Shown piece by piece: positions 1 through 64,000 of a stretch of 64,000 nucleotides of DNA. Below the pieces are notes generated by a model. The model made no database searches, was not told where the DNA came from, and worked only from the letters and a program-made list of their open reading frames with translations. Position numbers and translations under genes: made by a program. Positions within the stretch are counted from its first letter, which is position 1; each line of letters starts with the position of its first letter. Origin of the DNA: Candidatus Eremiobacteraceae bacterium (GTDB lineage Bacteria; Vulcanimicrobiota; Vulcanimicrobiia; Eremiobacterales; Eremiobacteraceae); contig DASTCX010000003.1 of assembly GCA_035710745.1 (NCBI GenBank), forward strand, positions 1 to 64,000. The letters are read 5' to 3'.

Positions 1-69
1 AGCGGTCGCACCGGCGTCAAGCTCGTGCAAAATCCCGATGATCTGCTGCTCGCTGAATCGCTTCTTCAT
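1..69 (-). CDS. IS3-family transposase OrfA, N-terminal fragment
   Basis: Only the first 23 codons are present (MKKRFSEQQIIGILHELDAG...). This is the typical opening of the IS3/IS911-type OrfA helix-turn-helix protein that binds the element's ends and is normally joined to OrfB (DDE integrase) by frameshifting. The ATG at 67-69 is preceded on the minus strand by a good AGGAG ribosome site. Start and family are clear; the remainder lies off the left edge. Confidence 0.8.
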   Translation of the reverse strand, partial: MKKRFSEQQIIGILHELDAGATA

Positions 70-136
70 GGGCGTCTCCTCCAGGTGAGTACGCCCAGAA
101 AATCACAGTCTCATTCGGCCCGAGTCTCGGGGGTCA
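1..136 (-). mobile_element. End of an IS3-family insertion sequence
   Basis: The window opens inside an insertion sequence. Its first gene runs leftwards off the edge. The likely outer end is near position 136, where the minus strand reads TGACCCCCGAGACTCGGG; a TG-start terminus is usual for IS3-family inverted repeats, and this one contains the internal palindrome CCCGAG-A-CTCGGG. To the right an open frame begins abruptly without a start codon, which fits an insertion into a gene. The other end and any target duplication lie outside the window, so the boundary is an estimate. Confidence 0.65.
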
Positions 137-316
137 GCGCAGCCGCAATCGGATGAGCTGGATTCCACCATTGAGACGGCTGGGCTAGAGACTCTTGAGT
201 ACAGCAAGCGGTGGGGGCAGTATCGTCTCAGGCTGACTGCTGACGACATACGCAAGAAGCCAGAGGTCCTTAGAGACCTCATAAGGATGGCCTACGAGCG
301 ACGCTCCGCCAATTGA
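137..316 (+). pseudogene. C-terminal remnant of a gene cut by the IS3 element
   Basis: An open frame runs from the IS boundary to a TGA at 314-316 and encodes about 59 residues ending ...DLIRMAYERRSAN. It is rich in charged residues with no obvious bias and has no start codon near its left end, as expected for the tail of a gene whose front lies beyond the insertion. I do not recognise the family. It stands tail to tail with res. It could be part of the former restriction island, but nothing in the residues proves that. Confidence 0.5.
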
Positions 317-373
317 GGCGCGTCGAGACGGTCATGGTAGTCAGGGGATAGTGCCCGCTCGGCTGGATCTGGC

Positions 374-3022
374 TTAAGTCGAGGACGGCACGTTTGGGCG
401 AAACACCAACCGCCTAAGAACCGCGTCCATTGACTCGGCAGTGACGACCGCGAATAAGCATTTCCCGCTGCTTCCTGTTGCCCAGACGTTTCCAAGCCTG
501 GACTTTTCCAGCGTGTCCGTTGATTCCATGTCACTCCTGCGTTTATACTCAACGACTAAGATGCGCTCATCTTTTAGGCGGGCGACAAAATCAGGGAAGA
601 ACTTGTCCGTCGATGTTTGCAACCAAAATGAGGTTGAGGACCGCCTAGAAAGATTCCGAACCCAAGTATCGACCTCGGCCATTGAGTCAATGAGGCAGGC
701 GCAGTCGAATTCCTCACCGTTCGACCCTAGTTCACCAACCTTTGGATAAAAATGAGATTGAAAGACGTATCGACCTTCATAGAAACTTGTGGCCGGATAA
801 AAATCGACTTCCGGCCTATACTCAAATACCACCTTGCTGTCGACTGCAATGTTTTGGCTGTCTTCAATCAGGCGATCCCAACGGATCTTTCGGGCGTTGC
901 TCCTCAATCTATCAAGTACTCTAGCCACAGACGACCTGAGACGAAACCGATCAGTAATAAGTCGCTCTAGCGAAACGCCTTGACGTACGAGAGTTAGGTT
1001 CAGGGTGGAATTGATAAGCGATACCGCTTGTTCGCGGGGCAAGTCGGGATGAGAAATTGAGCGATCAATCCAGAGTGCCAGATCGCGAAGGCTCCAGTTG
1101 GGGACTCCCTCGAGCAACGATTGTTGGTAAGCGAGGTCATCCGACAAGGATCTAATGCTTATGCGACCTTCGTTCCCAACATCTATAGTACCGGTCCCCC
1201 CCTGCGCACCACTAATCGACAGCTCTTCCGAAGCCACGGCGACTAAGGTTTCATCGGAGATGTCGCCCCAAGCTGCCTGAAGTAAGCTATCATCGAGAAC
1301 GTGCCGACCACTCCCTAACTCAATTGTCAATTGCGGAATAGTGACTGGACGCCTTGGCTCCACTGAGGTCGTCGGCGTGCCGGTAGCCCTAAGCCTGGCG
1401 CAAAGCTCATCGACTAGCTCTCGATCTTGAGGTGACGTAAACGAATTCCTAATATGTTCTTGTTCCCATTCCGTTGGCGTGGTTAGCAAAGTAAGCGTCA
1501 AGTCAGCGGGGTTAAAATTGATGCTACTCCTAACGGAGGCAGGTAAGGACGAAAAGATAGGCGGTTGCGAAACCTGGGTAGTTCGGTCCCGTATCTGCTC
1601 AGGGGTCAATTGCAATGGGCTTGTGACAAGTACTTGCTGCGCAAGGAATCTCTCGAATCCATTTTCTACAAGGGCATCGGCTAAAGTGTTTGCCGTGTTT
1701 GAGAAAGAATCCGACGTTGCTATAGCGTAAGCTCTACACAGCTCAGGGTGAGCCTGCGGTCGCCCATAGGGCATTCTAAGCACCCTGCCAAGTATTTGTT
1801 CCACAGCCGTTGCTGAATTCAAATTCGCAACGGTGAATAGCACGTACGCGAACGAGCAGTCCCAACCTTCGGCGAGCGCTTGAACCGTCACGATGTAGCG
1901 AATGTGGCAATCAGACGAGAACAAGTCGATACCCGTGACTTCATGCACGCTTGATGTTTGCTCCGCGACTTGTTCCCGAGGTACAGCACAATCAGATACT
2001 AAACTGTTGATTATCCTTTCTACGGTGACGTTCGTGCCTGACTGAGATCGAGGCTGTGCTTGAATCAAGAGTATTGGTCTTACATACGAAGAACGGTCTT
2101 GTGACGCAGAGATGCTCTCAAGACGTGAGCGCAGCTGAACGGCTTGCGCAAGACCTGCCTCCCATGATGCCTCCGTGTGAAGCTGAATAGGAAGCTTGAT
2201 CATTCCCTCAGATTTCAATTCGAGAGCTGATACGTGCCACAAGATGTTGCTTGCGAACGAGTTCCGCGTGGGATCGTGAGTGGTTTGAGGCGTCGCTGTG
2301 AATTCAACTATACTTATGGGTCTCAACCGGGCTATTGTCTCGAACGACAAGGGCGTTCGGGCATTGTGAGCTTCGTCGACAATCACTAGCGGGCGATGAA
2401 GGCGCAGCACATTGCAGAGAGATGCGACCGGCGTTTGCTCAGATGTAAGCTCAAGCGCTTCTATGAGCTCAGGTCGTAGCCTTTGGAAGTGTTCGAGCAA
2501 AGCGCCATTCTCTTGATACACGCGTCGACCGTCAGTATCGGTGACGCGGAGACTCGCGAGTGTCGCTACGACCACCGTAAGTCTGTTCTCTAGGATCGCT
2601 CTTTCTACGGCTAGCGCCTCTCTGATGTCCAAAACCGTAACTCGGCTCGGATACGCCCTCTCCAGGACAACCCGGTAGGGGTGGGTGGGATTCCGGAGGG
2701 AACTCAAAGTCTGTGTGCGGATCGCATTCGAGGGGACAAGCCAAACTACGACGCAAGTTCCCGCGCCGAGTACCTCAGTGCCGACGGTGACGACCGTATT
2801 GGCGGCCATAAAAGTCTTGCCGCCTCCGGTGGGCACGCGAAGACATACATAAGGGATCTCTGGGAGATCGGGTATCGCAATAAATGGAACGGCGGCTCCC
2901 GTTAGAGCTTCGGTTGTTTCACTGAACGCTCTCGCGGCGTCACCGGACTGCACGAACGACGTGAAGTACCGTGTCACCGCGCTCATCGCCTCTTGCTGGT
3001 ATTGTTTCAGCTCAAACATCAC
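374..3022 (-). CDS. Type III restriction enzyme, Res subunit (helicase-nuclease)
   Basis: This is the ATP-dependent translocating and cleaving subunit of a type III restriction-modification system, 882 aa, near the usual Res length. Visible motifs in order are Walker A PTGGGKT (res. 64-70), the Walker B box VDEAH (about 215-219), the SF2 motif EFTATP, and motif VI VEQILGRVLRMP. Near the C terminus is a PD-(D/E)xK nuclease signature with P810-D811 and E825-Y-K827 (FFPDF...VVEYK). It follows mod by 3 nt, so the two are one operon. All catalytic motifs look intact, so the system is probably active, despite the IS insertion about 240 bp beyond its stop. Confidence 0.95.
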   Translation of the reverse strand: MMFELKQYQQEAMSAVTRYFTSFVQSGDAARAFSETTEALTGAAVPFIAIPDLPEIPYVCLRVPTGGGKTFMAANTVVTVGTEVLGAGTCVVVWLVPSNAIRTQTLSSLRNPTHPYRVVLERAYPSRVTVLDIREALAVERAILENRLTVVVATLASLRVTDTDGRRVYQENGALLEHFQRLRPELIEALELTSEQTPVASLCNVLRLHRPLVIVDEAHNARTPLSFETIARLRPISIVEFTATPQTTHDPTRNSFASNILWHVSALELKSEGMIKLPIQLHTEASWEAGLAQAVQLRSRLESISASQDRSSYVRPILLIQAQPRSQSGTNVTVERIINSLVSDCAVPREQVAEQTSSVHEVTGIDLFSSDCHIRYIVTVQALAEGWDCSFAYVLFTVANLNSATAVEQILGRVLRMPYGRPQAHPELCRAYAIATSDSFSNTANTLADALVENGFERFLAQQVLVTSPLQLTPEQIRDRTTQVSQPPIFSSLPASVRSSINFNPADLTLTLLTTPTEWEQEHIRNSFTSPQDRELVDELCARLRATGTPTTSVEPRRPVTIPQLTIELGSGRHVLDDSLLQAAWGDISDETLVAVASEELSISGAQGGTGTIDVGNEGRISIRSLSDDLAYQQSLLEGVPNWSLRDLALWIDRSISHPDLPREQAVSLINSTLNLTLVRQGVSLERLITDRFRLRSSVARVLDRLRSNARKIRWDRLIEDSQNIAVDSKVVFEYRPEVDFYPATSFYEGRYVFQSHFYPKVGELGSNGEEFDCACLIDSMAEVDTWVRNLSRRSSTSFWLQTSTDKFFPDFVARLKDERILVVEYKRRSDMESTDTLEKSRLGNVWATGSSGKCLFAVVTAESMDAVLRRLVFRPNVPSST

Positions 3023-3025
3023 AGA

Positions 3026-4759
3026 TCAGTGATTGACCAAAAAGTCATATGGCAACTGTCGAAAGGTTATACCCCTACTCTTGAGGAGTCGTCCATCAAG
3101 ATGACACGCCTCAGCGTAGACGACGTGCGAGGTCGCTTCTTCTCTCAGCATGCCGAGTGAATCTAGATCAAGAACGAGTCGCTCTCCCTTGGAGCCAGGC
3201 CTAGGACTGCAGAGATAGTACGCCACGCCGTCTGCGGTGTCTAAGTACTCATCCGAGGAAATCGGACGCGTTATCGACCTTCTCGTTTCGAGATAATACA
3301 CGTACTGCGCTAACTGTTCCCGGGATACTTTCGAGTTGAGGTCTCCATCCTCGGTGAGGAGGCGCTCTCCCAAGGTTGCGCAATTAATAGACCCGCCCAA
3401 CCCTGGTACGTGCTGGCCGGATCGCGTGCTATAACCACTCATCACATTACGCAGCCGTGGTACCGTAACGTTCTCAAAAATGTGAGGTTCTAACTCAACG
3501 AGTACAAACCGGCGAGTTCCTCCGTCTTCACTGTTGAGCTTCAAAACAGCATGACCGGTCGTGCCACTTCCCGCGAAGGAGTCCAAAACGATAGCGGTTG
3601 GATCGGTCTTTGTAGCTGCGCGTACAAGGTAATGGATAAGGCTAACTGGCTTGGGATAGGGGAATGCTTGCCCCTGTTCTACCCCGAGTATTTCTGAAAG
3701 TTCGCGCGAAGCGTCTTCGTTCGTCCCAATGCCAAGTTTTGTCCCAAGCACGTCTAAGAGCTCCTCGCGAGCGACTTCGGAATCATCTACGTTGGCATCT
3801 TCGTCGAGCAACGTTCTTGGTCTCTTGAACTTCTCAGCCTGATTCCAGCGCAGCGCGTTAAACCCAAACTCATTGGAGAGCGTGACCTTCGTCCCTAGTG
3901 TAATCTCTTCGTCTAGTTTCTCTTGAGTCCAGACAAAATTTGCACGCGCCCTAAAGGCGCAGGTTACGATCCCGCCCTCGATGACGAGCTCGTCTAGAAA
4001 CTCAACTGCCGTGCCGCCTTCGCCGCGAATGCCGGGTGCATACTTACCGTCGCCTAAGCCACCGCGAGCGCTTCCATTCTTCCTCGCAACGATCAGGTTA
4101 GCCGGGAACGTCAACGTCTTGCTCGCGTTCGTACGCTTTACGAGCGGTTGAAGTTTGTCAGAATATGCCGGTTCCCCAAAAAGGCTCGTATCTTGAATCT
4201 CCTTCGCGTAGGCGAAAACGAAGTCTGTCATCTTGCGCATCGTGCCGGAAAGGTGACTTCCCTTTTTCTTACGCACCCAAGTTAGAATTCCGATCCGATT
4301 GCGCTCGAGAAAGATTTCGTCCATGAGGTTTGCAAGATGACCAGCCTCATTTTCGTCAATGGTTACGAAGATCACGCCGTCATCGCTCAAAAACTCACGA
4401 AGCAGCCGCAACCTCGGATACATCATGCAAAGCCACTTGTCGTGCCTTGTAAGATCTTCGCCGACCGGCCCGACCACCTGCCCCAACCAACGACGGATCT
4501 CAGGTGAGTTGACGGCATCATTGTATATCCACTTTTCGGTTCCAGTGTTATACGGCGGATCAATAAATATGCACTTTACGCGCTTCGCCAAATAGGGCAA
4601 TAAAGACCGCAGTGCGATGAGATTGTCCCCTCGTACGACAATGTTGCCTCCAACAGAGCTATTACCCGCCAACCCAGGCAACCAGTCGAGGAGCTGGAAC
4701 GGCACATCCTGGTCGTGATGGATGACCGCGTCTTTCCCAATCCAATCCAACGAAGGCAT
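3026..4759 (-). CDS. Type III restriction-modification methyltransferase, Mod subunit
   Basis: An N6-adenine DNA methyltransferase of the beta class, 577 aa, that supplies recognition and modification for the type III system. Motif IV DPPY is at res. 67-70 (IFIDPPYNTG) and motif I (DSFAGSGTTGHAVL) follows at about 393-406, the order expected for beta-class enzymes. The region between them (about 190-360) should be the target-recognition domain and shows no family signature. ATG at 4757-4759; stop 3 nt before res. The 281 bp upstream hold no convincing gene. Recognition sequence cannot be read from the sequence. Confidence 0.94.
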   Translation of the reverse strand: MPSLDWIGKDAVIHHDQDVPFQLLDWLPGLAGNSSVGGNIVVRGDNLIALRSLLPYLAKRVKCIFIDPPYNTGTEKWIYNDAVNSPEIRRWLGQVVGPVGEDLTRHDKWLCMMYPRLRLLREFLSDDGVIFVTIDENEAGHLANLMDEIFLERNRIGILTWVRKKKGSHLSGTMRKMTDFVFAYAKEIQDTSLFGEPAYSDKLQPLVKRTNASKTLTFPANLIVARKNGSARGGLGDGKYAPGIRGEGGTAVEFLDELVIEGGIVTCAFRARANFVWTQEKLDEEITLGTKVTLSNEFGFNALRWNQAEKFKRPRTLLDEDANVDDSEVAREELLDVLGTKLGIGTNEDASRELSEILGVEQGQAFPYPKPVSLIHYLVRAATKTDPTAIVLDSFAGSGTTGHAVLKLNSEDGGTRRFVLVELEPHIFENVTVPRLRNVMSGYSTRSGQHVPGLGGSINCATLGERLLTEDGDLNSKVSREQLAQYVYYLETRRSITRPISSDEYLDTADGVAYYLCSPRPGSKGERLVLDLDSLGMLREEATSHVVYAEACHLDGRLLKSRGITFRQLPYDFLVNH

Positions 4760-5040
4760 TGCTTTACCCCGTCCGGGTGGAATGCGCTGACAGAAAGTCT
4801 ATCGTTGCAACATCAATAGTGAACAAGGCGGGCCACGACCTGCGCGTTGCGATGGCTAATTGCCGCCGATTCAGCGACCGACGGCCCGTCTCATCGCGGT
4901 AAGACTCGGTTTTGACTGGAGCCACGGCGGCGGATCGACAAGGATGTCGGCACTCAGGTTTCAGTGTCTTCGACCTTCCCCGCAACTAATAACCGAGCCT
5001 CCGCGGCTAACCAAGACGGCAAACTGATGAAATTTGTGCT
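4760..5040. other. Intergenic stretch, no gene seen
   Basis: Between mod and the stop of the GH1 fusion gene. A 73-codon minus-strand frame (4764-4985) is present but its composition is unlike a folded protein, and I see no ribosome site. It presumably contains the mod promoter; I cannot point to boxes. Confidence 0.5.
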
Positions 5041-7269
5041 TTAACTGTTGGGTCTTGCGCCTTTCTTGGCGGTACCGGCCATATCGTGCGCAGCCCGTCG
5101 GGCATCCGGGATACCAGGCGATAAACGGCGTTGCGAAATTAGGTTTGCAAAGCGCTCCGCTGACTGTGTACTAACGCGCCTTAAATTCTGATCCTCATCG
5201 AGATTGATGTGGAATAACCCAAAGTCGCTGTTGTTGTCAAAGGGAAGACCCCATTCACGGTTTGACGTGATGCTCCAGCACAGGTAGGCGATGATCGGAG
5301 CACCGCGGCGCCAGGCGTGTTCGACCTGCTCGATGTGCGCGTTGAGATATTTGGCGCGCGAGAAGCCATCGGCTGACGTCACACAACCGTTCTCGATGAC
5401 CATGATCGGCTTGCCCGGGAACTGGTCTTCAGCTTCCCGGATAAGGCCGTCGAGCACGCCAGGCCAGACGGGCGCCATCGCGTAGTGACATTCAGCAGCG
5501 GCCGACAGTCGTTGCAGCTCGCCTGGCCAGATCGAAGAGATTCCCCAATAGTAGTCGAGGCCGACATAGTCGAGCGTGCCGACGCATTCGGACGGGCACA
5601 AGAACTTCGGTAGCTTTCCGGCCATTCCGAGGTTCCACCAATTTGTGCCTACGAGCGTTCCGAACATCCCAAGTGACTTGCGGAAATCGTCGAACGCGCC
5701 TAGAAGCGAGCGCGTCGCGTTCCACCTATGATCGCCGGTGAGCTCAACAAAGCGGACTTTAGCGTCGCCAGCGCCGAAGATTCCTCGCGCGATGACGCGA
5801 GCCAGGTCCGGCTCTAGCCCACGATAGCCGCCGGCGCCGTCGGGCATGCACAAGCCCTCGACTCCTGGCCGTATGCCGACGCGAAGCACGCCTCGCTTGC
5901 GGATCATGTCGATCGTTCGATCGAGGTCGGGCACGCCGGATGGGCCATGGCTAGGTGGCGCCTCGTCGCCCGGTCCGGTCAATGCGGCCATATCGGTCAT
6001 CCCGATCGTCTTGCGGTTCACGCCGCGCGGCAGCTCCGGATGCTTTCTCTTGTACTCCCTCAAAGTGCGGTCGACTGCGTTGAGCAGCGTCCGGCTCCCT
6101 AGCGCCATGACGATACCAATGGGCCAGCGTCGGCCGAAAACCGGCGTGAGCACGAGTCCGTCCGAGGCGTAGGGCTTCAGGAAGAGATCGAGATCGAAGA
6201 CGGCATCGAGCTTGCCCGCCCGTAGCGCCGCGACCGCCGATGCCGGATCATCGAAATACTCGACGTCCGCAGCGGTGAAGAGCCCCCCGCACGTCGAGGC
6301 GGTGACCGCCTCGTTGATGACGCCGACACGGGCCTTCCATGTCTGAAAATTCGCCGGCAGCGCAAGCGATGACGCGTGGAGCAGAACGGGACTCGCCATC
6401 GCGTACGGCTCCGAGAAGAGCACCTTGCTCATCCGCTCCTGCGTCATGGCCACCTGCGCGATGGAGATGTCGACCGAGCCCGTGTTGAGGATCTTGTGTT
6501 GCGACAATCGCACCGCTTGCTTTATCGCCTGCTCGGGCGATTTCAGATGCGTCGCGTTCCGATCGACCAGTCGCTGAAGCCAGCGTGGCAAACCCAGCAC
6601 GAGCGGATTTGATCCGACCTTCGCCCGCGGATGCAGCACCTGAATCGCCGCCCGAGCGCGCGCATGCGCGCGAAAGAGATTTGGGATCAGCTTTAACACG
6701 GCTTCCATTTGTTGCTCGCCGGTCGCATACGGCGGCAAGCCCGGCGGCACCGGATACGAGCGCATCCAAAAACCCTTGATGTAGCCGTAGACGAGTTGGT
6801 TCGGTTCGTTCAGCGTCACGTAGTAGTCGATGAGATCACCGAGCCGCCGCGCGACCTCCGACGCGTACTTCTCCATCCGCGCGGGAAAGCCCGCATCGAG
6901 CATGCCCGCGCCGTCGCCCGCCGCCTGCACCCAAAGCGGCCACGTGTTGTGATGAAGCGTGACGACCGTCCACATGTCAGCGTCGCGCATATACTGCAGC
7001 ACGTCGCGGTAGTGCGCGAATGCGGCGTCATCCCAAACGCCAGGTTCCGGCTGTAACCGCGCCCAGGAGAGCGATAGCCGAAACGCGCGGCAGCCTAAAC
7101 CTTTCGCGAGATCGACGTCCTCGCGATAGCGGTTCCAGAAATCCGTCGCCTTGCCGCGCGGCACGAGGCCTCGCACCCGTTCCCACACGTCGCGGATATC
7201 ATCCCGACCATCATACGCCTCGCACTGATGGTCGGCTGTGGCTACCCCGAAACGGAAATGCTCGCGCAT
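5041..7269 (-). CDS. GH1 glycosidase with inserted circularly permuted solute-binding domain
   Basis: 742 aa, no signal peptide, so probably cytoplasmic. Res. 1-225 are the first half of a GH1 (beta-glucosidase-like) barrel with acid/base Glu155 in VTLNEPN. Res. 525-715 are the second half with nucleophile Glu626 in IMVIENG. Between strands 5 and 6 sits a bacterial extracellular solute-binding family 3 (SBP_bac_3) domain in permuted order. The part that normally follows the first lobe comes first (about 262-409, GSVDISIAQVAMTQERM ... FSEPY ... AGKLDAVFD). A Pro/Gly-rich linker follows (about 419-447), then the normal N-terminal part (448-524, RKRGVLRVGIRPG ... GYRGLEPDLA). ATG at 7267-7269 is chosen because the GH1 fold starts there. 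A longer frame runs into the divergent SDR and through a repeat. Confidence 0.88.
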   Translation of the reverse strand: MREHFRFGVATADHQCEAYDGRDDIRDVWERVRGLVPRGKATDFWNRYREDVDLAKGLGCRAFRLSLSWARLQPEPGVWDDAAFAHYRDVLQYMRDADMWTVVTLHHNTWPLWVQAAGDGAGMLDAGFPARMEKYASEVARRLGDLIDYYVTLNEPNQLVYGYIKGFWMRSYPVPPGLPPYATGEQQMEAVLKLIPNLFRAHARARAAIQVLHPRAKVGSNPLVLGLPRWLQRLVDRNATHLKSPEQAIKQAVRLSQHKILNTGSVDISIAQVAMTQERMSKVLFSEPYAMASPVLLHASSLALPANFQTWKARVGVINEAVTASTCGGLFTAADVEYFDDPASAVAALRAGKLDAVFDLDLFLKPYASDGLVLTPVFGRRWPIGIVMALGSRTLLNAVDRTLREYKRKHPELPRGVNRKTIGMTDMAALTGPGDEAPPSHGPSGVPDLDRTIDMIRKRGVLRVGIRPGVEGLCMPDGAGGYRGLEPDLARVIARGIFGAGDAKVRFVELTGDHRWNATRSLLGAFDDFRKSLGMFGTLVGTNWWNLGMAGKLPKFLCPSECVGTLDYVGLDYYWGISSIWPGELQRLSAAAECHYAMAPVWPGVLDGLIREAEDQFPGKPIMVIENGCVTSADGFSRAKYLNAHIEQVEHAWRRGAPIIAYLCWSITSNREWGLPFDNNSDFGLFHINLDEDQNLRRVSTQSAERFANLISQRRLSPGIPDARRAAHDMAGTAKKGARPNS

Positions 7270-7320
7270 CGGCGACCGACCTTCGCCGGAAAGGCTGCGC
7301 GTCTTGCTGGTTTGGAGAGG

Positions 7321-7353
7321 TCGCGGCGGTCGACCGTTAAGGTCGAGCGCTCC
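7321..7353. repeat. Family A palindromic repeat
   Basis: GCGGTCGACC-GTTA-AGGTCGAGCGC in the usual flanks (CGGCGG...CGCTCC). It lies between the divergent GH1 fusion and SDR starts. The arms are slightly imperfect compared with other copies. Confidence 0.75.
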
Positions 7354-7398
7354 AACTTCGAACATGGTTGAGTGATAGAGCGGGCGAACGGCTTTGCC

Positions 7399-8130
7399 AT
7401 GAGATTCACGGGCAAGACGTGCATCGTCACGGGTGGCGGATCGGGGATCGGCCGCGCGACATGCCTTCAGATGGCCGCCGAGGGCGGCAAGGTCGTCGTT
7501 GCGGACCTCAAGCTCGACGCAGCTCAAGCAACTGTGGACGACATCACCAAGGCTGGCGGCACAGCGATGGCCGTCGCAGTCGACGTCGGCGACTCGGCGC
7601 AGGTCCAGCAGGTCATCGCCAAGGCCGTTGCCGCGTACAATCAGATCGACGTCATCGTCAACGACGCCGCCATGATGACGTTCACGCCAATCGTCGACAT
7701 CGCCGAAGCCGACTTCTTCCACGTGGTCACCACGAACCTCGGATCGGTGTTTTACTTCAGCAAGTACAGTGCGCCGCGTATGCCGGCCGGTTCCGTGATC
7801 GTCAACATCAGCTCCGTCCACGCGCATCAGACGACGCCGAACGTCGTCCCCTACGCGGCGAGCAAAGGCGCGATCGAGGCGTTCACGCGCGGTTTCAGCA
7901 TCGAGATGCTCTCAAAGGGTATCCGCGTCAACGCCATCGCACCGGGCGCGGTCGACACGCCGATGCTCTGGAACAACCCGAACGTGAAAAGCGGTGCCGA
8001 GAAGATCGAAGGCGCGATCGGTAAACCGGAAGACCTTGCCAATGCGATCTGCTTCATCGCTTCAGACGACGCGAAGTTCATCAACGGCACGACGCTCGTC
8101 GTCGATGGCGGCCGCCTCGACACGCTCTAG
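7399..8130 (+). CDS. Short-chain dehydrogenase/reductase (SDR)
   Basis: A classical SDR of 243 aa: NAD(P) motif TGGGSGIG near res. 11-18, catalytic Ser in NISSVH, and YAASK (Tyr-x3-Lys). The usual NAG motif reads NDAA. It is a soluble oxidoreductase of unknown substrate. I start at ATG 7399, directly before the Rossmann strand; an in-frame GTG at 7372 would add nine residues. It is divergent from the GH1 fusion gene and ends 20 bp from a convergent nucleotidyltransferase. Confidence 0.9.
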   Translation: MRFTGKTCIVTGGGSGIGRATCLQMAAEGGKVVVADLKLDAAQATVDDITKAGGTAMAVAVDVGDSAQVQQVIAKAVAAYNQIDVIVNDAAMMTFTPIVDIAEADFFHVVTTNLGSVFYFSKYSAPRMPAGSVIVNISSVHAHQTTPNVVPYAASKGAIEAFTRGFSIEMLSKGIRVNAIAPGAVDTPMLWNNPNVKSGAEKIEGAIGKPEDLANAICFIASDDAKFINGTTLVVDGGRLDTL

Positions 8131-8150
8131 GTCGCGAAGCTACCTCGGAT

Positions 8151-8783
8151 TTACGCCCCTCGCTTTCGCCTTAGGCGCGGTCTATACGCGCGCTTCAGAC
8201 GATCGAGGGCGACATCAAGGCGCCGAGCCGCCTCCGGCAGGCTCACGTCGAGCTGGCGGAGCGCGGATTCAACCGGCGCCCACCGAACCTTGGATGCTTG
8301 CGCACGGAGCGCTCGCTCAGCGATCTCGAGTGACTCGAGATCTCCCCAGTGCAAAAACGCGGCTATTCGGTCCGCGATCGCATCCTCAAACTTATAAACC
8401 GTCACGGGCCCATGAGGCGTTTTCACCGTGACAAAGGTTGTCACGGGCCGCCGGTCGATGTAGGGCGTGTCAGCGACGAGGTCAAGGGTAAATGGCGTGT
8501 CGTCGTGCACGAAGTCTCGGCCCGAAGCGGAAAAGCCGAGGGGCGCGACAGCCTCTGCGAATGCGCGCCTCGTCGTGCCGCGGAGGGCCGCGAAGTCGAT
8601 ATCCTTGGATGTGTAGACATCGGGCGCGTGCAAAGTCACGGCGCTTCCCCCGACGACGGCCACCGGAATGCCCGCATTTGCCAATGCTCGGCTTGCCTCA
8701 GCAGCAACCTCGGACAGCGAAGCCCCCTTTAGGCTCAAAGAGCTTTCCCCATCGCGCGCGGGCGTCGACGTATCGCTTTCCAC
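8151..8783 (-). CDS. Nucleotidyltransferase-fold protein, probable toxin partner
   Basis: About 210 aa. The signature VVGGSAVTLH ... SKDIDFA is the GG(S)...DxD core of the minimal nucleotidyltransferase superfamily, also seen in AbiEii/MenT-type toxins. The third acidic residue is probably in TPFTLDLV. The gene overlaps the winged-helix gene upstream. The start is uncertain: GTG at 8783 gives a 49-nt overlap, while TTG at 8738 gives a TTGA stop/start overlap and is preceded by GGGGAAAG, giving 195 aa. The regulator-NTase arrangement resembles a type IV-like toxin-antitoxin pair; that role is inference. Confidence 0.7.
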   Translation of the reverse strand: MESDTSTPARDGESSLSLKGASLSEVAAEASRALANAGIPVAVVGGSAVTLHAPDVYTSKDIDFAALRGTTRRAFAEAVAPLGFSASGRDFVHDDTPFTLDLVADTPYIDRRPVTTFVTVKTPHGPVTVYKFEDAIADRIAAFLHWGDLESLEIAERALRAQASKVRWAPVESALRQLDVSLPEAARRLDVALDRLKRAYRPRLRRKRGA

Positions 8784-9055
8784 ATGCGCGCATAGTCGGG
8801 TCGATCGCCCATCTTGAGAAGTAGATCCAAGAGACGCTCGTATTCCGGGTAGCGTCGATTGAGCTCTGCAGTGCGGATGGTTCCGACACGGCGCGTCTGA
8901 ACAGCGCCGGTCAGCTCGAGCGACGCGAGCGCCCGCTGGACCTCGATCGGCCGGCGTTCGATGACGCGTGCGATTTCGGATACATACGTCGATCCAAGCC
9001 TCGCAAGCGCTACGAGGGTATCGGTCCTCGCCTTCGATCCGAACAACTTGTCCAC
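8735..9055 (-). CDS. Winged-helix regulator/antitoxin paired with the nucleotidyltransferase
   Basis: About 106 aa from a GTG at 9053-9055 (VDKLFGSKARTDTLVALARLG...). Res. 1-60 look like a winged helix (YVSEIARVIERRPIEVQRALASLELTGAV), followed by a basic helical tail. This fits a DNA-binding antitoxin or autoregulator. A longer frame to 9136 would translate the operator-like palindrome upstream, so I prefer 9055. Its last codons overlap the NTase start, so the two are coupled. Function is inferred from the pair; the fold is moderately clear. Confidence 0.65.
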   Translation of the reverse strand: MDKLFGSKARTDTLVALARLGSTYVSEIARVIERRPIEVQRALASLELTGAVQTRRVGTIRTAELNRRYPEYERLLDLLLKMGDRPDYARMWKAIRRRPRAMGKAL

Positions 9056-9073
9056 GGCCCTAGGATAACATAA

Positions 9074-9093
9074 ATGTAGCTGTATTGCTACAT
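9074..9093 (-). promoter_or_regulatory. Palindromic operator candidate of the wHTH/NTase operon
   Basis: Perfect inverted repeat ATGTAGC-TGTATT-GCTACAT, 7-bp arms with a 6-bp spacer, centred about 28 bp upstream of the GTG start. It is AT-rich compared with its surroundings and lies where an autoregulator would bind. Confidence 0.55.
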
Positions 9094-9226
9094 AACCGTT
9101 ATATCGTCCGGGACGCGGTGGGCGCGACTCTCGCAAAGATCGAAACGACGCTGGAGCAGGTCCTCGACGCAGTTACGCCTCGAACCCGCTCTTCCGAATC
9201 GCCGGGTCACCCCTAAATTCGCTGGA

Positions 9227-11416
9227 TTAGGTACCCGCGGCAGATCCGAATCGAAGCACGTACTTGATGATGAGCCGATCGAGGGTCGCCGCCGCTGACG
9301 GCGAGCCGTAATTGATGTAGAGGTCGCCGCTACCAGTCCGTGTGTGGAAGCCTGCCGCCAGGTTCGTTCCGGTTTGCGTCGAGAACCCGCCCAGGCCATT
9401 GATGCCTCGCAACGATAGCGTTAGATTCGTCGACGGCCCCACGTTCCAACCGAGCGAGACGCGTCGCAGCCATTGCGAGTCGAGACTGCCGGTCGAAAGC
9501 CCGCGCTCGTATGAACCGTCGTATTCCAAGCCGAGCGTGTAGCGCGAGCCGAGCGGCTGCGAGGTCGTCGCGCTATATAGATGAAGCCAGTTGCCACCGA
9601 ACGACCCCCAATTCACGAGCACGTCGAACGGCTTGGGCGTCCCATCACCAAACCCGAGCGGTACGTACATGAGGTTGAACGGCACGTTCGAACCGTCGGT
9701 ATACGTCGGATAGCCGCTGAAGAAATTGCCGCCGTAGCCGCGCAGCTCGCTCGTCGACGGTCCGATCCCGTTGATGGAAAGCCCGTTCTTGAAGACCGCG
9801 CTGAAGAAGATGTTCGAATCGGCCTCGTGCACGGCGCCGCTGCGGTCGAGCAGCCGATCGCCCTGGAAGAACATGCTCCAGCTCTTCACGCCGGGCGTGC
9901 TGCCGTTGAAATTGACGTAGCCCGTCGGCCCGCGGATGTCGGAGATCGTCGTGAATCCATCGATCGGATCGTAGTTGGGTCCCACGTCGGCGTATTGCGC
10001 GATGATCTGGTAGTCAGGCTTTTCTAGATACACCCAGTCGTTCGTCGATTGCGTGACGCCTTGCGGCACCCACGAGCCGCTCTCATCGGCGCCGTTGAGC
10101 GACCACACGAATCCGCTCGTCCGATTGAGGCCTCGAGCTCCGACCTCTTCGGTCGAATCGGTCCCCGCGATGCTATGGTGCGCGAGCACGCCATCCGCCC
10201 AGTACATGAACGAGCGATCGTCCGTCGCATGCTTGTAGCCGAAAGCCTGATCGTCGAACGTGTCGCCCGTCAGCTGATCGTAGCCGCGGAACGAGAGTAG
10301 GCCGAAACTTTGGAGGCCGAACGTCCCTTCGATCTTCGCGCCGCGGTCGAACGGTCCGATGCTGGGCGAGTAGAAGACCTCGTCTTTCGGCGCGTTGAAG
10401 TCCGTGTAGCCATCGGGGTTCGGATCGACGAAAGCGGCGCCTTCGGCGAAGAACGGCCGGTACTCGGTCAGCTGCCGAGCGAATTCTTGCGGCGCGATCG
10501 TCTGCTGGTCGATTTCGACGTTCGAGAAATCCGGATTCGCGGTGCCGACGAAGTTGATCGTCGATGTCAGCGGCACGCTCGCGTCGACGCCGGCCGAGCG
10601 CGTATGCTCGGGCTGGAACGTGCCGTTGGCTTGCTGGTAGAGTCCGCGATCGACACCCGCACTCGTCAGGCCATACACCTCGAGCCTCGGCTTCGGTCGT
10701 GCGCCGACGTTGCTCGCGAGCGTGACGCCCGTGACGTGCGGCCAAAAACGCAGGTCAGCGAAGGACGGCCAGGCGGCCCCGACCATGTCTATCATTATCG
10801 GATCGAATGCCCAAGAGATGTGCTCGCCTTTCGCGGCGATACCGCGGAAGAATCCTATGCGCCAATTCTGCCCCGCACCCGCATGCAGCCGCATGGAACG
10901 AAGCGGGATGATCATGACCGCCCGCCACGTCTTGCCCTGCACTGCCGTTACGACTTTCCAATCCGGCCGATAGCGCACGTCTTCGGTCGATTGTTGGTAG
11001 CGGATGCCACGCGGCGTCGTCTCGAAGAGGTACGCTTGCGAGCCGTTGCCGCTCGTGTCGATCCCGACCGCGACGAAATCGTCGACGCCGAAACCGACGT
11101 CGTTCGCCGTCTGCGTGGCGACGATCGGTTCGGACGATTGCGGCACGACGAATCCGACATACACGTTCGCGTCGTCGTAGAGTATGCTCACCTGTGGCCC
11201 ATCAGCCGGCTGCCGGGTCGTCACGTTTTCCCACTGTCCGACGACCGGCACCGCGCCCGCTTGCCACGCTGGGTCGGTCATCGACGGGTCGGCGCTTAGC
11301 GGATGCGGCGCGCGGACGAGCTGAAACGAATATGAGGATGTGGCGGCGGCATGCGCCTCAGCGGTAAATCCCAGCAAGATCACAGCCACCGCGAAAAGCA
11401 CGGAAATCGGTCTCAT
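9227..11416 (-). CDS. Secreted CBM9-like/DUF5916 family protein
   Basis: 729 aa. The signal peptide covers about 1-24 (MRPISVLFAVAVILLGFTAEAHA). Res. 30-230 resemble the carbohydrate-binding family 9-like sandwich (DPAWQAG ... VSILYDDANVYVGF ... FRAVMIIPLRSM-like strands). The rest is beta-rich with many amphipathic strands ending in a hydrophobic-aromatic C terminus, as in DUF5916 outer-membrane-type proteins. The role is unknown; polysaccharide binding or export at the cell surface is plausible. Divergent from the winged-helix/TPR regulator 71 bp away, which may control it. ATG at 11414-11416 precedes the signal peptide directly. Confidence 0.75.
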   Translation of the reverse strand: MRPISVLFAVAVILLGFTAEAHAAATSSYSFQLVRAPHPLSADPSMTDPAWQAGAVPVVGQWENVTTRQPADGPQVSILYDDANVYVGFVVPQSSEPIVATQTANDVGFGVDDFVAVGIDTSGNGSQAYLFETTPRGIRYQQSTEDVRYRPDWKVVTAVQGKTWRAVMIIPLRSMRLHAGAGQNWRIGFFRGIAAKGEHISWAFDPIMIDMVGAAWPSFADLRFWPHVTGVTLASNVGARPKPRLEVYGLTSAGVDRGLYQQANGTFQPEHTRSAGVDASVPLTSTINFVGTANPDFSNVEIDQQTIAPQEFARQLTEYRPFFAEGAAFVDPNPDGYTDFNAPKDEVFYSPSIGPFDRGAKIEGTFGLQSFGLLSFRGYDQLTGDTFDDQAFGYKHATDDRSFMYWADGVLAHHSIAGTDSTEEVGARGLNRTSGFVWSLNGADESGSWVPQGVTQSTNDWVYLEKPDYQIIAQYADVGPNYDPIDGFTTISDIRGPTGYVNFNGSTPGVKSWSMFFQGDRLLDRSGAVHEADSNIFFSAVFKNGLSINGIGPSTSELRGYGGNFFSGYPTYTDGSNVPFNLMYVPLGFGDGTPKPFDVLVNWGSFGGNWLHLYSATTSQPLGSRYTLGLEYDGSYERGLSTGSLDSQWLRRVSLGWNVGPSTNLTLSLRGINGLGGFSTQTGTNLAAGFHTRTGSGDLYINYGSPSAAATLDRLIIKYVLRFGSAAGT

Positions 11417-11487
11417 GGGTGGAGTATCGCGCAGGCAGCCCTTGCGCGTCTTCAGAACCGCCATCAAAATCCTATGATGGGCTTCGG

Positions 11488-12888
11488 ATGATGATCGTAT
11501 ACCGGATCGGGCCCTTCGAACTCCAAGCGGAGCGGTTGGTCGCAACTTGCGACGGCGCGGCACTCGGCTTCGGCCCCAAAGTCGCCGAAACGCTTCTCGC
11601 GCTCGCCGAGCAGCCAGGTCGCACCCTTTCGAAGTCTGAGCTCCTCGACCGCATTTGGCCCGACCGCTTCATCGAAGAGGCGAATCTCGCTCAAAACGTC
11701 TACGTCATCCGCAAGGCGTTCCGGGCACACGGTGTTCCTGATGCTATCGAGACTGTTGCGCGCTACGGCTATCGCCTGACCGTTCCGATCGTCCGCGTGG
11801 CGCACGTAGCGCCGGCGGCCGAGGCGGTGCGGTCGTCCGACTACACGCGACCTCTCCGACACTTCGCGAACCGGATGGTCGTTATCGCCGGTGCCGCCTC
11901 CATGATAGCAGCGGCCCTCTTCATCACCGGGAGCGGTGCGCTCGACGGTCGCGCAGCGTCGCAAAAGCATCTCTCGACTCGCGGCGCGCAACTCTACGCG
12001 ATCGGCACGTACTTCTGGAACGAGCGGACGCGCGACGGCGTCCGCAAGAGCCTGACGTATTTCGCACAGGTCGTCAATAGCGATCCAACCGATCCGCGCG
12101 GCTACGCCGGTCTCGCCGATGCGAACGCGATGATCGGCGCGTACTGTTACGGCACGCACGGACCCTCGGTCTACTTCGCGCGCGCAAAGGCGTACGCGAA
12201 CGAGGCTCTCGCCCTGGATCCGGATTCGGCGGAGGCGCACGCGGTGCTCGGTGTGCTCGCGCTTCAAGACGCCGACACGCGACGCTCGGCCGCCAAGCCG
12301 CCCGAGACGCAGGCGTCAGAGAAACAGCAGGCCATGTCCGAGCTGGAGCACGCGATCGCGCTCGACCCCAACTACGCGCCGGCACAGGAGTGGTACGGGA
12401 TCGCACTCGTTGAAGAAGGCAAATTGTCCGACGGGATCGCGCACTTGAAGACGGCGTCAGCGCTCGATCCGCTTTCTGTTTCGACGACGGCGTGGCTCGG
12501 CGCAGCGGCCTATGAAGAGCATCGCTTCGATGACTCGATCGCGTACGGACACCAGGCGCTCGAGTTATCTCCGAAACGAGTCGATGTGCTCGGCATGCTC
12601 GGCAAGGCGTACGAAGCGAGAGGCGACATCGATCTAGCTATTGCGTCCTTCAAACGCTACGCCGCAGTCGATCCGTACTATCGGCCGGAAGCAGCTGCGC
12701 TGCTATCGCGCGCATACGTGCTCGAACGACGGGTGCCGGTGGCGCGCGCGGAATTCGCATTCGCATTGGCGCACGCAGACGCGACCAACCTCGCCGACCT
12801 CGAGGCCGCGGCCGTTGCGCTCGGCGATCGAAAGAGCGCCGCGGATATCCTGCGCCGCACGCACGGGCATTTCTTCAACCTGGCCTGA
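11488..12888 (+). CDS. CadC-like membrane regulator: winged helix, one TM, TPR repeats
   Basis: 466 aa. Res. 1-100 form an OmpR/PhoB-type winged helix (YRIGPFELQAERL ... GRTLSKSELLDRIWP ... YVIRKAFR ... ETVARYGYRLTVP). There is one membrane helix at about 130-150 (MVVIAGAASMIAAALFITG), then about six TPR-like helical repeats (ALDPDSAEAHAVLGVLAL, ALDPNYAPAQEWYGIALVEEG). No receiver domain is present, so it probably acts in the membrane like CadC/ToxR. Two adjacent ATGs (11488, 11491) are possible. Either its divergent neighbour (DUF5916) or the downstream propeller genes could be the target. Confidence 0.85.
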   Translation: MMIVYRIGPFELQAERLVATCDGAALGFGPKVAETLLALAEQPGRTLSKSELLDRIWPDRFIEEANLAQNVYVIRKAFRAHGVPDAIETVARYGYRLTVPIVRVAHVAPAAEAVRSSDYTRPLRHFANRMVVIAGAASMIAAALFITGSGALDGRAASQKHLSTRGAQLYAIGTYFWNERTRDGVRKSLTYFAQVVNSDPTDPRGYAGLADANAMIGAYCYGTHGPSVYFARAKAYANEALALDPDSAEAHAVLGVLALQDADTRRSAAKPPETQASEKQQAMSELEHAIALDPNYAPAQEWYGIALVEEGKLSDGIAHLKTASALDPLSVSTTAWLGAAAYEEHRFDDSIAYGHQALELSPKRVDVLGMLGKAYEARGDIDLAIASFKRYAAVDPYYRPEAAALLSRAYVLERRVPVARAEFAFALAHADATNLADLEAAAVALGDRKSAADILRRTHGHFFNLA

Positions 12889-13106
12889 GGCTGGTCCAGC
12901 CGAACACCGCGCCAAGTCCCCTCAAACGCTCAGTATCAACCGACATGCGCCTTCCCTAGGGTCATGCCACGAGCGTGACGCTTCCACGCCGCGGAGCCTG
13001 ACCGGGACCAAATGACTACGCCGCTAAGAGGGCGGCCTCTCAGCAAGACGAGAACTCAATATCGGACCTTCTAGTCATCATTCTTTCGTCAGAAGGCTGT
13101 TGCTTT

Positions 13107-15035
13107 ATGTTCGGTCGACGTCGCATCGGTTCTATTGCAGCCGTTGTCTTTTTCATTGGCGGCGTTCTGTCGGCAAGCGTGCGGCCGGCGGAAGCGCAGC
13201 CCTACCTGGGCACAGTCAAGGCGATAAACGGCGACTACTACGGCGTTCAAGCGATCACGTACGATCCGATTAAGAAGCACATCTTTGCTCAATACCTTCA
13301 GTCGGGTGAATGGGTCGTCGCTCGCATCACTCAAGCCGGCATCGCGACACCCCTCGTCGTTCTGCCATTTTCGGTTTTCGATCTCGCTTTCGACAGTCAG
13401 ACCGGCAAGGTGTACGCCGGATACGGTTGCGAGATCATCCAGATATCAGCCGCAAACGGCGCGACGACGGTACTGGCCGGCAGCACCACGTGCGGTACAG
13501 CCGACGGTAAAGGGCCGCTGGCGCAATTCCAAAAGCCGAACGGAATCGCGGTCGATGGCACAAACGGTGATCTATACGTCGCCGATAGCGATCGCGTTAG
13601 GAAGGTCACTCCCCATGGCGTCGTGACTACGCTGACCGCCCCCGGCAGCATCGGAGGCGGCAACTGCCAGCCTTTCAATCGCGGCTTCCAAGGCGTCGCC
13701 TACGATGCGCTCGACGGAAACCTCTACGTCGCCGACTCGTGCCCGAACATCATCCGGCGAGTGACCGTCACAACGGGGCAAGTCACGAACGCCTACGGCC
13801 AGTGTTTTCTCGATCAGTTCTTCGACTGTGAAGCGTTGTCGCGCGACGGAACAGGCACGAGCGCGCTGTTCGCAAGCCCTAGCGGGATCGTATACAGCGC
13901 CATCGACCAGGCACTTTACGTTGCTGACGCTCTGAACAACCAGATCCGGCGAATTTCGCCGCAGGGCGTGGTGACGACACTCGCCGGCAGCGGACATGCC
14001 GAGTTCGCGAACGGCATCGGCAATCTCGCGTCGTTCGACGAACCCGACGGTGTCGCGGCCAGTGCGAACGGCGTGCTCTACGTCGCGGATACCATCAATC
14101 AATCGATCCGCACCGTCGCGAGCACTGGACCGACGCCTCCGCCTCCGCCGCACAGCTTCAGGCTGATGGACGTTCCCGACATCGGAGCTCATCCGTACGG
14201 CATCACGTTCTCGACCGACGGCTCACTTTGGTACACGGAGACCGATTTCGCCAAGGTCTTGAAGATCGATACTACGGGGATGCAGCACTCGTTCACGCTG
14301 CCGTCCGGAAGCTTCCCTCAGGACATCGTCGGTGACGCGTCGGGCAACGTCTGGTTCGATATCGGTCTCGGCCCACCGCCGTTTTCGCCGACACCGTCGA
14401 TCGGCGTCATTCGGTCCGACGGCACCATGAACACATACAGCGTGCCGGGCGGTGTCGACGTGACGTCGATGACCCTCGGGCCTGACGGCAACATCTGGTT
14501 CGTCGCATCGAACGTCGACCTGCTTGGATTCATAACGGGCACCGGAACGGTAACCGAGTTCACCGTCGATCCGGCGAATTACATCTCAGGCGGCTTGTCC
14601 GGCGATATATGGACGACAGGGACGGGTTTCATCGAGCGCTTTTCGACGAGTGGCACGCTGCTCAAGAAATACGTCACGAACCAGTTTCAGATATCGGAGT
14701 TCAACCCGATCGCGCCCGGGCCAGTCGATCGGATGTGGTTCGCGCAAGCGGTCGACGTCGGCGAAGTCCTCAAATCGACGGTCGCGACGTTCCAACTGCC
14801 TCCGCAACCGCAGCCGTTCGGTTGGGATCCGCAGGGCGTCGTTGAGGGCTCGGACCGAGCCGTGTGGTTCACGTCGGGCTCGAGCGGCGACCTCGGCCGC
14901 ATGACCTCGACAGGAGTTTTCAAGGCGCTCGAGATTCCCGCACCACGATCCTCGCCGACCCGGATCGTCTTGGCGCCCGATGGTTCGCTTTGGTTCGTCG
15001 ACTTCGGCGCGTCGAAGATCGGACGGTGGTTCTGA
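13107..15035 (+). CDS. Secreted NHL/Vgb-like beta-propeller protein 1
   Basis: 642 aa. Signal peptide about 1-31 (ends VRPAEA). Res. 30-345 carry NHL-type blades (TADGKGPLAQFQKPNGIAVDG, NQIRRISPQGVVTTLAGSG). A Pro-rich hinge TPPPPPH follows, then a second propeller of virginiamycin-B-lyase-like blades (DGSLWYTE, GNVWFDIG, DGNIWFVA, DRAVWFTS, DGSLWFVD). The lyase active site is not evident, so this is a fold resemblance. AGAAGG lies upstream of the ATG. Its stop overlaps the next ATG (TGATG), and it is the first of three tandem paralogs. Confidence 0.85.
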   Translation: MFGRRRIGSIAAVVFFIGGVLSASVRPAEAQPYLGTVKAINGDYYGVQAITYDPIKKHIFAQYLQSGEWVVARITQAGIATPLVVLPFSVFDLAFDSQTGKVYAGYGCEIIQISAANGATTVLAGSTTCGTADGKGPLAQFQKPNGIAVDGTNGDLYVADSDRVRKVTPHGVVTTLTAPGSIGGGNCQPFNRGFQGVAYDALDGNLYVADSCPNIIRRVTVTTGQVTNAYGQCFLDQFFDCEALSRDGTGTSALFASPSGIVYSAIDQALYVADALNNQIRRISPQGVVTTLAGSGHAEFANGIGNLASFDEPDGVAASANGVLYVADTINQSIRTVASTGPTPPPPPHSFRLMDVPDIGAHPYGITFSTDGSLWYTETDFAKVLKIDTTGMQHSFTLPSGSFPQDIVGDASGNVWFDIGLGPPPFSPTPSIGVIRSDGTMNTYSVPGGVDVTSMTLGPDGNIWFVASNVDLLGFITGTGTVTEFTVDPANYISGGLSGDIWTTGTGFIERFSTSGTLLKKYVTNQFQISEFNPIAPGPVDRMWFAQAVDVGEVLKSTVATFQLPPQPQPFGWDPQGVVEGSDRAVWFTSGSSGDLGRMTSTGVFKALEIPAPRSSPTRIVLAPDGSLWFVDFGASKIGRWF

Positions 15036-17041
15036 TGGCTGTCAATAGGCAAAAGGTTGCCGGCGCTGCGCTCGTCGCGGTACTGCTCTTGACGGGATCG
15101 GCTGCATCTGCGAGGCTTTCGCCTCGCGGGCAGGTATTGCCGGCGTTGATGCGCGTATCGGCCACGGTCGTACGCGCGCGTCTCGTGCCCGATGGATATT
15201 CGGCAATCATCAATCGAAGCGGGACCGCTTATCAGGGCAAGGTCACGACCATTCCGGGTGTCTTCCAAGGTCTCGGACCGGTCGCGTCAGATCCTGACAC
15301 GGGTGGCCTCATCGCGACCGTGTCCGGCTCACCGACGATATTGGAACTCGTCGCCCTGAACGGCAAGACGTCGCAGATAACGACGTTCAACGGTTCATTC
15401 CCATTCATGGTGTACGACCAAGGCTCGCAATTGATCTACGCGCCGGAAGGCTGTACGGTCGTCACCGTTTCGCCGAGCACGGGCGTCATCTCGACGCTCG
15501 CGGGCAGCTCGACGTGCGGCACGAACGACGGCCAAGGAGCAAACGCGCAATTCCAAGGTCCGACCGGCATCGCGCTCGACGGCACGAACAAGATCCTCTA
15601 CGTCGCCGACAAAGATCGCATCCGATCTGTCAGTGAATCCGGTCTCGTGAAGACAGTCACGGCGCCCGGGTCGATCGGACCGCCGAATGGGTTGTTCTGC
15701 TTCGACGGCCCGAGCCTCTTAGGGCTGACGTTCGATCCCGACAATGCGAAATTGTATCTCGCCGACACGTGCTCGGAACTGATCCGTCGGATCGACCCGA
15801 CCCACGGAAGCGTTGCGACGCTCGCTGGGCAATGCATCTTGCTCAACTCGGCCGAGTGCGAAGACCTATACCGGGATGGGCACGGGACGTCGGCTTTCTT
15901 CTCCTTTCCGTCCGACATCACGTACGATCACGCCGACGGCTTTCTTTACGTTTCGGAATACCACAACAATCTGGTCAGGCGCGTGAGCACGACCGGAGAT
16001 GTCACGACGCTCGCGGGAAACGGCCACAACGAATTTCGTAACGGCGTTGGACCGAGCGCCGCATTCAACGCGCCGATCGCGATCGCGGCGAACGTCGACG
16101 GCACCATAGCCGTCGCCGACGTGAGTAACAGCGCCATTCGCCAAGTCGTCGCCGACGGTCCGACACCTCCGCCGCCGCCGCACGGCATGACCTTGCTCGA
16201 TCCACCGACCCCAGGGGAAGCGCCGGTCGGCATCGCTGCGGCTCCGGACGGTTCTATGATATACACGGCGCCGGCATCTCATATCCTCGGCCGGATCGCG
16301 ACGAACGGCGCGATTACCGAGGTGCAATTGCCTTCGAACGTGTCACCGGGGATGGTCGCCGTCGACGCCGCCGGCGATGTGTGGTTCACCAACAATCTCT
16401 TCATCGGCGAATACACCGCGGGCGGCACTTTGCTGTCGTTCCCGATCCCCTCCGGCAACAGCGCATCGGACATCGCGATCGGAGCCGACGGGAATCCATG
16501 GTTCGTCGCAGGTCAGTCGATCGGTGTCGTGATCCCATCCGGCTCGGTCGTTCAATACTCGATCGACGCCGCGTCGTCGCTCGCCGCAGGCTTTTCCAGC
16601 GATCTTTGGACATTGGGAGCAATCCAGTCCGTCGGCGGTTTCGTCGACCGCGTGTCGACCCAAGGCGCCGTGCTGCAGCGCCTGGAGTTCCAAGATATCA
16701 CGATCGGACCGATCGCGAGGGGCCCCGGTAACAAGATGTGGATTGGCCAGGCGGGCGCGATCGGCGCCATCTATCCGCATAACATTCTGTTGTATCAACT
16801 GCCGATCTCCCCGTACGCGAGCGGTGAGTGGGGGCCGCTCGGGTTGGTCGAGGGTCCCGACAAGGCGCTCTGGTTCACCGCGAACCTGCCGGGTTACATC
16901 GGGCGAATGACGTCTCAGGGTGCGTTCACGCCGCACGAAATACCGGCGCCTCGAACGGCGCCCGAAAGCATGGCGGTTGGCGCGAACGGCGCGATCTGGT
17001 TCACGGATCCAGGAGCGCTCAAGATAGGCAGGTGGTTCTGA
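15035..17041 (+). CDS. Secreted NHL/Vgb-like beta-propeller protein 2
   Basis: 668 aa, paralog of its neighbours with the same plan: signal peptide (about 1-28, LVAVLLLTGSAASA), NHL propeller with GTNDGQGANAQFQGPTGIALDG, PPPPPH hinge at about 390, then Vgb-like blades (GDVWFTNN, DGNPWFVA, DKALWFTA, NGAIWFTD). The ATG overlaps the preceding stop by one base (TGATG), implying translational coupling and equal dosage. No catalytic residues recognised. Extracellular ligand- or partner-binding role is inferred from the fold only. Confidence 0.85.
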   Translation: MAVNRQKVAGAALVAVLLLTGSAASARLSPRGQVLPALMRVSATVVRARLVPDGYSAIINRSGTAYQGKVTTIPGVFQGLGPVASDPDTGGLIATVSGSPTILELVALNGKTSQITTFNGSFPFMVYDQGSQLIYAPEGCTVVTVSPSTGVISTLAGSSTCGTNDGQGANAQFQGPTGIALDGTNKILYVADKDRIRSVSESGLVKTVTAPGSIGPPNGLFCFDGPSLLGLTFDPDNAKLYLADTCSELIRRIDPTHGSVATLAGQCILLNSAECEDLYRDGHGTSAFFSFPSDITYDHADGFLYVSEYHNNLVRRVSTTGDVTTLAGNGHNEFRNGVGPSAAFNAPIAIAANVDGTIAVADVSNSAIRQVVADGPTPPPPPHGMTLLDPPTPGEAPVGIAAAPDGSMIYTAPASHILGRIATNGAITEVQLPSNVSPGMVAVDAAGDVWFTNNLFIGEYTAGGTLLSFPIPSGNSASDIAIGADGNPWFVAGQSIGVVIPSGSVVQYSIDAASSLAAGFSSDLWTLGAIQSVGGFVDRVSTQGAVLQRLEFQDITIGPIARGPGNKMWIGQAGAIGAIYPHNILLYQLPISPYASGEWGPLGLVEGPDKALWFTANLPGYIGRMTSQGAFTPHEIPAPRTAPESMAVGANGAIWFTDPGALKIGRWF

Positions 17042-19071
17042 TGCTCCGCCAAACGATGGGCGTCGCACTCGTGTGGTTTGCGATCGCTGTCGTGCCGCAA
17101 TTGGCGCCTGGTCCTGTGTCGGCGCACTTGCTCGGTCTGCACACGCCCGCAGCGATACAGACGCACCCACAGCGCGTTCCGATAAGAGTCGCGCCGATCG
17201 CCCGTCGGAGCCCCGGTACGACGGACGCCGGAACCGTCACGACGATAATCGGCAATACGAGCCAGTACCTCGGTGCGGCCTATGACCCCCAAAACAAGTC
17301 ATACTACCTCATCGCGGGAGAGATCCTCGATCAGCTCTCCAATGGCCAGATCTCACGGCTGACGAATTTCTTCGCCTACAGTTCTCCGACGTCAATAGTA
17401 TGGGACTCGCATAGCGGCGTCATGTACGTCACCATCCCGTTCCTCTACGAGATCCTCCAGGTGACGACAGGCGGTTCCATCTCACTATTGGCCGGGGGCA
17501 CGCGGGGCACGAACGATGGCACCGGCGCGGCCGCTCAGTTCGTGGACCCGGGGGGTATCGCGCTCGACAGCATTCACAACGTCCTATACGTCGTCGATAA
17601 CGATCGCCTTCGCGCCATCACTGAATCGGGTGTCGTCACAACGGTCGGACCGCTCGGGTTCTTCAATAACATAGGTGTCGCTAGCGTCACCTACGACAGC
17701 ACGAACGGCGACGTCGCGATAGACTCTGTCGCTCTTGACGACATCATTTTGTACCAGCCGGTGACGAACACGTACAAGACGCTAGCAGGACGATGCATTC
17801 CCGCACAGTTCCCCAACAATTGTCTGCAGCTGCACCAGGACGGTCGAGGCAAGAAAGCGCTCTTCGCATATCCTTCGTCGATCACGTACGATGCTGGTTC
17901 AGACTCCTTTTATATCGCGGATTGGTTCAACTACGAAGTCCGTAAAGTTGATGCGAGCGGGAACGTGACGACGTTCGCCGGGAGCGGTGCGCCGATCATT
18001 CAGGATGGCATCGGCCTTGCGGCGAGCTTCGGCGGTCCGGACTGCACGACCATCAATTCGGACCTCGACGAGCTATTCGTTTGCGACTACGGCGCTCAAC
18101 GTCTTGCCACGCTCTCCGGACCGCCGGCGCCCCCGCCGTCGAACGCGATTGCTATGCAGCCGACGAAGACGCTTCTTTCGTCGCCCAGCGGCATCACGTC
18201 CACGAGCGACGGAAGCGTTTGGTACGGCGAAGGCGGCCCGGGTTACATCGCGCGCATCTTCCCGACGGGAAAGACGACCGAATTCGCACTACCGGCCCGC
18301 TACGCGGAGCCGAACGACTTGGCGACGGACAGCGCTGGCAACATTTGGTTCGAGGACGCCTATGCGCCGAACAACTTCGGCCAGCCCACCTCATTGTCGA
18401 TAGCGCGGATGCGCACGAACGGCGCGGTGAGCGAGGTACCCTTGACCGGGACGTGCGGCTTTGCCCCGCAATCGGCTTCTTCGCTGACGCCCGATGCGAC
18501 CGGCGACATTTGGTTCGCATCGAATTGCCCGTCAGCGCTCGGCCAAGTCACTGCGCAGCTGAAGGTAAGGCTGTTCTCACCCACAGGTTTGAACTCGATT
18601 GTGATCGCGCCAGACGGCACGCTCTGGGGCGGCGCTCAGGACGAGATATACCACTTCAACTCCGACGGTTCGATCCGCGCGACGTACACCGGTCTCGGTT
18701 TGGACGCGGGGATTGCTTGGGGCTCCGATGGCAGTGTTTGGTTTCTATCAAACGGCCGCAACGAGATCGGAACTCTCAACCCGTCAACGGGCGTAGTAGT
18801 CGAGTTCCAGCTGCCTCCGTGCGGATGCAACGGTAACGTGCGCGGTCTTGGCGACCTAAAAGCGGGTCCTGACGGCGCGCTCTGGTTCACCGAGGGCTAC
18901 ATATTTGGATCGTCATGGTTCTACGGCGGCGTCGGTCACGTGACCACTGCGGGGACGTTTACCGAGTTCCGAACGTATGAACCGCGAAGTCAGCCGACGG
19001 GTCTGACCTTCGATCTGTCGGGCAGGATGTGGACCGCCGACGGCGGCGCGAACAAGGTCGGTCACCTATAA
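17041..19071 (+). CDS. Secreted NHL/Vgb-like beta-propeller protein 3
   Basis: 676 aa, third tandem paralog. Signal peptide about 1-28 (ALVWFAIAVVPQLAPGPVSA). NHL blades (GTNDGTGAAAQFVDPGGIALDS) come first, then a hinge with PPAPPPS, then Vgb-like blades (DGSVWYGE, GNIWFEDA, DGTLWGGA, DGALWFTE). It is the most divergent of the three. TGATG overlap with gene 2. The cysteines (CIPAQFPNNC, CGFAPQ, CPS, CGCNG) could form disulfides outside the cell. No terminator is evident before the next gene 31 bp downstream. Confidence 0.84.
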   Translation: MLRQTMGVALVWFAIAVVPQLAPGPVSAHLLGLHTPAAIQTHPQRVPIRVAPIARRSPGTTDAGTVTTIIGNTSQYLGAAYDPQNKSYYLIAGEILDQLSNGQISRLTNFFAYSSPTSIVWDSHSGVMYVTIPFLYEILQVTTGGSISLLAGGTRGTNDGTGAAAQFVDPGGIALDSIHNVLYVVDNDRLRAITESGVVTTVGPLGFFNNIGVASVTYDSTNGDVAIDSVALDDIILYQPVTNTYKTLAGRCIPAQFPNNCLQLHQDGRGKKALFAYPSSITYDAGSDSFYIADWFNYEVRKVDASGNVTTFAGSGAPIIQDGIGLAASFGGPDCTTINSDLDELFVCDYGAQRLATLSGPPAPPPSNAIAMQPTKTLLSSPSGITSTSDGSVWYGEGGPGYIARIFPTGKTTEFALPARYAEPNDLATDSAGNIWFEDAYAPNNFGQPTSLSIARMRTNGAVSEVPLTGTCGFAPQSASSLTPDATGDIWFASNCPSALGQVTAQLKVRLFSPTGLNSIVIAPDGTLWGGAQDEIYHFNSDGSIRATYTGLGLDAGIAWGSDGSVWFLSNGRNEIGTLNPSTGVVVEFQLPPCGCNGNVRGLGDLKAGPDGALWFTEGYIFGSSWFYGGVGHVTTAGTFTEFRTYEPRSQPTGLTFDLSGRMWTADGGANKVGHL

Positions 19072-19102
19072 CCGCAGCGTTGAATAGGCCGATAACCTAT
19101 CC

Positions 19103-19720
19103 ATGGAACCTTCGCCCTCCGTAGGCCTTGGCGTTCAGAGATACGTCGACTCGCCGGTCTTCATCGATATCGTCCTCGCGCTATTCGGTTTCGCGCTCGC
19201 GTTCGGCGCGTGGTCGAAGTATATAGAGCCCGACCATAACCTCATCGTCGTCGGCGGGCTCATCGTGGGCGCGCTGCTTTGCCTGGTCTCGATCTTCGCT
19301 CAGAAGCGGCGCACTTTTGCTTTTGACGCAACGGCGCGAAAGTTGGAGTGGACGTCACATGGCCTTCGCGAACGCACGGGCGGCACGGTCGACTTCAACG
19401 ACGTCCGCATCACGCTCGATCCGTCGATCGATGAGTCGCATAAGGGCTACCGCATCATGATCAATACGCCGCAAGGGTCTTGGCCGCTCACGACTGGCTA
19501 CGATGCGAACGAGAAGAATGTCGAAGCAAAGGCGACTCAACTTCGGTCCCTATTGGGCCAAAGCTCGGAAACGCTGCTCGACGACAGCGTCGCCGAGCTG
19601 AAGAAGCAAGGGAACCTCCTATCCGCCGCGACAATCGTCGGCCGTCAGCGCGGCGTCCCCACGGCTCAGGCATTCGGGGACCTCACCCAAGCTCAGGGGC
19701 CTGACATGCGCCAAACCTAG
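19103..19720 (+). CDS. Small membrane protein, unknown function
   Basis: 205 aa. Two membrane helices at about 18-36 (FIDIVLALFGFALAFGAW) and 45-65 (NLIVVGGLIVGALLCLVSIFA). A soluble beta-rich region follows (RTFAFDATARKLEWTS...VDFNDVRITLD), resembling a small PH-like membrane-associated domain, then a helical tail. It lies 31 bp after the propeller genes and may belong to their transcript. I do not recognise a named family. Confidence 0.65.
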   Translation: MEPSPSVGLGVQRYVDSPVFIDIVLALFGFALAFGAWSKYIEPDHNLIVVGGLIVGALLCLVSIFAQKRRTFAFDATARKLEWTSHGLRERTGGTVDFNDVRITLDPSIDESHKGYRIMINTPQGSWPLTTGYDANEKNVEAKATQLRSLLGQSSETLLDDSVAELKKQGNLLSAATIVGRQRGVPTAQAFGDLTQAQGPDMRQT

Positions 19721-19734
19721 AAACGCACCCGTCA

Positions 19735-20088
19735 TCAGTCGTCGCCGCCGAACGAAGCAATCACCTCGATCAGTCCGACGATGTGGCTGATAAAAACGTC
19801 CAGTTCAGTTGCGGGTATCCAGTACTCCGTATGGATCCTCGCACCGACTTGTTGCGGTACAAAGCGCCTAATGTAGTCCGTGTCGATGGAGAAGCTGGCG
19901 ACGAACCCCTTCTTGCCGTCGCGCGCGCTCCAGTCGCGCGCGATCTGCCGAGCGTATTCCTCAGTCAAAACCGGGTAAAAGATCGGCTGCTCCGATAGGC
20001 GCGCTCGAAACCGACGCCACTCAGCTCGCTCGATAAGTCGAAGCTCCGCCTCGCCTACTGGGCGATAGAGGACGATCATAGGTCGCAT
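19735..20088 (-). CDS. Conserved small protein (family often labelled ADP-ribosylation/crystallin J1)
   Basis: 117 aa, soluble. The pattern IVLYRPVG..EL.LI...WRRF..RL.EQPIFYPVL.EEYA.QIARDW ... RIHTEYWIPA.EL..F..HIVG.IEVI matches a small conserved family that databases often label ADP-ribosylation/crystallin J1; that label is not a demonstrated function. No transmembrane or catalytic motif is evident. The start is ATG 20088 or ATG 20079. It is just downstream of the tRNA array on the same strand but with a 230-bp gap. Confidence 0.6.
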   Translation of the reverse strand: MRPMIVLYRPVGEAELRLIERAEWRRFRARLSEQPIFYPVLTEEYARQIARDWSARDGKKGFVASFSIDTDYIRRFVPQQVGARIHTEYWIPATELDVFISHIVGLIEVIASFGGDD

Positions 20089-20204
20089 TCTCGTTTTGTC
20101 TTCGCGTCAGGACGAGGTCCCCTTACCCACCCTCATCGCTCAAGATCGGCACCTGGTAGTACTCGGTCACGGTGACCGTCCTCAGTTCCCAGTACGGCGC
20201 ATAC

Positions 20205-20320
20205 GCGGTACGGTAGGGGAGTCGAACCCCTCGTGTCGCGCTGACACGACCAGGAGAGCAGTTTTGGGCTCTGCTCGTGCCCTTGATGCCCGCATCTCGA
20301 TCGACTACCAACTCGTCCAC
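20205..20320 (-). other. tRNA-like remnant at the downstream end of the tRNA array
   Basis: The minus strand shows a perfect T arm (AGGGG-TTCGACT-CCCCT), a long-variable-arm hairpin (CGTGTC-AGCGC-GACACG), a stem GAGCAG...CTGCTC with a 9-nt loop, and a D-arm-like GAC-GAGTTGGTA-GTC. I cannot find a 5' acceptor strand to pair with the 3' side (ACCGTAC), and the anticodon loop lacks U33. It looks like the decayed 3' part of a class II tRNA, or a tRNA-shaped RNA of another kind. Confidence 0.4.
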
Positions 20321-20321
20321 T

Positions 20322-20780
20322 TTAGTCTGTCAGTTCGGTCGACCAGTTCAGTTCCTGAATCAAAGCATCGAGCTGACGATGCTTGCGCGACAGGTCGTCT
20401 GCGCGCTTCAAGATAGCTGCCGCGTCAACCGTCCGCACGACTCGGATTTCCGAGCGCATGTAGCGCTGCTGCGGCTCCGCGGCCGCCTTTGCGATGCCCT
20501 GCAAAGCGCCACGCAGCGCCAGGTACGCATCACGCTGAGCGAGCGCGTCCGCTAGAACCGAGCCATCGGACAGGCGAGTCGCCACGTTCGTACGGTTGAT
20601 ACGCTGGATCAGATCGGTCGTCTCGCCTCGGAGACGCTCGATTTCAGCGATCAATTCGTTCGAATCGTCAGGCGGCTTCGTGCCTTCCTGGATCTGCGCG
20701 CTCGCTACTGCGCGAACCCGCAGCTCTTCGATCTTGCGCAGATTGTCCGAACGCAGCTTTAGCGCTTCGCCTAGCTTCAT
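20322..20780 (-). CDS. DIP1984-family protein embedded in the tRNA array
   Basis: 152 aa from ATG 20778-20780. The pattern MKLGEALKLRSDNLRKIEELR ... QEGTKPPDDSNELI ... LIQRINRTNVATRL.DG..L.DALAQRD ... YMRSEIRVVRTVD ... LDALIQELNW is that of the DIP1984 family (sometimes annotated septicolysin). It is almost entirely helical coiled-coil and soluble, with no known biochemical role. It lies 27 nt after the CCA end of tRNA-Arg, with AGAGG as a possible ribosome site, so it probably shares the array transcript. A longer frame reads back through the tRNA and is not used. Confidence 0.88.
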   Translation of the reverse strand: MKLGEALKLRSDNLRKIEELRVRAVASAQIQEGTKPPDDSNELIAEIERLRGETTDLIQRINRTNVATRLSDGSVLADALAQRDAYLALRGALQGIAKAAAEPQQRYMRSEIRVVRTVDAAAILKRADDLSRKHRQLDALIQELNWSTELTD

Positions 20781-20806
20781 ATCACTAGCACCTCTCAAAG
20801 AAAAAT

Positions 20807-20881
20807 TGGCACCCTCGGAGGGAATCGAACCCACACCCATCGCGTTCGTAGCGCGCCGCTCGTCCTTCGAGCTACGAGGGT
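20807..20881 (-). tRNA. tRNA-Arg (ACG)
   Basis: Acceptor ACCCTCG/CGAGGGT, discriminator G, encoded CCA. Anticodon loop CTACGAA gives ACG. D stem GCTC/GAGC and T loop TTCGATT are normal. One mismatch in the anticodon stem. Confidence 0.93.
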
Positions 20882-20890
20882 ACGCTTTAG

Positions 20891-20965
20891 TGGCGCCGGA
20901 ACCTGCGATCGAATCAGGCTCTCGCGGGTTTCAACCGCGCGCTCTACCACCTGAGCTATTCCGGC
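20891..20965 (-). tRNA. tRNA-Phe (GAA)
   Basis: Acceptor GCCGGAA/TTCCGGC, discriminator G, encoded CCA. Anticodon stem CGCGG/CCGCG with loop TTGAAAC gives GAA. The first 10 nt are also the last codons and TAG stop of the upstream protein gene. Confidence 0.94.
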
Positions 20966-21300
20966 AAAGGTCGAAGCACGTGCGTCTCGTTCGTGATGAC
21001 GGAGCCGCCAAGGTGCGGTGACGCAAACCAAGAGTAGATCTCCTTCGTTCGCGGATCTGCCTGGAACGCCGCGAGGCTGGCAGCCGAGTCGAAGATGAGC
21101 ATGCACTCGGTGTTGTTGGCACCGACATATCGTGGTGACAAGCCGCCCTCGTTCAGCGTCGACTGGAGCGGACGCGTCGCGTAGTTCACTAAGCCGCTGG
21201 CGACGATGCACAGCGCCTCGAAACATTCGGCGATCTTTTGCGGCGGCTGGTCGTAGAAGCGAATGACCAACCAATGCTCCGCGACCTTTGACTTTGACAC
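20956..21300 (-). CDS. Unknown 114-aa protein embedded in the tRNA array
   Basis: GTG start at 21298-21300 with AGGAG just upstream, placed 25 nt after the 3' end of tRNA-Glu. The protein is soluble. The stretch NTECMLIFDSAASLAAFQADPRTKEIYSWF suggests a small ferredoxin-like alpha/beta fold such as dimeric alpha-beta-barrel proteins, but I do not recognise a family. Its TAG stop falls inside tRNA-Phe (bases 8-10 of the tRNA), so mRNA and tRNA overlap by 10 nt. Processing of the tRNA would cut the last codons off the message. Confidence 0.75.
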   Translation of the reverse strand: MSKSKVAEHWLVIRFYDQPPQKIAECFEALCIVASGLVNYATRPLQSTLNEGGLSPRYVGANNTECMLIFDSAASLAAFQADPRTKEIYSWFASPHLGGSVITNETHVLRPLPE

Positions 21301-21325
21301 TTTCTCCTGTCCATGTATTGAGACT

Positions 21326-21397
21326 CAGTCCCGCGCGGTTCCGACCCGCGTTCCCCGCGTTGAAGGCGCAGGATCCTAGCCACTAGACGACGGGACC
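21326..21397 (-). tRNA. tRNA-Glu (TTC), unusual
   Basis: Acceptor GGTCCCG/CGGGACT, and the D region TCGTCTAGTGGCTAGGA is typical of tRNA-Glu. Anticodon loop CCTTCAA gives TTC but has C at position 33 in place of the near-universal U. T loop GTCGGAA is also atypical. No CCA encoded. Only 1 nt separates it from tRNA-Leu. Confidence 0.8.
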
Positions 21398-21398
21398 C

Positions 21399-21487
21399 TG
21401 GTGCCCGCGGAGGGATTTGAACCCCCACCTCGCTCGCGCGAGACTGCGTTCTGAGCGCAGCGTGGCTTCCGGTTACACCACGCGGGC
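21399..21487 (-). tRNA. tRNA-Leu (CAG)
   Basis: Class II tRNA with a long variable arm. Acceptor GCCCGCG/CGCGGGC, discriminator A, encoded CCA. Anticodon stem CTGCG/CGCAG, loop CTCAGAA. Confidence 0.94.
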
Positions 21488-21491
21488 GACT

Positions 21492-21568
21492 TGGTTGGAG
21501 AAGCGAGATTCGCACTCGCGGCCTCGTCGATCCGAACGACGCGCTCTGCTAAGCTGAGCTATTCCCCA
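21492..21568 (-). tRNA. tRNA-Pro (CGG)
   Basis: Acceptor TGGGGAA/TTCTCCA, discriminator A, encoded CCA. Anticodon stem CGTCG/CGACG with loop TTCGGAT. T arm GCGAG-TGCGAAT-CTCGC. Confidence 0.92.
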
Positions 21569-21571
21569 TCA

Positions 21572-21646
21572 TGGCGCTCCGGACGGGTGTCGATCCCGCG
21601 GCCTCCCGCTCGACAGGCGGGCGCTCCACCGTTGAGCTACCGAAGC
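21572..21646 (-). tRNA. tRNA-Asp (GTC)
   Basis: Acceptor GCTTCGG/CCGGAGC, discriminator G, encoded CCA. Anticodon stem CCCGC/GCGGG, loop CTGTCGA. T loop ATCGACA has A at position 54. Confidence 0.91.
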
Positions 21647-21663
21647 ACGTTTCTTTAGTTCTT

Positions 21664-21737
21664 TGGAGGTCAGGGCCGGACTCGAACCGGCGATCGGTGG
21701 GTTGCAGCCACTTGCCTTTCCTCTTGACTACCTGACC
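21664..21737 (-). tRNA. tRNA-Cys (GCA)
   Basis: Acceptor GGTCAGG/CCTGACC, discriminator U as expected for Cys, encoded CCA. Loop CTGCAAC; T arm GCCGG-TTCGAGT-CCGGC. Confidence 0.93.
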
Positions 21738-21758
21738 AATCGTTGTCGTCGTCGTCAT

Positions 21759-21846
21759 TGGCGGAGAGCGGAGGATTCGAACCCCGCGCCCTTGCGGGCG
21801 CCACGAGTTTTCGAGACTCGGTGCCGACCCGTCGGCGGCACTCTCC
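21759..21846 (-). tRNA. tRNA-Ser (CGA)
   Basis: Class II tRNA: acceptor GGAGAGT/GCTCTCC, discriminator G, encoded CCA, long variable arm GGCGCCCGCAAGGGCGC, anticodon stem CGAGT/ACTCG with loop CTCGAAA. Confidence 0.94.
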
Positions 21847-21851
21847 GAATC

Positions 21852-21875
21852 GCCGAGCTTCGTTCGGCCTACTAC
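21852..21875 (-). repeat. Family B hairpin repeat inside the tRNA array
   Basis: On the minus strand GTAGTAGGCCGAACGAAGC... matches the family B element at 49200 in both hairpin and leader. It lies between tRNA-Met and tRNA-Ser, showing that the array carries the repeat families of the surrounding chromosome. Confidence 0.7.
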
Positions 21876-21883
21876 ATCCATAT

Positions 21884-21953
21884 TGGTAGCGGACCTCGGA
21901 ACCGCCCCGAGCCATCCGGCTTATGAGACCGGCGTCGTATCATCTCGTCCGCC
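21884..21953 (-). tRNA. tRNA-Met-like (CAT), truncated D arm
   Basis: Acceptor GGCGGAC/GTCCGCT with G1-U72, discriminator A, encoded CCA. Anticodon stem CCGGT/GCCGG with loop CTCATAA gives CAT. Only 14 nt separate the acceptor and anticodon stem, so the D arm is very short. The T stem CTCGG/CCGAG encloses a non-consensus loop GGCGGTT. Methionine versus tRNA-Ile2 (lysidine-modified CAT) cannot be decided. Confidence 0.65.
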
Positions 21954-22065
21954 TCAATGGCCCATCGTGAACCCCCGGGCCTCCGATTTTCGCCGGCGCT
22001 TCCCGCAAAGACGCCGGGCGGGTTCGTGTCGGTTGCGCGACCTTCGCAGTCGCGCTGAGCAATGT
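21954..22065. other. Unassigned structured spacer in the tRNA array
   Basis: The widest tRNA-free spacer within the core of the array. The minus strand folds as three hairpins: GCGCGAC-TGCGAAG-GTCGCGC, CCGGCG...CGCCGG (13-nt loop) and GGCCC...GGGCC (13-nt loop). It contains TCTTTGCG, but I could not build a cloverleaf (for example tRNA-Gln) from it. Confidence 0.4.
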
Positions 22066-22136
22066 TGGCAGGCCGTGAGGGATTCGAACCCTCGTGCGCG
22101 AGTTTTGGAGGCTCGCCTGATCCCCGAGCCCGACCT
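22066..22136 (-). tRNA. tRNA-Trp (CCA)
   Basis: Acceptor AGGTCGG/ACGGCCT, discriminator G, encoded CCA tail. Anticodon loop CTCCAAA closed by CGAG/CTCG plus a C-A mismatch. T arm GAGGG-TTCGAAT-CCCTC. Confidence 0.88.
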
Positions 22137-22141
22137 ACGTT

Positions 22142-22216
22142 TGGAGCGATCGGCGGGATTCGAACCCGCACTGCCGCGTTGGTAGCGCGGCGGTCTTCCG
22201 CACGACGTCCGATCGC
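22142..22216 (-). tRNA. tRNA-Gly (ACC)
   Basis: Acceptor GCGATCG/CGATCGC, discriminator U, encoded CCA. Anticodon stem CCGCG/CGCGG with loop CTACCAA gives ACC. Bacteria normally use GCC, so A34 in a glycine tRNA is exceptional. Confidence 0.9.
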
Positions 22217-22221
22217 GTCAG

Positions 22222-22296
22222 CTGCCCCGGAGCGATTCGAACGCTCATCGTCGCGCTTAACAAGCGCTCGCATTGCCGCGATTATGCTACAGGGCA
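22222..22296 (-). tRNA. tRNA-Asn (GTT)
   Basis: Acceptor TGCCCTG/CGGGGCA, discriminator G, no CCA encoded. Anticodon loop TTGTTAA between GCGC/GCGC. T arm GAGCG-TTCGAAT-CGCTC. Confidence 0.91.
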
Positions 22297-22300
22297 TCAC

Positions 22301-22374
22301 TGGTGGAGGTGCAGGGAGTCGAACCCTGATCAGCTGTTTGCAAGACAGCCATCCTACCGTTGAACGAAACCCCC
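22301..22374 (-). tRNA. tRNA-Ala (TGC)
   Basis: Acceptor GGGGGTT/CACCTCC contains the G3-U70 pair that specifies alanine; discriminator A, encoded CCA. Anticodon stem GCTGT/ACAGC, loop CTTGCAA. Confidence 0.94.
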
Positions 22375-22386
22375 GTGTACCAGAGT

Positions 22387-22463
22387 TGGGGCGAGCATCC
22401 GGTATCGAACCGGAACCTGCGCGGTCACATCGCGTCGTGCAGCGCCACTACACCATGCCCGCC
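22387..22463 (-). tRNA. tRNA-His (GTG)
   Basis: Acceptor GCGGGCA/TGCTCGC with an extra 5' G opposite discriminator C73, the histidine identity element, and encoded CCA. Anticodon loop ATGTGAC. Confidence 0.92.
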
Positions 22464-22495
22464 ACGTCGTCGTCGATCGTCGTAGTCGTCGTCTT

Positions 22496-22570
22496 TGGAG
22501 CCGCCACCTCGACTTGCACGAGGCTGTCCGCATTACGAGTGCGGCGCGTCGCTCTCTACGCTTTGGCGAC
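22496..22570 (-). tRNA. tRNA-Thr (CGT)
   Basis: Acceptor GTCGCCA/TGGCGGC, discriminator U, encoded CCA. Anticodon stem CCGCA/TGCGG with loop CTCGTAA. T arm CCTCG-TGCAAGT-CGAGG. Preceded by a TCGTCG-rich spacer. Confidence 0.91.
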
Positions 22571-22575
22571 CGATC

Positions 22576-22647
22576 TACCCGAGGAGGGATTCGAACCCCC
22601 ACGCCGCTGTGTGTAAGACAGTTGCACGACCGTCGTGCTGCTCGGGT
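22576..22647 (-). tRNA. tRNA-Val (TAC)
   Basis: Acceptor ACCCGAG/CTCGGGT, discriminator A, no CCA encoded. Anticodon loop CTTACAC between CTGT/ACAG. T loop TTCGAAT. Confidence 0.92.
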
Positions 22648-22650
22648 CCA

Positions 22651-22733
22651 TGGGTGGGGCAGGATTCGAACCTGCGCGGCGCATCGCGCAACGGGGTTAC
22701 GGCCCGCCACCATCACCTCTCGGTCACCCACCC
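22651..22733 (-). tRNA. tRNA-Tyr (GTA), C33 variant
   Basis: Class II tRNA with variable arm TGCGCGATGCGCC. Acceptor GGGTGGG/CCCACCC, discriminator A, no CCA. Anticodon stem GCGGG/CCCGT with loop CCGTAAC gives GTA but has C at position 33. Confidence 0.87.
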
Positions 22734-22759
22734 ATCGTCGTCGTGCGTCGTCATCCTTT

Positions 22760-22830
22760 CGGGATCGTCGGAATCGAACCGACCGCCTTCGCCATATCAG
22801 AGCGACGCTCTGCCTTCTGAGCTAGATCCC
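22760..22830 (-). tRNA. tRNA-Ile (GAT)
   Basis: Acceptor GGGATCT/CGATCCC, discriminator G, no CCA. D arm GCTCAGAAGGCAGAGC. Anticodon stem TCGCT/GGCGA with loop CTGATAT. Confidence 0.93.
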
Positions 22831-22837
22831 AACATCG

Positions 22838-22911
22838 TGCCCTCGCCAGGAATCGAACCTGGAACCATCGGCTTAAGAGGCCGTTGCTCTACCTTGTTGA
22901 GCCACGAAGGC
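22838..22911 (-). tRNA. tRNA-Lys (CTT), first tRNA of the array
   Basis: Acceptor GCCTTCG/CGAGGGC, discriminator A, no CCA. Anticodon loop CTCTTAA between CGGC/GCCG. It is the promoter-proximal tRNA, 15 nt below the large hairpin. Confidence 0.93.
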
Positions 22912-22926
22912 GTGTTTGAATAGACC

Positions 22927-22956
22927 GAGGCCTCGGTCGTCTCCGACCGAGGCCTC
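22927..22956 (-). terminator. Perfect 13-bp hairpin between leader and tRNA array
   Basis: GAGGCCTCGGTCG-TCTC-CGACCGAGGCCTC. There is no U-tract after it on the minus strand (GGTCTATTCAAAC), so it is not a standard intrinsic terminator. Attenuation, RNase entry or 5' protection of the array precursor are alternatives. Confidence 0.6.
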
Positions 22957-22985
22957 ACATCGACTGTGATGATCCCGAGTAGGAG

Positions 22986-23087
22986 CTACGTCACCTTCGC
23001 GCCGCCGACGAACGGCAACGCGGATCCAAGCGCTGCGACGTCGCCGCCGCGCTCGATCATATTATGTTCTGTATATAGCCGTTTCAC
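22986..23087 (-). CDS. Possible 33-aa leader peptide of the tRNA array
   Basis: GTG start at 23085-23087, 9 nt after an AAGGAG ribosome site that sits just downstream of the array promoter. The product starts (V/M)KRLYTEHNMIERGG and ends GGAKVT at a TAG. It is followed by the 13-bp hairpin and then tRNA-Lys. The order promoter, short ORF, hairpin, tRNAs is what a leader or attenuator would look like. No homology is recognised, and a chance ORF cannot be excluded. Confidence 0.45.
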   Translation of the reverse strand: MKRLYTEHNMIERGGDVAALGSALPFVGGAKVT

Positions 23088-23120
23088 CGTGGTATGCTCC
23101 TTAGAGAACAAGCGAGGGCT

Positions 23121-23150
23121 ATTGTACACGGACGTCAAGCCCATTGTCAA
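23121..23150 (-). promoter_or_regulatory. Sigma70-like promoter of the tRNA array
   Basis: The minus strand reads TTGACA (23145-23150), an 18-nt spacer, and TACAAT (23121-23126). These are near-consensus boxes in an AT-rich patch, about 200 nt before the first tRNA. No second promoter of this quality was seen inside the array. Confidence 0.75.
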
Positions 23151-23196
23151 ATGAAATTTCGACGAGCGAGCTGGTCGTCAGATCACGGTAGCGTGG

Positions 23197-23841
23197 TCAA
23201 AAATGCCAGGCGTGAAGAGCCGACATTGTTACGATCCCGATCAAGGTGTTGTAAACGATGTGCAGTGTGATACTAGCAGTCAATGACCTGCGCCAGATGA
23301 ACAATAAACCTTGAACTACACCTAGGGTCGCGGCGGTTGCCATCGAGCTAGCGCCTCCCACCCAATGAGCAAGTGTGAATACGAGGATGCTCACTCCGAG
23401 CGCGATCGGCGCTCCGGTGCGCTCAAGCATACCGCCGAGAAGAAGGCCGCGGAATTCGATCTCCTGCGCTAAGGGCGAATATATCCCGGACACGAACAGC
23501 AGCCAAATCCTGTCCTCAAAATCGCCCGATTCGAAGGCCTCCCTTATCTGGTTGACCTGTGTCGGTGGAAATATTCGCACAACTTCAGGACCAACGAACA
23601 AAAAGAACACTGCGGCGCCCACGACACCGAGAAGAATATCACGGAGCGTCGGCTTTGTCAGCCCGAGATCCGCGAAACCGGCGCCGAGGTAGCGCCTTGC
23701 AACAAACCAGATCATCAACAATGCGGCGCTCTCGCGTAGCGCTACAAGTGTCGCAAGCTCCGATGCATTGAACGGATGTCCGGGCAGCACGCCGACGTAG
23801 CCTACCGCAATCCGGTCGACCAACAAAGAAAAGACCAGCAC
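23197..23841 (-). CDS. CPBP/CAAX-type intramembrane protease homolog, possibly inactive
   Basis: About 214 aa, 6-7 membrane helices. The three CPBP (Abi) motifs are recognisable: QEIEFRG in the EExxxR position, FTLAHW (FxxxH) and HIVYNT (HxxxN). The first Glu of EExxxR, usually taken as the catalytic base, reads Gln here, so activity is doubtful. GTG at 23841 is the only usual start before an upstream in-frame stop. Relatives include bacteriocin-immunity and prenyl-protein protease families. It lies just upstream of the tRNA-array promoter on the same strand. Confidence 0.8.
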   Translation of the reverse strand: MLVFSLLVDRIAVGYVGVLPGHPFNASELATLVALRESAALLMIWFVARRYLGAGFADLGLTKPTLRDILLGVVGAAVFFLFVGPEVVRIFPPTQVNQIREAFESGDFEDRIWLLFVSGIYSPLAQEIEFRGLLLGGMLERTGAPIALGVSILVFTLAHWVGGASSMATAATLGVVQGLLFIWRRSLTASITLHIVYNTLIGIVTMSALHAWHF

Positions 23842-23981
23842 CGCAAGGCATGATGCGAGCCAAGCCGATTCAGTCCATCGCGGCCATGCCTTGATAAGCT
23901 AATCCTTCGAGACTGCGGCGCGCGTCGAGTCTTAGTCGACCGTGAGATCGAACACGGTTTAGCGCGCGATATGTCTTGTTC

Positions 23982-25232
23982 CTAGGCTTCCTGGGCTACG
24001 CCGTCCGTAGCCGGTGATGCCGTCTCTCTAGTCCGAACATGTTCCGGCAGGAAGCCTATGCCGATCGTACGCGCGGGAATTGCGCGCAACACAGGCAGTA
24101 GGTTGAACAGCCGGATGAACCACGGAAGCGACACTTTCTCCGAGCTGCCAAGAACGCGGTTGAGGATCCGCTCTTGCAAGAACACCTGAAGGGCCTGCGT
24201 TTGCCGCGTCGGGCGCTCGCGCCGTTCTTGAACCCGCTGCAGGTCGTTATCTGACGCGGCGCCTCGGAGCAACGCCGGAGTCAAAAGGTTTGAGGACGCC
24301 ACCGCGTCTTGGATCGCGAGATTGATCCCGATGCCGCCGACGGGAGACATCGCATGGGCCGCGTCACCGATGAAGAGCAAACCAGGACGATGCCATTGCT
24401 TGAGCCGGTTCACCGCGACGGTCAAAAGCTTGACATCATCCCAGTCCTGGAGTTCGCCAACGCGATCGGCGAGATATGGTGCGATGCGCCCGATGCTATT
24501 GCGAAACGAGTCGAGCCCGCGACTCCGGATGGTGTCGAACCCGCCTTTCTTAATGACCATCGCGCACTGATAGTACTCGACGCGGTCGATCGCAACGAGG
24601 ATTCCGCCGGCGACGACGTTGCCGAACGTGTCGCGGGGGTCGCCGGGACGCTTCGAAAGCCGAAACCATAGCGCGTCGATCGGCGCGCCGATATCGATGA
24701 CCTCGCCGCCGCATTGCTCCCGGAGCGTTGAAGTCCGTCCGTCTGCGGCGACCGTCAAGTCGGCTCGAACGTGCAGCTCACCTTCCGGCGCCTGCGCGAC
24801 GATGCCCTTGACGATGCCGTCCTCGGTGATGAGCGATCGAGCCTCGGTTTCCATGAGGAGATGGAAGCTCGGATATCGTCGACCGTGCTCGGCGAGGAAG
24901 TTGAGCAGATCCCATTGCGGCACGAACGCGACGAACTTGCACGGACCTGGTACGTAACGGAGATCCGCGAACGTGACAACGTCTCCCGACACGTTGACAG
25001 AAATCGTGCGGACCTCTGAGTGCCGCAGCTTGAGAAATTCGTCGAGCAGCCCGAGCTCCTGGAGCACCGCGAGCGTTGACGGATGGACCGTGTCGCCGCG
25101 AAAATCGCGGAAGAAGTCTTTGTGCTTCTCGAGGACGACGACGTCGATGCCCGAGCGCGCGAGCAGGTAACCGAGCATGACACCAGCCGGGCCGCCGCCC
25201 GTGATGCAGCACCGCGTTGCGAGTTGATTCAT
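23982..25232 (-). CDS. FAD-dependent monooxygenase (PHBH-fold, group A)
   Basis: 416 aa. The FAD-binding motif GGGPAGVMLGYLLARSG is at about 10-26, followed by EKHKDFFRDFRGDTVHPSTL. The DG motif is AADGRTSTLR (about 160) and the GD motif LLFIGDAAHAMSPVGGIGINLAIQDA (about 285-310). These define the p-hydroxybenzoate-hydroxylase-like aromatic hydroxylase fold; the substrate is unknown. ATG 25232 places the Rossmann strand at the N terminus. A GTG at 25274 would add 14 residues. Confidence 0.9.
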   Translation of the reverse strand: MNQLATRCCITGGGPAGVMLGYLLARSGIDVVVLEKHKDFFRDFRGDTVHPSTLAVLQELGLLDEFLKLRHSEVRTISVNVSGDVVTFADLRYVPGPCKFVAFVPQWDLLNFLAEHGRRYPSFHLLMETEARSLITEDGIVKGIVAQAPEGELHVRADLTVAADGRTSTLREQCGGEVIDIGAPIDALWFRLSKRPGDPRDTFGNVVAGGILVAIDRVEYYQCAMVIKKGGFDTIRSRGLDSFRNSIGRIAPYLADRVGELQDWDDVKLLTVAVNRLKQWHRPGLLFIGDAAHAMSPVGGIGINLAIQDAVASSNLLTPALLRGAASDNDLQRVQERRERPTRQTQALQVFLQERILNRVLGSSEKVSLPWFIRLFNLLPVLRAIPARTIGIGFLPEHVRTRETASPATDGVAQEA

Positions 25233-25285
25233 ATTGATCGCGTATTTTTTTGCGCTGAGCGACTCGCCTGCCACTTTACAAAGGA

Positions 25286-25317
25286 GAGAGAACCCCGGTC
25301 ATGCGCGGGGTTCTCTC
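25286..25317 (-). terminator. Intrinsic terminator-like hairpin
   Basis: GAGAGAACCCCG / CGGGGTTCTCTC, 12-bp arms with an 8-nt loop, followed on the minus strand by a pyrimidine-rich TCCTTTGT. It closes the secreted-protein gene at 25339-25926. Confidence 0.7.
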
Positions 25318-25338
25318 GGGGTCACGATTTAGCTGCGG

Positions 25339-25926
25339 TCACCGTAGCGCAACGGTCTGCTGCGCCTCGAAGACGACCTGCGAACCCTGCGTCAGCGAGA
25401 CGTTAGTCTTCTTGTTCGAAGCGTAGAGCGCGCCTGCGACCAAGCCGACCGCGCCGCCCGCGTTCGATTGGAAGACCGCCTTGCCGACCCAGTTGCCGAC
25501 GAGCATGCCGGCCAGCGCCGATGCCGCGACGTTCGTCGTGTTGTCGTGACGCTGTGTCTCCTGCGTCTGCACCATCAGGATCGGGTGTCCGGTTGCGCCG
25601 TTCGCCAGCGCGATCTTGTCGATCGCAAATGCGAGCTCAGGATTCGTACCCTGGCCGGCCGGCACGACGTTCGTCACGTGGCCGGTGAGGGTCGCATTCG
25701 CGAATTGCCCGTTGCTCTGCGGATACGGCGCGACGACGGTCATGGTGAACCGCTGGCCGATCTGGGCGCTGCCCGAGTCGATCGTCTGGTTCATCTTCGC
25801 ATCGACCATCGATCCGCTCGCGAGCGAAACGACACGCGGAGCCGATGCGACGGCCGGCGTCATCGTCGGCGCCAACAGTAGCGCGGCGACCGCCGCGCTC
25901 ATCGCGATTCTTGCTCTGGTGTTCAT
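25339..25926 (-). CDS. Secreted protein of unknown function
   Basis: 195 aa. Signal peptide about 1-30 (AAVAALLLAPTMTPAVASA). The mature part has a beta-rich region (RFTMTVVAPYPQSNGQFANATLTGHV) and a glycine/alanine-rich hydrophobic segment (ALAGMLVGNWVGKAVF...GAVGLVAGALY), like a glycine-zipper membrane-contact region. ATG 25924-25926 has GGAGG 12 nt upstream. No family recognised. It has its own terminator downstream. Confidence 0.75.
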   Translation of the reverse strand: MNTRARIAMSAAVAALLLAPTMTPAVASAPRVVSLASGSMVDAKMNQTIDSGSAQIGQRFTMTVVAPYPQSNGQFANATLTGHVTNVVPAGQGTNPELAFAIDKIALANGATGHPILMVQTQETQRHDNTTNVAASALAGMLVGNWVGKAVFQSNAGGAVGLVAGALYASNKKTNVSLTQGSQVVFEAQQTVALR

Positions 25927-26081
25927 AAGCGATATCAACCTCCGTTACCCTACAGATAAGGGTACCCCTTAAGCTGCATGACCGGCGCCGTTCCGGACAG
26001 CGATAGGGGACATCGGTCCCGGAGGGCAGGCGGTCCCGAAGAACGCGAATATCGGTTATGTGTCGCGGGCACGAAAGAGGC

Positions 26082-26348
26082 ATGCCGAAGAAACATCGAT
26101 ATAGCGAAAAGGAACATCGACAAGTCGAGCACATCAAGGAAAGCGAAGAAGCGCGCGGCATGTCGGCGGATGAGGCCGAGGCGATCGGCTACGCGACGGT
26201 CAACAAGCAAAATCCATCACGCCATCGCTACACCGCGAAGGAGAAGCGGCAGGCCGAACACATCGCCGAATCCGAGCGCGCTCGCGGCAAATCGGCGACC
26301 GAAGCGAAGAGCATCGGCTACGCGACGGTCAATAAGCGCGGTTCGTAG
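26082..26348 (+). CDS. Small protein with a duplicated ~40-residue motif
   Basis: 88 aa, highly charged. Two tandem copies of HRY(S/T)xKExRQxEHIxESExARGxSAxEAxxIGYATVNK fill almost the whole protein. The half-repeat resembles short proteins often annotated as plasmid stabilization proteins (AEHI...RG...EAE..AWATVNK), whose function is not established. ATG 26082 is chosen, with AAAGAGG directly upstream. A bidirectional hairpin follows. Confidence 0.75.
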   Translation: MPKKHRYSEKEHRQVEHIKESEEARGMSADEAEAIGYATVNKQNPSRHRYTAKEKRQAEHIAESERARGKSATEAKSIGYATVNKRGS

Positions 26349-26363
26349 CGCGCCTTAAACGAC

Positions 26364-26390
26364 GAGCCGGCCGCTCGAAGCGGCCGGCTC
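26364..26390. terminator. Bidirectional hairpin between convergent genes
   Basis: GAGCCGGCCGCT-CGA-AGCGGCCGGCTC, perfect 12-bp arms, between the duplicated-motif gene (+) and the DUF2339 operon (-). Short T-rich runs on the minus side only. Confidence 0.6.
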
Positions 26391-26410
26391 AAACTGACCC
26401 TACCTACCTA

Positions 26411-26500
26411 TCACCTCCTTCTCATCGGGATCTGCAGCAGCGGTGCGCCGACGAGCCCGAGCCAAAGGATGTCGATCAGGGGAAATGCGCCCGTCAACAT
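26411..26500 (-). CDS. 29-aa single-TM peptide after the DUF2339 gene
   Basis: ATG at 26498-26500 lies 1 nt after the DUF2339 stop (TGA-C-ATG). The product starts MLTGAFPLIDILWLGLVGAP and ends LLQIPMRRR: one membrane helix with a basic tail. The last codons contain a full anti-Shine-Dalgarno complement (AAGGAGGTGAT) that serves no visible gene. Coupling and composition suggest a real small protein, but no homolog is recognised. Confidence 0.5.
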   Translation of the reverse strand: MLTGAFPLIDILWLGLVGAPLLQIPMRRR

Positions 26501-26501
26501 G

Positions 26502-28082
26502 TCACGCTGCCTTTCCGAGACGGCGCTGATACAAGTACGACGCGCAGAGCAGCGCAACGCCGATCGCCAGGAACGAAAGGATGCGATAACCGACGTCGAC
26601 CGCCGCCAGATCGAGCAGCGTCAGCTTGAGCGCCGCTAACGCGTACAGCGCGAGCCCCTGCCAACGGACGTATGCGGCATCTCGACGCAAGCCGCTCACG
26701 ACGAGCACCGTAGCATACACCGTCCAGAGCACCGTCAGCGCGAGCTGCTGCGCAGAGATGCCACCGATCGACATCGCTGCAGCGATGCCGCCCGGAGCGA
26801 ACGCGTCGTTGATCTCGAGCGACAGCGCGAAGACCGCAAGCGCGTTCGTCATCGTTTCGACACCGTGGTAGAAGCGTAGCTCATTCGGTTCAAGGTTCGC
26901 TTGGAATCGGTGCGCGAGCCAGCATACAGCCGCGAGACAGATCGCAAGCGTTCCCAGCGTCTCGAATCGTGGGTTGAGGAACAGATGCCCGCCGCTCGGC
27001 CACGCGGCCTCGAGCGCGAGCAGCGACAGAGCGAACGCGCTGATCCCGCCGACTCGCATCAACGTCATCCGCGCCGCGAGCCCCGTACCGGCAAAGGTGA
27101 GGCCCTCGACCGCCCACGCGGCCGCGAGACCCGCATCGCTCAGCCGGATCGGCAACGCCGCGGCAGCGAGCGACATGCCGAGCACCGCGCAGGCCGGTCT
27201 CGCTGCGACGGCACGTACGCCCGGCTCGATATTCGGTGTCGCCGGCAGTATGCAAGCCATGATGACTTGGATCAATCCAAGCACAAGCATGACTGCCATG
27301 CCAGCCGTTCCATGTATCGGATGAGCGAGCGCGCACACGACGAGGACGAACCAGCCGCCATTGATCGCTGCAAGGCCGAGGACATCGAGCGCCATCCGCC
27401 CGGACTTGAAGATCGAGGCGATTTGGAACGCGAGGAACTCTGCGTAGAGCGCCGATGCCATGAGCAGTACGATTGCGAACGACGGCTGATCGTTCGATCT
27501 GAAGTACCACACGAACTCGTAGGCGATCGTCATGATGCCCGCGAGCGGCAGGGACCGCCAACCACGGCGGAGCGAGACCCAATACAACGCACCGTTGAGC
27601 GCGAGCAGATACGCGAACAACGTCGTCGTCTGATCCAGGCCGCCGACGAGGTATGGCGTCGCGTAGCCGCCGCCGAGCGCCAACAGCGCAAGGCGTTGTG
27701 AATCGCGGCGCAGTGCCGTTCCGATGAGCACGACTGTCAATCCGCACATGGCAGTAGCCGCGACCCACGAGGGGACGAGATGATAGATGCCCCACGCCGC
27801 GAACATCGCGAGATAGAGCGTACCCGCTCCAATCGCAGCGATGCCTTCAGAAAAGTAGACATGGCCGCGTCGGAAGAGTTCCCTGCTATATAAGAGCATG
27901 CCGATGCCGGCGGCGATCGCTATGAGCTCTCTCTGTTCGGGTCCGATCCATTTGCGCTCGCTTGCGTAGGTGATGAAGAATCCGGCAGCGGCGATCATCG
28001 CGACGATTCCGCCGATGTTGAGCCAGCGTGCACCGATGATCGACTCGATATCAGGCCGGCGCTTCTCGGTGAGTGATTCCAT
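26502..28082 (-). CDS. DUF2339 polytopic membrane protein
   Basis: 526 aa with at least a dozen membrane helices. It starts with the DUF2339 hallmark IESIIGARWLNIGGIVAMIAAAGFFITYA (res. 12-40), followed by FSEGIAAIGAGTLYLAMFAAWGIYHL. The family is found in cell envelopes and has no established function. ATG 28082 follows the small membrane-protein gene by 12 bp, and a 29-aa membrane peptide follows its stop, so three membrane genes form one unit. Confidence 0.9.
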   Translation of the reverse strand: MESLTEKRRPDIESIIGARWLNIGGIVAMIAAAGFFITYASERKWIGPEQRELIAIAAGIGMLLYSRELFRRGHVYFSEGIAAIGAGTLYLAMFAAWGIYHLVPSWVAATAMCGLTVVLIGTALRRDSQRLALLALGGGYATPYLVGGLDQTTTLFAYLLALNGALYWVSLRRGWRSLPLAGIMTIAYEFVWYFRSNDQPSFAIVLLMASALYAEFLAFQIASIFKSGRMALDVLGLAAINGGWFVLVVCALAHPIHGTAGMAVMLVLGLIQVIMACILPATPNIEPGVRAVAARPACAVLGMSLAAAALPIRLSDAGLAAAWAVEGLTFAGTGLAARMTLMRVGGISAFALSLLALEAAWPSGGHLFLNPRFETLGTLAICLAAVCWLAHRFQANLEPNELRFYHGVETMTNALAVFALSLEINDAFAPGGIAAAMSIGGISAQQLALTVLWTVYATVLVVSGLRRDAAYVRWQGLALYALAALKLTLLDLAAVDVGYRILSFLAIGVALLCASYLYQRRLGKAA

Positions 28083-28094
28083 CGTGCATCCCTC

Positions 28095-28289
28095 CTATGA
28101 CTTTCCGAACGGCAGCGAGATCCAAAACTCCCGCAGCTCGTTGGCTCGCTCGTAGGGATCACAGCCATTGTATTGCTGGTACGTAGGCGCAAGCGGCGCA
28201 CTCAGCGACATCGCTATACCGAAATGGAAGAGGGCCGGTAGAACGATCGCCAGCCCGACACCGATCGCAAATTTTATGGCCGTAAGCAT
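28095..28289 (-). CDS. Small membrane protein
   Basis: 64 aa. One membrane helix (AIKFAIGVGLAIVLPALFHFGIAMSL), then a loop with PTYQQYNGCDPYERANELREFW. ATG 28287-28289; its stop is 12 bp before the DUF2339 ATG, so the two are co-transcribed. A similar pattern of a short helix plus a Tyr/Cys loop is common in proteins next to DUF2339 genes, but I cannot name a family. Confidence 0.65.
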   Translation of the reverse strand: MLTAIKFAIGVGLAIVLPALFHFGIAMSLSAPLAPTYQQYNGCDPYERANELREFWISLPFGKS

Positions 28290-28329
28290 TGAGGTAACCC
28301 CGCCTTTCCTGTCCGGCGGCGCCAAGCGC

Positions 28330-28364
28330 GGCGCCGGCGCTTATAATGGTAAGCGCCGGGCGCC
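28330..28364 (-). terminator. GC-rich hairpin downstream of the LuxR gene
   Basis: GGCGCCGGCGCTTA / TAAGCGCCGGGCGCC, imperfect by one bulged base, loop TAATGG. It lies between the LuxR stop and the DUF2339 operon start. Confidence 0.5.
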
Positions 28365-28431
28365 GTGCGGACGTCCGAAGGACTACGTATCCTGCGGGCG
28401 GATGTCCCGAATCGGGCCGAAGTCGGCGGGC

Positions 28432-31206
28432 TTAGGTCAGGCCAAGCCGCGAGATCATAGAGGCTGCCCGCGTCCGCGATGAAACGCCAAGCTTCCCGAG
28501 TATCCGATCGACGTGCGTCTCGACCGTACGAACGCTCAGCGTCAGCTTGTCGGCCATTTCGCGGTTGGTCAAGCCCTCGGTCAGTAGCGCAGCGACTTCG
28601 ATCTCACGCGGAGTCAGCCCGTGCGTGTCGACAGATGGAGACGGTGGGCCAGAGATCTCGGCGACTTGGTCAAACTCGGCGAGAGCGCCGAGCGTCGCCG
28701 GGAAGCGCGCCCTGAGTTCCGAAAAGTCGTCGGATTTGAGCTTGCCGGCGATCGATGGCCGCCCGCGAGCGAGCGAAGCGAGCATCGCGAGGATGACGAT
28801 CGCTTCGAATCGCGGACCGCGGCCGCAGAGCTTCGAGAGCGTGCGAGCCATAAGGGTCAGGGTGACGTTCAATTCGCGCACGGGCTCGCTCGCGATCACC
28901 CGCAGCGCTTCCGCTGACGCCGCGAGCGCTCCCAAGTCGTGACGTCCTGCGAGCATCGCATCGAAGTGCGTGTCCTTGGTGTCGTCGGCCGCGCGGTCCA
29001 TGAGCCTGATGCCGCGGACAAGGGCCAGCTCGGCGCGCCCAAGCGCAAGGGCCGACGCATCGGCGCCATCGACGATCACGGCAGCCGCGATCGCTCGGTC
29101 AGCGTCGATCACTGGTGACGGATCGACCGCGCCGGCGAGACATGAATAGAGGGCAGTGTCCGCGCACAAAGCGGCACGTTGCACAGGCGTCATCGCGGGT
29201 TCGCGGTGCTTGCCGGCCTCCGCGAGTGCCGAGACCGGATCACCGCGTAAGAACGCGACGCGATTATCGAGTACCACGGTCGCCGAAGCGAGGCGATCGC
29301 GATCGACTCCATACCACGCGCGGTCGGCGAGGCGGCGCACCGCGGCGACGGCCTCCGCACACCGATCGAAGTCGCCGGCGTTAAGCGCGGCCTCGGCGAG
29401 GCAGGCGTACGCGGATGCCAGTTCGGTCGGGAGATCGAAGTGTACGCCGAGCCGCACCGCAGCCGCTGAGTAGTCCGCGGCAGCGGCGACATCGCCTCGG
29501 AGCAAAGCCATTCGCGCCGCCCAGGCCAAGAAATACGAGCGAACGACGCCGTGGTCGCTCCTCTCGAGGGCCCCAAGTGTGCTGCCGATCAGATCTTCGG
29601 CGCCGGCGAAGTCTCCGAGAGCGGTGCGCGCGTAGGCGAGCAGCATCGAAGCGTCGACTCGTTGGCGAATGTCGGCAGTCGGGCCCAGAACGTCGAGAGC
29701 CCTCTCCGCAAAATCGCGCGCTCCGGTGAAGTCGAAGTGGATAGCGCGCACCCAACCAGCGAGGATAAGAGAGAACGCTTCGATCGCGCCGCCGAAACCT
29801 TGCGTGTCGGTCAGCAGTTTGGCGATCGCTCTTCCGTCAGCACGGGCGTGCGTCGAGAGTTCATCTTGCATGATGAGCTGGCGTAGGCGCAACGTGAGTG
29901 CCCGATCGTGGGAGCCCGTGGCGTTCTTCAGCGCTGCTTCGAACAGGCCGGACGCGCGCGCGTCTCCGCGTTGGCGCGCGATAATCCCGTCGAGCAGCCC
30001 ACAGAGCGCGCCGAAGGACCCATCGGCAGTGCGAAGGTCGGCGACGAGCGTCGCCACGAGATCACGCCGCCCGGCGGCGATCAACGATTCGCCGTGCATT
30101 CGGAGTACGTCAGCGATCGAATCGGTCGCATGTGCGAGCGCGAACTGGTGGAGAGCGGCGACGACCTCGTGTGTCGCAAGCAGAAAATCGCCCGCCCACC
30201 TTTGACGCTCGACAAGTGCGTCTGCTCCCTTGTCGGCTTCCAAACGTCTGGCGAGAGCGTCGCGCAAGAGCGGGTGGACGCGATAGACCGAACCTGGTAC
30301 GACCGCATCGACCATGACTCCGCGCTTTTCGAGATCCTTGACGAGAAGAGTCGCCTCAGCGATGCGTCCGGTACGTTCGAGCGCATGGACGGGTAGGTTT
30401 TCGAGCGCGCATGTCTGCTCGAGAAATGCGACGAATGGTTCGGGCAGCCGATTGATGTTCTGCTCGAGCAGATATGCGGATATGGCGGTGAGGCGGCCGT
30501 CGCTGCTCGGTGTCGGGCGCGCACCCGACGTCAACGACAAGGCGATCCCGGCGGGCCATCCTTCGCAAACGTCGCACAGCAGGGCGGCGTTCTTGTCGTC
30601 GATCGTCTCTCCGCGCTTGCGAGCAAGTTCGGAAGCGTCGGCGGGCGCGAAGACTAGATCCTCGGTCGAAAAGACGGCAGCCTTGTCCCCTGCGAGCCAT
30701 CGGGCGACGCCGATGTCAGGTAGCGCGCGGCCGATCAACCAGAAGTACGGATTGGCTCTGTCCGCCCGAAGCGCGCCGATGATGAATCCCTTGAGGGCCG
30801 GATCTTCGGCGAGGAGTTGGATGTCGTCAAGTACGACGATGAGCGGTGCGCGATTCGATAATTCGCGCGCGAACTCGGCGCCGATACGTTGAGCCCACGG
30901 ATCGACCTGTTCTGCGGTTTCCGGTCGTTGGCTGCCCATCGAACTGACGAGGCGCGCCGCGTCAGGATCGCCGGTAGTCTCACGGACGACGGCGACGAGC
31001 GGAGAAAAGAAGTCGCCGACATGCCACGCTTCGCATTGGTACCACGCTACAGCAGTACTGCTTTCGCTCAATGCGACTGCGGCCGCCGCAGACTTACCGT
31101 AGCCGGGCGGCGCTTGAATGACGACGAGAGGCTTGTCCAGCGCACGCGTCAGCCGATCGGTCAGATCGTTTCGCCGGATGAGGCCGCGCAGAGCTGGGAT
31201 CGGCAT
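28432..31206 (-). CDS. Large LuxR-family (LAL/MalT-like) transcription activator
   Basis: 924 aa. An N-terminal STAND-type ATPase has Walker A QAPPGYGKS (about 34-42) and LIVVLDDIQLL (Walker B, about 125-135). A long TPR-like helical middle follows. The C-terminal LuxR helix-turn-helix is about 860-920 (LTPREIEVAALLTEGLTNREMADKL...TVETHVDRILGKLGV). Such proteins integrate an inducer or nucleotide signal and activate transcription. It is transcribed alone. The inducer is unknown. Confidence 0.93.
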   Translation of the reverse strand: MPIPALRGLIRRNDLTDRLTRALDKPLVVIQAPPGYGKSAAAAVALSESSTAVAWYQCEAWHVGDFFSPLVAVVRETTGDPDAARLVSSMGSQRPETAEQVDPWAQRIGAEFARELSNRAPLIVVLDDIQLLAEDPALKGFIIGALRADRANPYFWLIGRALPDIGVARWLAGDKAAVFSTEDLVFAPADASELARKRGETIDDKNAALLCDVCEGWPAGIALSLTSGARPTPSSDGRLTAISAYLLEQNINRLPEPFVAFLEQTCALENLPVHALERTGRIAEATLLVKDLEKRGVMVDAVVPGSVYRVHPLLRDALARRLEADKGADALVERQRWAGDFLLATHEVVAALHQFALAHATDSIADVLRMHGESLIAAGRRDLVATLVADLRTADGSFGALCGLLDGIIARQRGDARASGLFEAALKNATGSHDRALTLRLRQLIMQDELSTHARADGRAIAKLLTDTQGFGGAIEAFSLILAGWVRAIHFDFTGARDFAERALDVLGPTADIRQRVDASMLLAYARTALGDFAGAEDLIGSTLGALERSDHGVVRSYFLAWAARMALLRGDVAAAADYSAAAVRLGVHFDLPTELASAYACLAEAALNAGDFDRCAEAVAAVRRLADRAWYGVDRDRLASATVVLDNRVAFLRGDPVSALAEAGKHREPAMTPVQRAALCADTALYSCLAGAVDPSPVIDADRAIAAAVIVDGADASALALGRAELALVRGIRLMDRAADDTKDTHFDAMLAGRHDLGALAASAEALRVIASEPVRELNVTLTLMARTLSKLCGRGPRFEAIVILAMLASLARGRPSIAGKLKSDDFSELRARFPATLGALAEFDQVAEISGPPSPSVDTHGLTPREIEVAALLTEGLTNREMADKLTLSVRTVETHVDRILGKLGVSSRTRAASMISRLGLT

Positions 31207-31273
31207 CTAGCACTAGGAGTCCACCGAGGGCCGAGCCCGGACCTTCGAGACGGCATACCGCAAAGACGGGTAT

Positions 31274-32134
31274 CTACCGTGCGGAGAGGACGAAGGGTGC
31301 GGCGTAGACCCGCGAGCCGCCGGTGAACTCTACCCACACCTTGTAGAGCCCGGGATGGGGAAGCACGATGTGGACGGGCATCGTCGCGGGTACGGCCGCC
31401 GATGCGGGGAGACCCGACCCACTCGCCACATGCGCGCCCGACATCATCGAATCCATATCCATCGCGTGGATGTGCGTGTACGAAAGATCTGCCGCGCCGA
31501 TCGCGACGATGTGCGCGTACGCGCCAAGGTACGGATGCAGATCCGACGCAGGTTCGCCGTCCTTCATGATCGAGATGAGCATCGGCGTGTCGACGCTCGC
31601 TTTTACGCGGTCGGTACTGAGACGAACGACGTAGTCGCCAACCGTCGCCTTGTCGATAGGCGAGAACCGCCGAGACGATGTCGCCGGCCGCGCGTCGCCG
31701 ACGGGAACATCGAAACGGAAAACCGCGTGACCGAAGCCTGCGGGGTCTGTGTCGGCATATAAATGGTAGACTCCAGGCCCCGGAAAGGTCGTCGTGATCC
31801 GGAAGGTCCCGGCACTGTCGAGCGTCGGGTGGATATGCATGAACTGCGACAAGTCCTCGCTGACGATGATCAAGTGTATCCGCTTCTGCATGTCGACGTC
31901 GAACGAACGCACGCGGGCGCCCGTATGCACGCCTTGCTCCTCGATCGCGAGTGACCGAGTAAGACCACTACCTCCAACGACCACGGTTGCTCGAAGCGCC
32001 GCCGCGGCCGGCGTCGCTGACACCCCGTTATACGTCGTCGCATCGTCCGCTGATGCGCGCGTCACAGCCGCCAACGCGAAAGCCGCGACGCAAAGCGCGG
32101 CGGTCTTGAACGGAAGTTGCACTTTCATCATCAT
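31274..32134 (-). CDS. Secreted His/Met-rich beta-sandwich protein, possibly copper-related
   Basis: About 286 aa. Signal peptide ends near ALAAVTRASA. Repeated Ig-like strands with many His and Met: SQFMHIHPTLDSAGTF, FPGPGVYHLYADTDP, SDLHPYLGAYAHIVAIG, YTHIHAMDMDSMM, LPHPGLYKVWVEF. This composition is typical of periplasmic metal-handling proteins encoded with copper genes, and SCO/PCuAC genes lie 1.8 kb away. The metal role is inference. Three consecutive ATGs (32128-32134) could start it. Confidence 0.7.
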   Translation of the reverse strand: MMMKVQLPFKTAALCVAAFALAAVTRASADDATTYNGVSATPAAAALRATVVVGGSGLTRSLAIEEQGVHTGARVRSFDVDMQKRIHLIIVSEDLSQFMHIHPTLDSAGTFRITTTFPGPGVYHLYADTDPAGFGHAVFRFDVPVGDARPATSSRRFSPIDKATVGDYVVRLSTDRVKASVDTPMLISIMKDGEPASDLHPYLGAYAHIVAIGAADLSYTHIHAMDMDSMMSGAHVASGSGLPASAAVPATMPVHIVLPHPGLYKVWVEFTGGSRVYAAPFVLSAR

Positions 32135-32201
32135 TCTTTCGCGCAAGCGGCGTTAGCGGCGGAGGCCTTGCGCACTGCTTCCCAAGAAATCACTGCCTGA
32201 G

Positions 32202-33029
32202 ATGACGCAGCCGCTCGAGCCAGGTCAGTTCTACGGCGAGACACACTCGATCCGCATCGCCGACGCAATCCTCTCGGAGGTGACGCACAGACAGCCTCGC
32301 ACGATCGAGGAACACTTGCATGCGCTGCCGTTCTTCCTCCTCCTCCTCGACGGATCGTACCAAGAGACATCCAGCGACATTACGATATCCTACACGCCAC
32401 TGACCCTCGGCTTTCACAACAAGATGATGTCGCATTCGGACGCGATCGGGCCCAGCGGCGCGCGCATGTTCACGATCGAGCTGGGCAAGACGTGGGAGGA
32501 AGCGATCGCGTTCTACGGCCGGATGCCGGCCCACATCTTCGAGCTCCATGGCGGCGAGCCGCTCTGGCTCGCGCTTCGCCTCTACGGCGAACTCGGGAAA
32601 CCCGCCGACCTCGCGTTCTTCACGATCGAATCACTGCTCTTCGAACTGTGCGCCTACTTGAGTCGCGCAGGTGGTGACGACGTCAAGGAGCCCGAGTGGC
32701 TTGTCGACGTCGTCGACGAATTGAACGAAAGGTTTCGCGACAAGCTCGAGCTGCGGTCGCTCGCGAACGGTGCGTCGGTGCACCCGTCGCATCTCGCGCG
32801 CGCGTTTCATCGCTTCAAAGGACGGCCGATCGGCGACTACGTCACGGGGCTGCGCGTGCAATACGCGGCTCGGAACATCGCGGAGGGGAAGGCGTCGTTG
32901 CGCGAGATCGCGGCGGATGCGGGCTTTTCCGATCAAAGCCACATGACGCGTCTGTTCAAAGAGTTCACTGGCATGGCGCCGGCCGAATACCGGCGATATA
33001 TCCCGACGCACAAGCTCGACCAGACCTAG
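32202..33029 (+). CDS. AraC-family transcriptional regulator
   Basis: 275 aa. The N-terminal sensing region (1-165) is cupin-like (EEHLHALPFFLLLLDGSYQE). The C-terminal double helix-turn-helix (about 180-270) is LELRSLANGASVHPSHLARAFHRFKGRPIGDYVTGLRVQYAARNI ... LREIAADAGFSDQSHMTRLFKEFTGMAPAEYRR, which fits AraC well. It is divergent from the secreted His/Met-rich gene, 67 bp apart, a natural candidate target. Confidence 0.93.
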   Translation: MTQPLEPGQFYGETHSIRIADAILSEVTHRQPRTIEEHLHALPFFLLLLDGSYQETSSDITISYTPLTLGFHNKMMSHSDAIGPSGARMFTIELGKTWEEAIAFYGRMPAHIFELHGGEPLWLALRLYGELGKPADLAFFTIESLLFELCAYLSRAGGDDVKEPEWLVDVVDELNERFRDKLELRSLANGASVHPSHLARAFHRFKGRPIGDYVTGLRVQYAARNIAEGKASLREIAADAGFSDQSHMTRLFKEFTGMAPAEYRRYIPTHKLDQT

Positions 33030-33034
33030 CGTAA

Positions 33035-33069
33035 GGCCGCGCCGGTCGACCGTCAAGGTCGACCGCTCC
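33035..33069. repeat. Family A palindromic repeat
   Basis: GGTCGACC-GTCA-AGGTCGACC in the usual GGCCGC...GCTCC flanks, in the 42-bp gap between the convergent AraC and SCO-like genes. Confidence 0.8.
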
Positions 33070-33071
33070 GT

Positions 33072-33620
33072 CTATTTCTGCGCCCTGACGTGGGTTGCCA
33101 GCGCGAGCGCGTCTTCCGGCGACCAGTCGCTCGTCTTGAGGACGCCCGCGACGTGTCCGGTCGCGTCGATGACGAAGAGCGGCTCGTCTTGTTCGAGCTT
33201 CCGACGACGCGACGCGCCAAGCGTCTTCGCGAGCAGATCTATCTGCCGCCGGTCGCCCGTGAGGAACGACCACAGGCGCGGATCCGATGCGAAGAGCTTG
33301 GCGTAAGCGCTAAGGCGTTGCGGCGAATCGCGTTCCGGGTCGCGCGTGATCTCGAGCAAACGGTAGCCGCTCGCCGGTAGATGTCGCTGTAGATACAGAA
33401 ACTTACCGGCGACGGCCGTGCACGTGCCTTGCGCGGAGTCGGTCGAAGAGAAGAAGCTGATGAGAACGACTCGCCCTTTCAGTGCGGCGAGCGGCGTCAG
33501 TACGCCGCGTTCGTCGATAAGCGTCACGTTCGGGATGAGCGGTGCGGACGTCGGGGGCGCCGCGGCTTGGGCCTGGGCCGATCCGTTGATTGTGAAGGCG
33601 GCCATAAGAATCGCGATCAC
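33072..33620 (-). CDS. SCO-like thioredoxin-fold protein without the CxxxC motif
   Basis: 182 aa from GTG 33618-33620, two bases after the PCuAC stop (TGA-GT-GTG). Signal peptide ends about AQAQA. The body has the SCO1/SenC pattern (PNVTLIDERGVLTPLAALKGRVVLISFF ... YRLLEITRDPERDSPQRLSAYAKLFASDPRLWSFLTGD), but the copper motif CxxxCP is replaced by SAQGTCTAV, leaving one Cys. Copper transfer by the standard mechanism is unlikely. It may be a thioredoxin-type partner of the true SCO two genes upstream. Confidence 0.82.
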   Translation of the reverse strand: MIAILMAAFTINGSAQAQAAAPPTSAPLIPNVTLIDERGVLTPLAALKGRVVLISFFSSTDSAQGTCTAVAGKFLYLQRHLPASGYRLLEITRDPERDSPQRLSAYAKLFASDPRLWSFLTGDRRQIDLLAKTLGASRRRKLEQDEPLFVIDATGHVAGVLKTSDWSPEDALALATHVRAQK

Positions 33621-33622
33621 AC

Positions 33623-34063
33623 TCAGAACGACTTCACGACGACGGGCACGTCGACCCAACCCGCGTGCGCGAAATGGAGTCCGATCGTGAAGTGGTCGCC
33701 GACACGAAGATCGTGCTTCAGCCCGATGAGCATGATATGGTAGCCGCCGGACTTGAACACGACTGTCGCACCCGCGGGAATCGCGAGCGACGGGATGTGG
33801 CGCATCGCGTCGCCGCCGTCGACATGGTACGTCTCGTGCACTTCGGTCGCATCGGCGACGTCGGAGCGCGCGCCGTCGAGCGCGTCGTCAGACGCTCCCG
33901 CATTGGCAATAGTAAGGAAGACAGCGCCCATGTCATTGGCTGGACGCGAGAACGCACCGCTGACGGAAATCGAAGCCGAGCTCGACGGAGCAGCCGCGAG
34001 GACGGCGACAGTGACGAGGGCGGAGACGGCCATCGAGGCCGTGCGGATGACAAAGCGCTTCAT
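33623..34063 (-). CDS. PCu(A)C-type periplasmic copper chaperone
   Basis: 146 aa, signal peptide about 1-28 (SALVTVAVLAAAPSSSA). The PCuAC signature is complete: EVHETYHVDGGDAMRHIPSLAIPAG then GGYHIMLIGL (H...M...HxM). It delivers Cu(I) to the CuA site of cytochrome oxidase together with SCO proteins. Its ATG overlaps the SCO stop by 4 nt, and the SCO-like gene follows 2 nt after its own stop. A longer frame upstream reads through the SCO gene and is not used. Confidence 0.93.
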   Translation of the reverse strand: MKRFVIRTASMAVSALVTVAVLAAAPSSSASISVSGAFSRPANDMGAVFLTIANAGASDDALDGARSDVADATEVHETYHVDGGDAMRHIPSLAIPAGATVVFKSGGYHIMLIGLKHDLRVGDHFTIGLHFAHAGWVDVPVVVKSF

Positions 34064-34596
34064 TGATATAGCTTTCTCAGGTGAGCGGCAATGGTGGCCG
34101 GAGACGTGTGCCAATCGTCGATTGTCCGGACGACACCGGTCTTGTCTATCATATATATGTAGGAACTGTGCGCGAGCAGGTAGCCGGCGGCACTTCCTTG
34201 GTTGGGTAAACGGGTGAACCACACATGGTACCCCTTGTAGATCGGCGCCAACGTAGTGCTCGCTCCGTCCAGGCCCATGAAGTACGGGTCGAACAGCGTG
34301 ACGTAGTTGCGGAGCGTCTTGAGCGTGTCGCGTTCGGGATCGTCCGTGATAAACGCGACCTTGATGTCGCGGTCCGCCGTCGGTCCGATTTGTCGTAGCG
34401 CGCTCGCGATCGCGGCGAGGGTCGTCGGACAGATATCGGGGCAGTGCGTGTAGCCGAAGTAGAGCACCGTGACGTGTCCACGTTGGCCCGCGAGCGAAAA
34501 CGAGTGCCCCGACTGATCCGTGAGCGTGAAGTCCGGCGCGGCGGCATTGAGGAGCGCGCTGATCGCAGCGGCGGCGGCGAAGATGATTGCTGTCAT
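34060..34596 (-). CDS. SCO1/SenC-family copper chaperone/thiol reductase
   Basis: 178 aa with an N-terminal hydrophobic signal or anchor. The copper motif THCPDICPTTL (CxxxCP, about res. 50-60) and the distal His in AHSSYIYMID are present, as in functional SCO proteins that assemble CuA. It follows the DJ-1/PfpI gene by 2 nt and overlaps the PCuAC start by 4 nt, so this is a tight operon for periplasmic copper delivery. No oxidase genes are in the window. Confidence 0.94.
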   Translation of the reverse strand: MTAIIFAAAAAISALLNAAAPDFTLTDQSGHSFSLAGQRGHVTVLYFGYTHCPDICPTTLAAIASALRQIGPTADRDIKVAFITDDPERDTLKTLRNYVTLFDPYFMGLDGASTTLAPIYKGYHVWFTRLPNQGSAAGYLLAHSSYIYMIDKTGVVRTIDDWHTSPATIAAHLRKLYQ

Positions 34597-34598
34597 TG

Positions 34599-35273
34599 CT
34601 ACGCCGGCCGTGCGGTCCGCACGTGCTCCATGTAGAAGGCGACCTGATCGGCTTCTTTCTTGCCGTTGTAGCGCTCGATGACGCGAAGAGCGAGATCGAT
34701 GCCCGAGGTCAGGCCGCCCGCGCACGAGACCTGTGGGTTCTCGACGAACCGAGGACCACGCACGAGGTGGATGTTCGGAAATTCTTTTGCGAAGTTGTCG
34801 TAATAGTCGTGATGCGTCGTGGCATACTGGCCGTCGAGTAGGCCGGCACGCGCGACGATGAACGCGCCCGTGCAAACGGACATGACGACATCGGCGCCCG
34901 GGGCGACCTTGCGCAACCATGTGAGCGCTTCCGGCGGGGCTTTTTGAGCTCCGACGACGACGACGTTTGGTTGCGGGGCGGACTCGAACGTGTACTCAGG
35001 CACGATCTTCAGGCCGTTCGTCGCGGTGACCGTATCAAGCGTTTTCGAGACGACATGCGTGTCGAAGCCGTCGTCTTGGAACGTCTCCCACGGACCCGCG
35101 AAATCGATGACCGTCGCCCTGTCGGAGATAAGGACGGCTACCTGGATGTTGCCCGTAGCTGGCTTCTTCAGGGGCTTGCCGAGCAGCGGCGCTGTGTTAT
35201 CGGTTGCACCCATGTCGAGTCCCGCGAGTCCGACGACGCCGGCCGCGGCTGCGAGCACTTGCGATCTTTTCAT
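34599..35273 (-). CDS. DJ-1/PfpI-family protein with export signal
   Basis: 224 aa. ATG 35271-35273. The leader KRSQVLAAAAGVVGLAGL suggests export (no clear twin-arginine motif). The DJ-1/PfpI core is VAVLISDRATVIDFAGPWETF ... PNVVVVGA ... VVMSVCTGAFIVARAGLLDG, with the elbow Cys in SVCTGAF and His in ATTHHDYYD. Its class includes isonitrile-hydratase- and AraC-fused forms. It is first in the copper operon. The substrate is unknown; a thiol or redox role is possible. Confidence 0.88.
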   Translation of the reverse strand: MKRSQVLAAAAGVVGLAGLDMGATDNTAPLLGKPLKKPATGNIQVAVLISDRATVIDFAGPWETFQDDGFDTHVVSKTLDTVTATNGLKIVPEYTFESAPQPNVVVVGAQKAPPEALTWLRKVAPGADVVMSVCTGAFIVARAGLLDGQYATTHHDYYDNFAKEFPNIHLVRGPRFVENPQVSCAGGLTSGIDLALRVIERYNGKKEADQVAFYMEHVRTARPA

Positions 35274-35388
35274 GAAAAAGCACCTCGACGCTAGTATCGC
35301 ACGTCGCCGCCCACGATTCTTGAACGTGCTTTGCATGCCGCGGTCTTACACGAAGACGCGAGGGAGCGGTCAATCACGAAGAGGTAAG

Positions 35389-35473
35389 GGGAGCGGTCGA
35401 GATTCATCTCGACCTCCGCGACCTCGCATTGCGAGAAGGGAGCGGTCGACCTTTACGGTCGACCGCCGCGGCC
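35389..35473. repeat. Pair of family A repeats, reverse orientation
   Basis: Two hairpins 49 bp apart: GGTCGAGATTCATCTCGACC (35394-35413 region) and GGTCGACCTTTACGGTCGACC (35443-35463 region). Hearts differ but flanks are the same. They lie between the copper operon and the next gene. Confidence 0.85.
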
Positions 35474-35496
35474 TTGCAATTGAGGAAGTGTGGTAT

Positions 35497-35513
35497 GCCG
35501 AGCGAAGCTCGGC
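35497..35513. repeat. Family B hairpin repeat
   Basis: GCCGAGCGAAGCTCGGC directly beyond the family A pair, the same A-B association seen at 45703 and 49188. Confidence 0.75.
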
Positions 35514-35525
35514 CTCCGTTCGGTG

Positions 35526-36302
35526 CTACCGCCCCGTTTGCGGCAGCCCCGCTACCGAGATCGGAATCTCGATCGAGTTGTTCGCCGCGTCGGCTAAGAC
35601 CATAGAGCAGCGACCGCTCGCGATCGGTGAGACTCGCAGCGCGGCGCTTCGTCGACTCACGTCGACCGTCCGAACGCTCACGATCCCCGCGCACGTGCCC
35701 GACCGATGGACGGCGCCGATACCGGTCGCATCGTAGAGCGAAACATATCGATCGAATTGTGAGCCGAGGCCGGCGAACGTCAAGGAATCCGGTGCGTAGT
35801 CGATCGGACGCGGCGAGGCAAGCACGACGGGTGCCGGCGACGGCGCGGGCGGCTTGACGCTTGCGGCCTGCCAGACGGTGCCGTTCCTGAAATGGACCGA
35901 CGCGACGCTGCAGTCGAGGGCGACGTGCGAGAGGAGCGGCGAGAACATGAGGTGGCCGCTACCTTCTCTATAGTGATGCGTGATCTCGATTCCGGGCGTG
36001 AACGTACCGACGTCGCGGATCATTCCCGACTCGCTGCCTGCTACGACTTTGAAGTTGATGAGATCGGCGGTCAGTGTGCTGTCGTTGGTGAACTTGAGGT
36101 AGACGCCGGCCGATTCGCCCGCGACGTCGTTGCCCGAATAGAGCAGTTTGCATTCATCGATTTCGATCGGCGGTCCGACTGCGCCGGTCGGCGTCACCGG
36201 AACGGCGATGGTCGGATCGGCGCTGCCGCATAGCGGAGAACCGATCACCAATGTCGCCGCGATGGCGCCAGCAAACAGGAAGGGTCGTCGTACGCGGTTC
36301 AT
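35526..36302 (-). CDS. Secreted protein of unknown function
   Basis: 258 aa. Signal peptide 1-34 (FLFAGAIAATLVIGSPLCGSA). The region GVYLKFTNDSTLTADLINFKVVAGSESGMIRDVGTFTPGIEITH is an Ig-like module frequent in secreted proteins of this kind. It is followed by a Pro-rich hinge (KPPAPSPAPVV) and a second beta domain (FAGLGSQFDRYVSLYD). No family recognised. ATG 36300-36302. It is divergent from the CHRD-like gene. Confidence 0.7.
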   Translation of the reverse strand: MNRVRRPFLFAGAIAATLVIGSPLCGSADPTIAVPVTPTGAVGPPIEIDECKLLYSGNDVAGESAGVYLKFTNDSTLTADLINFKVVAGSESGMIRDVGTFTPGIEITHHYREGSGHLMFSPLLSHVALDCSVASVHFRNGTVWQAASVKPPAPSPAPVVLASPRPIDYAPDSLTFAGLGSQFDRYVSLYDATGIGAVHRSGTCAGIVSVRTVDVSRRSAALRVSPIASGRCSMVLADAANNSIEIPISVAGLPQTGR

Positions 36303-36403
36303 GTGCGCGCTCCTCATCGACATCCCACCGTTGTCGCTTACTAGCGGATGAACGCTTGCGATGCGCCGAGCGGTTCCAGAGTCCCATCACACAACCCACA
36401 AAA

Positions 36404-36415
36404 TCTCATATGAGA
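36404..36415. promoter_or_regulatory. Perfect 12-bp palindrome upstream of the CHRD-like gene
   Basis: TCTCATATGAGA, AT-rich, 78 bp before the CHRD-like start and about 100 bp before the divergent gene. It could be an operator; there is no independent support. Confidence 0.3.
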
Positions 36416-36492
36416 ATGCGGTTTTTCGAAGGGCGCTCGGGTACAAGGTTGTCGAAGGGCGCCGCAGTGGCTTAGTCGTGGAGGTTTTCAGG

Positions 36493-36990
36493 ATGCGAAT
36501 CGGCTTCGCGGTCGTCGCCGTCCTTGGGTTGGGCCTCATGGGAAGCCGGCCGCTAGCGGCCGACATCACGGGGACGTCCTCAACGGGCACGGTGGTGGTT
36601 CAGCTCGATCAGATGTCGAGTTCCGGTCAAACGGGTACGGCCACGCTGACGTCGACGATCGACAACAAGACACAGGTGACAATCCAGCTCACGGGCGAGC
36701 CTCCGAACGCCCAAGAGCCCGCGCACATCCATACAGGGAAGTGCAAGAAGCTCAACCCGAAGCCGGCGTATTTGTTGACGAACGTCGTCGGCGGTACGTC
36801 GACGACTACCGTCAACGCATCGCTGACGTCGTTAGAGGCGGGGCGGTTTTCGGTGAACGTGCACGAGTCGACTCAGAATTTCGGCACGTATGTCGCTTGC
36901 GGAACTATTCCAGCCGGCTCTCAGGCACCGCCGGCAGGTGGCGCGACGCCAACCCCGGCGCCGATGTCGACGTATAGGCCGCGCTGGTAA
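36493..36990 (+). CDS. Secreted CHRD-like protein, paralog 1
   Basis: 165 aa. Signal peptide 1-23 (VVAVLGLGLMGSRPLAA). The pattern GTVVVQLDQMSSSGQTGTATLTS ... VTIQLTG ... EPAHIHTGKCKKLNPKPAYLLT ... GRFSVNVHES resembles CHRD-type domains, and AHIHxGxC is the hallmark. Two Cys, probably disulfide-bonded. GGAGG precedes the ATG. A close paralog lies at 37930. A role in extracellular binding is inferred. Confidence 0.8.
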   Translation: MRIGFAVVAVLGLGLMGSRPLAADITGTSSTGTVVVQLDQMSSSGQTGTATLTSTIDNKTQVTIQLTGEPPNAQEPAHIHTGKCKKLNPKPAYLLTNVVGGTSTTTVNASLTSLEAGRFSVNVHESTQNFGTYVACGTIPAGSQAPPAGGATPTPAPMSTYRPRW

Positions 36991-37073
36991 GGCCGCGGCG
37001 GTCGAGATAAATCTCGACCGCTCCCATTCCTAGTGTAAAGGCCGCGGCGGTCGAGATAAATCTCGACCGCTCC
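36991..37073. repeat. Pair of identical family A repeats, 49-bp period
   Basis: GGTCGAGATAAATCTCGACC twice with identical flanks (GGCCGCGGC...GCTCC), separated by CATTCCTAGTGTAAAG-like spacers, between the CHRD-like gene and the convergent sulfotransferase. Confidence 0.92.
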
Positions 37074-37097
37074 CCATCCCTAGTATAAGGAAGAGTC

Positions 37098-37790
37098 TTA
37101 GTCCGGACGCTTTTCGGCGGGGTGGGTGGCGCGCTCGGCTGCGGCCTGCCCATCACGGGTCCAGTCGTCCGATGCATTCCATGCGAGAAACGACGCGGTG
37201 TCGTTGACGCGCGGGAACGGCTCGTCCGGCACCGGAACGCCGAGGAAGTCGCAGAGCGGCGCCCATCCCTCTTTCACGCTGTAGACGAACAGGCGAGACG
37301 GCGGAACAGTCTTGCGCACTTCATCGTTGTGGCGTTCGAAGACCTCGAGCGCATGCTTCTTATCCAAAAAGCGTCCGCCGAACGTCTCTTTGAGCACGAT
37401 CTTCCGCGTCATCGCGCGATGCCGGCGCTGCCACTCGGGCGCGTCCGGCGCTACCGGCGTCGTGATGCGACCGTAAATCGTGTCGCTCACGCTCTTGTAC
37501 CAGCTCTCCGGATCGCGGATCGAGAGTACGACCTTGGCCTTTGGGTAGTGTTCGATGAGCTCGCGCCAATAGTGGACCGCGGGCCAGTCGACGACCGATC
37601 GATAACCATCGAACACGCTGTAGTCGACCGAACCGCCATGGCACGCTTTATACCACGCTTCGGCATGCGCGGGATTCTCGATGACCTCGACCATGTGATA
37701 GCACGGGCCAAAGCCGAGACGGTCGAGCGCCGTCTTGAGCGAAAGCGTTCCGGTTCGGCCAAATCCTGCGCCGATGACTTGCATATCCAC
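37098..37790 (-). CDS. Sulfotransferase-family protein
   Basis: 230 aa, soluble. The PAPS-binding P-loop GAGFGRTGTLSLKTALDRLGFGPCYHM is at res. 7-33 and the 3'-phosphate motif KVVLSIRDPESWYKSV at about 85-100. It then has the FLGVPVPDEPFPRVND tail seen in the eukaryotic-like sulfotransferase family of bacteria. The acceptor is unknown. ATG 37790 or 37784. It lies between the two CHRD-like paralogs. Confidence 0.9.
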   Translation of the reverse strand: MDMQVIGAGFGRTGTLSLKTALDRLGFGPCYHMVEVIENPAHAEAWYKACHGGSVDYSVFDGYRSVVDWPAVHYWRELIEHYPKAKVVLSIRDPESWYKSVSDTIYGRITTPVAPDAPEWQRRHRAMTRKIVLKETFGGRFLDKKHALEVFERHNDEVRKTVPPSRLFVYSVKEGWAPLCDFLGVPVPDEPFPRVNDTASFLAWNASDDWTRDGQAAAERATHPAEKRPD

Positions 37791-37929
37791 GTCGCGGCTG
37801 TTCTATGACACGGCGGCGTTGTTTGCCTTTGGTATCGCTACCCCACGGCCGACCGGGCGCAGGCTCGAGGATTGTAGCGCGCCCCGCAGCGGGGTAGATG
37901 AATGACGTACCCACTCTCTGGAGGTCTCC

Positions 37930-38421
37930 ATGAAGCGATCAACCATTGCGATTCTGCTCTTCGCGATCGCGCTCGCAGCGGTTCCGCGCCTCGAATCGAT
38001 GGCCGCGTCCGCCCCCGCGCCCGCGCCGGGCACGATCGTCGTTCCCTTGCAAGCGATCGGCGGTTCGAACCAAACGGGTTCCGCAACGCTCACGAGCGCC
38101 GGTAATAAGACGAACGTCGTCATCGCGCTCAACGGTGTCGCGGCGGATGCGGTCGAGCCTGCCCACATCCATCAAGGCACGTGCGCGAAACTCGATCCGA
38201 AGCCGACCTATCCGTTGACGTCCGTGGCCGGCGGCCAATCGGCGACGACGCTCAACGTGCCGCTGAGCGCGTTGCAGACAGGCGGATTCGCCATCAATGT
38301 CCACCAGTCGATGACGAATATCTCGACGTACGTCGCCTGCGGCAACATCCCCGCAGCCGTCACGACACCGACGCAATCGATGGGGGCGCCGACGCCGATG
38401 CCCACGTCGCCTCCGAGGTAA
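37930..38421 (+). CDS. Secreted CHRD-like protein, paralog 2
   Basis: 163 aa. Signal peptide 1-26 (AILLFAIALAAVPRLESMAA). Shares with the 36493 gene the core EPAHIHxGxCxKLxPKPxYxLTxVxGG, NVHxSxxNxxTYVACGxIPA, and a Pro/Thr-rich tail. GGAGG lies 5 nt before the ATG. A strong hairpin terminator follows at 38441. The pair looks like a duplication interrupted by the sulfotransferase gene and a repeat pair. Confidence 0.82.
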   Translation: MKRSTIAILLFAIALAAVPRLESMAASAPAPAPGTIVVPLQAIGGSNQTGSATLTSAGNKTNVVIALNGVAADAVEPAHIHQGTCAKLDPKPTYPLTSVAGGQSATTLNVPLSALQTGGFAINVHQSMTNISTYVACGNIPAAVTTPTQSMGAPTPMPTSPPR

Positions 38422-38440
38422 AGAGCAGCCCGCACCAAGC

Positions 38441-38476
38441 AGTACGGCCGGCCTGTCCGAAGCAGCCGGCCGTACT
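38441..38476 (+). terminator. Hairpin terminator of CHRD-like gene 2
   Basis: AGTACGGCCGGC / GCCGGCCGTACT, perfect 12-bp arms with a 12-nt loop, 20 bp after the stop. Confidence 0.6.
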
Positions 38477-38532
38477 CATGCTTTACGCCTCGGTGATGTG
38501 ACGTGATGCGAAACCGTGGGAGGAACCAGTTA

Positions 38533-38793
38533 ATGCAGATCGAGCCGACCTGGCGACCGTTCGACGGTCCAGCCGATACGCCGAGGTCGAAACTTCCCGA
38601 TTCCGCCTTCGCATTTCCCGCCGAACGTTCGGAGCCCTTGACGAACGCGGCCCACGTGCGCAGCGCGATCGCGCGCTTCGGTCAAGTCGACGGCGTCACC
38701 GATGCCGAGCGCGACGTCGCTTTCAAGAACATCGAAAAGGCGGCAGCGTACTACGACGTCGTCCTGCGGACTGACGACTGGCACGACCTCTAA
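38533..38793 (+). CDS. Small conserved protein (DUF6582-like)
   Basis: 86 aa. The pattern KLPDSAFAFPAERSEPLTNAAHVRSAIARFGQVDGVTDAERDVAFKNIEKAAAYYDV resembles the DUF6582 family, small helical proteins of unknown role found also in phage capsid contexts. ATG 38533 with GGGAGG 9 nt upstream is preferred over a GTG at 38503. Its 3' end overlaps the convergent SDR by 4 nt. Confidence 0.75.
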   Translation: MQIEPTWRPFDGPADTPRSKLPDSAFAFPAERSEPLTNAAHVRSAIARFGQVDGVTDAERDVAFKNIEKAAAYYDVVLRTDDWHDL

Positions 38794-39599
38794 GCGGGAT
38801 CGTATCTTTCCAGCGACTCGTAGCCGCGATCGCCGAATGTTATGAGGCGCGGTACGTCTTCCGAATGCCACACCATGACGCGCCCCGCTAGACGCTCGTC
38901 GGTCGCCAAGCGATAGACCGCGTCCGCGACGTCATCGAGCGGGAGCAGCCGTGACGGAACGACCTGCGCCTTGCGTTCGTCCGGCGAAAGCGATTCCCAA
39001 TATTCACGCGGTCCGGTCGACGCGATCCAGCCGGGCGCCAGGCAATTCAGTCGGATGCGATCGCTCTGCGCCAACCACCAAAGGCCGCATGTCAGTCGCA
39101 TAAGCCCGCCCTTCGCGGCGTCGTACGCCGCGACGTCGGCCATGACGTCGCCGCCATATGGCAGCGAAGAGATCGAGGTCATGTTCACGATCGCTCCGCC
39201 TCGGCCGTGAGCCCGCATGGCGTCGATCGCGTGACGGGTAAGAAATATCGGACCGAGGAGATCCGTCTCGACCGTCTCTCGCCAATATTCGAGCCGATCT
39301 TCGGGATGGTACGGCGCCGACGCGTTGTTCACGAGAACGCGAAGCGGACCGAACGTTTTCTCCGCTCGCGCGATGAGATCGCGGCAACTATCATCGGATC
39401 GGACATCCGTCGTGTCGACGACCGCGCGGCCGCCTTCGCCCGCGATGCGCTCAACAGTCGCCCGCGCGCCGCCTTCGTTGACGTCACATACGACGACCGC
39501 GGCGCCTTCACGCGCGAAGCGGCATGCGATAGCGCGACCCGAGCCGTCGCCCCCGGCGCCGGTGACGATGGCCGTCGCGTCACGAACATCCATGGTCAT
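38790..39599 (-). CDS. Short-chain dehydrogenase/reductase
   Basis: 269 aa. TGAGGDGSG cofactor motif (13-21), NNAS, catalytic Ser in TSISSLPYGG, and YDAAK (Tyr-x3-Lys). Substrate unknown. The start overlaps the GNAT stop by 4 nt, so it is last in a PEBP-GNAT-SDR operon. It is not closely similar to the SDR at 7399. Confidence 0.9.
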   Translation of the reverse strand: MTMDVRDATAIVTGAGGDGSGRAIACRFAREGAAVVVCDVNEGGARATVERIAGEGGRAVVDTTDVRSDDSCRDLIARAEKTFGPLRVLVNNASAPYHPEDRLEYWRETVETDLLGPIFLTRHAIDAMRAHGRGGAIVNMTSISSLPYGGDVMADVAAYDAAKGGLMRLTCGLWWLAQSDRIRLNCLAPGWIASTGPREYWESLSPDERKAQVVPSRLLPLDDVADAVYRLATDERLAGRVMVWHSEDVPRLITFGDRGYESLERYDPA

Positions 39600-40087
39600 G
39601 CCGTCAAGCCGCGCTGATAGACCGCGACGTCGATATAGCGATCGAACTTGAATCCGACGGCCTGCAGCAAGCCGGCTTCCTCAAACCCTAGGGAGCGGTG
39701 GAGCGCTATGCTCGCCGGGCTCGGCAGCGAAATGAAGCCGATGGCTTGTTTGAACCCCTTAGCGCCCGCCGATCCCAGCAGCGCCGCGTAGAGTTGTCTC
39801 CCGTAACCTTTGCCGATCTCATCGGGGTCGACGTAGACGGTCGATTCGACCGTATGGCCGTACGCCGGGCGGCTCCGGAAGCTTCCATAGTATGCGTAGC
39901 CGGCGATCCGCCCGTCGACGTCGCCGACGAGCCAGTCGTGACGTTCGAGCCGTTCGCGCATACGCGAGGCGATCGTCGACGTATCGACCGGCTCGGTTTC
40001 GAACGTGGACGTCGAGCTGACGATGTAGTAGTTGTAGATGGCGGCGACCATCCTGGCGTCGCTTTCGGTCGCACGCCGGATGATCAT
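39596..40087 (-). CDS. GNAT N-acetyltransferase (phosphinothricin-acetyltransferase-like)
   Basis: 163 aa from ATG 40085-40087. IIRRATESDARMVAAIYNYYI at the N terminus, WLVGDVDGRIAGYAYYGSFRSRPAY, and acetyl-CoA loop VDPDEIGKGYGRQLYAAL match Pat/YncA-type GNATs. The substrate could be an amino acid or its herbicide analogue; not determinable here. It sits between the PEBP and SDR genes. Confidence 0.88.
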   Translation of the reverse strand: MIIRRATESDARMVAAIYNYYIVSSTSTFETEPVDTSTIASRMRERLERHDWLVGDVDGRIAGYAYYGSFRSRPAYGHTVESTVYVDPDEIGKGYGRQLYAALLGSAGAKGFKQAIGFISLPSPASIALHRSLGFEEAGLLQAVGFKFDRYIDVAVYQRGLTA

Positions 40088-40100
40088 CGCCTCGGGCGGC

Positions 40101-40619
40101 TCAGCGGCCGTAGCGGCCGACGAGAACGGCCTTCTCGAGCACGTGGTCCTTGATCGCGTCGTCGAGCTGCGGTCCGTCGAAATCGCCCTTCGGCATGAAA
40201 TCGAGCGCGTAGAGCGTGAATATGTAGTGGTGCGGCGTGTCGCCGGGTGGCGGACACGGGCCGGTGAAGCCGGTCTTGCCGCGTCCATTCGTGCCATCCA
40301 TCCCTGCATTTTGGACTCCGGCGACAAGCGACGAGACATCCGGCGAAATGTCGTACAGCACCCAGTGCCAAAAGCCGGCGCCTTGTCTGGCATCGGGATC
40401 GAACACCGTCAACGCGAATGACTTCGTCTTGTCCGGCGCGCCCGTCCAGCTCAATTGCGGCGAGATGCTTTTCCCGTCGCACGAGTACACTTGTGGGATC
40501 GTCGCACCGTCGTTGAACGCATCGCTCTGCAAGGCGAACGTCGTCTTCGCGCTTGATTGGGCGAGCGAGAGGGCGATAATTGCGAGCGCGGCCGCGATCG
40601 AGATCGTCATTTGCTTCAT
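40101..40619 (-). CDS. YbhB/YbcL-type PEBP-like protein, exported
   Basis: 172 aa. Signal peptide 1-24 (ISIAAALAIIALSLAQSSA). The PEBP pattern is FNDGATIPQVYSCDGKSISPQLSWTGAPDKTKSFALTVFDPDA ... FWHWVLYDI ... GFTGPCPPPGDTPHHYIFTLYALD. This bacterial Raf-kinase-inhibitor-like family binds small ligands, and its role is unknown. First gene of the PEBP-GNAT-SDR unit. The ATG at 40617-40619 is divergent from the epimerase gene. Confidence 0.92.
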   Translation of the reverse strand: MKQMTISIAAALAIIALSLAQSSAKTTFALQSDAFNDGATIPQVYSCDGKSISPQLSWTGAPDKTKSFALTVFDPDARQGAGFWHWVLYDISPDVSSLVAGVQNAGMDGTNGRGKTGFTGPCPPPGDTPHHYIFTLYALDFMPKGDFDGPQLDDAIKDHVLEKAVLVGRYGR

Positions 40620-40718
40620 GTCGGAAACCTCGCAGCGGCCCTTCGACGCGACGAACCGCATTCCCAGGCCGCTCCTCGACGCGAGGTGAACGCAGGTAGC
40701 CGGAGGTTGAATCGCTCT

Positions 40719-42092
40719 ATGCGCGTCGGCGTCACGGGAGCGTCCGGATTCATCGGCCGCGCGGTCGTCGCGGCCTTACGTGCGCGCGGCGACGTCCCCA
40801 TCGTTTTCACGCGCTCGGCTGAAAATCCAGCGAGCAAGCCGGTAGAGGCTGGCGCGCAAACACGCTTTTTCGACGTCGGTGATCCAAACGCAGATCCGAG
40901 CGCGCTCGAGGGACTCGACGCGATCGTCCATCTCGCCGGCGAAAGCGTCGACGGACGTTGGACGGAGAAGAAGAAGCGCGCGATCTACGACTCGCGCGTC
41001 AAGGGCACGCACAATCTCGTCGCCGCCCTCGAAAAACTCGAAAAGCGACCGCGCGCGCTGATTGCGGCGTCGGCGACCGGCTATTACGGCGATCGGCGTG
41101 ACGAAATACTCGATGAACAAAGCGCCCCCGCCAGCGATTTTCTCGCTCGCGTTTGCGTCGACTGGGAGCGGGAGACACGCGCCGCGGGTGCGCTCGGCAT
41201 CCGCCAGTGCAGTTTGCGCACCGGCATCGTACTCGGCCAAGGCGGCGCGATGGGGAAGCTGCAGCCGATATTCTCGCTCGGCGCCGGCGGACCGATCGGC
41301 AGCGGACGTCAGTGGATGCCGTGGATCCACATCGACGATCTCGTCGCGATGTACCTGTTCGCACTCGATCGCAGCGATATCGCCGGAGCGATCGGCGCGG
41401 TCGCACCGGACTACGCCTCAAACGCGCGCGTCATGGCCGCGTTGGCGGGTGCCCTCGGGCGGCCGTCGTTCGCGGTCGCGCCTGCGTTCGCGTTGCGGCC
41501 CGCGCTTGGCGAATTCGCGGAATCGATACTCGCGGGTCAGCTGCTGATGCCGCGCCGCGCGTCCGAGCTTGGGTTCGCGTGGCGTCACCCGACGCTCGAA
41601 GCGGCGATGGCCGATGCGCTAGGCGGTGGTTCGGGGCGAAAGGCTGCCCTGCACGTCTTCGAATCCGAGAAGCGCATCGCGTCCCCGTTGGAAGAAGTTT
41701 TCGCATTTTTCAGCGAAACCCGCAACCTCGAACGCTTGACGCCGCCGGAGCTCAAGTGGCGGATCCTGAGCATTGCATCGACGATGCGGCTCGGCACAAC
41801 TGTCGACTATTCGCTGCGGGTGCACAGCGTGCCGATCAAATGGCGATCGCTCGCGACGGAATGGGTTCCGGACCAAGGCTTCACGGACGTGCAGGTGCGC
41901 GGCCCCTACCTATGGTGGAAGCACGTGCATCGGTTTGAAAGGGAAGGGAGCGGTACGCTCGTGCGGGATCGGGTGGAGTATGCGCTGCCGTTGGCGCCGC
42001 TCGGGGAAATCGCGCGGAGCCTCGTGCGCCGCGACATCGAATCCGCCTTTGCGTTCCGACGTCGCGTGCTCGGAGAGATCTTTCCTGGTTAG
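40719..42092 (+). CDS. TIGR01777-type NAD-dependent epimerase fused to a START-like domain
   Basis: 457 aa. Res. 1-295 are an SDR39U1/YfcH-like epimerase: VGVTGASGFIGRAVV, IVHLAGESVDGRW, ASATGYYGDR, and a C-terminal helix block ending FAWRHPTLEAAMADAL. Res. 305-455 are an SRPBCC/START-like ligand-binding domain (HVFESEKRIASPLEEVFAFFSETRNLERLTPPELKWRI ... YALPLAPLGEIA). This fusion is known in several phyla. The substrate is unknown. Confidence 0.9.
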   Translation: MRVGVTGASGFIGRAVVAALRARGDVPIVFTRSAENPASKPVEAGAQTRFFDVGDPNADPSALEGLDAIVHLAGESVDGRWTEKKKRAIYDSRVKGTHNLVAALEKLEKRPRALIAASATGYYGDRRDEILDEQSAPASDFLARVCVDWERETRAAGALGIRQCSLRTGIVLGQGGAMGKLQPIFSLGAGGPIGSGRQWMPWIHIDDLVAMYLFALDRSDIAGAIGAVAPDYASNARVMAALAGALGRPSFAVAPAFALRPALGEFAESILAGQLLMPRRASELGFAWRHPTLEAAMADALGGGSGRKAALHVFESEKRIASPLEEVFAFFSETRNLERLTPPELKWRILSIASTMRLGTTVDYSLRVHSVPIKWRSLATEWVPDQGFTDVQVRGPYLWWKHVHRFEREGSGTLVRDRVEYALPLAPLGEIARSLVRRDIESAFAFRRRVLGEIFPG

Positions 42093-42188
42093 GCGCCGAT
42101 ACGGACGCCCCAGCCTTCAAATCCGCTCGACGGGTCGTTGGACACGATGACGGTCGGGTGGCTCACCAGCAAGAGCATTTGGGTGGTC

Positions 42189-43517
42189 ATGATCATTTTC
42201 GTCCTCCGATTAAGTATATCGCGTATCGCTCGATTTGTTTCAGGTGCTGCGACGACTTTCGGCACTCGCGGAAGCCTCGGCGCCGCGACGTTTCTCGCAG
42301 TTTCGCTTGCGTTTGTGACCGCGCTAACCTCGGGCTGCGCGTCGTCGGGCGGGGGTTCTAGCACACCTTCCAACGACAAGGTCATCATCATCGGCGGCGA
42401 TTTCGCGACGAGCGGCGCCGACACGACTGCGGGCGTTCCGACCGAAGATGGCGCTTTGCTCGCGATCGAGCAGGAAGCGAAAAAGGGATTGCCCGGCGGT
42501 TACCTCTTGCGCGCCCAGATGCTCGACGACACGGTCAACGGCGTCCACAACGATGGGCAGGGCGTTCGAAACGTGCAGTCATTGATCCAGGATCCGCGCG
42601 TCCTCGCGATCGTCGGCCCGCAGAATTCGAGCGTCGCGCGCGCCGAAATACCGGTCGCGAACGCGGCGAAGATCGCGCTCGTGTCGCCGACGACGACGTC
42701 GGTCGGCCTCACCGATGATGCATCCGGCGCCGCCGCGTTGCGTCGCACGAACCCGGCGTATCGCACGTTTTTCAGAACCGTGCTGCGCGACGATCTGCAG
42801 GGCTCCGCCGACGCGGACTACGCGTATAATGTCCTACGCGCGCGGCGCGCTTACGTCATCGATGACAACGAATCGTACGGGCTGGGCATCGCGGACGTCT
42901 TCGCATCGGCGTTCACACGGCTCGGCGGGACCATTCTCGAGCGTTCGCACCTCACGGCGCAGCAGCAAGATTTCGTTCCGTTGCTCACGCGCGTCGCGGG
43001 TAGACATCCCGATCTCATCTATTTCGGCGGCGTCGTCGCGAGCGGCGCGGGCGAGTTGCGACGTCAGATGGTGCAGCTCGGGATGACGTCGGCGTTCATG
43101 GGCGGCGACGGAATCAAAGAGGACGGGTTCGTGCTCGCGGCCGGCAAGTCGGCCGACGGCATTTATTGCTCCGACGGTTCGCCGAATCTCAACGCGATGC
43201 CCGAGGCAGCGCAGTTCTTGAAGGACTACTCGGCGCGTTTCCCCGGTCAACTCCTCGGAACGTACTCGGCGAATTCGTACGCAGCAGCCGAAATCGTCGT
43301 CGAGTCGATCCGAAAGCTCATGGAGTCGAACGGTGGCGTGCCGCCGACCCGCGAGCAGGTCGTCGATGAGATCGCCCGCTCGACGACGCCGGACACACCG
43401 CTCGGCTCCATCGCGTTCACACCGCAGGGCGACGTGACGACGCCGGTCGTCAGCTTCTGGACCGTGCGGAACGGGAAGTACGTCTTCATCTCGCAGCAGC
43501 GTAAGGTGCTGCGTTGA
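42189..43517 (+). CDS. Branched-chain-type ABC substrate-binding lipoprotein
   Basis: About 442 aa. A hydrophobic segment ends in a lipobox (AFVTALTSGC), so it is likely lipid-anchored. The Peripla_BP_6 fold follows: VIIIGGDFATSGADTTAG ... LLRAQMLDDTVNGVHNDGQGVRNVQSLIQDPRVLAIVGPQNSSVARAEIPVANAAKI ... YFGG. No permease or ATPase is adjacent. The start is uncertain (ATG 42189 or 42147, TTG 42138). The stop overlaps the next gene's TTG. Confidence 0.85.
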   Translation: MIIFVLRLSISRIARFVSGAATTFGTRGSLGAATFLAVSLAFVTALTSGCASSGGGSSTPSNDKVIIIGGDFATSGADTTAGVPTEDGALLAIEQEAKKGLPGGYLLRAQMLDDTVNGVHNDGQGVRNVQSLIQDPRVLAIVGPQNSSVARAEIPVANAAKIALVSPTTTSVGLTDDASGAAALRRTNPAYRTFFRTVLRDDLQGSADADYAYNVLRARRAYVIDDNESYGLGIADVFASAFTRLGGTILERSHLTAQQQDFVPLLTRVAGRHPDLIYFGGVVASGAGELRRQMVQLGMTSAFMGGDGIKEDGFVLAAGKSADGIYCSDGSPNLNAMPEAAQFLKDYSARFPGQLLGTYSANSYAAAEIVVESIRKLMESNGGVPPTREQVVDEIARSTTPDTPLGSIAFTPQGDVTTPVVSFWTVRNGKYVFISQQRKVLR

Positions 43518-43771
43518 CGGCCGACGAGCTAACGGCCGCGCTCGCCGGCACCGATGTGGAGGCGACGATGAAATCGCTCGGCTTCACGACCGAGTTCGTC
43601 GCGAAAAACGTCATGTCGGTCGACGGCCCGGTGACCGTCGCGCAGGTGGCGATGCTTTGGATGGGGATGCCGAACAAGCACGACCGCAAGCGAACGCGTC
43701 AGTTGCTCGACGCGCTCACCACCGCCGGCCTCCTGACGAACGCGTCGGAAGACACCTACCTAAGAAAATAA
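43514..43771 (+). CDS. Small protein of unknown function, coupled to the binding protein
   Basis: 85 aa from a TTG that overlaps the upstream stop (TTGA). The pattern resembles a small winged helix: VAQVAMLWMGMPNKHDRKRTRQLLDALTTAGLLT. No family recognised. It ends 18 bp before a family A repeat. Confidence 0.55.
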   Translation: MTADELTAALAGTDVEATMKSLGFTTEFVAKNVMSVDGPVTVAQVAMLWMGMPNKHDRKRTRQLLDALTTAGLLTNASEDTYLRK

Positions 43772-43788
43772 CGCGCAACGTTTTTTGC

Positions 43789-43820
43789 GAGCGGTCGAGA
43801 TTTATCTCGACCGCCGCGGC
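43789..43820. repeat. Family A palindromic repeat, reverse orientation
   Basis: GGTCGAGATTTATCTCGACC in inverted flanks (GAGC...GCCGCGGC), between convergent genes, preceded by a T6 run. Confidence 0.85.
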
Positions 43821-43827
43821 AATGCCG

Positions 43828-45648
43828 CTACGTCGGTCGATCCGACAGCAGTCGCTCGATGTTCTCGAGGCGCGAATCGATGGTGCCGAGCAGCGCGGCC
43901 GAGCTGGATTCGCGCGCCCCATTTCCAAGACCGTCGAGCGCCGAACCGACGCCGTGAGCGAATTCCGAGAGCGCCTCGATCTCATCCGGCGAGTACGCCT
44001 CGCCGCTCGCTCGCTCGCCGAAGAGAAGAACGCCGACGAGATGCCCGCGCGCGACCATCGGCACCGCTAGATCACCGCGCATCTCGGTCGTATACGGGTG
44101 CGGATCGAACGGCTTATGTCTCGCCTTGAGGGCAAGTATCGCGGGATCATTCTCGTCGACCGCGCCTGGAACGTCGCCGAATCCACGAGCCGCCTTGTAC
44201 AAGTCGTTGTCGAGTACGAGAAGCGCGGCGTTACGCGCGTCGGTGTGCGAACGGATCTTGTCGACCGCCTGATCGAGCAGGACCTCGCGTTCGGTGACGA
44301 AGGCCGCTTCGTGGGAGAAATCGCGAAGCGCACGTTCGTCGTCGTAGCGCTTTCGGAAGAAGACTGCATCGACGAACGAGTCGACTCGACGATGGATGAA
44401 GTTCATCGAGACGCCAAGGACGAGAGCGAGCGCCGCGTTTGCGATGAGACCTGGGGCATGGCTGGCGCCGGCGACGGTCAAGCCGAGAAGCCACTCGAGG
44501 AGGACGAACGCGGCGACGACGATGAGCGAGACGATGCCGAAAACGAGCGTCCGACTCAACAAGAAACCGGCGTCCAGGACTCGTCGCTTGAGCAAGGCGT
44601 ACGTGACGAAGAACGCGCCGGCCAACAAGAACACGTCCGACATGATGGCAAACGTGATGTTCCAGACCCACGATTGGGCGAAGGCCTGGAGGTTCTGCAT
44701 GAGCTGGCTTCCGACGAGCGAGATCGGGACCGGAAGCAGGAGCCAGGCCGCGCGGGGCTTTTCGAGCTTCGGCGAGCTCCCGACCGCGGCGCAAGCGATG
44801 ATAAGTACGAGGAGGGCCACACCGATCGCGGCGTTGGACATGATCGGATTGATCCAGGCAAACGTGCCGGGGTCGACCAGGAGCGTGACCAAACCGAAGT
44901 CGCACAACGCGACAGCGCCCACCATCGAGCCGATGGCGGCATAACCGGTCCACTGAAGCACCGCGCGCCAAGGCGATCGCGCACCGATCCGCGACGCCAA
45001 CCAGACGATGAGCGCGAACGACGTGAACCACAAGAACCAGATCGCCGACCAAGCGATGAGGCTGATAGCCGGGCTAGGGAATGAGACGTCCGGCGTTTCG
45101 GTCATCCCCACTCCGACCGACGTCAAGACCACGGCGAGAACGCGGCCCTCTAGCGACCACCAGCGCCGCGCGGCGATGAGCGCCACACAGCCAAGACACC
45201 AGAGGCACGTCACCATCGGAAGAATGATGGTCGCGAGCTTGAGGCCGTTATCACCCGCCGGACTCGGCACGAGCGTCGTCGAAATCCGCTTGCCGCCACG
45301 GATGGCGATTATTTTCAGAGGCTCGGTGGTCACCGGCTGCGCCATCATGTAGACGCGCGTGGCGAAAGGTTGTTCGCGCAAGTCCACACGGTCGCCAGTT
45401 CGGAGGCCCGCACGTTCGGTTGCACCACCCGGTTGGACTTGCACGATCGTTTCGATGTACGCCATCCCGGGAGTGGTGACTTGGCCGCTATCGTAAAACC
45501 CGTAGATCTGTCGGCCTCCTAAGCCGAGGTCGCCGATCGCTACGGTCATCACGTCGATCCCGAGCAGTGCACAAAGAGCGAATAACGCCCACTTCCAACG
45601 AGTATCGTGAGCGGAGCTCTGAGCGCCCGCCGGTCCGACAGATGACAT
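43828..45648 (-). CDS. Membrane sensor: PDZ-like, multi-TM and GAF domains
   Basis: 606 aa. One TM at about 18-40, then a PDZ-like periplasmic loop (IVQVQPGGATERAGLRTGDRVDLREQP, 68-95), about seven further TMs (130-390), and a cytoplasmic GAF-like domain (440-570, FVTEREVLLDQAVDKIRSHTDARNAALLVLDND ... VPMVARGHLVGVLLFGERASGEAYSPDEIEAL). There is no kinase, cyclase or HTH output. It is probably a signal-receiving partner in a multi-component pathway. Confidence 0.78.
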   Translation of the reverse strand: MSSVGPAGAQSSAHDTRWKWALFALCALLGIDVMTVAIGDLGLGGRQIYGFYDSGQVTTPGMAYIETIVQVQPGGATERAGLRTGDRVDLREQPFATRVYMMAQPVTTEPLKIIAIRGGKRISTTLVPSPAGDNGLKLATIILPMVTCLWCLGCVALIAARRWWSLEGRVLAVVLTSVGVGMTETPDVSFPSPAISLIAWSAIWFLWFTSFALIVWLASRIGARSPWRAVLQWTGYAAIGSMVGAVALCDFGLVTLLVDPGTFAWINPIMSNAAIGVALLVLIIACAAVGSSPKLEKPRAAWLLLPVPISLVGSQLMQNLQAFAQSWVWNITFAIMSDVFLLAGAFFVTYALLKRRVLDAGFLLSRTLVFGIVSLIVVAAFVLLEWLLGLTVAGASHAPGLIANAALALVLGVSMNFIHRRVDSFVDAVFFRKRYDDERALRDFSHEAAFVTEREVLLDQAVDKIRSHTDARNAALLVLDNDLYKAARGFGDVPGAVDENDPAILALKARHKPFDPHPYTTEMRGDLAVPMVARGHLVGVLLFGERASGEAYSPDEIEALSEFAHGVGSALDGLGNGARESSSAALLGTIDSRLENIERLLSDRPT

Positions 45649-45702
45649 GGTGTTCGCTACTCCGGTAGGCGGTTGCGTCCCTCCGGGCGTGACTCTACGA
45701 CC

Positions 45703-45743
45703 GCCGAGGTTCGCTCGGCCGGTCGAGCTAAAGCTCGACCGCT
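45703..45743. repeat. Adjacent family B and family A repeats
   Basis: GCCGAGGTTCGCTCGGC followed directly by GGTCGAGCTAAAGCTCGACC. This A variant has a different heart (GCTAAAGC) but keeps the palindrome. Confidence 0.85.
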
Positions 45744-45752
45744 ACAGAAGTC

Positions 45753-47345
45753 CTATTTCTTGATCCAGTCGGCGGCGTTCCAGGTCGGCGAGAACGGCGT
45801 CGGCTGAACGCCGGTCACGTCGTCGCGCACCGCAAACCCGTACGTGGGAGCATACAAGAAGAGGTACGGCAGACCGCGCGCCATCCGCTCCTGGACTTCC
45901 TTGTATAATGAAGCGCGCCGAGTCTGGTCCGAGCTTCCGAGCGCCTTCGCCTCGAGCGCATCGATCGCGGGGTCGCAGTAACCGGCGAAATTCGAAATGC
46001 CGCGGCAGGTGACCAAGTCGGAATCATCCGGATCTTCGCCGCTCCGCCACGCGAGGTACGCGAGGTCGTATTCGCCCGACAACAGCAATCCATGCTGCGA
46101 CTTCGGCAGATAGAACTGCGCGACTGTCACCTTCTTCACGGTGACGTCGATGCCGCGCGTCCGCAGCATCGCCTGCACCATGATCGACGTCCGGACGGCG
46201 GTGTCGCCTTCGGGAAACGTCGCGAAAACGATCGAGAGCGGTTTTCCGTCCTTTTGACGCACCCCGTCCGGTCCGCGTCGCCAACCTAACGCGTCGAGCG
46301 CTGCATCAGCGGCTGCCGGATCGAAGCCCGGCTCCTTGGCGGTTCGCGAGTAGGCCCATGAAAACGTCGGCTGATCGACGTCGGTCACCGGATACTGGCC
46401 GTGGGTGATATCGCGACTGAGCGTTGTCCGGTCGATCGACATCGCGATCGCCTCACGCATTCGCAGGTCGTCAAAGGGCTGACGACGGCAGTTGAACGCC
46501 ATCGCGCCGAATCCAGCGAACGGCGCGAAGACGAACCGCATGCCCGGCGCATCCCCGAGACCGATGCGCTGCGCCGGCGAGAGCAGCGACCAATCGAGAT
46601 CGCCGGTGCGAAGCATCGTCAAGTCGGTATTGATATCCGGCACCTCGCGGACGACGATCTCATGCGTCTTCGGCGCGCCACGATAGTAGTGAGGATTCGC
46701 CTCGTACGTGATGTGGTCGCCGCGCTGCCAGCTCGCGACCTCATACGGCCCCGTGCCGATCGGGCGCTCGTCGAACGATGCGTTGCGAAGGGTGTGTCCT
46801 TCGAGCAGGTGGGCTGGGATGATCGGCACCGGGTGCACGCCGTAGGAGAAAAAGGTCGAAACGGCAGGCGCCCACGGCTTATTGAGGCGGACAATTGCGG
46901 TGTACGGGTTGGGCGCGTCGATCGATTCGATCAGATCGTATCCGCGCGTCGATGCGATGTCGTTGCGTGGATCCATGATCGCTCGCCACGTGAACCAGAC
47001 GTCGTGTGACGTGAACGGGGCTCCGTCTTGCCACTGTACGCCATGACGAAGGTGGTATGTGATCGTGCGGCCGTCCTGGCTGATCCCGCCGTTCGTCGAA
47101 CTGGGCACGGCTGTCGCAAGCGCGGGCACGAGCTTGCCACCCGGATCGACGTCGACAAGCATGTCGAAGGCGAGATGAGCGATCTGCTGCTCATCGTCGC
47201 TTTGCGCGAGCAGCGGATCGAGCGAATGCGGATCCTCGCTGATGTTGAACGCGATCGCGGTACGGGTCTGGGCAGGCTGCGAACAACCCGCTTGCATCAG
47301 TGTCGCGAGCGCCGCAAGTACGACGATGGTCGATCGATCTCGCAT
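45753..47345 (-). CDS. Peptide/nickel-type ABC substrate-binding lipoprotein (SBP_bac_5)
   Basis: 530 aa. Signal peptide with lipobox (VLAALATLMQAGC). SBP_bac_5 features: AFNISEDPHSLDPLLAQSDDEQQIAHLAFDMLVDVDPGGKLVPALAT at the N terminus, TYHLRHGVQWQDGAPFTSHDVWFTWRAIMDP and RPIGTGPYEVASWQRGD, then REAIAMSIDR. It binds oligopeptides or metal complexes. No transporter genes adjacent. ATG 47343-47345. Confidence 0.92.
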   Translation of the reverse strand: MRDRSTIVVLAALATLMQAGCSQPAQTRTAIAFNISEDPHSLDPLLAQSDDEQQIAHLAFDMLVDVDPGGKLVPALATAVPSSTNGGISQDGRTITYHLRHGVQWQDGAPFTSHDVWFTWRAIMDPRNDIASTRGYDLIESIDAPNPYTAIVRLNKPWAPAVSTFFSYGVHPVPIIPAHLLEGHTLRNASFDERPIGTGPYEVASWQRGDHITYEANPHYYRGAPKTHEIVVREVPDINTDLTMLRTGDLDWSLLSPAQRIGLGDAPGMRFVFAPFAGFGAMAFNCRRQPFDDLRMREAIAMSIDRTTLSRDITHGQYPVTDVDQPTFSWAYSRTAKEPGFDPAAADAALDALGWRRGPDGVRQKDGKPLSIVFATFPEGDTAVRTSIMVQAMLRTRGIDVTVKKVTVAQFYLPKSQHGLLLSGEYDLAYLAWRSGEDPDDSDLVTCRGISNFAGYCDPAIDALEAKALGSSDQTRRASLYKEVQERMARGLPYLFLYAPTYGFAVRDDVTGVQPTPFSPTWNAADWIKK

Positions 47346-47383
47346 TAGTGCGGCCTTCGGCGACATCTGGGTCGATTCCGCAT

Positions 47384-47418
47384 GGCCGCGGCGGTCGAGA
47401 TAAATCTCGACCGCTCCC
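47384..47418. repeat. Family A palindromic repeat
   Basis: GGTCGAGATAAATCTCGACC in GGCCGCGGC...GCTCCC flanks between divergent start regions. Confidence 0.88.
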
Positions 47419-47469
47419 AAACCAGTGATAAGGAAGGTAGCGTGAGTCGATTCCCCATAAGCACGGGCG

Positions 47470-48678
47470 ATGCCCGAGAGCGAATCAGAGCGACCCTGGC
47501 TGACACGGAGCGTCTTCGCGATCGCGATCGCGAGCTTGCTTTCCGACGCATGCTACGAGCTAATCATCCCTCTGTTGCCCGCGTTCATCACGTCGCTCGG
47601 CGGCGGTCCGGCCGCGCTGGGTCTCATGGAAGGCCTAGCCGACGGCATCGCGTTTCCGCTGAAGTTGACCGGCGGTGTCCTCGCGGATCGCACGAAGCAC
47701 CGCCGCGCATGGACAATGGCCGGCTATCTCGGCGTCGGCATCTTCATGCCTGCGATCGCGCTCATGCAGTCGACGGTCGGCGTCATCACGATGCGCGCGG
47801 TTGCGTGGGCCGCTCGCGGATTTCGCAGTCCTATCCGCGACACGCTCCTCGTCGACGACACGAACCCGAAATATATCAACCGCACGTTCGGTTTTCAACG
47901 CTCGCTCGACACGGTCGGCGCGGTCATCGGGCCTGCACTTGCGATGACGTTCATCGCCATCGGCATGCAGACGCGCGACGCCATATTGATCGGCGTCGTC
48001 CCCGGTGTACTCGCCGGCTTGTCGTACCTGTTTGTCAAAGAGCGGCCGCGTTCGACCCCGCCACGCGCTCCGTTGCATCTCGCACTCGCCGGCCTTCCAA
48101 AAACGTTCCTCCGCTATCTCATCGCCGCCGGGGTTTTCGGGGCCGGCAACTTCTCCGCGACGCTGCTCGTCCTCGTCGCGATGCGTGCTTTCGCGCCGCA
48201 CGTCAGCGGCACGCTGACCGTGACGTATGCGACCGGTCTCTATCTCCTCCACAACACGATCCAAGCGGCATCGTCGTTTCCCGCGAGCTTGCTCAGCGAG
48301 CGGATAGGCGCGGGCCGCCTGCTCGCCATCGCATTCGCGCTCTTCACGATCGTCGCTACCATCATTGCGACGGCGTCGGCTTCGATCGTCGCGGTCGTTA
48401 TCGCGTTCGTGATCGCGGCGATCGGCGTCGCGATCGTCGAACCGATGGAAGGGACGTTTGCGACCCAGTTATTGCCGGCGGATCGGCGCGGTACAGGATA
48501 TGGAGTACTCGCGTCCGTCAACGGCGTCGGCGACTTCGTCTCGAGCGCCGGCGTGGGGCTGCTGTGGCAGCTTTTCGGCCCAGGAATCGCCTTTGGCTCA
48601 GCGGCGGCACTCTGTGGCGCCGGAACTTTGCTGTTGCTGCCTCTCGCTATTCAAGCTCGCCACGTGAAAAACGACTGA
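47470..48678 (+). CDS. Major facilitator superfamily transporter
   Basis: 402 aa, about 12 membrane helices. N-terminal SVFAIAIASLLSDACYELIIPLLPAFI, and a motif-A-like loop GGVLADRTKHRRAWTMAGYLG after TM2 (about 75-95). The conserved AWAARGFRSPIRDTLLVDD ... FGFQRSLDTVGAVIGPALA is typical of a drug/sugar-exporter-like MFS subfamily. The start follows a repeat and could be GTG or ATG at 47470. Substrate unknown. Confidence 0.9.
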   Translation: MPESESERPWLTRSVFAIAIASLLSDACYELIIPLLPAFITSLGGGPAALGLMEGLADGIAFPLKLTGGVLADRTKHRRAWTMAGYLGVGIFMPAIALMQSTVGVITMRAVAWAARGFRSPIRDTLLVDDTNPKYINRTFGFQRSLDTVGAVIGPALAMTFIAIGMQTRDAILIGVVPGVLAGLSYLFVKERPRSTPPRAPLHLALAGLPKTFLRYLIAAGVFGAGNFSATLLVLVAMRAFAPHVSGTLTVTYATGLYLLHNTIQAASSFPASLLSERIGAGRLLAIAFALFTIVATIIATASASIVAVVIAFVIAAIGVAIVEPMEGTFATQLLPADRRGTGYGVLASVNGVGDFVSSAGVGLLWQLFGPGIAFGSAAALCGAGTLLLLPLAIQARHVKND

Positions 48679-48766
48679 AATCCTCGCGAGTGGTGACGGA
48701 CGGGAGTGTCGAAGCGTTGACGTCTTGGGCGACCAATCGATCAGGTCGACTCGTAGGAGGACCCGA

Positions 48767-49177
48767 ATGACAAAGAACTTCAAGACGATCGCGACGTTCG
48801 CGCTGGCCGCCGTTGCTGCGGTCACGGTCGGACGCTACGCCGCGTCGGCCGATTCATCGACGACGGCGGCCGTGACGCCGACGGCGACGCCGATGCTTGT
48901 CACGATCAAAGATTTCGCGTTCAATCCGAGCACGTTGTCGGTGCCCGTCGGCGGCTCGGTGACGTTCAAGAATCTCGACACCGCGTCGCACACCGCGAGC
49001 GACGCAGCCGGCACGTGGGATTCCGGCAATCTCGACACCGGCCAGTCGTGGACGTATACCTTTGCCAAGGCCGGCACGTACAAGATCATCTGCAAGTACC
49101 ATCCGTCGATGAAGGGGACGATCGTCGTCGGCGGACCGGCGCCATCTCCGTCGCCCGCGGGCGATTCCGGTTACTAG
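48767..49177 (+). CDS. Secreted cupredoxin (plastocyanin-like) copper protein
   Basis: 136 aa. Signal peptide 1-27. The cupredoxin core is VTIKDFAFNPSTLSVPVGGSVTFKNLDTASHTAS ... YKIICKYHPSMKGTIVVGG. Ligands visible are His in SHTAS and Cys, His and Met in CKYHPSM, a complete type 1 copper site. ATG 48767 has TAGGAGG upstream. It fits with the SCO/PCuAC copper operon as a periplasmic electron carrier or copper store. Confidence 0.92.
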   Translation: MTKNFKTIATFALAAVAAVTVGRYAASADSSTTAAVTPTATPMLVTIKDFAFNPSTLSVPVGGSVTFKNLDTASHTASDAAGTWDSGNLDTGQSWTYTFAKAGTYKIICKYHPSMKGTIVVGGPAPSPSPAGDSGY

Positions 49178-49187
49178 TCGACGGTCA

Positions 49188-49361
49188 GTCACACGAATGT
49201 AGTAGGCCGAGCGAAGGTCGGCGTATGGTAAAACCGCAGCGGTCGAGATAAATCTCGACCGCTCCCATTTTTCTCGGTCACACGAATGTAGTAGGCCGAG
49301 CGAAGCTCGGCGTATGGTAAAACCGCGGCGGTCGAGATAAATCTCGACCGCTCCATTTTCT
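49188..49361. repeat. Two tandem 89-bp composite repeats (family B plus A)
   Basis: Each unit has GTCACACGAATGTAGTAG, a family B hairpin, GTATGGTAAAACCGC and the family A hairpin GGTCGAGATAAATCTCGACC. Starts are at 49188 and 49277. One B hairpin has a mismatch (GAAGGTC versus GAAGCTC). Confidence 0.92.
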
Positions 49362-49377
49362 AAGGGTCTTGCGTGCC

Positions 49378-51420
49378 TCAGATCTTCCAACGCTCGAGTA
49401 CGGCCTGCAACGTCCACGTACCAGCTGCATTTCGAGTCCAGCGCTCCCTTTGGCCCTCCACGTTCAGCGGTCCCCGCTCGAGCGTCCGCGTGACTATCGC
49501 AGTGTCGCCATTCAAAGAGCTAATGATCCTCGCGATAGGATATGGCATCCACGCGTACTCCAGTTGAAAGCGCTGCAACGCCTCGGGCGTCATCCAGCGG
49601 CAACATCTTGCAACTCCCGGTGTGTCGTCACCGACGATAGTCAATGTGTTCGCGAGCGACACCATGCTTGGACGCGTGAACGGTCCGCCCGCCTTATCCC
49701 CAAGGCTAAATGGAAGACGCTCGTCGAGGAACCGCTGGGTATTCCCGCCACTCGTGAGCGCAGTCGGATCGAGGTGGAGAGCGACGAGGGCTCCGGATGT
49801 ATCGTCGCTCCGAGTTCCCGGCTCGCCACCGCAGACGAGATACCATTCACCTCGAAGGTCGGCGAAGAAGAGATCCTCGCCTGCGTAGATCGCACCGGTC
49901 GGTTGCCGGCGGACAAAGCCGTAGGTCTGGCCACTAAATTCGGAGAGTTCGACACCCGGGCCATCTCCTTCGTACGCTGATAACGCGGCCCAAAGTCGAC
50001 CTCCAAGGATTGCTACGGCGCCGGGGCTGCCGTCGACTTCGCCCACGCTCGTCCAGTGGATGCCATCGCGGCTCGACCATACTATCGACGCGCTACGCGC
50101 TACCGGGCCACCGCGTACGAATATTGACTTGACGGATGCGCCCCAGATGCGTCCGTCGTCGGTACGGCTGAGCACCGCAAACGGGAACGCAGGCTCGTGG
50201 ATCTCGTGGAAGCGGCGGTCAGCGCCGCTGGCGTATACCCGGCCGAGATAGGAAGCTACCCAGCCTTGGCCCGTCACATCACCAAGAGGATAGATTCGCC
50301 ATTCGAGGATCGCCGCGTCGAGCGCGTCTTGGTCCGGATGGACCGGTGGCCACACGCGATCGCCCGATGTCAAGTTCGATAATGCCGAGAAGAGCCGGTT
50401 CGTGTCGCTCACATCGTCAGGGAACGTCAACGGAAATTCGACGTAGCGCCCGTTTCGCCAGATCTGAACGACGCGGTTCTCGGGATCCGCGAAGTAGAGA
50501 ATACCGTCGGCGCCAGCGCCGAGCCCGTCGCCGACCGTATAGTCCGGTTGTGCCGGGATCGTGGGATACGAATAGTTGACGAAGTCGCTTGTCGTTGCGA
50601 CGATTCGCCGCAGCCCATACGAAAACGCGAAATACGCTATGCCGTTTCGATACGCCCCTTGATATGTGAGATGGCCGAGGGGCAGCACCGGTGTCAATGT
50701 TTTGCCGTACGCGTCATCAGTGAACGACGGCGGCAACACGTCATCGGGTCCGACGCGCGCGAACGACGTACCGTGGCCTTTCGACCCATCGATCCAGACG
50801 ACAAACGAACCGACGAGCGCGCGGTGATGGTCGGCCGACATCGCGATCGTCCGCAAGCGCACAGCGCCCACCTGACCGACAGCGTACGAGCCATCATCTT
50901 GCTTGAGCACTTGCAGACGGAATTCGTCCGCGGGCGAGACGAGCGCGCCGGTGGTCGCCTCGGTGACGCGGTCGAGCCGGATGCTCCCGCGAATCGAGGT
51001 TGCAGCCGGACTGCCGACGTCGAACGACGTAGACCGGCCACCGTCGACGACGATAACGCCCGACGAGCCGGACCATCGGACCGCTGTCGCAAGACCATCT
51101 GCCGTCAGCTCGGTCAGCGTACGGCGGCCGACATCGAATTCGTACGCCTGCGTCGGCGAGGCGCGGCGCCAGTCTCCGTCGATGGATCCGTTCGAAAAGC
51201 GAGCGAGCAGTACGGCGCGCGTTCCCGAAGCATCGAACGTCGCGCCGTCGAGCACGACGCCGTCAAGGCGGGCAAGCGGCAGTTCGAGCACGTGAAGAAC
51301 GCGGCCGTCGCTCAAGGCGACGTCGCTATCAGCTGATGGAGGGACGCTCGAGACCCGCGGCGCCGCGCCGCATAAGCTGACGACCACGGCGATGGCGAAA
51401 AGCAGATAGCGCATGCGCAT
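49378..51420 (-). CDS. Large secreted propeller-like protein of unknown function
   Basis: 680 aa. Signal peptide 1-20 (RYLLFAIAVVVSLCGA). The rest is beta-rich with repeated WxSxDG/YFAD-like strands (GADGILYFADPENRVVQIWRNGRYVEF, RTDDGRIWGASVKSIFVRGG, SSRDGIHWTSVGEV, LRGEWYLVCGGEPG), consistent with a beta-propeller. No catalytic motif. ATG 51420, or the internal ATG at 51414. Not obviously paralogous to the three propeller genes at 13107. Confidence 0.72.
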   Translation of the reverse strand: MRMRYLLFAIAVVVSLCGAAPRVSSVPPSADSDVALSDGRVLHVLELPLARLDGVVLDGATFDASGTRAVLLARFSNGSIDGDWRRASPTQAYEFDVGRRTLTELTADGLATAVRWSGSSGVIVVDGGRSTSFDVGSPAATSIRGSIRLDRVTEATTGALVSPADEFRLQVLKQDDGSYAVGQVGAVRLRTIAMSADHHRALVGSFVVWIDGSKGHGTSFARVGPDDVLPPSFTDDAYGKTLTPVLPLGHLTYQGAYRNGIAYFAFSYGLRRIVATTSDFVNYSYPTIPAQPDYTVGDGLGAGADGILYFADPENRVVQIWRNGRYVEFPLTFPDDVSDTNRLFSALSNLTSGDRVWPPVHPDQDALDAAILEWRIYPLGDVTGQGWVASYLGRVYASGADRRFHEIHEPAFPFAVLSRTDDGRIWGASVKSIFVRGGPVARSASIVWSSRDGIHWTSVGEVDGSPGAVAILGGRLWAALSAYEGDGPGVELSEFSGQTYGFVRRQPTGAIYAGEDLFFADLRGEWYLVCGGEPGTRSDDTSGALVALHLDPTALTSGGNTQRFLDERLPFSLGDKAGGPFTRPSMVSLANTLTIVGDDTPGVARCCRWMTPEALQRFQLEYAWMPYPIARIISSLNGDTAIVTRTLERGPLNVEGQRERWTRNAAGTWTLQAVLERWKI

Positions 51421-51479
51421 GCACGGGTGATTACCCCGCGAGTACGGGAAACCCCCGGGCTCTAGAGAATCAGCGAGCG

Positions 51480-52181
51480 ATGCGCGTCGTCCAGATCTGG
51501 CGCTACCCGGTCAAGTCTTTGGGCGGCGAACCGTTGCGCTCGGTCGAACTCGGCAATGGCGGCATGCCGTTCGACAGGCGCTACGCCCTCATGGATTCCG
51601 ATCCGAATCGCGCCGGCAGGCCCCTGACCGCCCGGATCGAGCGACGACTGCTCGGTTATGGCGCATCGGTCCGCGACGGCAAAGCGTACGTCCGCACGCC
51701 GGCGGGCGAAGAGCACGACGTACACGCCCCCGGTTGGCTCGAGGCGCTCAGCGCGGAGATCGAACGGCCCGTTTCGCTTCAGTCGTTCGAGACTGCGATC
51801 CACGATGATGCCGACATCCTCGTCGTCAATGCTGCATCGCTGCGAGCGCTGACGGACGATTACGGCGCATTCGTCAATCCATGCCGATTTCGGCCGAATT
51901 TCGTCGTCGACAGCAGCGGCCTGCAGCCGTTCGTCGAAGACGCCTGGGCGGGTCACGATATCGCTGTCGGCGACGCGCTATTGCGCGCACAATACCCGTG
52001 CGATCGCTGCGTGCTCACGACGATCGACCCCGAAACGCTCGCGATGGATCCGGCGTTCTTGAGATTGGTCGTCGAAAAACATGGGGGCCGCTTTGGGATG
52101 TATTGCTCGGTCGTGCGATCGGGCTCCGTCGCTCTCGGCGATGAGTGGCGCCCGAAACGCAAGTCGGAGGTTATAGTATGA
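51480..52181 (+). CDS. MOSC-domain protein
   Basis: 233 aa. N-terminal beta-barrel MVxxIWRYPVKSLGGEPLRSVELG with DRRYALMD. The C-terminal MOSC core is CRFRPNFVV ... AWAGHDIAVGDALLRAQYPCDRCVLTTIDPET, with the conserved Cys in PCDRC. Such proteins handle molybdenum-cofactor sulfur or act as molybdoenzymes. The stop overlaps the next ATG (ATGA). Confidence 0.9.
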   Translation: MRVVQIWRYPVKSLGGEPLRSVELGNGGMPFDRRYALMDSDPNRAGRPLTARIERRLLGYGASVRDGKAYVRTPAGEEHDVHAPGWLEALSAEIERPVSLQSFETAIHDDADILVVNAASLRALTDDYGAFVNPCRFRPNFVVDSSGLQPFVEDAWAGHDIAVGDALLRAQYPCDRCVLTTIDPETLAMDPAFLRLVVEKHGGRFGMYCSVVRSGSVALGDEWRPKRKSEVIV

Positions 52182-52663
52182 CGGATCGCAAGCGCGCGAA
52201 GAAGTCGATCGTCGTCATGACGGTGCTTGCATCGCTTGGCGGACTTTTGCTTTTCGGCCACGCGGCGAACGCCGATTCGCCTGCGCCGTATCGGTCGATG
52301 CCGAAGCAGGGCGATAACGTGCGGCTCGATGGTACGCTCGGCGGCGCTGCGACAGCGTGGGCATATGCCGATCGCAAGTGGCTCGAGCGCTACCTCCAGG
52401 TGACGATCGATGCCGCCGCGGCGAATCGCTCGTACTCAGACTCGCAAGTGCAAGGTCAGCTCGCGACCGTCGCCGATCACGTCATGCCGGTCCCCAACGG
52501 AACTGCAGCGCAGGTCGAGACCGTCCAGTCGTTTTCGTACGGCGGCCGAGCCGATACCGAAGTCCGCGTGATGATCAAGGACGGCCCTCTCAAAGGACGA
52601 GAGGTTTGGACGACCTGCGCGGAATTGGTCGACTCTGCGGGACACCCATTTTTGCAAATGTGA
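52178..52663 (+). CDS. Secreted protein of unknown function, coupled to MOSC
   Basis: 161 aa from ATG 52178, 4-nt overlap with the MOSC stop. Signal or anchor 1-33 (IVVMTVLASLGGLLLFGHAANA). The body resembles small periplasmic modules (GTLGGAATAWAYADRKWLERYLQV ... GPLKGREVWTTCAELVD). No family recognised. The upstream end GCAAGTCGGAGG is a ribosome site. Confidence 0.7.
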   Translation: MTDRKRAKKSIVVMTVLASLGGLLLFGHAANADSPAPYRSMPKQGDNVRLDGTLGGAATAWAYADRKWLERYLQVTIDAAAANRSYSDSQVQGQLATVADHVMPVPNGTAAQVETVQSFSYGGRADTEVRVMIKDGPLKGREVWTTCAELVDSAGHPFLQM

Positions 52664-52860
52664 CCGATGTAACAAGCAGGGGGTGTCCGGGGTCACACGG
52701 CCAGAGCCGTCGGTGACCTGACGCGCAAACGTGGGTTTGCCAGGGTCGGGACATCCGGCGAATCGAACGTCGACGGCCTGCGATGGAGCGCTCGGGATCG
52801 AGCGGCAAATAGGCGGCCGACAAAGCCACTGGCTAGTTTCGTATTTTATCGGAGCGATAC
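52664..52860 (+). other. Structured leader upstream of the minor-pilin operon
   Basis: Hairpins in order: GGTCAC-ACGGC-CAGA-GCCGT-CG-GTGACC, GCAAAC-GTGG-GTTTGC and CGCTCG-GGAT-CGAGCG. A possible long-range pairing is GGTGTCC with GGACATC. The 3' part GCAAATA...GACAAAGCCACTGGC recalls the GEMM (c-di-GMP) riboswitch core but lacks clear matching helices. A 5'-UTR regulator is plausible; the first hairpin may instead terminate the upstream gene. Confidence 0.35.
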
Positions 52861-53556
52861 GTGCACACGGACGAGCGGATCCCGGGAATCCTTCGAATGC
52901 GACGCGGCGTTGGCCGTGCGCAGACGCTCGTCGAAGTGATCGTCGCGATCGCTATTCTTTCAGTAATCGTCGTAATGATCACGGCCGATCTGACGAACAT
53001 CACGAAGGCCGATTCGGCCGCTGACCGCAGCATCGAGATCTCGAGCGCCAACTTTCTCCTCGGCGTGATGAAAGCAGATCCGGGATTCTGGAAAGGTCCG
53101 AACGGCGGCGTCGATTGGGACACTGGCCCCGACGATTCGTGCTACGTGGCACTTGGCCCATATACTGACTCAGGGCCAAGTCCCGCGCCGAGCTGGCACT
53201 CGATACCACCTCCGCAACCCGGCTGCTCATTTCCGTACTCCGATGTCGGCGCGCCGCAGCAGGGCGAACCGAATCAGGGCGCGAGTCCCGCGCCGGTCGG
53301 TGATGAAGTACAGTACATGTGGAACGCGAGCGAGCACAACGGTGACCCAAATGCGGCAGACCTAACCGTGTGGGTCCGCCGTGACACTGGCTCGCCCATA
53401 TACGAGTACCACGCGATTCGCTACACGTCGCCCCCAGCCGGAACGCCAAGTGGACCAACACCAACGCCCAACCCGACCAGATCGGGCGGCGGTGGTGGCG
53501 GTGGCGGTAACCATAGTCCAGGCCCGTCGCCCTCACCCACCGGTATCGGTGTATGA
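52861..53556 (+). CDS. Type IV prepilin-like protein (minor pseudopilin) 1
   Basis: 231 aa. Prepilin peptidase site GRA|QTLVEV followed by a hydrophobic helix VIVAIAILSVIVVMITADLT (about res. 22-42). Soluble part ends in a Pro/Gly/Ser tail (TPTPNPTRSGGGGGGGG). GTG 52861 has CGGAG upstream; ATG 52897 is an alternative. First of three pilin-like genes with ATGA overlaps. Confidence 0.85.
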   Translation: MHTDERIPGILRMRRGVGRAQTLVEVIVAIAILSVIVVMITADLTNITKADSAADRSIEISSANFLLGVMKADPGFWKGPNGGVDWDTGPDDSCYVALGPYTDSGPSPAPSWHSIPPPQPGCSFPYSDVGAPQQGEPNQGASPAPVGDEVQYMWNASEHNGDPNAADLTVWVRRDTGSPIYEYHAIRYTSPPAGTPSGPTPTPNPTRSGGGGGGGGNHSPGPSPSPTGIGV

Positions 53557-54257
53557 CGGTGCGAAGGAGATCGTGCCGCCGCGCTTTCACACTCGTCGAA
53601 ATGCTCGTCGCGATGGCGGTCATGGGCGTCGTGATGTCGTTCGCCGCCCTCGAGTTCAGAGCCGTTGTCTTTAACTACCTCGGCATCGACTCTCATCTTT
53701 CGGCCGAGCAGCAAGCGCGAGTAGCTATCGCAAAAGTGGATGACATTTCGCGCCAAGCAAGCGTTGTGGACAGCGTCGATCCCGCCGCTCTTCCGTCGCC
53801 GGCCATTGTTCAGCCGGCGAGTACAGCCGGACCAACATTGCAATTCACCAAGACGCAGTGCCTTGACTTGAGCTGCATTCCAACCCAGAACGGCGTGCCG
53901 AAACCGTGCTATGACACGGTCACGATCTTCGTCGTGCCGGATTCGTCAGTGTCCAATAGCGATCCGATCTTCCAACCGCACAATCTTATCGAGCAGACCG
54001 CGCCGATCGACCCAACGCGAAGCGACTGCACGGGCGGTGACAAAGCGGCGTCGCGCCTAATCGCCCGCAACGTCGAAAATTTTACGGTGCAGAAGGCCGA
54101 GTGTGGGAATGGAGGCGGGAACTGCACGTACGGCCAGGGCTACAGGATCGACATTTCAATTTTCGACTACGATGACCACAGCGCGAACAGTCACGAAGGA
54201 ACGCTCTATCACCTGTCGTCTGTGATCACGCCCCTCACGTTCGGTGAGTCGAAATGA
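53553..54257 (+). CDS. Type IV prepilin-like protein (minor pseudopilin) 2
   Basis: 234 aa. N-terminal CRRA|FTLVEMLVAMAVMGVVMSFAALEF, a classical prepilin site and helix. The soluble part contains several Cys (DLSCIPTQNGVPKPCYD, CGNGGGNCTYG). ATG overlaps the previous stop by 4 nt. It resembles PilW/PulJ-type minor pilins that initiate the pilus. Confidence 0.88.
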   Translation: MTVRRRSCRRAFTLVEMLVAMAVMGVVMSFAALEFRAVVFNYLGIDSHLSAEQQARVAIAKVDDISRQASVVDSVDPAALPSPAIVQPASTAGPTLQFTKTQCLDLSCIPTQNGVPKPCYDTVTIFVVPDSSVSNSDPIFQPHNLIEQTAPIDPTRSDCTGGDKAASRLIARNVENFTVQKAECGNGGGNCTYGQGYRIDISIFDYDDHSANSHEGTLYHLSSVITPLTFGESK

Positions 54258-55921
54258 ACGCCGCACGCGCGCGAAATCGCAAACCGCGGCGGGGAGCGGC
54301 GCTTATCCTCGTCCTCCTGCTAGTCTCCGTTTTCCTCATCCTAATGGGTTCGGTCATCGACGCGCTTGCACTCGAATCGCAAAGCTCAATCGAGAGCGCC
54401 GACTCCGCCTCCGCAGTAGCGGCCGCGTACTCGGGTGTCGACCTCATGATCCTCTCCATCGAGGAGTTCTACGACAACGGTATCCAAGGAGGCCAGCCCC
54501 CTCAGACCGTATCATGCCAATTCGGCCGACCCGGCGGTGGCAGCGTTTCATCGTCGTGCACTGCGACGATCGCGAAGACCTGGAATGGCAACGGTATCAA
54601 CTACTATCTTATCCGCTCGAACGGAAGCGCGTTCCCAACCCCCGACAAAGAAGTCGATCGGCAAATCGTCGCGCTCGTCAAACAAGTGCCGTTCGGCGCC
54701 TACGCACATTTTAGCGAGTCCGAGCACAGCAACACCGGCGGCCCGATCTGGTATTCGTCGAAGCAAAGCTTCGACGGCCCCGTTTACTCCGGCGGCAACA
54801 TGCACATCATGTACGACAGCAATTCGACGACGCCGATCTTCCCGATGGGTTTCACTACCGACCAACCCCAGCAAAATCTCCAGTGGATGGACATCGAAGA
54901 CGGCAACCACAGCAAGCCGAACACGCAGCAAGAATATTACTCGGTCTTCGGAACGAGTGGCCCTTCGTTCACGCAGAGCGCCGTCAATCTGCCGGGGTTC
55001 GCGCAAAATCTTGACATTTTCAGCGAGGCGTTCTACGGCGACAACCAACATGGCGACCTGACTGACTTGCAAAACGCCGGACAGAACGCGGGTGTCTACG
55101 TAAACGGTGGTGACCCTAACTGTCCGTCAAGCACGCTCTGCAGCGGTATTTTCGTATCGGGCAGCAATGTGACCATCTCGTCGACCAGCGTCGCTAGCCC
55201 GAACGGTGACCTGTCCTCAGGAACGCAAACATGGACGATCAACAGCCCATCGTTCGCTACAACGACGGTCACTGTTGATTTTGGCGCAAACACGACGACC
55301 GTCTCAGTCAATGGCGGTTCGACGAAGACGTACACGGGCGTCGCGTCGGGCGAACAGTCGGATTCCAGCCTTGGTAATGGTGCCATCTTTGTCGATGGTA
55401 GCCTATCCATTAGCGATGGTAGCACCGTGCACGGACAATATACCGTTGCCGTGCCTGACCCACCGGTCAACAACGAGGGCATCACGCTCGGCGGCAGCGT
55501 CACCGATGCAAGCGACCCGCGAAACGGTCCATCACAAGATGAGTTGGCGTTGTGGGCTGACACGGTCTCGCTCAAGTCCGGAAATAATAACCCTCTGATC
55601 GAGGCTATGGTATTGACTGGTTATGCGAACGAGTGCATTGAGAATAACTGCGGCGGCTGGTTCGCCAATGGCTATTGCAGCGCAAAGGGCTGCAACGGCG
55701 GTGGCACTGGAACACTGACGCTTTACGGCAGTGACATCGAAAATCTGCGCGGCAAGATGGGAACCGTCGATACCAACGGCGATCCGATCGCAGGTTACTT
55801 GCGAGCTCAGACGTACGACCCACGCCTTGGCGCCGTCCCGCCGCCGTTCTCACCGACCACAAACCTCTACTCGATCGTCGCGATTCAAGATGTCGGCTGG
55901 GGCGTTTCGGCTCCGCGCTAG
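54254..55921 (+). CDS. PilX-like pilus-assembly/adhesin protein
   Basis: 555 aa. N-terminal RRGAALILVLLLVSVFLILMGSVIDALALESQSSIESADS is the PilX_N type anchor (tail of positive charge, long helix, Glu-rich start). The exported part has 'SFDGPVYSGGNMHIMYDS' and 'GAIFVDGSLSISDGSTVHGQ', typical of DUF4900-like beta-helices. ATG overlaps the previous stop by 4 nt. It could be the large tip protein of the pilus. Confidence 0.85.
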   Translation: MNAARARNRKPRRGAALILVLLLVSVFLILMGSVIDALALESQSSIESADSASAVAAAYSGVDLMILSIEEFYDNGIQGGQPPQTVSCQFGRPGGGSVSSSCTATIAKTWNGNGINYYLIRSNGSAFPTPDKEVDRQIVALVKQVPFGAYAHFSESEHSNTGGPIWYSSKQSFDGPVYSGGNMHIMYDSNSTTPIFPMGFTTDQPQQNLQWMDIEDGNHSKPNTQQEYYSVFGTSGPSFTQSAVNLPGFAQNLDIFSEAFYGDNQHGDLTDLQNAGQNAGVYVNGGDPNCPSSTLCSGIFVSGSNVTISSTSVASPNGDLSSGTQTWTINSPSFATTTVTVDFGANTTTVSVNGGSTKTYTGVASGEQSDSSLGNGAIFVDGSLSISDGSTVHGQYTVAVPDPPVNNEGITLGGSVTDASDPRNGPSQDELALWADTVSLKSGNNNPLIEAMVLTGYANECIENNCGGWFANGYCSAKGCNGGGTGTLTLYGSDIENLRGKMGTVDTNGDPIAGYLRAQTYDPRLGAVPPPFSPTTNLYSIVAIQDVGWGVSAPR

Positions 55922-55962
55922 ATCGAACGCCGAAACCTTCTCCGAAACATAGAGATATCGGT

Positions 55963-57885
55963 TTAGGCCGATAGATTTTGTGTCGCCGACCGGTGTGCGA
56001 GCGCCATGATCGTCAGCATCGGATTGACGCTGCTCGATAGCGGGAAGACCGACGCGTCCACGACTATCAAGCCCTCGACGCCATGCACTCGACCGGTCTC
56101 ATCGACGACGCCCTGCGCGGGATCGCGATGCATCCGGCACGTTCCCATTTGATGCGCTGAGTAGACTGCGAGCCGGTTCGGCGCAACGCCCCGTGCGTGC
56201 AGCGTGCGTGCGAACGACGTAAGATTCTTATCGGACGCGCGGCGGCGCTCGAGCTCGATCGGATCGGTGTGGAGCGTCGTGACCGAACGAGCTCCCGCCG
56301 AAAAGGCGAGGCGGACGAGCCCGGCGAGCGCCGCGAGCATGTGGGAACCGTCGAATGAGTCGACGCGATAACGGACGTCATCGCGGCCGTCGTCGCTTAC
56401 CGAGCCTTCGCCGCGATCGCGGGTCAATACGATGAGCGCCGCTGCGTTACGAAGTCGCGCCATGACCGCGGCGTGCGACTCTTGCGATCGCCAAGCTATC
56501 GCAGAGGCCGCAAGGCCAGGGTGGGCGGGCACCGCTTCGAACTTCGCACCGTACCCGTCGTCGATATCCTCGAACTTGTCGCAGACGATCGTCTGCATCG
56601 GTCCGTGCCACATCTCGACCGGTTCGTCGAATTCGGCGAAGATAGCGGTCGTCGGATGAAGGCGTAGGTGCTTGCCGAGGTGCGGCGACTCGACGCCGCT
56701 GCGACGGAGGATGCCAGGCGAACGTAAACTGCCGGCACCTAAGACGACCGTCGACGCTCGGACATGCATCTGCCTGCCGTCGGTAAGGGTCGCTTCGACG
56801 CCGGCAGCGCGTCTATTTTTGATAATGATGCGCTCGACGCGCGCACCGGCGACGATGCTCGCGCCGGCGGCGACGGCGTCACGAAGATACGTCTGAGCGG
56901 TCGAGCGCTTGTTGCCGTACGCGCATCCGAATCCGCAATAACCGCAGCCATCGCCGCAATGCGACGCATTTCTCGGGATCTCGGAATGCGGCCACCCGAG
57001 CGATCTCGCGCCGCGCAGCAAGGCGGCGTTGTTCTCGTTGTGGAGATGAGTCGTTGTGATGCCGAGTCGCTCGCTCACGGCCTGGTACGGACCGGCAAGC
57101 GATGTGCTGAAGTCGATCCCGCCGGAGGCCTCTGACCACTGTCGGGCCACTTTGTCGGTCAACCGGAGCGACGTGCACCAATTCACCGTCGTGCCGCCGC
57201 CGATGCATGAGCCGGCAAGCACCGAGATCGAAAGGTCGTCGGTCGCGCACAAGCCCGACTCGAGATAGAGAGAACCGAACGCGTCGGCCTCGCGCTGCAT
57301 CGATGCGATAGTGTCGGGTGCAGGTCCCGCCTCGAGTACGACGACCCGACGGCCCGCTTGCGAGAAGAGCGCCGCGGCAACGCCGCCTCCGGCACCAGAC
57401 CCGACGACGACGACGTCGCAGTCGATATCGCCGGCGGCCTCAACGACTGTAAGATCCGAAATCGTACGGATGTCCGACCGCGAGCCTGGGTAACCGATTG
57501 ACGGCCAAAGCGGATTTGCGCCGGCCTCATCGGTCGCAGCGTACGTGACGAAGCCGCACAACCGCTTGAACACCTGAAAACCCATCCGCAGTTGTGCGAG
57601 CCGACTGTCGGCCATCGCGAGCAAGACGCGCTCGCGACTGCGAAGATCGAGCGACGCGAACGATTGCCATCTGCCGCTCAGCGCGAACGTCAGCAGCGGT
57701 CCATCGAGCATGCCGATGAGAGTGCGGATCTTCGCGAGCCGGTGGGGAGCTAATCGGCGCAGCGCAGTGCGAAGCGCCTCGCCCGCGATGGAACGGTCCG
57801 CGTCCGGCGGCGCAAACGTCGCAAGCAACGCATCGAGAGTCGCTGATTCTCGGTCGGTGAAATCGCCGATCGTCACGCGCCGCAC
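55963..57885 (-). CDS. GMC-type FAD oxidoreductase (long-chain alcohol oxidase-like)
   Basis: 640 aa. An N-terminal helical region (1-130) precedes the FAD motif DVVVVGSGAGGGVAAALFSQAGRRVVVLEAG (about 160-190). The Cys cluster GDGCGYCGFGCAYGNKRST is about 335-355. The C terminus has SAHQMGTCRM and VVDASVFPLSSSVNPMLTIMALAHR. This layout matches the long-chain alcohol oxidase branch of GMC. GTG 57885 or 57876. Confidence 0.9.
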   Translation of the reverse strand: MRRVTIGDFTDRESATLDALLATFAPPDADRSIAGEALRTALRRLAPHRLAKIRTLIGMLDGPLLTFALSGRWQSFASLDLRSRERVLLAMADSRLAQLRMGFQVFKRLCGFVTYAATDEAGANPLWPSIGYPGSRSDIRTISDLTVVEAAGDIDCDVVVVGSGAGGGVAAALFSQAGRRVVVLEAGPAPDTIASMQREADAFGSLYLESGLCATDDLSISVLAGSCIGGGTTVNWCTSLRLTDKVARQWSEASGGIDFSTSLAGPYQAVSERLGITTTHLHNENNAALLRGARSLGWPHSEIPRNASHCGDGCGYCGFGCAYGNKRSTAQTYLRDAVAAGASIVAGARVERIIIKNRRAAGVEATLTDGRQMHVRASTVVLGAGSLRSPGILRRSGVESPHLGKHLRLHPTTAIFAEFDEPVEMWHGPMQTIVCDKFEDIDDGYGAKFEAVPAHPGLAASAIAWRSQESHAAVMARLRNAAALIVLTRDRGEGSVSDDGRDDVRYRVDSFDGSHMLAALAGLVRLAFSAGARSVTTLHTDPIELERRRASDKNLTSFARTLHARGVAPNRLAVYSAHQMGTCRMHRDPAQGVVDETGRVHGVEGLIVVDASVFPLSSSVNPMLTIMALAHRSATQNLSA

Positions 57886-57972
57886 TCCGTGGGGCCGCTA
57901 CTCGCTTCCTGCGCTTCGCGACCGCGCTCGAGGGACAGGCGTCTCGAAGCGCGGTGATTAACCTGGGCCGTC

Positions 57973-58863
57973 ATGGCGCTCATCGCTGACGCTCTCAATG
58001 CGCGACCGGGCCTTCAACGCAGGTTGTTCTTCCTCGCGCGCCGCTTCGTGCCGGGCGAGACGATCGACAGCGCGATCCAAGCGGTCAAGCAGCTCAACGG
58101 GTACGGCCTCACCGCGACTCTCGATTTTCTCGGCGAAGACGTGCTCAACGAACGCGAAGCTGTGCAGACGACGCAGACGTACCTCGAGATGATTGACCGG
58201 ATCAACGCATCGGGCGTCGATTCGAACGTCTCGGTGAAACTGAGCGCCATCGGACAAGCGATAAGCGAAGACCTCGCCGTTTCGAATCTCGAGCGGATCA
58301 TCGCGAAGGCACGACCGACGGGCATGTTCGTCAGGCTCGACATGGAAGGCTCGGGAACCGTCGACTCGACGTATCGGATCTGCGATCGCGCGCGGGCGTC
58401 GTACGAAAACGTCGGACCGGTCGTCCAAGCTTACCTGAAGCGAGCGGCGGACGACGTCGTGCGCCACATCAGGTCCGGCGTTCGCGTTCGACTCTGCAAA
58501 GGCGCCTACAAAGAGCCGCCCGAGCTCGCATATCAGAAGATGTCGGACATACGGCGCAACTACATGGATCTCGCCCGCTCGCTCCTTTCGAACGGGGAAT
58601 ATCCGGGGATCGCGACGCACGACGACAGCTTGATCGATGGCGTCCTCGCCTATGTGAGAGAGCAGAAAATCCCGGCCGATCGCTTCGAGTTCCAGATGCT
58701 CTACGGCATCCGGCCGGAGAGACAACGCGCGATCGTAGCCGGCGGTCATCGGCTGCGCGTCTACATCCCCTTCGGCACGCACTGGGCCGGGTATTTCGCA
58801 CGACGTCTCGCCGAGCGAAAAGAGAACGTATTTTTCGTCGTGCGCAGTCTGTTCTCGAAGTGA
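57973..58863 (+). CDS. Proline dehydrogenase
   Basis: 296 aa. FAD barrel motifs: NVSVKLSAIG, MFVRLDMEGS, RVRLCKGAYKEPPELAY, FEFQMLYGIRPERQRAI and RVYIPFGTHWAGYFARRLAERKENVFF, characteristic of monofunctional PRODH. It oxidises proline to pyrroline-5-carboxylate at the membrane. ATG 57973. The partner dehydrogenase is not in the window. Confidence 0.95.
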   Translation: MALIADALNARPGLQRRLFFLARRFVPGETIDSAIQAVKQLNGYGLTATLDFLGEDVLNEREAVQTTQTYLEMIDRINASGVDSNVSVKLSAIGQAISEDLAVSNLERIIAKARPTGMFVRLDMEGSGTVDSTYRICDRARASYENVGPVVQAYLKRAADDVVRHIRSGVRVRLCKGAYKEPPELAYQKMSDIRRNYMDLARSLLSNGEYPGIATHDDSLIDGVLAYVREQKIPADRFEFQMLYGIRPERQRAIVAGGHRLRVYIPFGTHWAGYFARRLAERKENVFFVVRSLFSK

Positions 58864-58867
58864 CGTG

Positions 58868-59434
58868 ATGGCGTTTCGCTTCGGTACCGTCTATGTGAAA
58901 GAGCGTCCCTTCGGCGAGGTGCGCGACGCGCTCGTCGACCTCATGGCCGAATCCGACCGCACACCAGTCTACGAGCGCGGCATCGAGCCGACGCCCGACG
59001 ATACGACATCGGCGAAGATCGTCCGCAGTTTCGCGGTCTTGCCGCCTGAAGACGACTGGATCGCGGTCCTCGAGGACGGCCATCCGGTCGATGACGGCGG
59101 CGTCGCCGAAGGACTCTCCGATCTGCTCGGCGCTGAGGTCTTACATTTCTCGTACGACGACGAAGAAGGCGCATGGTCGTACGAGTCCTATTGGGAAGGC
59201 CAGCCGCTCGAGTCCGGCGGCGCCGACGATGAGGATTACGACGTGAGCGCGGCCGAGTTCATCCGCTCGCGATCGCTGCCGCACTTCGGCGTCTACTATG
59301 AGGAGGTCGCGGCCGCAGCGGGTGACGCGCAGCCGGTCGTCGGCGCGCTCCACTTCATCGGTACGATCGTCGCGCGCGTGCCTATGGGCACCGAAATCTT
59401 GACTTTCCGCCGCGGGGGTGCGCCAGTCAGTTAG
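58868..59434 (+). CDS. Conserved protein of unknown function
   Basis: 188 aa, acidic and soluble. ATG 58868, 4 nt after the PRODH stop, so co-transcribed. Alternating strands and helices (VRSFAVLPPEDDWIAVLEDG, VLHFSYDDEEGAWSYESYWEG) but no motif I can name. Possibly an accessory or regulator of the PRODH gene. Confidence 0.6.
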   Translation: MAFRFGTVYVKERPFGEVRDALVDLMAESDRTPVYERGIEPTPDDTTSAKIVRSFAVLPPEDDWIAVLEDGHPVDDGGVAEGLSDLLGAEVLHFSYDDEEGAWSYESYWEGQPLESGGADDEDYDVSAAEFIRSRSLPHFGVYYEEVAAAAGDAQPVVGALHFIGTIVARVPMGTEILTFRRGGAPVS

Positions 59435-59490
59435 GTCGTTGCGACCTTTCCACAACGCCTCGCCTCGGCCGTTTTGACGAGCGGACTCAC

Positions 59491-59508
59491 GTGAAGGTCG
59501 ACCGCTCC
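59491..59508. repeat. Partial family A repeat
   Basis: GTGAAGGTCGACCGCTCC keeps only the right arm and right flank of a family A element. Confidence 0.5.
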
Positions 59509-59555
59509 GACGGCAGCAAAGGCGTACAGAACCAGCGATTTTGATGAGGACTGAC

Positions 59556-60974
<1,419 letters not shown>

Positions 60975-60990
60975 CCGCTAGCTCGTAAAA

Positions 60991-61074
60991 ACCGCGGCGG
61001 TCGACCGTAAAGGTCGACCGCTCCCCCTTTAAATATCGAGGCCGCGGCGGTCGAGCTAAAGCTCGACCGCTCCC
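60991..61074. repeat. Pair of family A repeats with different hearts
   Basis: GGTCGACC-GTAA-AGGTCGACC and, 50 bp later, GGTCGAGCTAAAGCTCGACC, each in the same flanks. This is direct evidence that the stem can change while pairing and borders stay. Confidence 0.92.
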
Positions 61075-61092
61075 TATTTCTAGTTGAACGCG

Positions 61093-62412
61093 TTAGACGG
61101 CGATCGGTTCGGAGGGCGGAGAGTGCGAATCGATCTCCTTGACGTTTTCGCGCGCTTGCGAGAGCGCTTCGTCGAGGAGATCACCGACGGGCCGCGGCCC
61201 GGTCGGATCGACGACCGTCATGCCGACGCGCAGCCGTTCGTCGTCGCCGAGGCGGCGCTTAAGCCAGCCGAGCGAAGGCCTCGATCCGGGCGTCAAGATG
61301 ATGCCGAATTCTCGCTCGGCGGTACGTCCGACGATGTCGGACGCGCGGAACAGCCGGCGCATCATCGGAGCCGCATCGGCAGCATCCGGCACCTCGACGA
61401 CCGCTACGGTCAAGCCTGAACGGTCGACCGCGGCGAGCTGAGCGATGCGGCCGAGCTGTATGACCAAACCTTGCCGGTTGGCAAAGCCGGTCTGCTGATC
61501 GGTCAATGAGGGATCGAGCGTCGAGCTCGCTTCGCCTGCGAGCAGCTTCTTGCGAAGATCGGCGAGCAGCACGATCGGCAAGACGATCGCGGCGACGACG
61601 CCGCACGCCTGCGAAAAGTACCAGCCGATCGTCGATGGCCCGTTCGACCACGAGACGGCGATGACGTCGGCGAACGACGCGGTCGCGGCGAGAACGAGCC
61701 ATGCGCGAACGATGCTGTCGCGACGCAGCGCGACTGCGAGCAACCCGATCGCGACGAGCCACAAGAACAAGAGCGTCGCGACCCATACCGGCGGCAGCAC
61801 GGTCGCACCGAACCACGACTTGAACAACGAGGGATCTCGCCACAGCCACACCGCCGAGCCGCAGACGAGTATGACCGCGAGCAGAAGCGGACCGCGCATG
61901 AACGCGCCCGCGTCGCGCAAGAACACCCGGGTGACGACATTGCGAGCTCCGGCATCGGGGATCTCGAGCGCGCGTCTGCTCGTCCACTCGTCGTCGAGCG
62001 CGATGAATCCGATGATGCCGAGCGCGGCGGCGCCATGCCACACGACCCAGAACCATCTCGACGCCGCCGGTCCGAACGGCCACCACTCAGGCGCGACGCC
62101 CGGATACGTCACGGTGTACGCGCCGATCGCGATGCCGCAGATGATGTACGCGGCGGCCAGCAAGACGAGCGCTGGCGAGCGGCTGATGACTAGGCGGTTC
62201 GACAGCAAGAATGCCGTCGCGAGATACGCGACGGCCGTTACGGCTCCGATCGCCGAAACGAACGCACCGGATGCCGGATACGACGAAGTCCAGGCTGAGA
62301 GCGCGAGAATGGCGGCGATCGCCATGACGGTGAAGCCGCCCCAGACCCCGGCCCACCCCAGCGTCGCGGAATCCGTTTCGGGCGCGAGCGGTGGCGCCGT
62401 TGCCTGATCCAT
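61093..62412 (-). CDS. Membrane protein with degenerate GGDEF domain
   Basis: 439 aa. About eight membrane helices (20-290), then a GGDEF-like fold: SLTDQQTGFANRQGLVIQLGRIAQ in place of DxLTGLxNR and GRTAEREFGIIL in place of GGDEF. The active-site loop is lost, so it is not a diguanylate cyclase; it may bind GTP or act as a sensor. ATG 62412. Confidence 0.85.
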   Translation of the reverse strand: MDQATAPPLAPETDSATLGWAGVWGGFTVMAIAAILALSAWTSSYPASGAFVSAIGAVTAVAYLATAFLLSNRLVISRSPALVLLAAAYIICGIAIGAYTVTYPGVAPEWWPFGPAASRWFWVVWHGAAALGIIGFIALDDEWTSRRALEIPDAGARNVVTRVFLRDAGAFMRGPLLLAVILVCGSAVWLWRDPSLFKSWFGATVLPPVWVATLLFLWLVAIGLLAVALRRDSIVRAWLVLAATASFADVIAVSWSNGPSTIGWYFSQACGVVAAIVLPIVLLADLRKKLLAGEASSTLDPSLTDQQTGFANRQGLVIQLGRIAQLAAVDRSGLTVAVVEVPDAADAAPMMRRLFRASDIVGRTAEREFGIILTPGSRPSLGWLKRRLGDDERLRVGMTVVDPTGPRPVGDLLDEALSQARENVKEIDSHSPPSEPIAV

Positions 62413-62507
62413 ACCTAGTAGTAATTCCCTTCCTGGAAACCGCCTAGACCCGCCTCGCAGGCAGCCGTCCGAAGGGTCGGACGGAGGGCGTCCGCAACCG
62501 TCACAGG

Positions 62508-63395
62508 ATGGAACGTATAGGCCTCATCGGCGTCGGCGCGATGGGCGAACCGATGGGTGCATCGCTGCTGCGCGCGGGCTTCCCGCTGTGCGTCAGCGCA
62601 CACCGTTCGCGGGAGCGGGTTGAACGTCTTGTGAAAGCCGGCGCGGCTGAGGCGCCGGATCCGGCGGCAGTCGCCGAGCGCTCGGATGTCGTCATCACGA
62701 TGGTGCCCGACTCGCCACAAGTCGAAGACGCCTTGTTCGGCGAGCGCGGCGCGGCGACGACGATGAACAAAGGTACCCTCGCGATCGACATGTCGACGAT
62801 CTCGCCGCTCGCTACGCGCGCATTCCACGCGCGCCTCGCGAAGCAAGGCGTCCAGCTCGTCGACGCGCCGGTCTCAGGCGGCCCGAGCCGTGCGACGACC
62901 GGCGAGCTGACCATCATGGCCGGCGGCGATCAGGCCGCGTTCGACAAGTGCGAGCACATCTTGCGCGCGATGGGAACACCGACGTACCTCGGCGGACCTG
63001 GGATGGGCGAGACGGTCAAGCTCGTCAACCAGATCATCATCGCGACGATCATGATCGCCAATGTCGAGGGTCTCGTCTTCGCGAAGAAGGCCGGCGCGGA
63101 TATCGCCGACGTCCGCTCGGTGCTCGCGACGGCCACGGCGAACAACTATCTGCTCGAGAAGTGGCTGCCGCAGACGTGGTTCGCGGGCAAGCGCGACGGC
63201 GGCTTTGCGCTCGATCTTCTCCGCAAGGATCTGAACGCCGCTCTCGACGCCGCCAGGCAGATGGGCCTCGGCCTGCCGTCGTCGGGCCTGACGTACCAGC
63301 TCTTCACCGCCGCGAGCGGCGCGGGTCACGGCCGCGAAGACTACAGTGCCGTGTCGGCGCTCTACGAAGAACTCGCACAAGTCAAGGTCAGCTGA
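62508..63395 (+). CDS. 3-hydroxyisobutyrate-dehydrogenase-family reductase
   Basis: 295 aa. NAD(P) motif IGLIGVGAMGEPMGASLL (4-21), substrate motif DAPVSGGPSRATTGELTIMAGG (about 120-140), catalytic Lys in GMGETVKLVNQ (about 172). It reduces or oxidises short beta-hydroxy acids such as tartronate semialdehyde or hydroxyisobutyrate. It leads the cluster with the carboxymuconolactone-type gene and the alcohol dehydrogenase. Confidence 0.93.
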   Translation: MERIGLIGVGAMGEPMGASLLRAGFPLCVSAHRSRERVERLVKAGAAEAPDPAAVAERSDVVITMVPDSPQVEDALFGERGAATTMNKGTLAIDMSTISPLATRAFHARLAKQGVQLVDAPVSGGPSRATTGELTIMAGGDQAAFDKCEHILRAMGTPTYLGGPGMGETVKLVNQIIIATIMIANVEGLVFAKKAGADIADVRSVLATATANNYLLEKWLPQTWFAGKRDGGFALDLLRKDLNAALDAARQMGLGLPSSGLTYQLFTAASGAGHGREDYSAVSALYEELAQVKVS

Positions 63396-63412
63396 GGTCG
63401 ACGATTCCACCC

Positions 63413-63757
63413 ATGCCGCCGAACATCGAAGAATTCAACGCCTATCGCCGCAAGATGAACGAGAAGATCCTCGCGTGCGGGCATCTCGGCATCAGCCGCT
63501 TCTTCAACCTCGACACACGCGCGTACGAAGACGGCGCGCTACCGGGCAAGACGAAGGAGCTGCTCGGGCTCGTCGCATCGCTCGTGTTGCGTTGCGACGA
63601 CTGCATCACGTATCACATCGGACAGTGCGTCGCCCAAGGCGTCACCGACGAAGAGTTCTACGACACGTTCAACGTCGGCCTCGTCGTCGGCGGCTCGATC
63701 GTCATCCCGCACATGCGCCGCGCGTTCGACACGCTCGAGCAGCTGCGAGGAGCGTGA
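63413..63757 (+). CDS. Carboxymuconolactone-decarboxylase-family protein
   Basis: 114 aa. The AhpD/CMD motif LVLRCDDCITYHIGQCVAQGVTDEEFYDT holds the CxxC and His. Members are decarboxylases or peroxidase-coupled thiol proteins; the exact activity is open. It starts 17 nt after the reductase stop, and its own stop overlaps the next GTG. Confidence 0.9.
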   Translation: MPPNIEEFNAYRRKMNEKILACGHLGISRFFNLDTRAYEDGALPGKTKELLGLVASLVLRCDDCITYHIGQCVAQGVTDEEFYDTFNVGLVVGGSIVIPHMRRAFDTLEQLRGA

Positions 63758-64000
63758 GTTTGCGTCAAGCCCATCTCACGGCGCCCCGGACGATCGAGTG
63801 GCGTGAGTCGAACGCGCCGAAACCCGGACGTGGCGAACTGCTCGTGCGCATCCGAGCCGCGCTCACGTGCGGCACGGATCTCAAGACGTATCGCCGAGGT
63901 CATCCGAAACTCGCCTATGGGCCGTTCGGCCACGAGGCATCGGGCGACGTCATCGCGGTCGGCAAAGACGTCGATCGATTCGCCGTCGGCGATCCGGTCA
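63754..64000 (+). CDS. Zinc-type alcohol dehydrogenase (MDR family), N-terminal part
   Basis: Starts at GTG 63754 (GTGA overlap with the preceding stop) and runs off the window. The visible 82 residues show KPGRGELLVRIRAALTCGTDLKTYRRG and PFGHEASGDVIAVGKDVDRFAVGDPV, the zinc ligand Cys (TCGTD) and His-Glu (GHEA) of the medium-chain dehydrogenase family. Confidence 0.92.
   Translation, partial: MSLRQAHLTAPRTIEWRESNAPKPGRGELLVRIRAALTCGTDLKTYRRGHPKLAYGPFGHEASGDVIAVGKDVDRFAVGDPV

Follow-up and report, generated by a model that had tools for sequence, protein, structure and literature searches.

A solute-binding domain buried in the barrel of a glycosidase could serve to switch the enzyme, to shape it, or to help it recognize its substrate. 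This question is raised by a gene in the window, that is, the whole stretch of 64,000 nucleotides analysed here. A first-pass annotation had read the gene as a GH1 glycosidase, whose two catalytic glutamates are separated by a circularly permuted SBP_bac_3 domain of about 260 residues, and had proposed that the enzyme is either naturally ligand-gated or has its product sensed in place.

The gene, its GH1 active site and its neighbours

The gene and the parts that concern its catalytic domain are as follows:

5041..7269, minus strand: complete gene for the 742-aa GH1 glycosidase that carries the permuted SBP insert (P0001; translation, orthologues sharing the start region)
6535..7269, minus strand: N-terminal half of the GH1 domain, residues 1-245, comprising strands 1-5 of the barrel and acid/base Glu155 (Pfam GH1; AlphaFold2)
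6805..6807, minus strand: catalytic acid/base Glu155 in VTLNEPN (family alignment and residue table)
5128..5709, minus strand: GH1 C-terminal half, residues ~521-714, with nucleophile Glu626 (Pfam GH1 model 339-451; AlphaFold2)
5392..5394, minus strand: catalytic nucleophile Glu626 in IMVIENG (invariant in the family; alignment and residue table)

The Pfam GH1 model (PF00232) matches both barrel halves with 144.6 bits against a cut-off of 22.6, the match being split into residues 2-221 (model 6-219) and a C-terminal piece. Between the two pieces lies an SBP_bac_3 match of 40.1 bits (cut-off 26.4), and the protein is the sole GH1 as well as the sole SBP_bac_3 match in the genome of the window. 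Glu155 and Glu626 are both present as first annotated, and so are all other active-site residues checked (Q15, H107, N154, E155, E626, W665, E672, W673), including E672, the position that touches the sugar in GH1 enzymes active on unphosphorylated glycosides. Glu155 is invariant in the 45-row family alignment and replaced by Ala in one MAG copy (L115) in the residue table; apart from this exception, the catalytic set is invariant across the family. As judged from this conserved active site, an inactive GH1 was ruled out and the protein is predicted to be a GH1-type β-glycosidase. The chain opens at barrel strand 1 and no export signal is visible by eye at its N-terminus, from which we infer that the enzyme is probably cytoplasmic. 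No ABC transporter partner was found among the neighbouring genes listed.

On the opposite strand, the gene is flanked by one annotated neighbour:

7372..8130, plus strand: divergently transcribed short-chain dehydrogenase (Pfam; neighbourhood clusters)

Homologues of this dehydrogenase also flank the glycosidase gene in several other Eremiobacterota, and genes for GMC oxidoreductases and/or α/β-hydrolases occur in its vicinity among cyanobacteria, Chloroflexota and part of the Eremiobacterota. Recurrent cyanobacterial neighbours further comprise P450, patatin, RoxA-like cytochrome c, metallo-β-lactamase-fold, 3β-HSD-like and acetoacetate-decarboxylase-like genes. This gene set hints, albeit weakly, that the substrate is a lipophilic alcohol in glycosylated form. 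In Chloroflexota, fused GMC-oxidoreductase proteins of ~970-980 aa are encoded upstream of the glycosidase (L099:4167-7118 and L101:3021-5920), which are related to the separate GMC and hydrolase genes beside the cyanobacterial glycosidase. Elsewhere in the window, a Type III restriction-modification-like pair (ResIII helicase and N6/N4 methylase; 374-4759, minus strand) lies directly downstream of the glycosidase gene, and 16 tRNA genes of differing specificities are packed within 2.1 kb (20807-22911, minus strand). One of the latter is a borderline tRNA-Sec according to Rfam (48.1 bits, threshold 47) and is called Ser-CGA by ARAGORN.

A circularly permuted solute-binding domain in the barrel

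The insert of ~260 residues begins with the native second part of the SBP domain, which is followed by the linker and then by the native first part:

6034..6501, minus strand: native second part of the SBP domain, residues ~257-412, comprising the lobe 1 end, hinge, lobe 2 and return to lobe 1 (Pfam; order-restored profiles)
6127..6393, minus strand: SBP lobe 2, residues ~293-381, precisely missing in several related lineages (alignments, tree)
5929..6033, minus strand: linker rich in Pro/Gly that connects the native C- and N-termini, residues ~413-447 (pLDDT <50 at 427-443; length varies among relatives)
5722..5928, minus strand: native first part of the SBP domain, residues ~448-516 (order-restored profile matches)

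As found, the insert scored 42.6 bits with SBP_bac_3 and covered model positions 54-118 only, whereas restoration of the native order increased the score to 53.1 bits and extended the match to positions 1-118 in one stretch. Likewise, a 39-insert profile in the permuted order gave two swapped-order matches to native SBPs (E = 1.5e-35 and 3.2e-16). Swapping the parts, a check proposed in the first-pass annotation, turned these into one collinear match of 238 columns (E = 3.1e-50), and the same pattern was obtained with every native SBP tested. The breakpoints for the swap were our own choice, whereas the two inverted matches obtained before swapping are unaffected by it. Both parts abut at residues 135/136 of a native SBP (L142_6), showing that no residue is missing from the insert. 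A native-order SBP was ruled out by the SBP_bac_3 and 39-insert profile tests, the chain order of the insert differing from that of native SBP_bac_3 domains. On the strength of these alignments, the domain is a real, natural circular permutation, and the initial reading of a permuted insert separating the catalytic Glu pair holds. Its limits, initially given as residues 262-524, are better drawn at ~257-516. The permutation break, initially put where the first lobe would run into the (T/S)G-x-VDI strand, is better placed after strand 2 (VRFVEL), ahead of the helix preceding GSVDI.

Structure prediction, likewise proposed at first pass, modelled the insert as a closed-like, two-lobed SBP fold. 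The AlphaFold2 model of the whole 742-aa protein, computed with 45 family members, reached a pLDDT of 87.9 and a pTM of 0.89, and the insert alone a pLDDT of 87.9 and a pTM of 0.83. Chain ends aside, only residues 427-443 fall below a pLDDT of 50, and this sole long disordered stretch agrees with the linker first placed at 419-447. The insertion site is the loop between barrel strands 5 (residues 217-221) and 6, on the catalytic face of the barrel. Foldseek searches with the insert alone retrieved amino-acid-binding proteins with BvgS as the top match. The insert superimposed on ancestral (closed) and Arg-bound structures at 2.0-2.4 Å over ~150 columns, as compared to 5.8 Å for apo Thermotoga maritima ArgBP. 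Since Foldseek aligns in sequence order, each alignment could match only one part of the permuted domain. With the whole model, only GH1 structures were among the best 50 matches listed, which is uninformative on the insert. Both models, the Foldseek matches and the restored-order profile match agree on a two-lobed SBP fold, and the confidently modelled insert is predicted to resemble closed, liganded amino-acid-binding proteins.

Distribution of the family, ligand pocket and loss of lobe 2

Strong orthologues (E below 1e-100) are present in 29 of 61 genomes sampled from the window's class (Eremiobacterota/Vulcanimicrobiota), or about half by our own tally. A genome-wide scan detected the same architecture in Eremiobacterota (Vulcanimicrobiota), Cyanobacteria, Chloroflexota, Verrucomicrobiota and one Methanosarcinales MAG. 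Beyond Eremiobacterota the family is sparse, with 2/292 cyanobacterial, 4/350 Chloroflexota (full-length copies) and 5/289 Verrucomicrobiota genomes. One entry titled Proteobacteria (L114, genome G066) belongs to the Chloroflexota sample and probably bears a wrong label. The full-length copy of the Methanosarcinales MAG (L108) resides on a contig that also carries genes for an RNA 3'-phosphate cyclase and a DUF5803 protein, and may reflect either transfer to archaea or misbinning. A plasmid-borne family was considered as well, and no plasmid match was found.

The search for other GH1 proteins with this insertion, which the first-pass annotation had advised, thus returned the architecture from dozens of genomes of several phyla. 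The suspicion of an artefact, be it an assembly chimera, a pseudogene or a chance resemblance, was prompted by the MAG origin alone. It conflicts with the recurrence of the same architecture, boundaries and frame in independent MAGs and in the cultured cyanobacteria Fischerella PCC 9431 and Chlorogloeopsis PCC 6912, as well as with the strong profile statistics (E = 3.1e-50). We therefore give it practically no credence and, an assembly chimera being ruled out by this recurrence, regard the protein as natural.

What might the domain bind? In mycobacterial GlnH, Ser164, Arg169 and Asp250 hold the amino-acid backbone, with Arg169 binding the ligand carboxylate and Asp250 the ligand amino group, while Arg147, Trp232 and Thr162 contact the side-chain carboxylate (PMC6069109). 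Three of these positions are mapped in the window copy as follows:

6433..6435, minus strand: Arg279, equivalent of GlnH Arg169 (ligand carboxylate), nearly invariant in the family (alignment to GlnH)
6190..6192, minus strand: Leu360 at the position of GlnH Asp250 (ligand amino group), Asp in nearly all full-length relatives (residue table)
5725..5727, minus strand: Arg515, equivalent of GlnH Arg147 (side-chain carboxylate contact), adjoining the permutation break (alignment to GlnH; residue table)

Across the family, the Arg147 and Arg169 equivalents are kept in nearly all insert-bearing members and the Asp250 equivalent in nearly all full-length members (residue table). Many cyanobacterial copies retain all Asp/Glu pocket positions, with Tyr replacing Trp232; in core Eremiobacterota, the Thr162 position is Gln and the Trp232 position is variable. 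In native order, the Fischerella insert is closest to the glutamate-bound Enterococcus faecium SBP 5eyf (E = 4e-42), and matches the Asp-specific GlnH with E = 8e-36. A sugar-binding SBP was ruled out, as the nearest solved relatives bind amino acids. The comparisons make an amino acid of the Asp/Glu type the more likely ligand, where one is bound, which speaks against the initial suggestion that the product is sensed in place.

The window copy itself keeps Arg279, but has Leu360 at the Asp250 position and Ala274 at the Ser/Thr164 position, and its sister L052 has likewise lost both pocket residues (Thr and Ala, respectively). Throughout the family, lobe 2 evolves at ~1.7-3 times the rate of the GH1 part. 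Divergence of lobe 2 in the window's small clade is 0.49-0.52, relative to a mean of 0.33 (range 0.23-0.48) in the GH1-distance bin 0.12-0.18 and of 0.47 (range 0.26-0.68) in the next bin. For their GH1 distance, these values reach or slightly exceed the upper limit, which is no more than suggestive of relaxed constraint in this clade.

In several Eremiobacterota, alignments show that lobe 2 is deleted cleanly between the two hinge strands, FSEPY... running directly into ...YAVAMALGSR; the orthologues with this deletion are L103, L104, L107, L112, L113, L115, L118 and L125. Lobe 1, Arg515 and the catalytic residues are kept in these copies, except for the Glu155 to Ala exchange in L115. On insert-free trees, four changes explain the losses most simply, and well-supported branches force at least two. 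There are also close GH1 proteins that have no insert, namely the Chloroflexota sisters L160 and L161 (~50% identity in the GH1 halves) and the more distant L137 (38%). All three share the signature motifs, have a loop of 55-82 residues at the site of the SBP domain and provide natural 'empty site' comparators. The Chloroflexota sequences group with L119, whose pocket is degenerate, inside the insert-bearing family. This placement favours insert loss as their origin, with weak deep branches (47-70% bootstrap); these sisters may instead represent the ancestral empty state. Deletion of lobe 2 with retention of the catalytic site, together with the insert-less GH1s, indicates that the sensor is dispensable for the enzyme.

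Possible ligand gating, its rivals and known systems

The insertion site, the permutation, the GH1 active site and, in most of the family, an amino-acid pocket can be considered established by alignment and modelling. From these we infer ligand identity and coupling. In the reading we prefer, the permuted SBP_bac_3 domain has taken the place of the GH1 loop that follows barrel strand 5 at the catalytic face, and its two lobes would in the family close on a small ligand, with aspartate, glutamate or a close analogue as our best guess. This ligand might report cytoplasmic nitrogen or carbon status. Lobe closure, transmitted via the loop after strand 5, would shift loops at the mouth of the active site and change its access or geometry, thereby tuning glycoside hydrolysis. 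In the window's lineage, the insert would probably bind another ligand or serve chiefly as a static building block of the rim around the active site. We consider this combined reading evenly poised between right and wrong. At the level of the family, natural gating is plausible because the ligand-holding Arg and Asp are conserved. For the window copy, simple amino-acid gating appears unlikely, being weakened by Leu360, Ala274, the divergence of lobe 2 and the existence of sister lineages that lack lobe 2 while retaining catalytic residues. Loss of the amino-group Asp and of Ser/Thr in this lineage makes it more probable that the insert binds something else there or has a structural role.

A broader version, which would make the family a widespread, natural amino-acid-gated cytoplasmic glycosidase with a permuted Asp/Glu venus-flytrap, some lineages having lost the switch by lobe-2 deletion, is one that we entertain tentatively; if true, the cytoplasmic amino-acid level would be tied directly to glycoside turnover in cyanobacteria and Eremiobacterota. 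Rather doubtful, in our estimate, is the opposite proposal that the insert has been exapted as a scaffold, which moulds the entrance for the aglycone or promotes assembly and undergoes no ligand-dependent switching, Arg515 and lobe 1 mattering by packing on the barrel and lobe 2 being decoration. The dispensability of lobe 2 keeps this rival strong: lobe 2 evolves fast and was cleanly lost at least two and most simply four times with lobe 1 and the GH1 residues staying, Arg515 is retained even in its absence, and the pocket Asp is gone in the window's lineage. However, the equivalents of Asp250 and Arg169 are retained between phyla whose inserts share 25-30% identity, a range in which most of the remaining lobe-2 positions are variable, and in copies without lobe 2 the Ser/Thr164 position drifts (Ala, Glu, Pro, Gly), as expected if binding had been selected earlier. 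The location of the insert on the catalytic face and the amino-acid type of the pocket would also suit a role in substrate recognition, in which the aglycone or some other portion of the substrate, e.g. of an amino-acid-bearing glycoside, would sit in the SBP pocket and be handed to the adjacent active site, the pocket not being an allosteric sensor in this case; possible substrate changes would then account for pocket drift and loss. We regard this as improbable, as the neighbours (GMC oxidoreductase, P450, SDR/3β-HSD-like, patatin, acetoacetate-decarboxylase-like and α/β hydrolase) suggest a lipophilic aglycone and not an amino acid.

GH1 and SBP_bac_3 are each textbook families. In the open-access literature searched, we found no description of a GH1 enzyme with an SBP insert, permuted or not, nor of a naturally permuted SBP or an SBP-class domain that is both permuted and enzyme-embedded. 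If ligand control is confirmed, the series of intact pocket, altered pocket, deleted lobe 2 and absent insert would make the rise and decay of domain-insertion allostery testable.

With GH1 β-glycosidases (T. maritima BglA, 4r27, 1vff) the window family shares the barrel, the acid/base Glu in (L/F)NEP, the nucleophile in ENG and the -1 subsite residues Gln, His, Trp, Glu and Trp. It differs in the strand-5 loop, replaced by the ~260-residue permuted SBP, and in its subfamily signature ADHQCEA...TSNREWG. With Asp/Glu-binding SBP_bac_3 proteins (5eyf, Peb1a 2v25, Mycobacterium tuberculosis GlnH 6h1u), the insert has in common the fold and the ligand-binding Arg, Asp, Ser/Thr and Arg147 positions. 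Unlike them, it is permuted with joined termini, has no export signal and is embedded in an enzyme, and the window copy is without the Asp and Ser/Thr. Natural fusions that use SBP_bac_3-type domains as sensory or regulatory parts include MltF, BvgS and ionotropic glutamate receptors, in which the SBP is in native order and arranged in tandem or hosts another domain. If ligand control is confirmed, the window family would be the natural counterpart of the allosteric switches that engineers select from libraries. The first-pass annotation had stated that engineered switches use exactly such permuted insertions, which does not describe the precedent considered here, a xylanase inserted in a xylose-binding protein and stimulated by ligand-induced closure (PMC4536891). 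Both systems unite a glycosidase and a venus-flytrap domain by insertion; however, the engineered switch nests the enzyme in an unpermuted SBP, whereas the natural family carries the SBP inside the enzyme.
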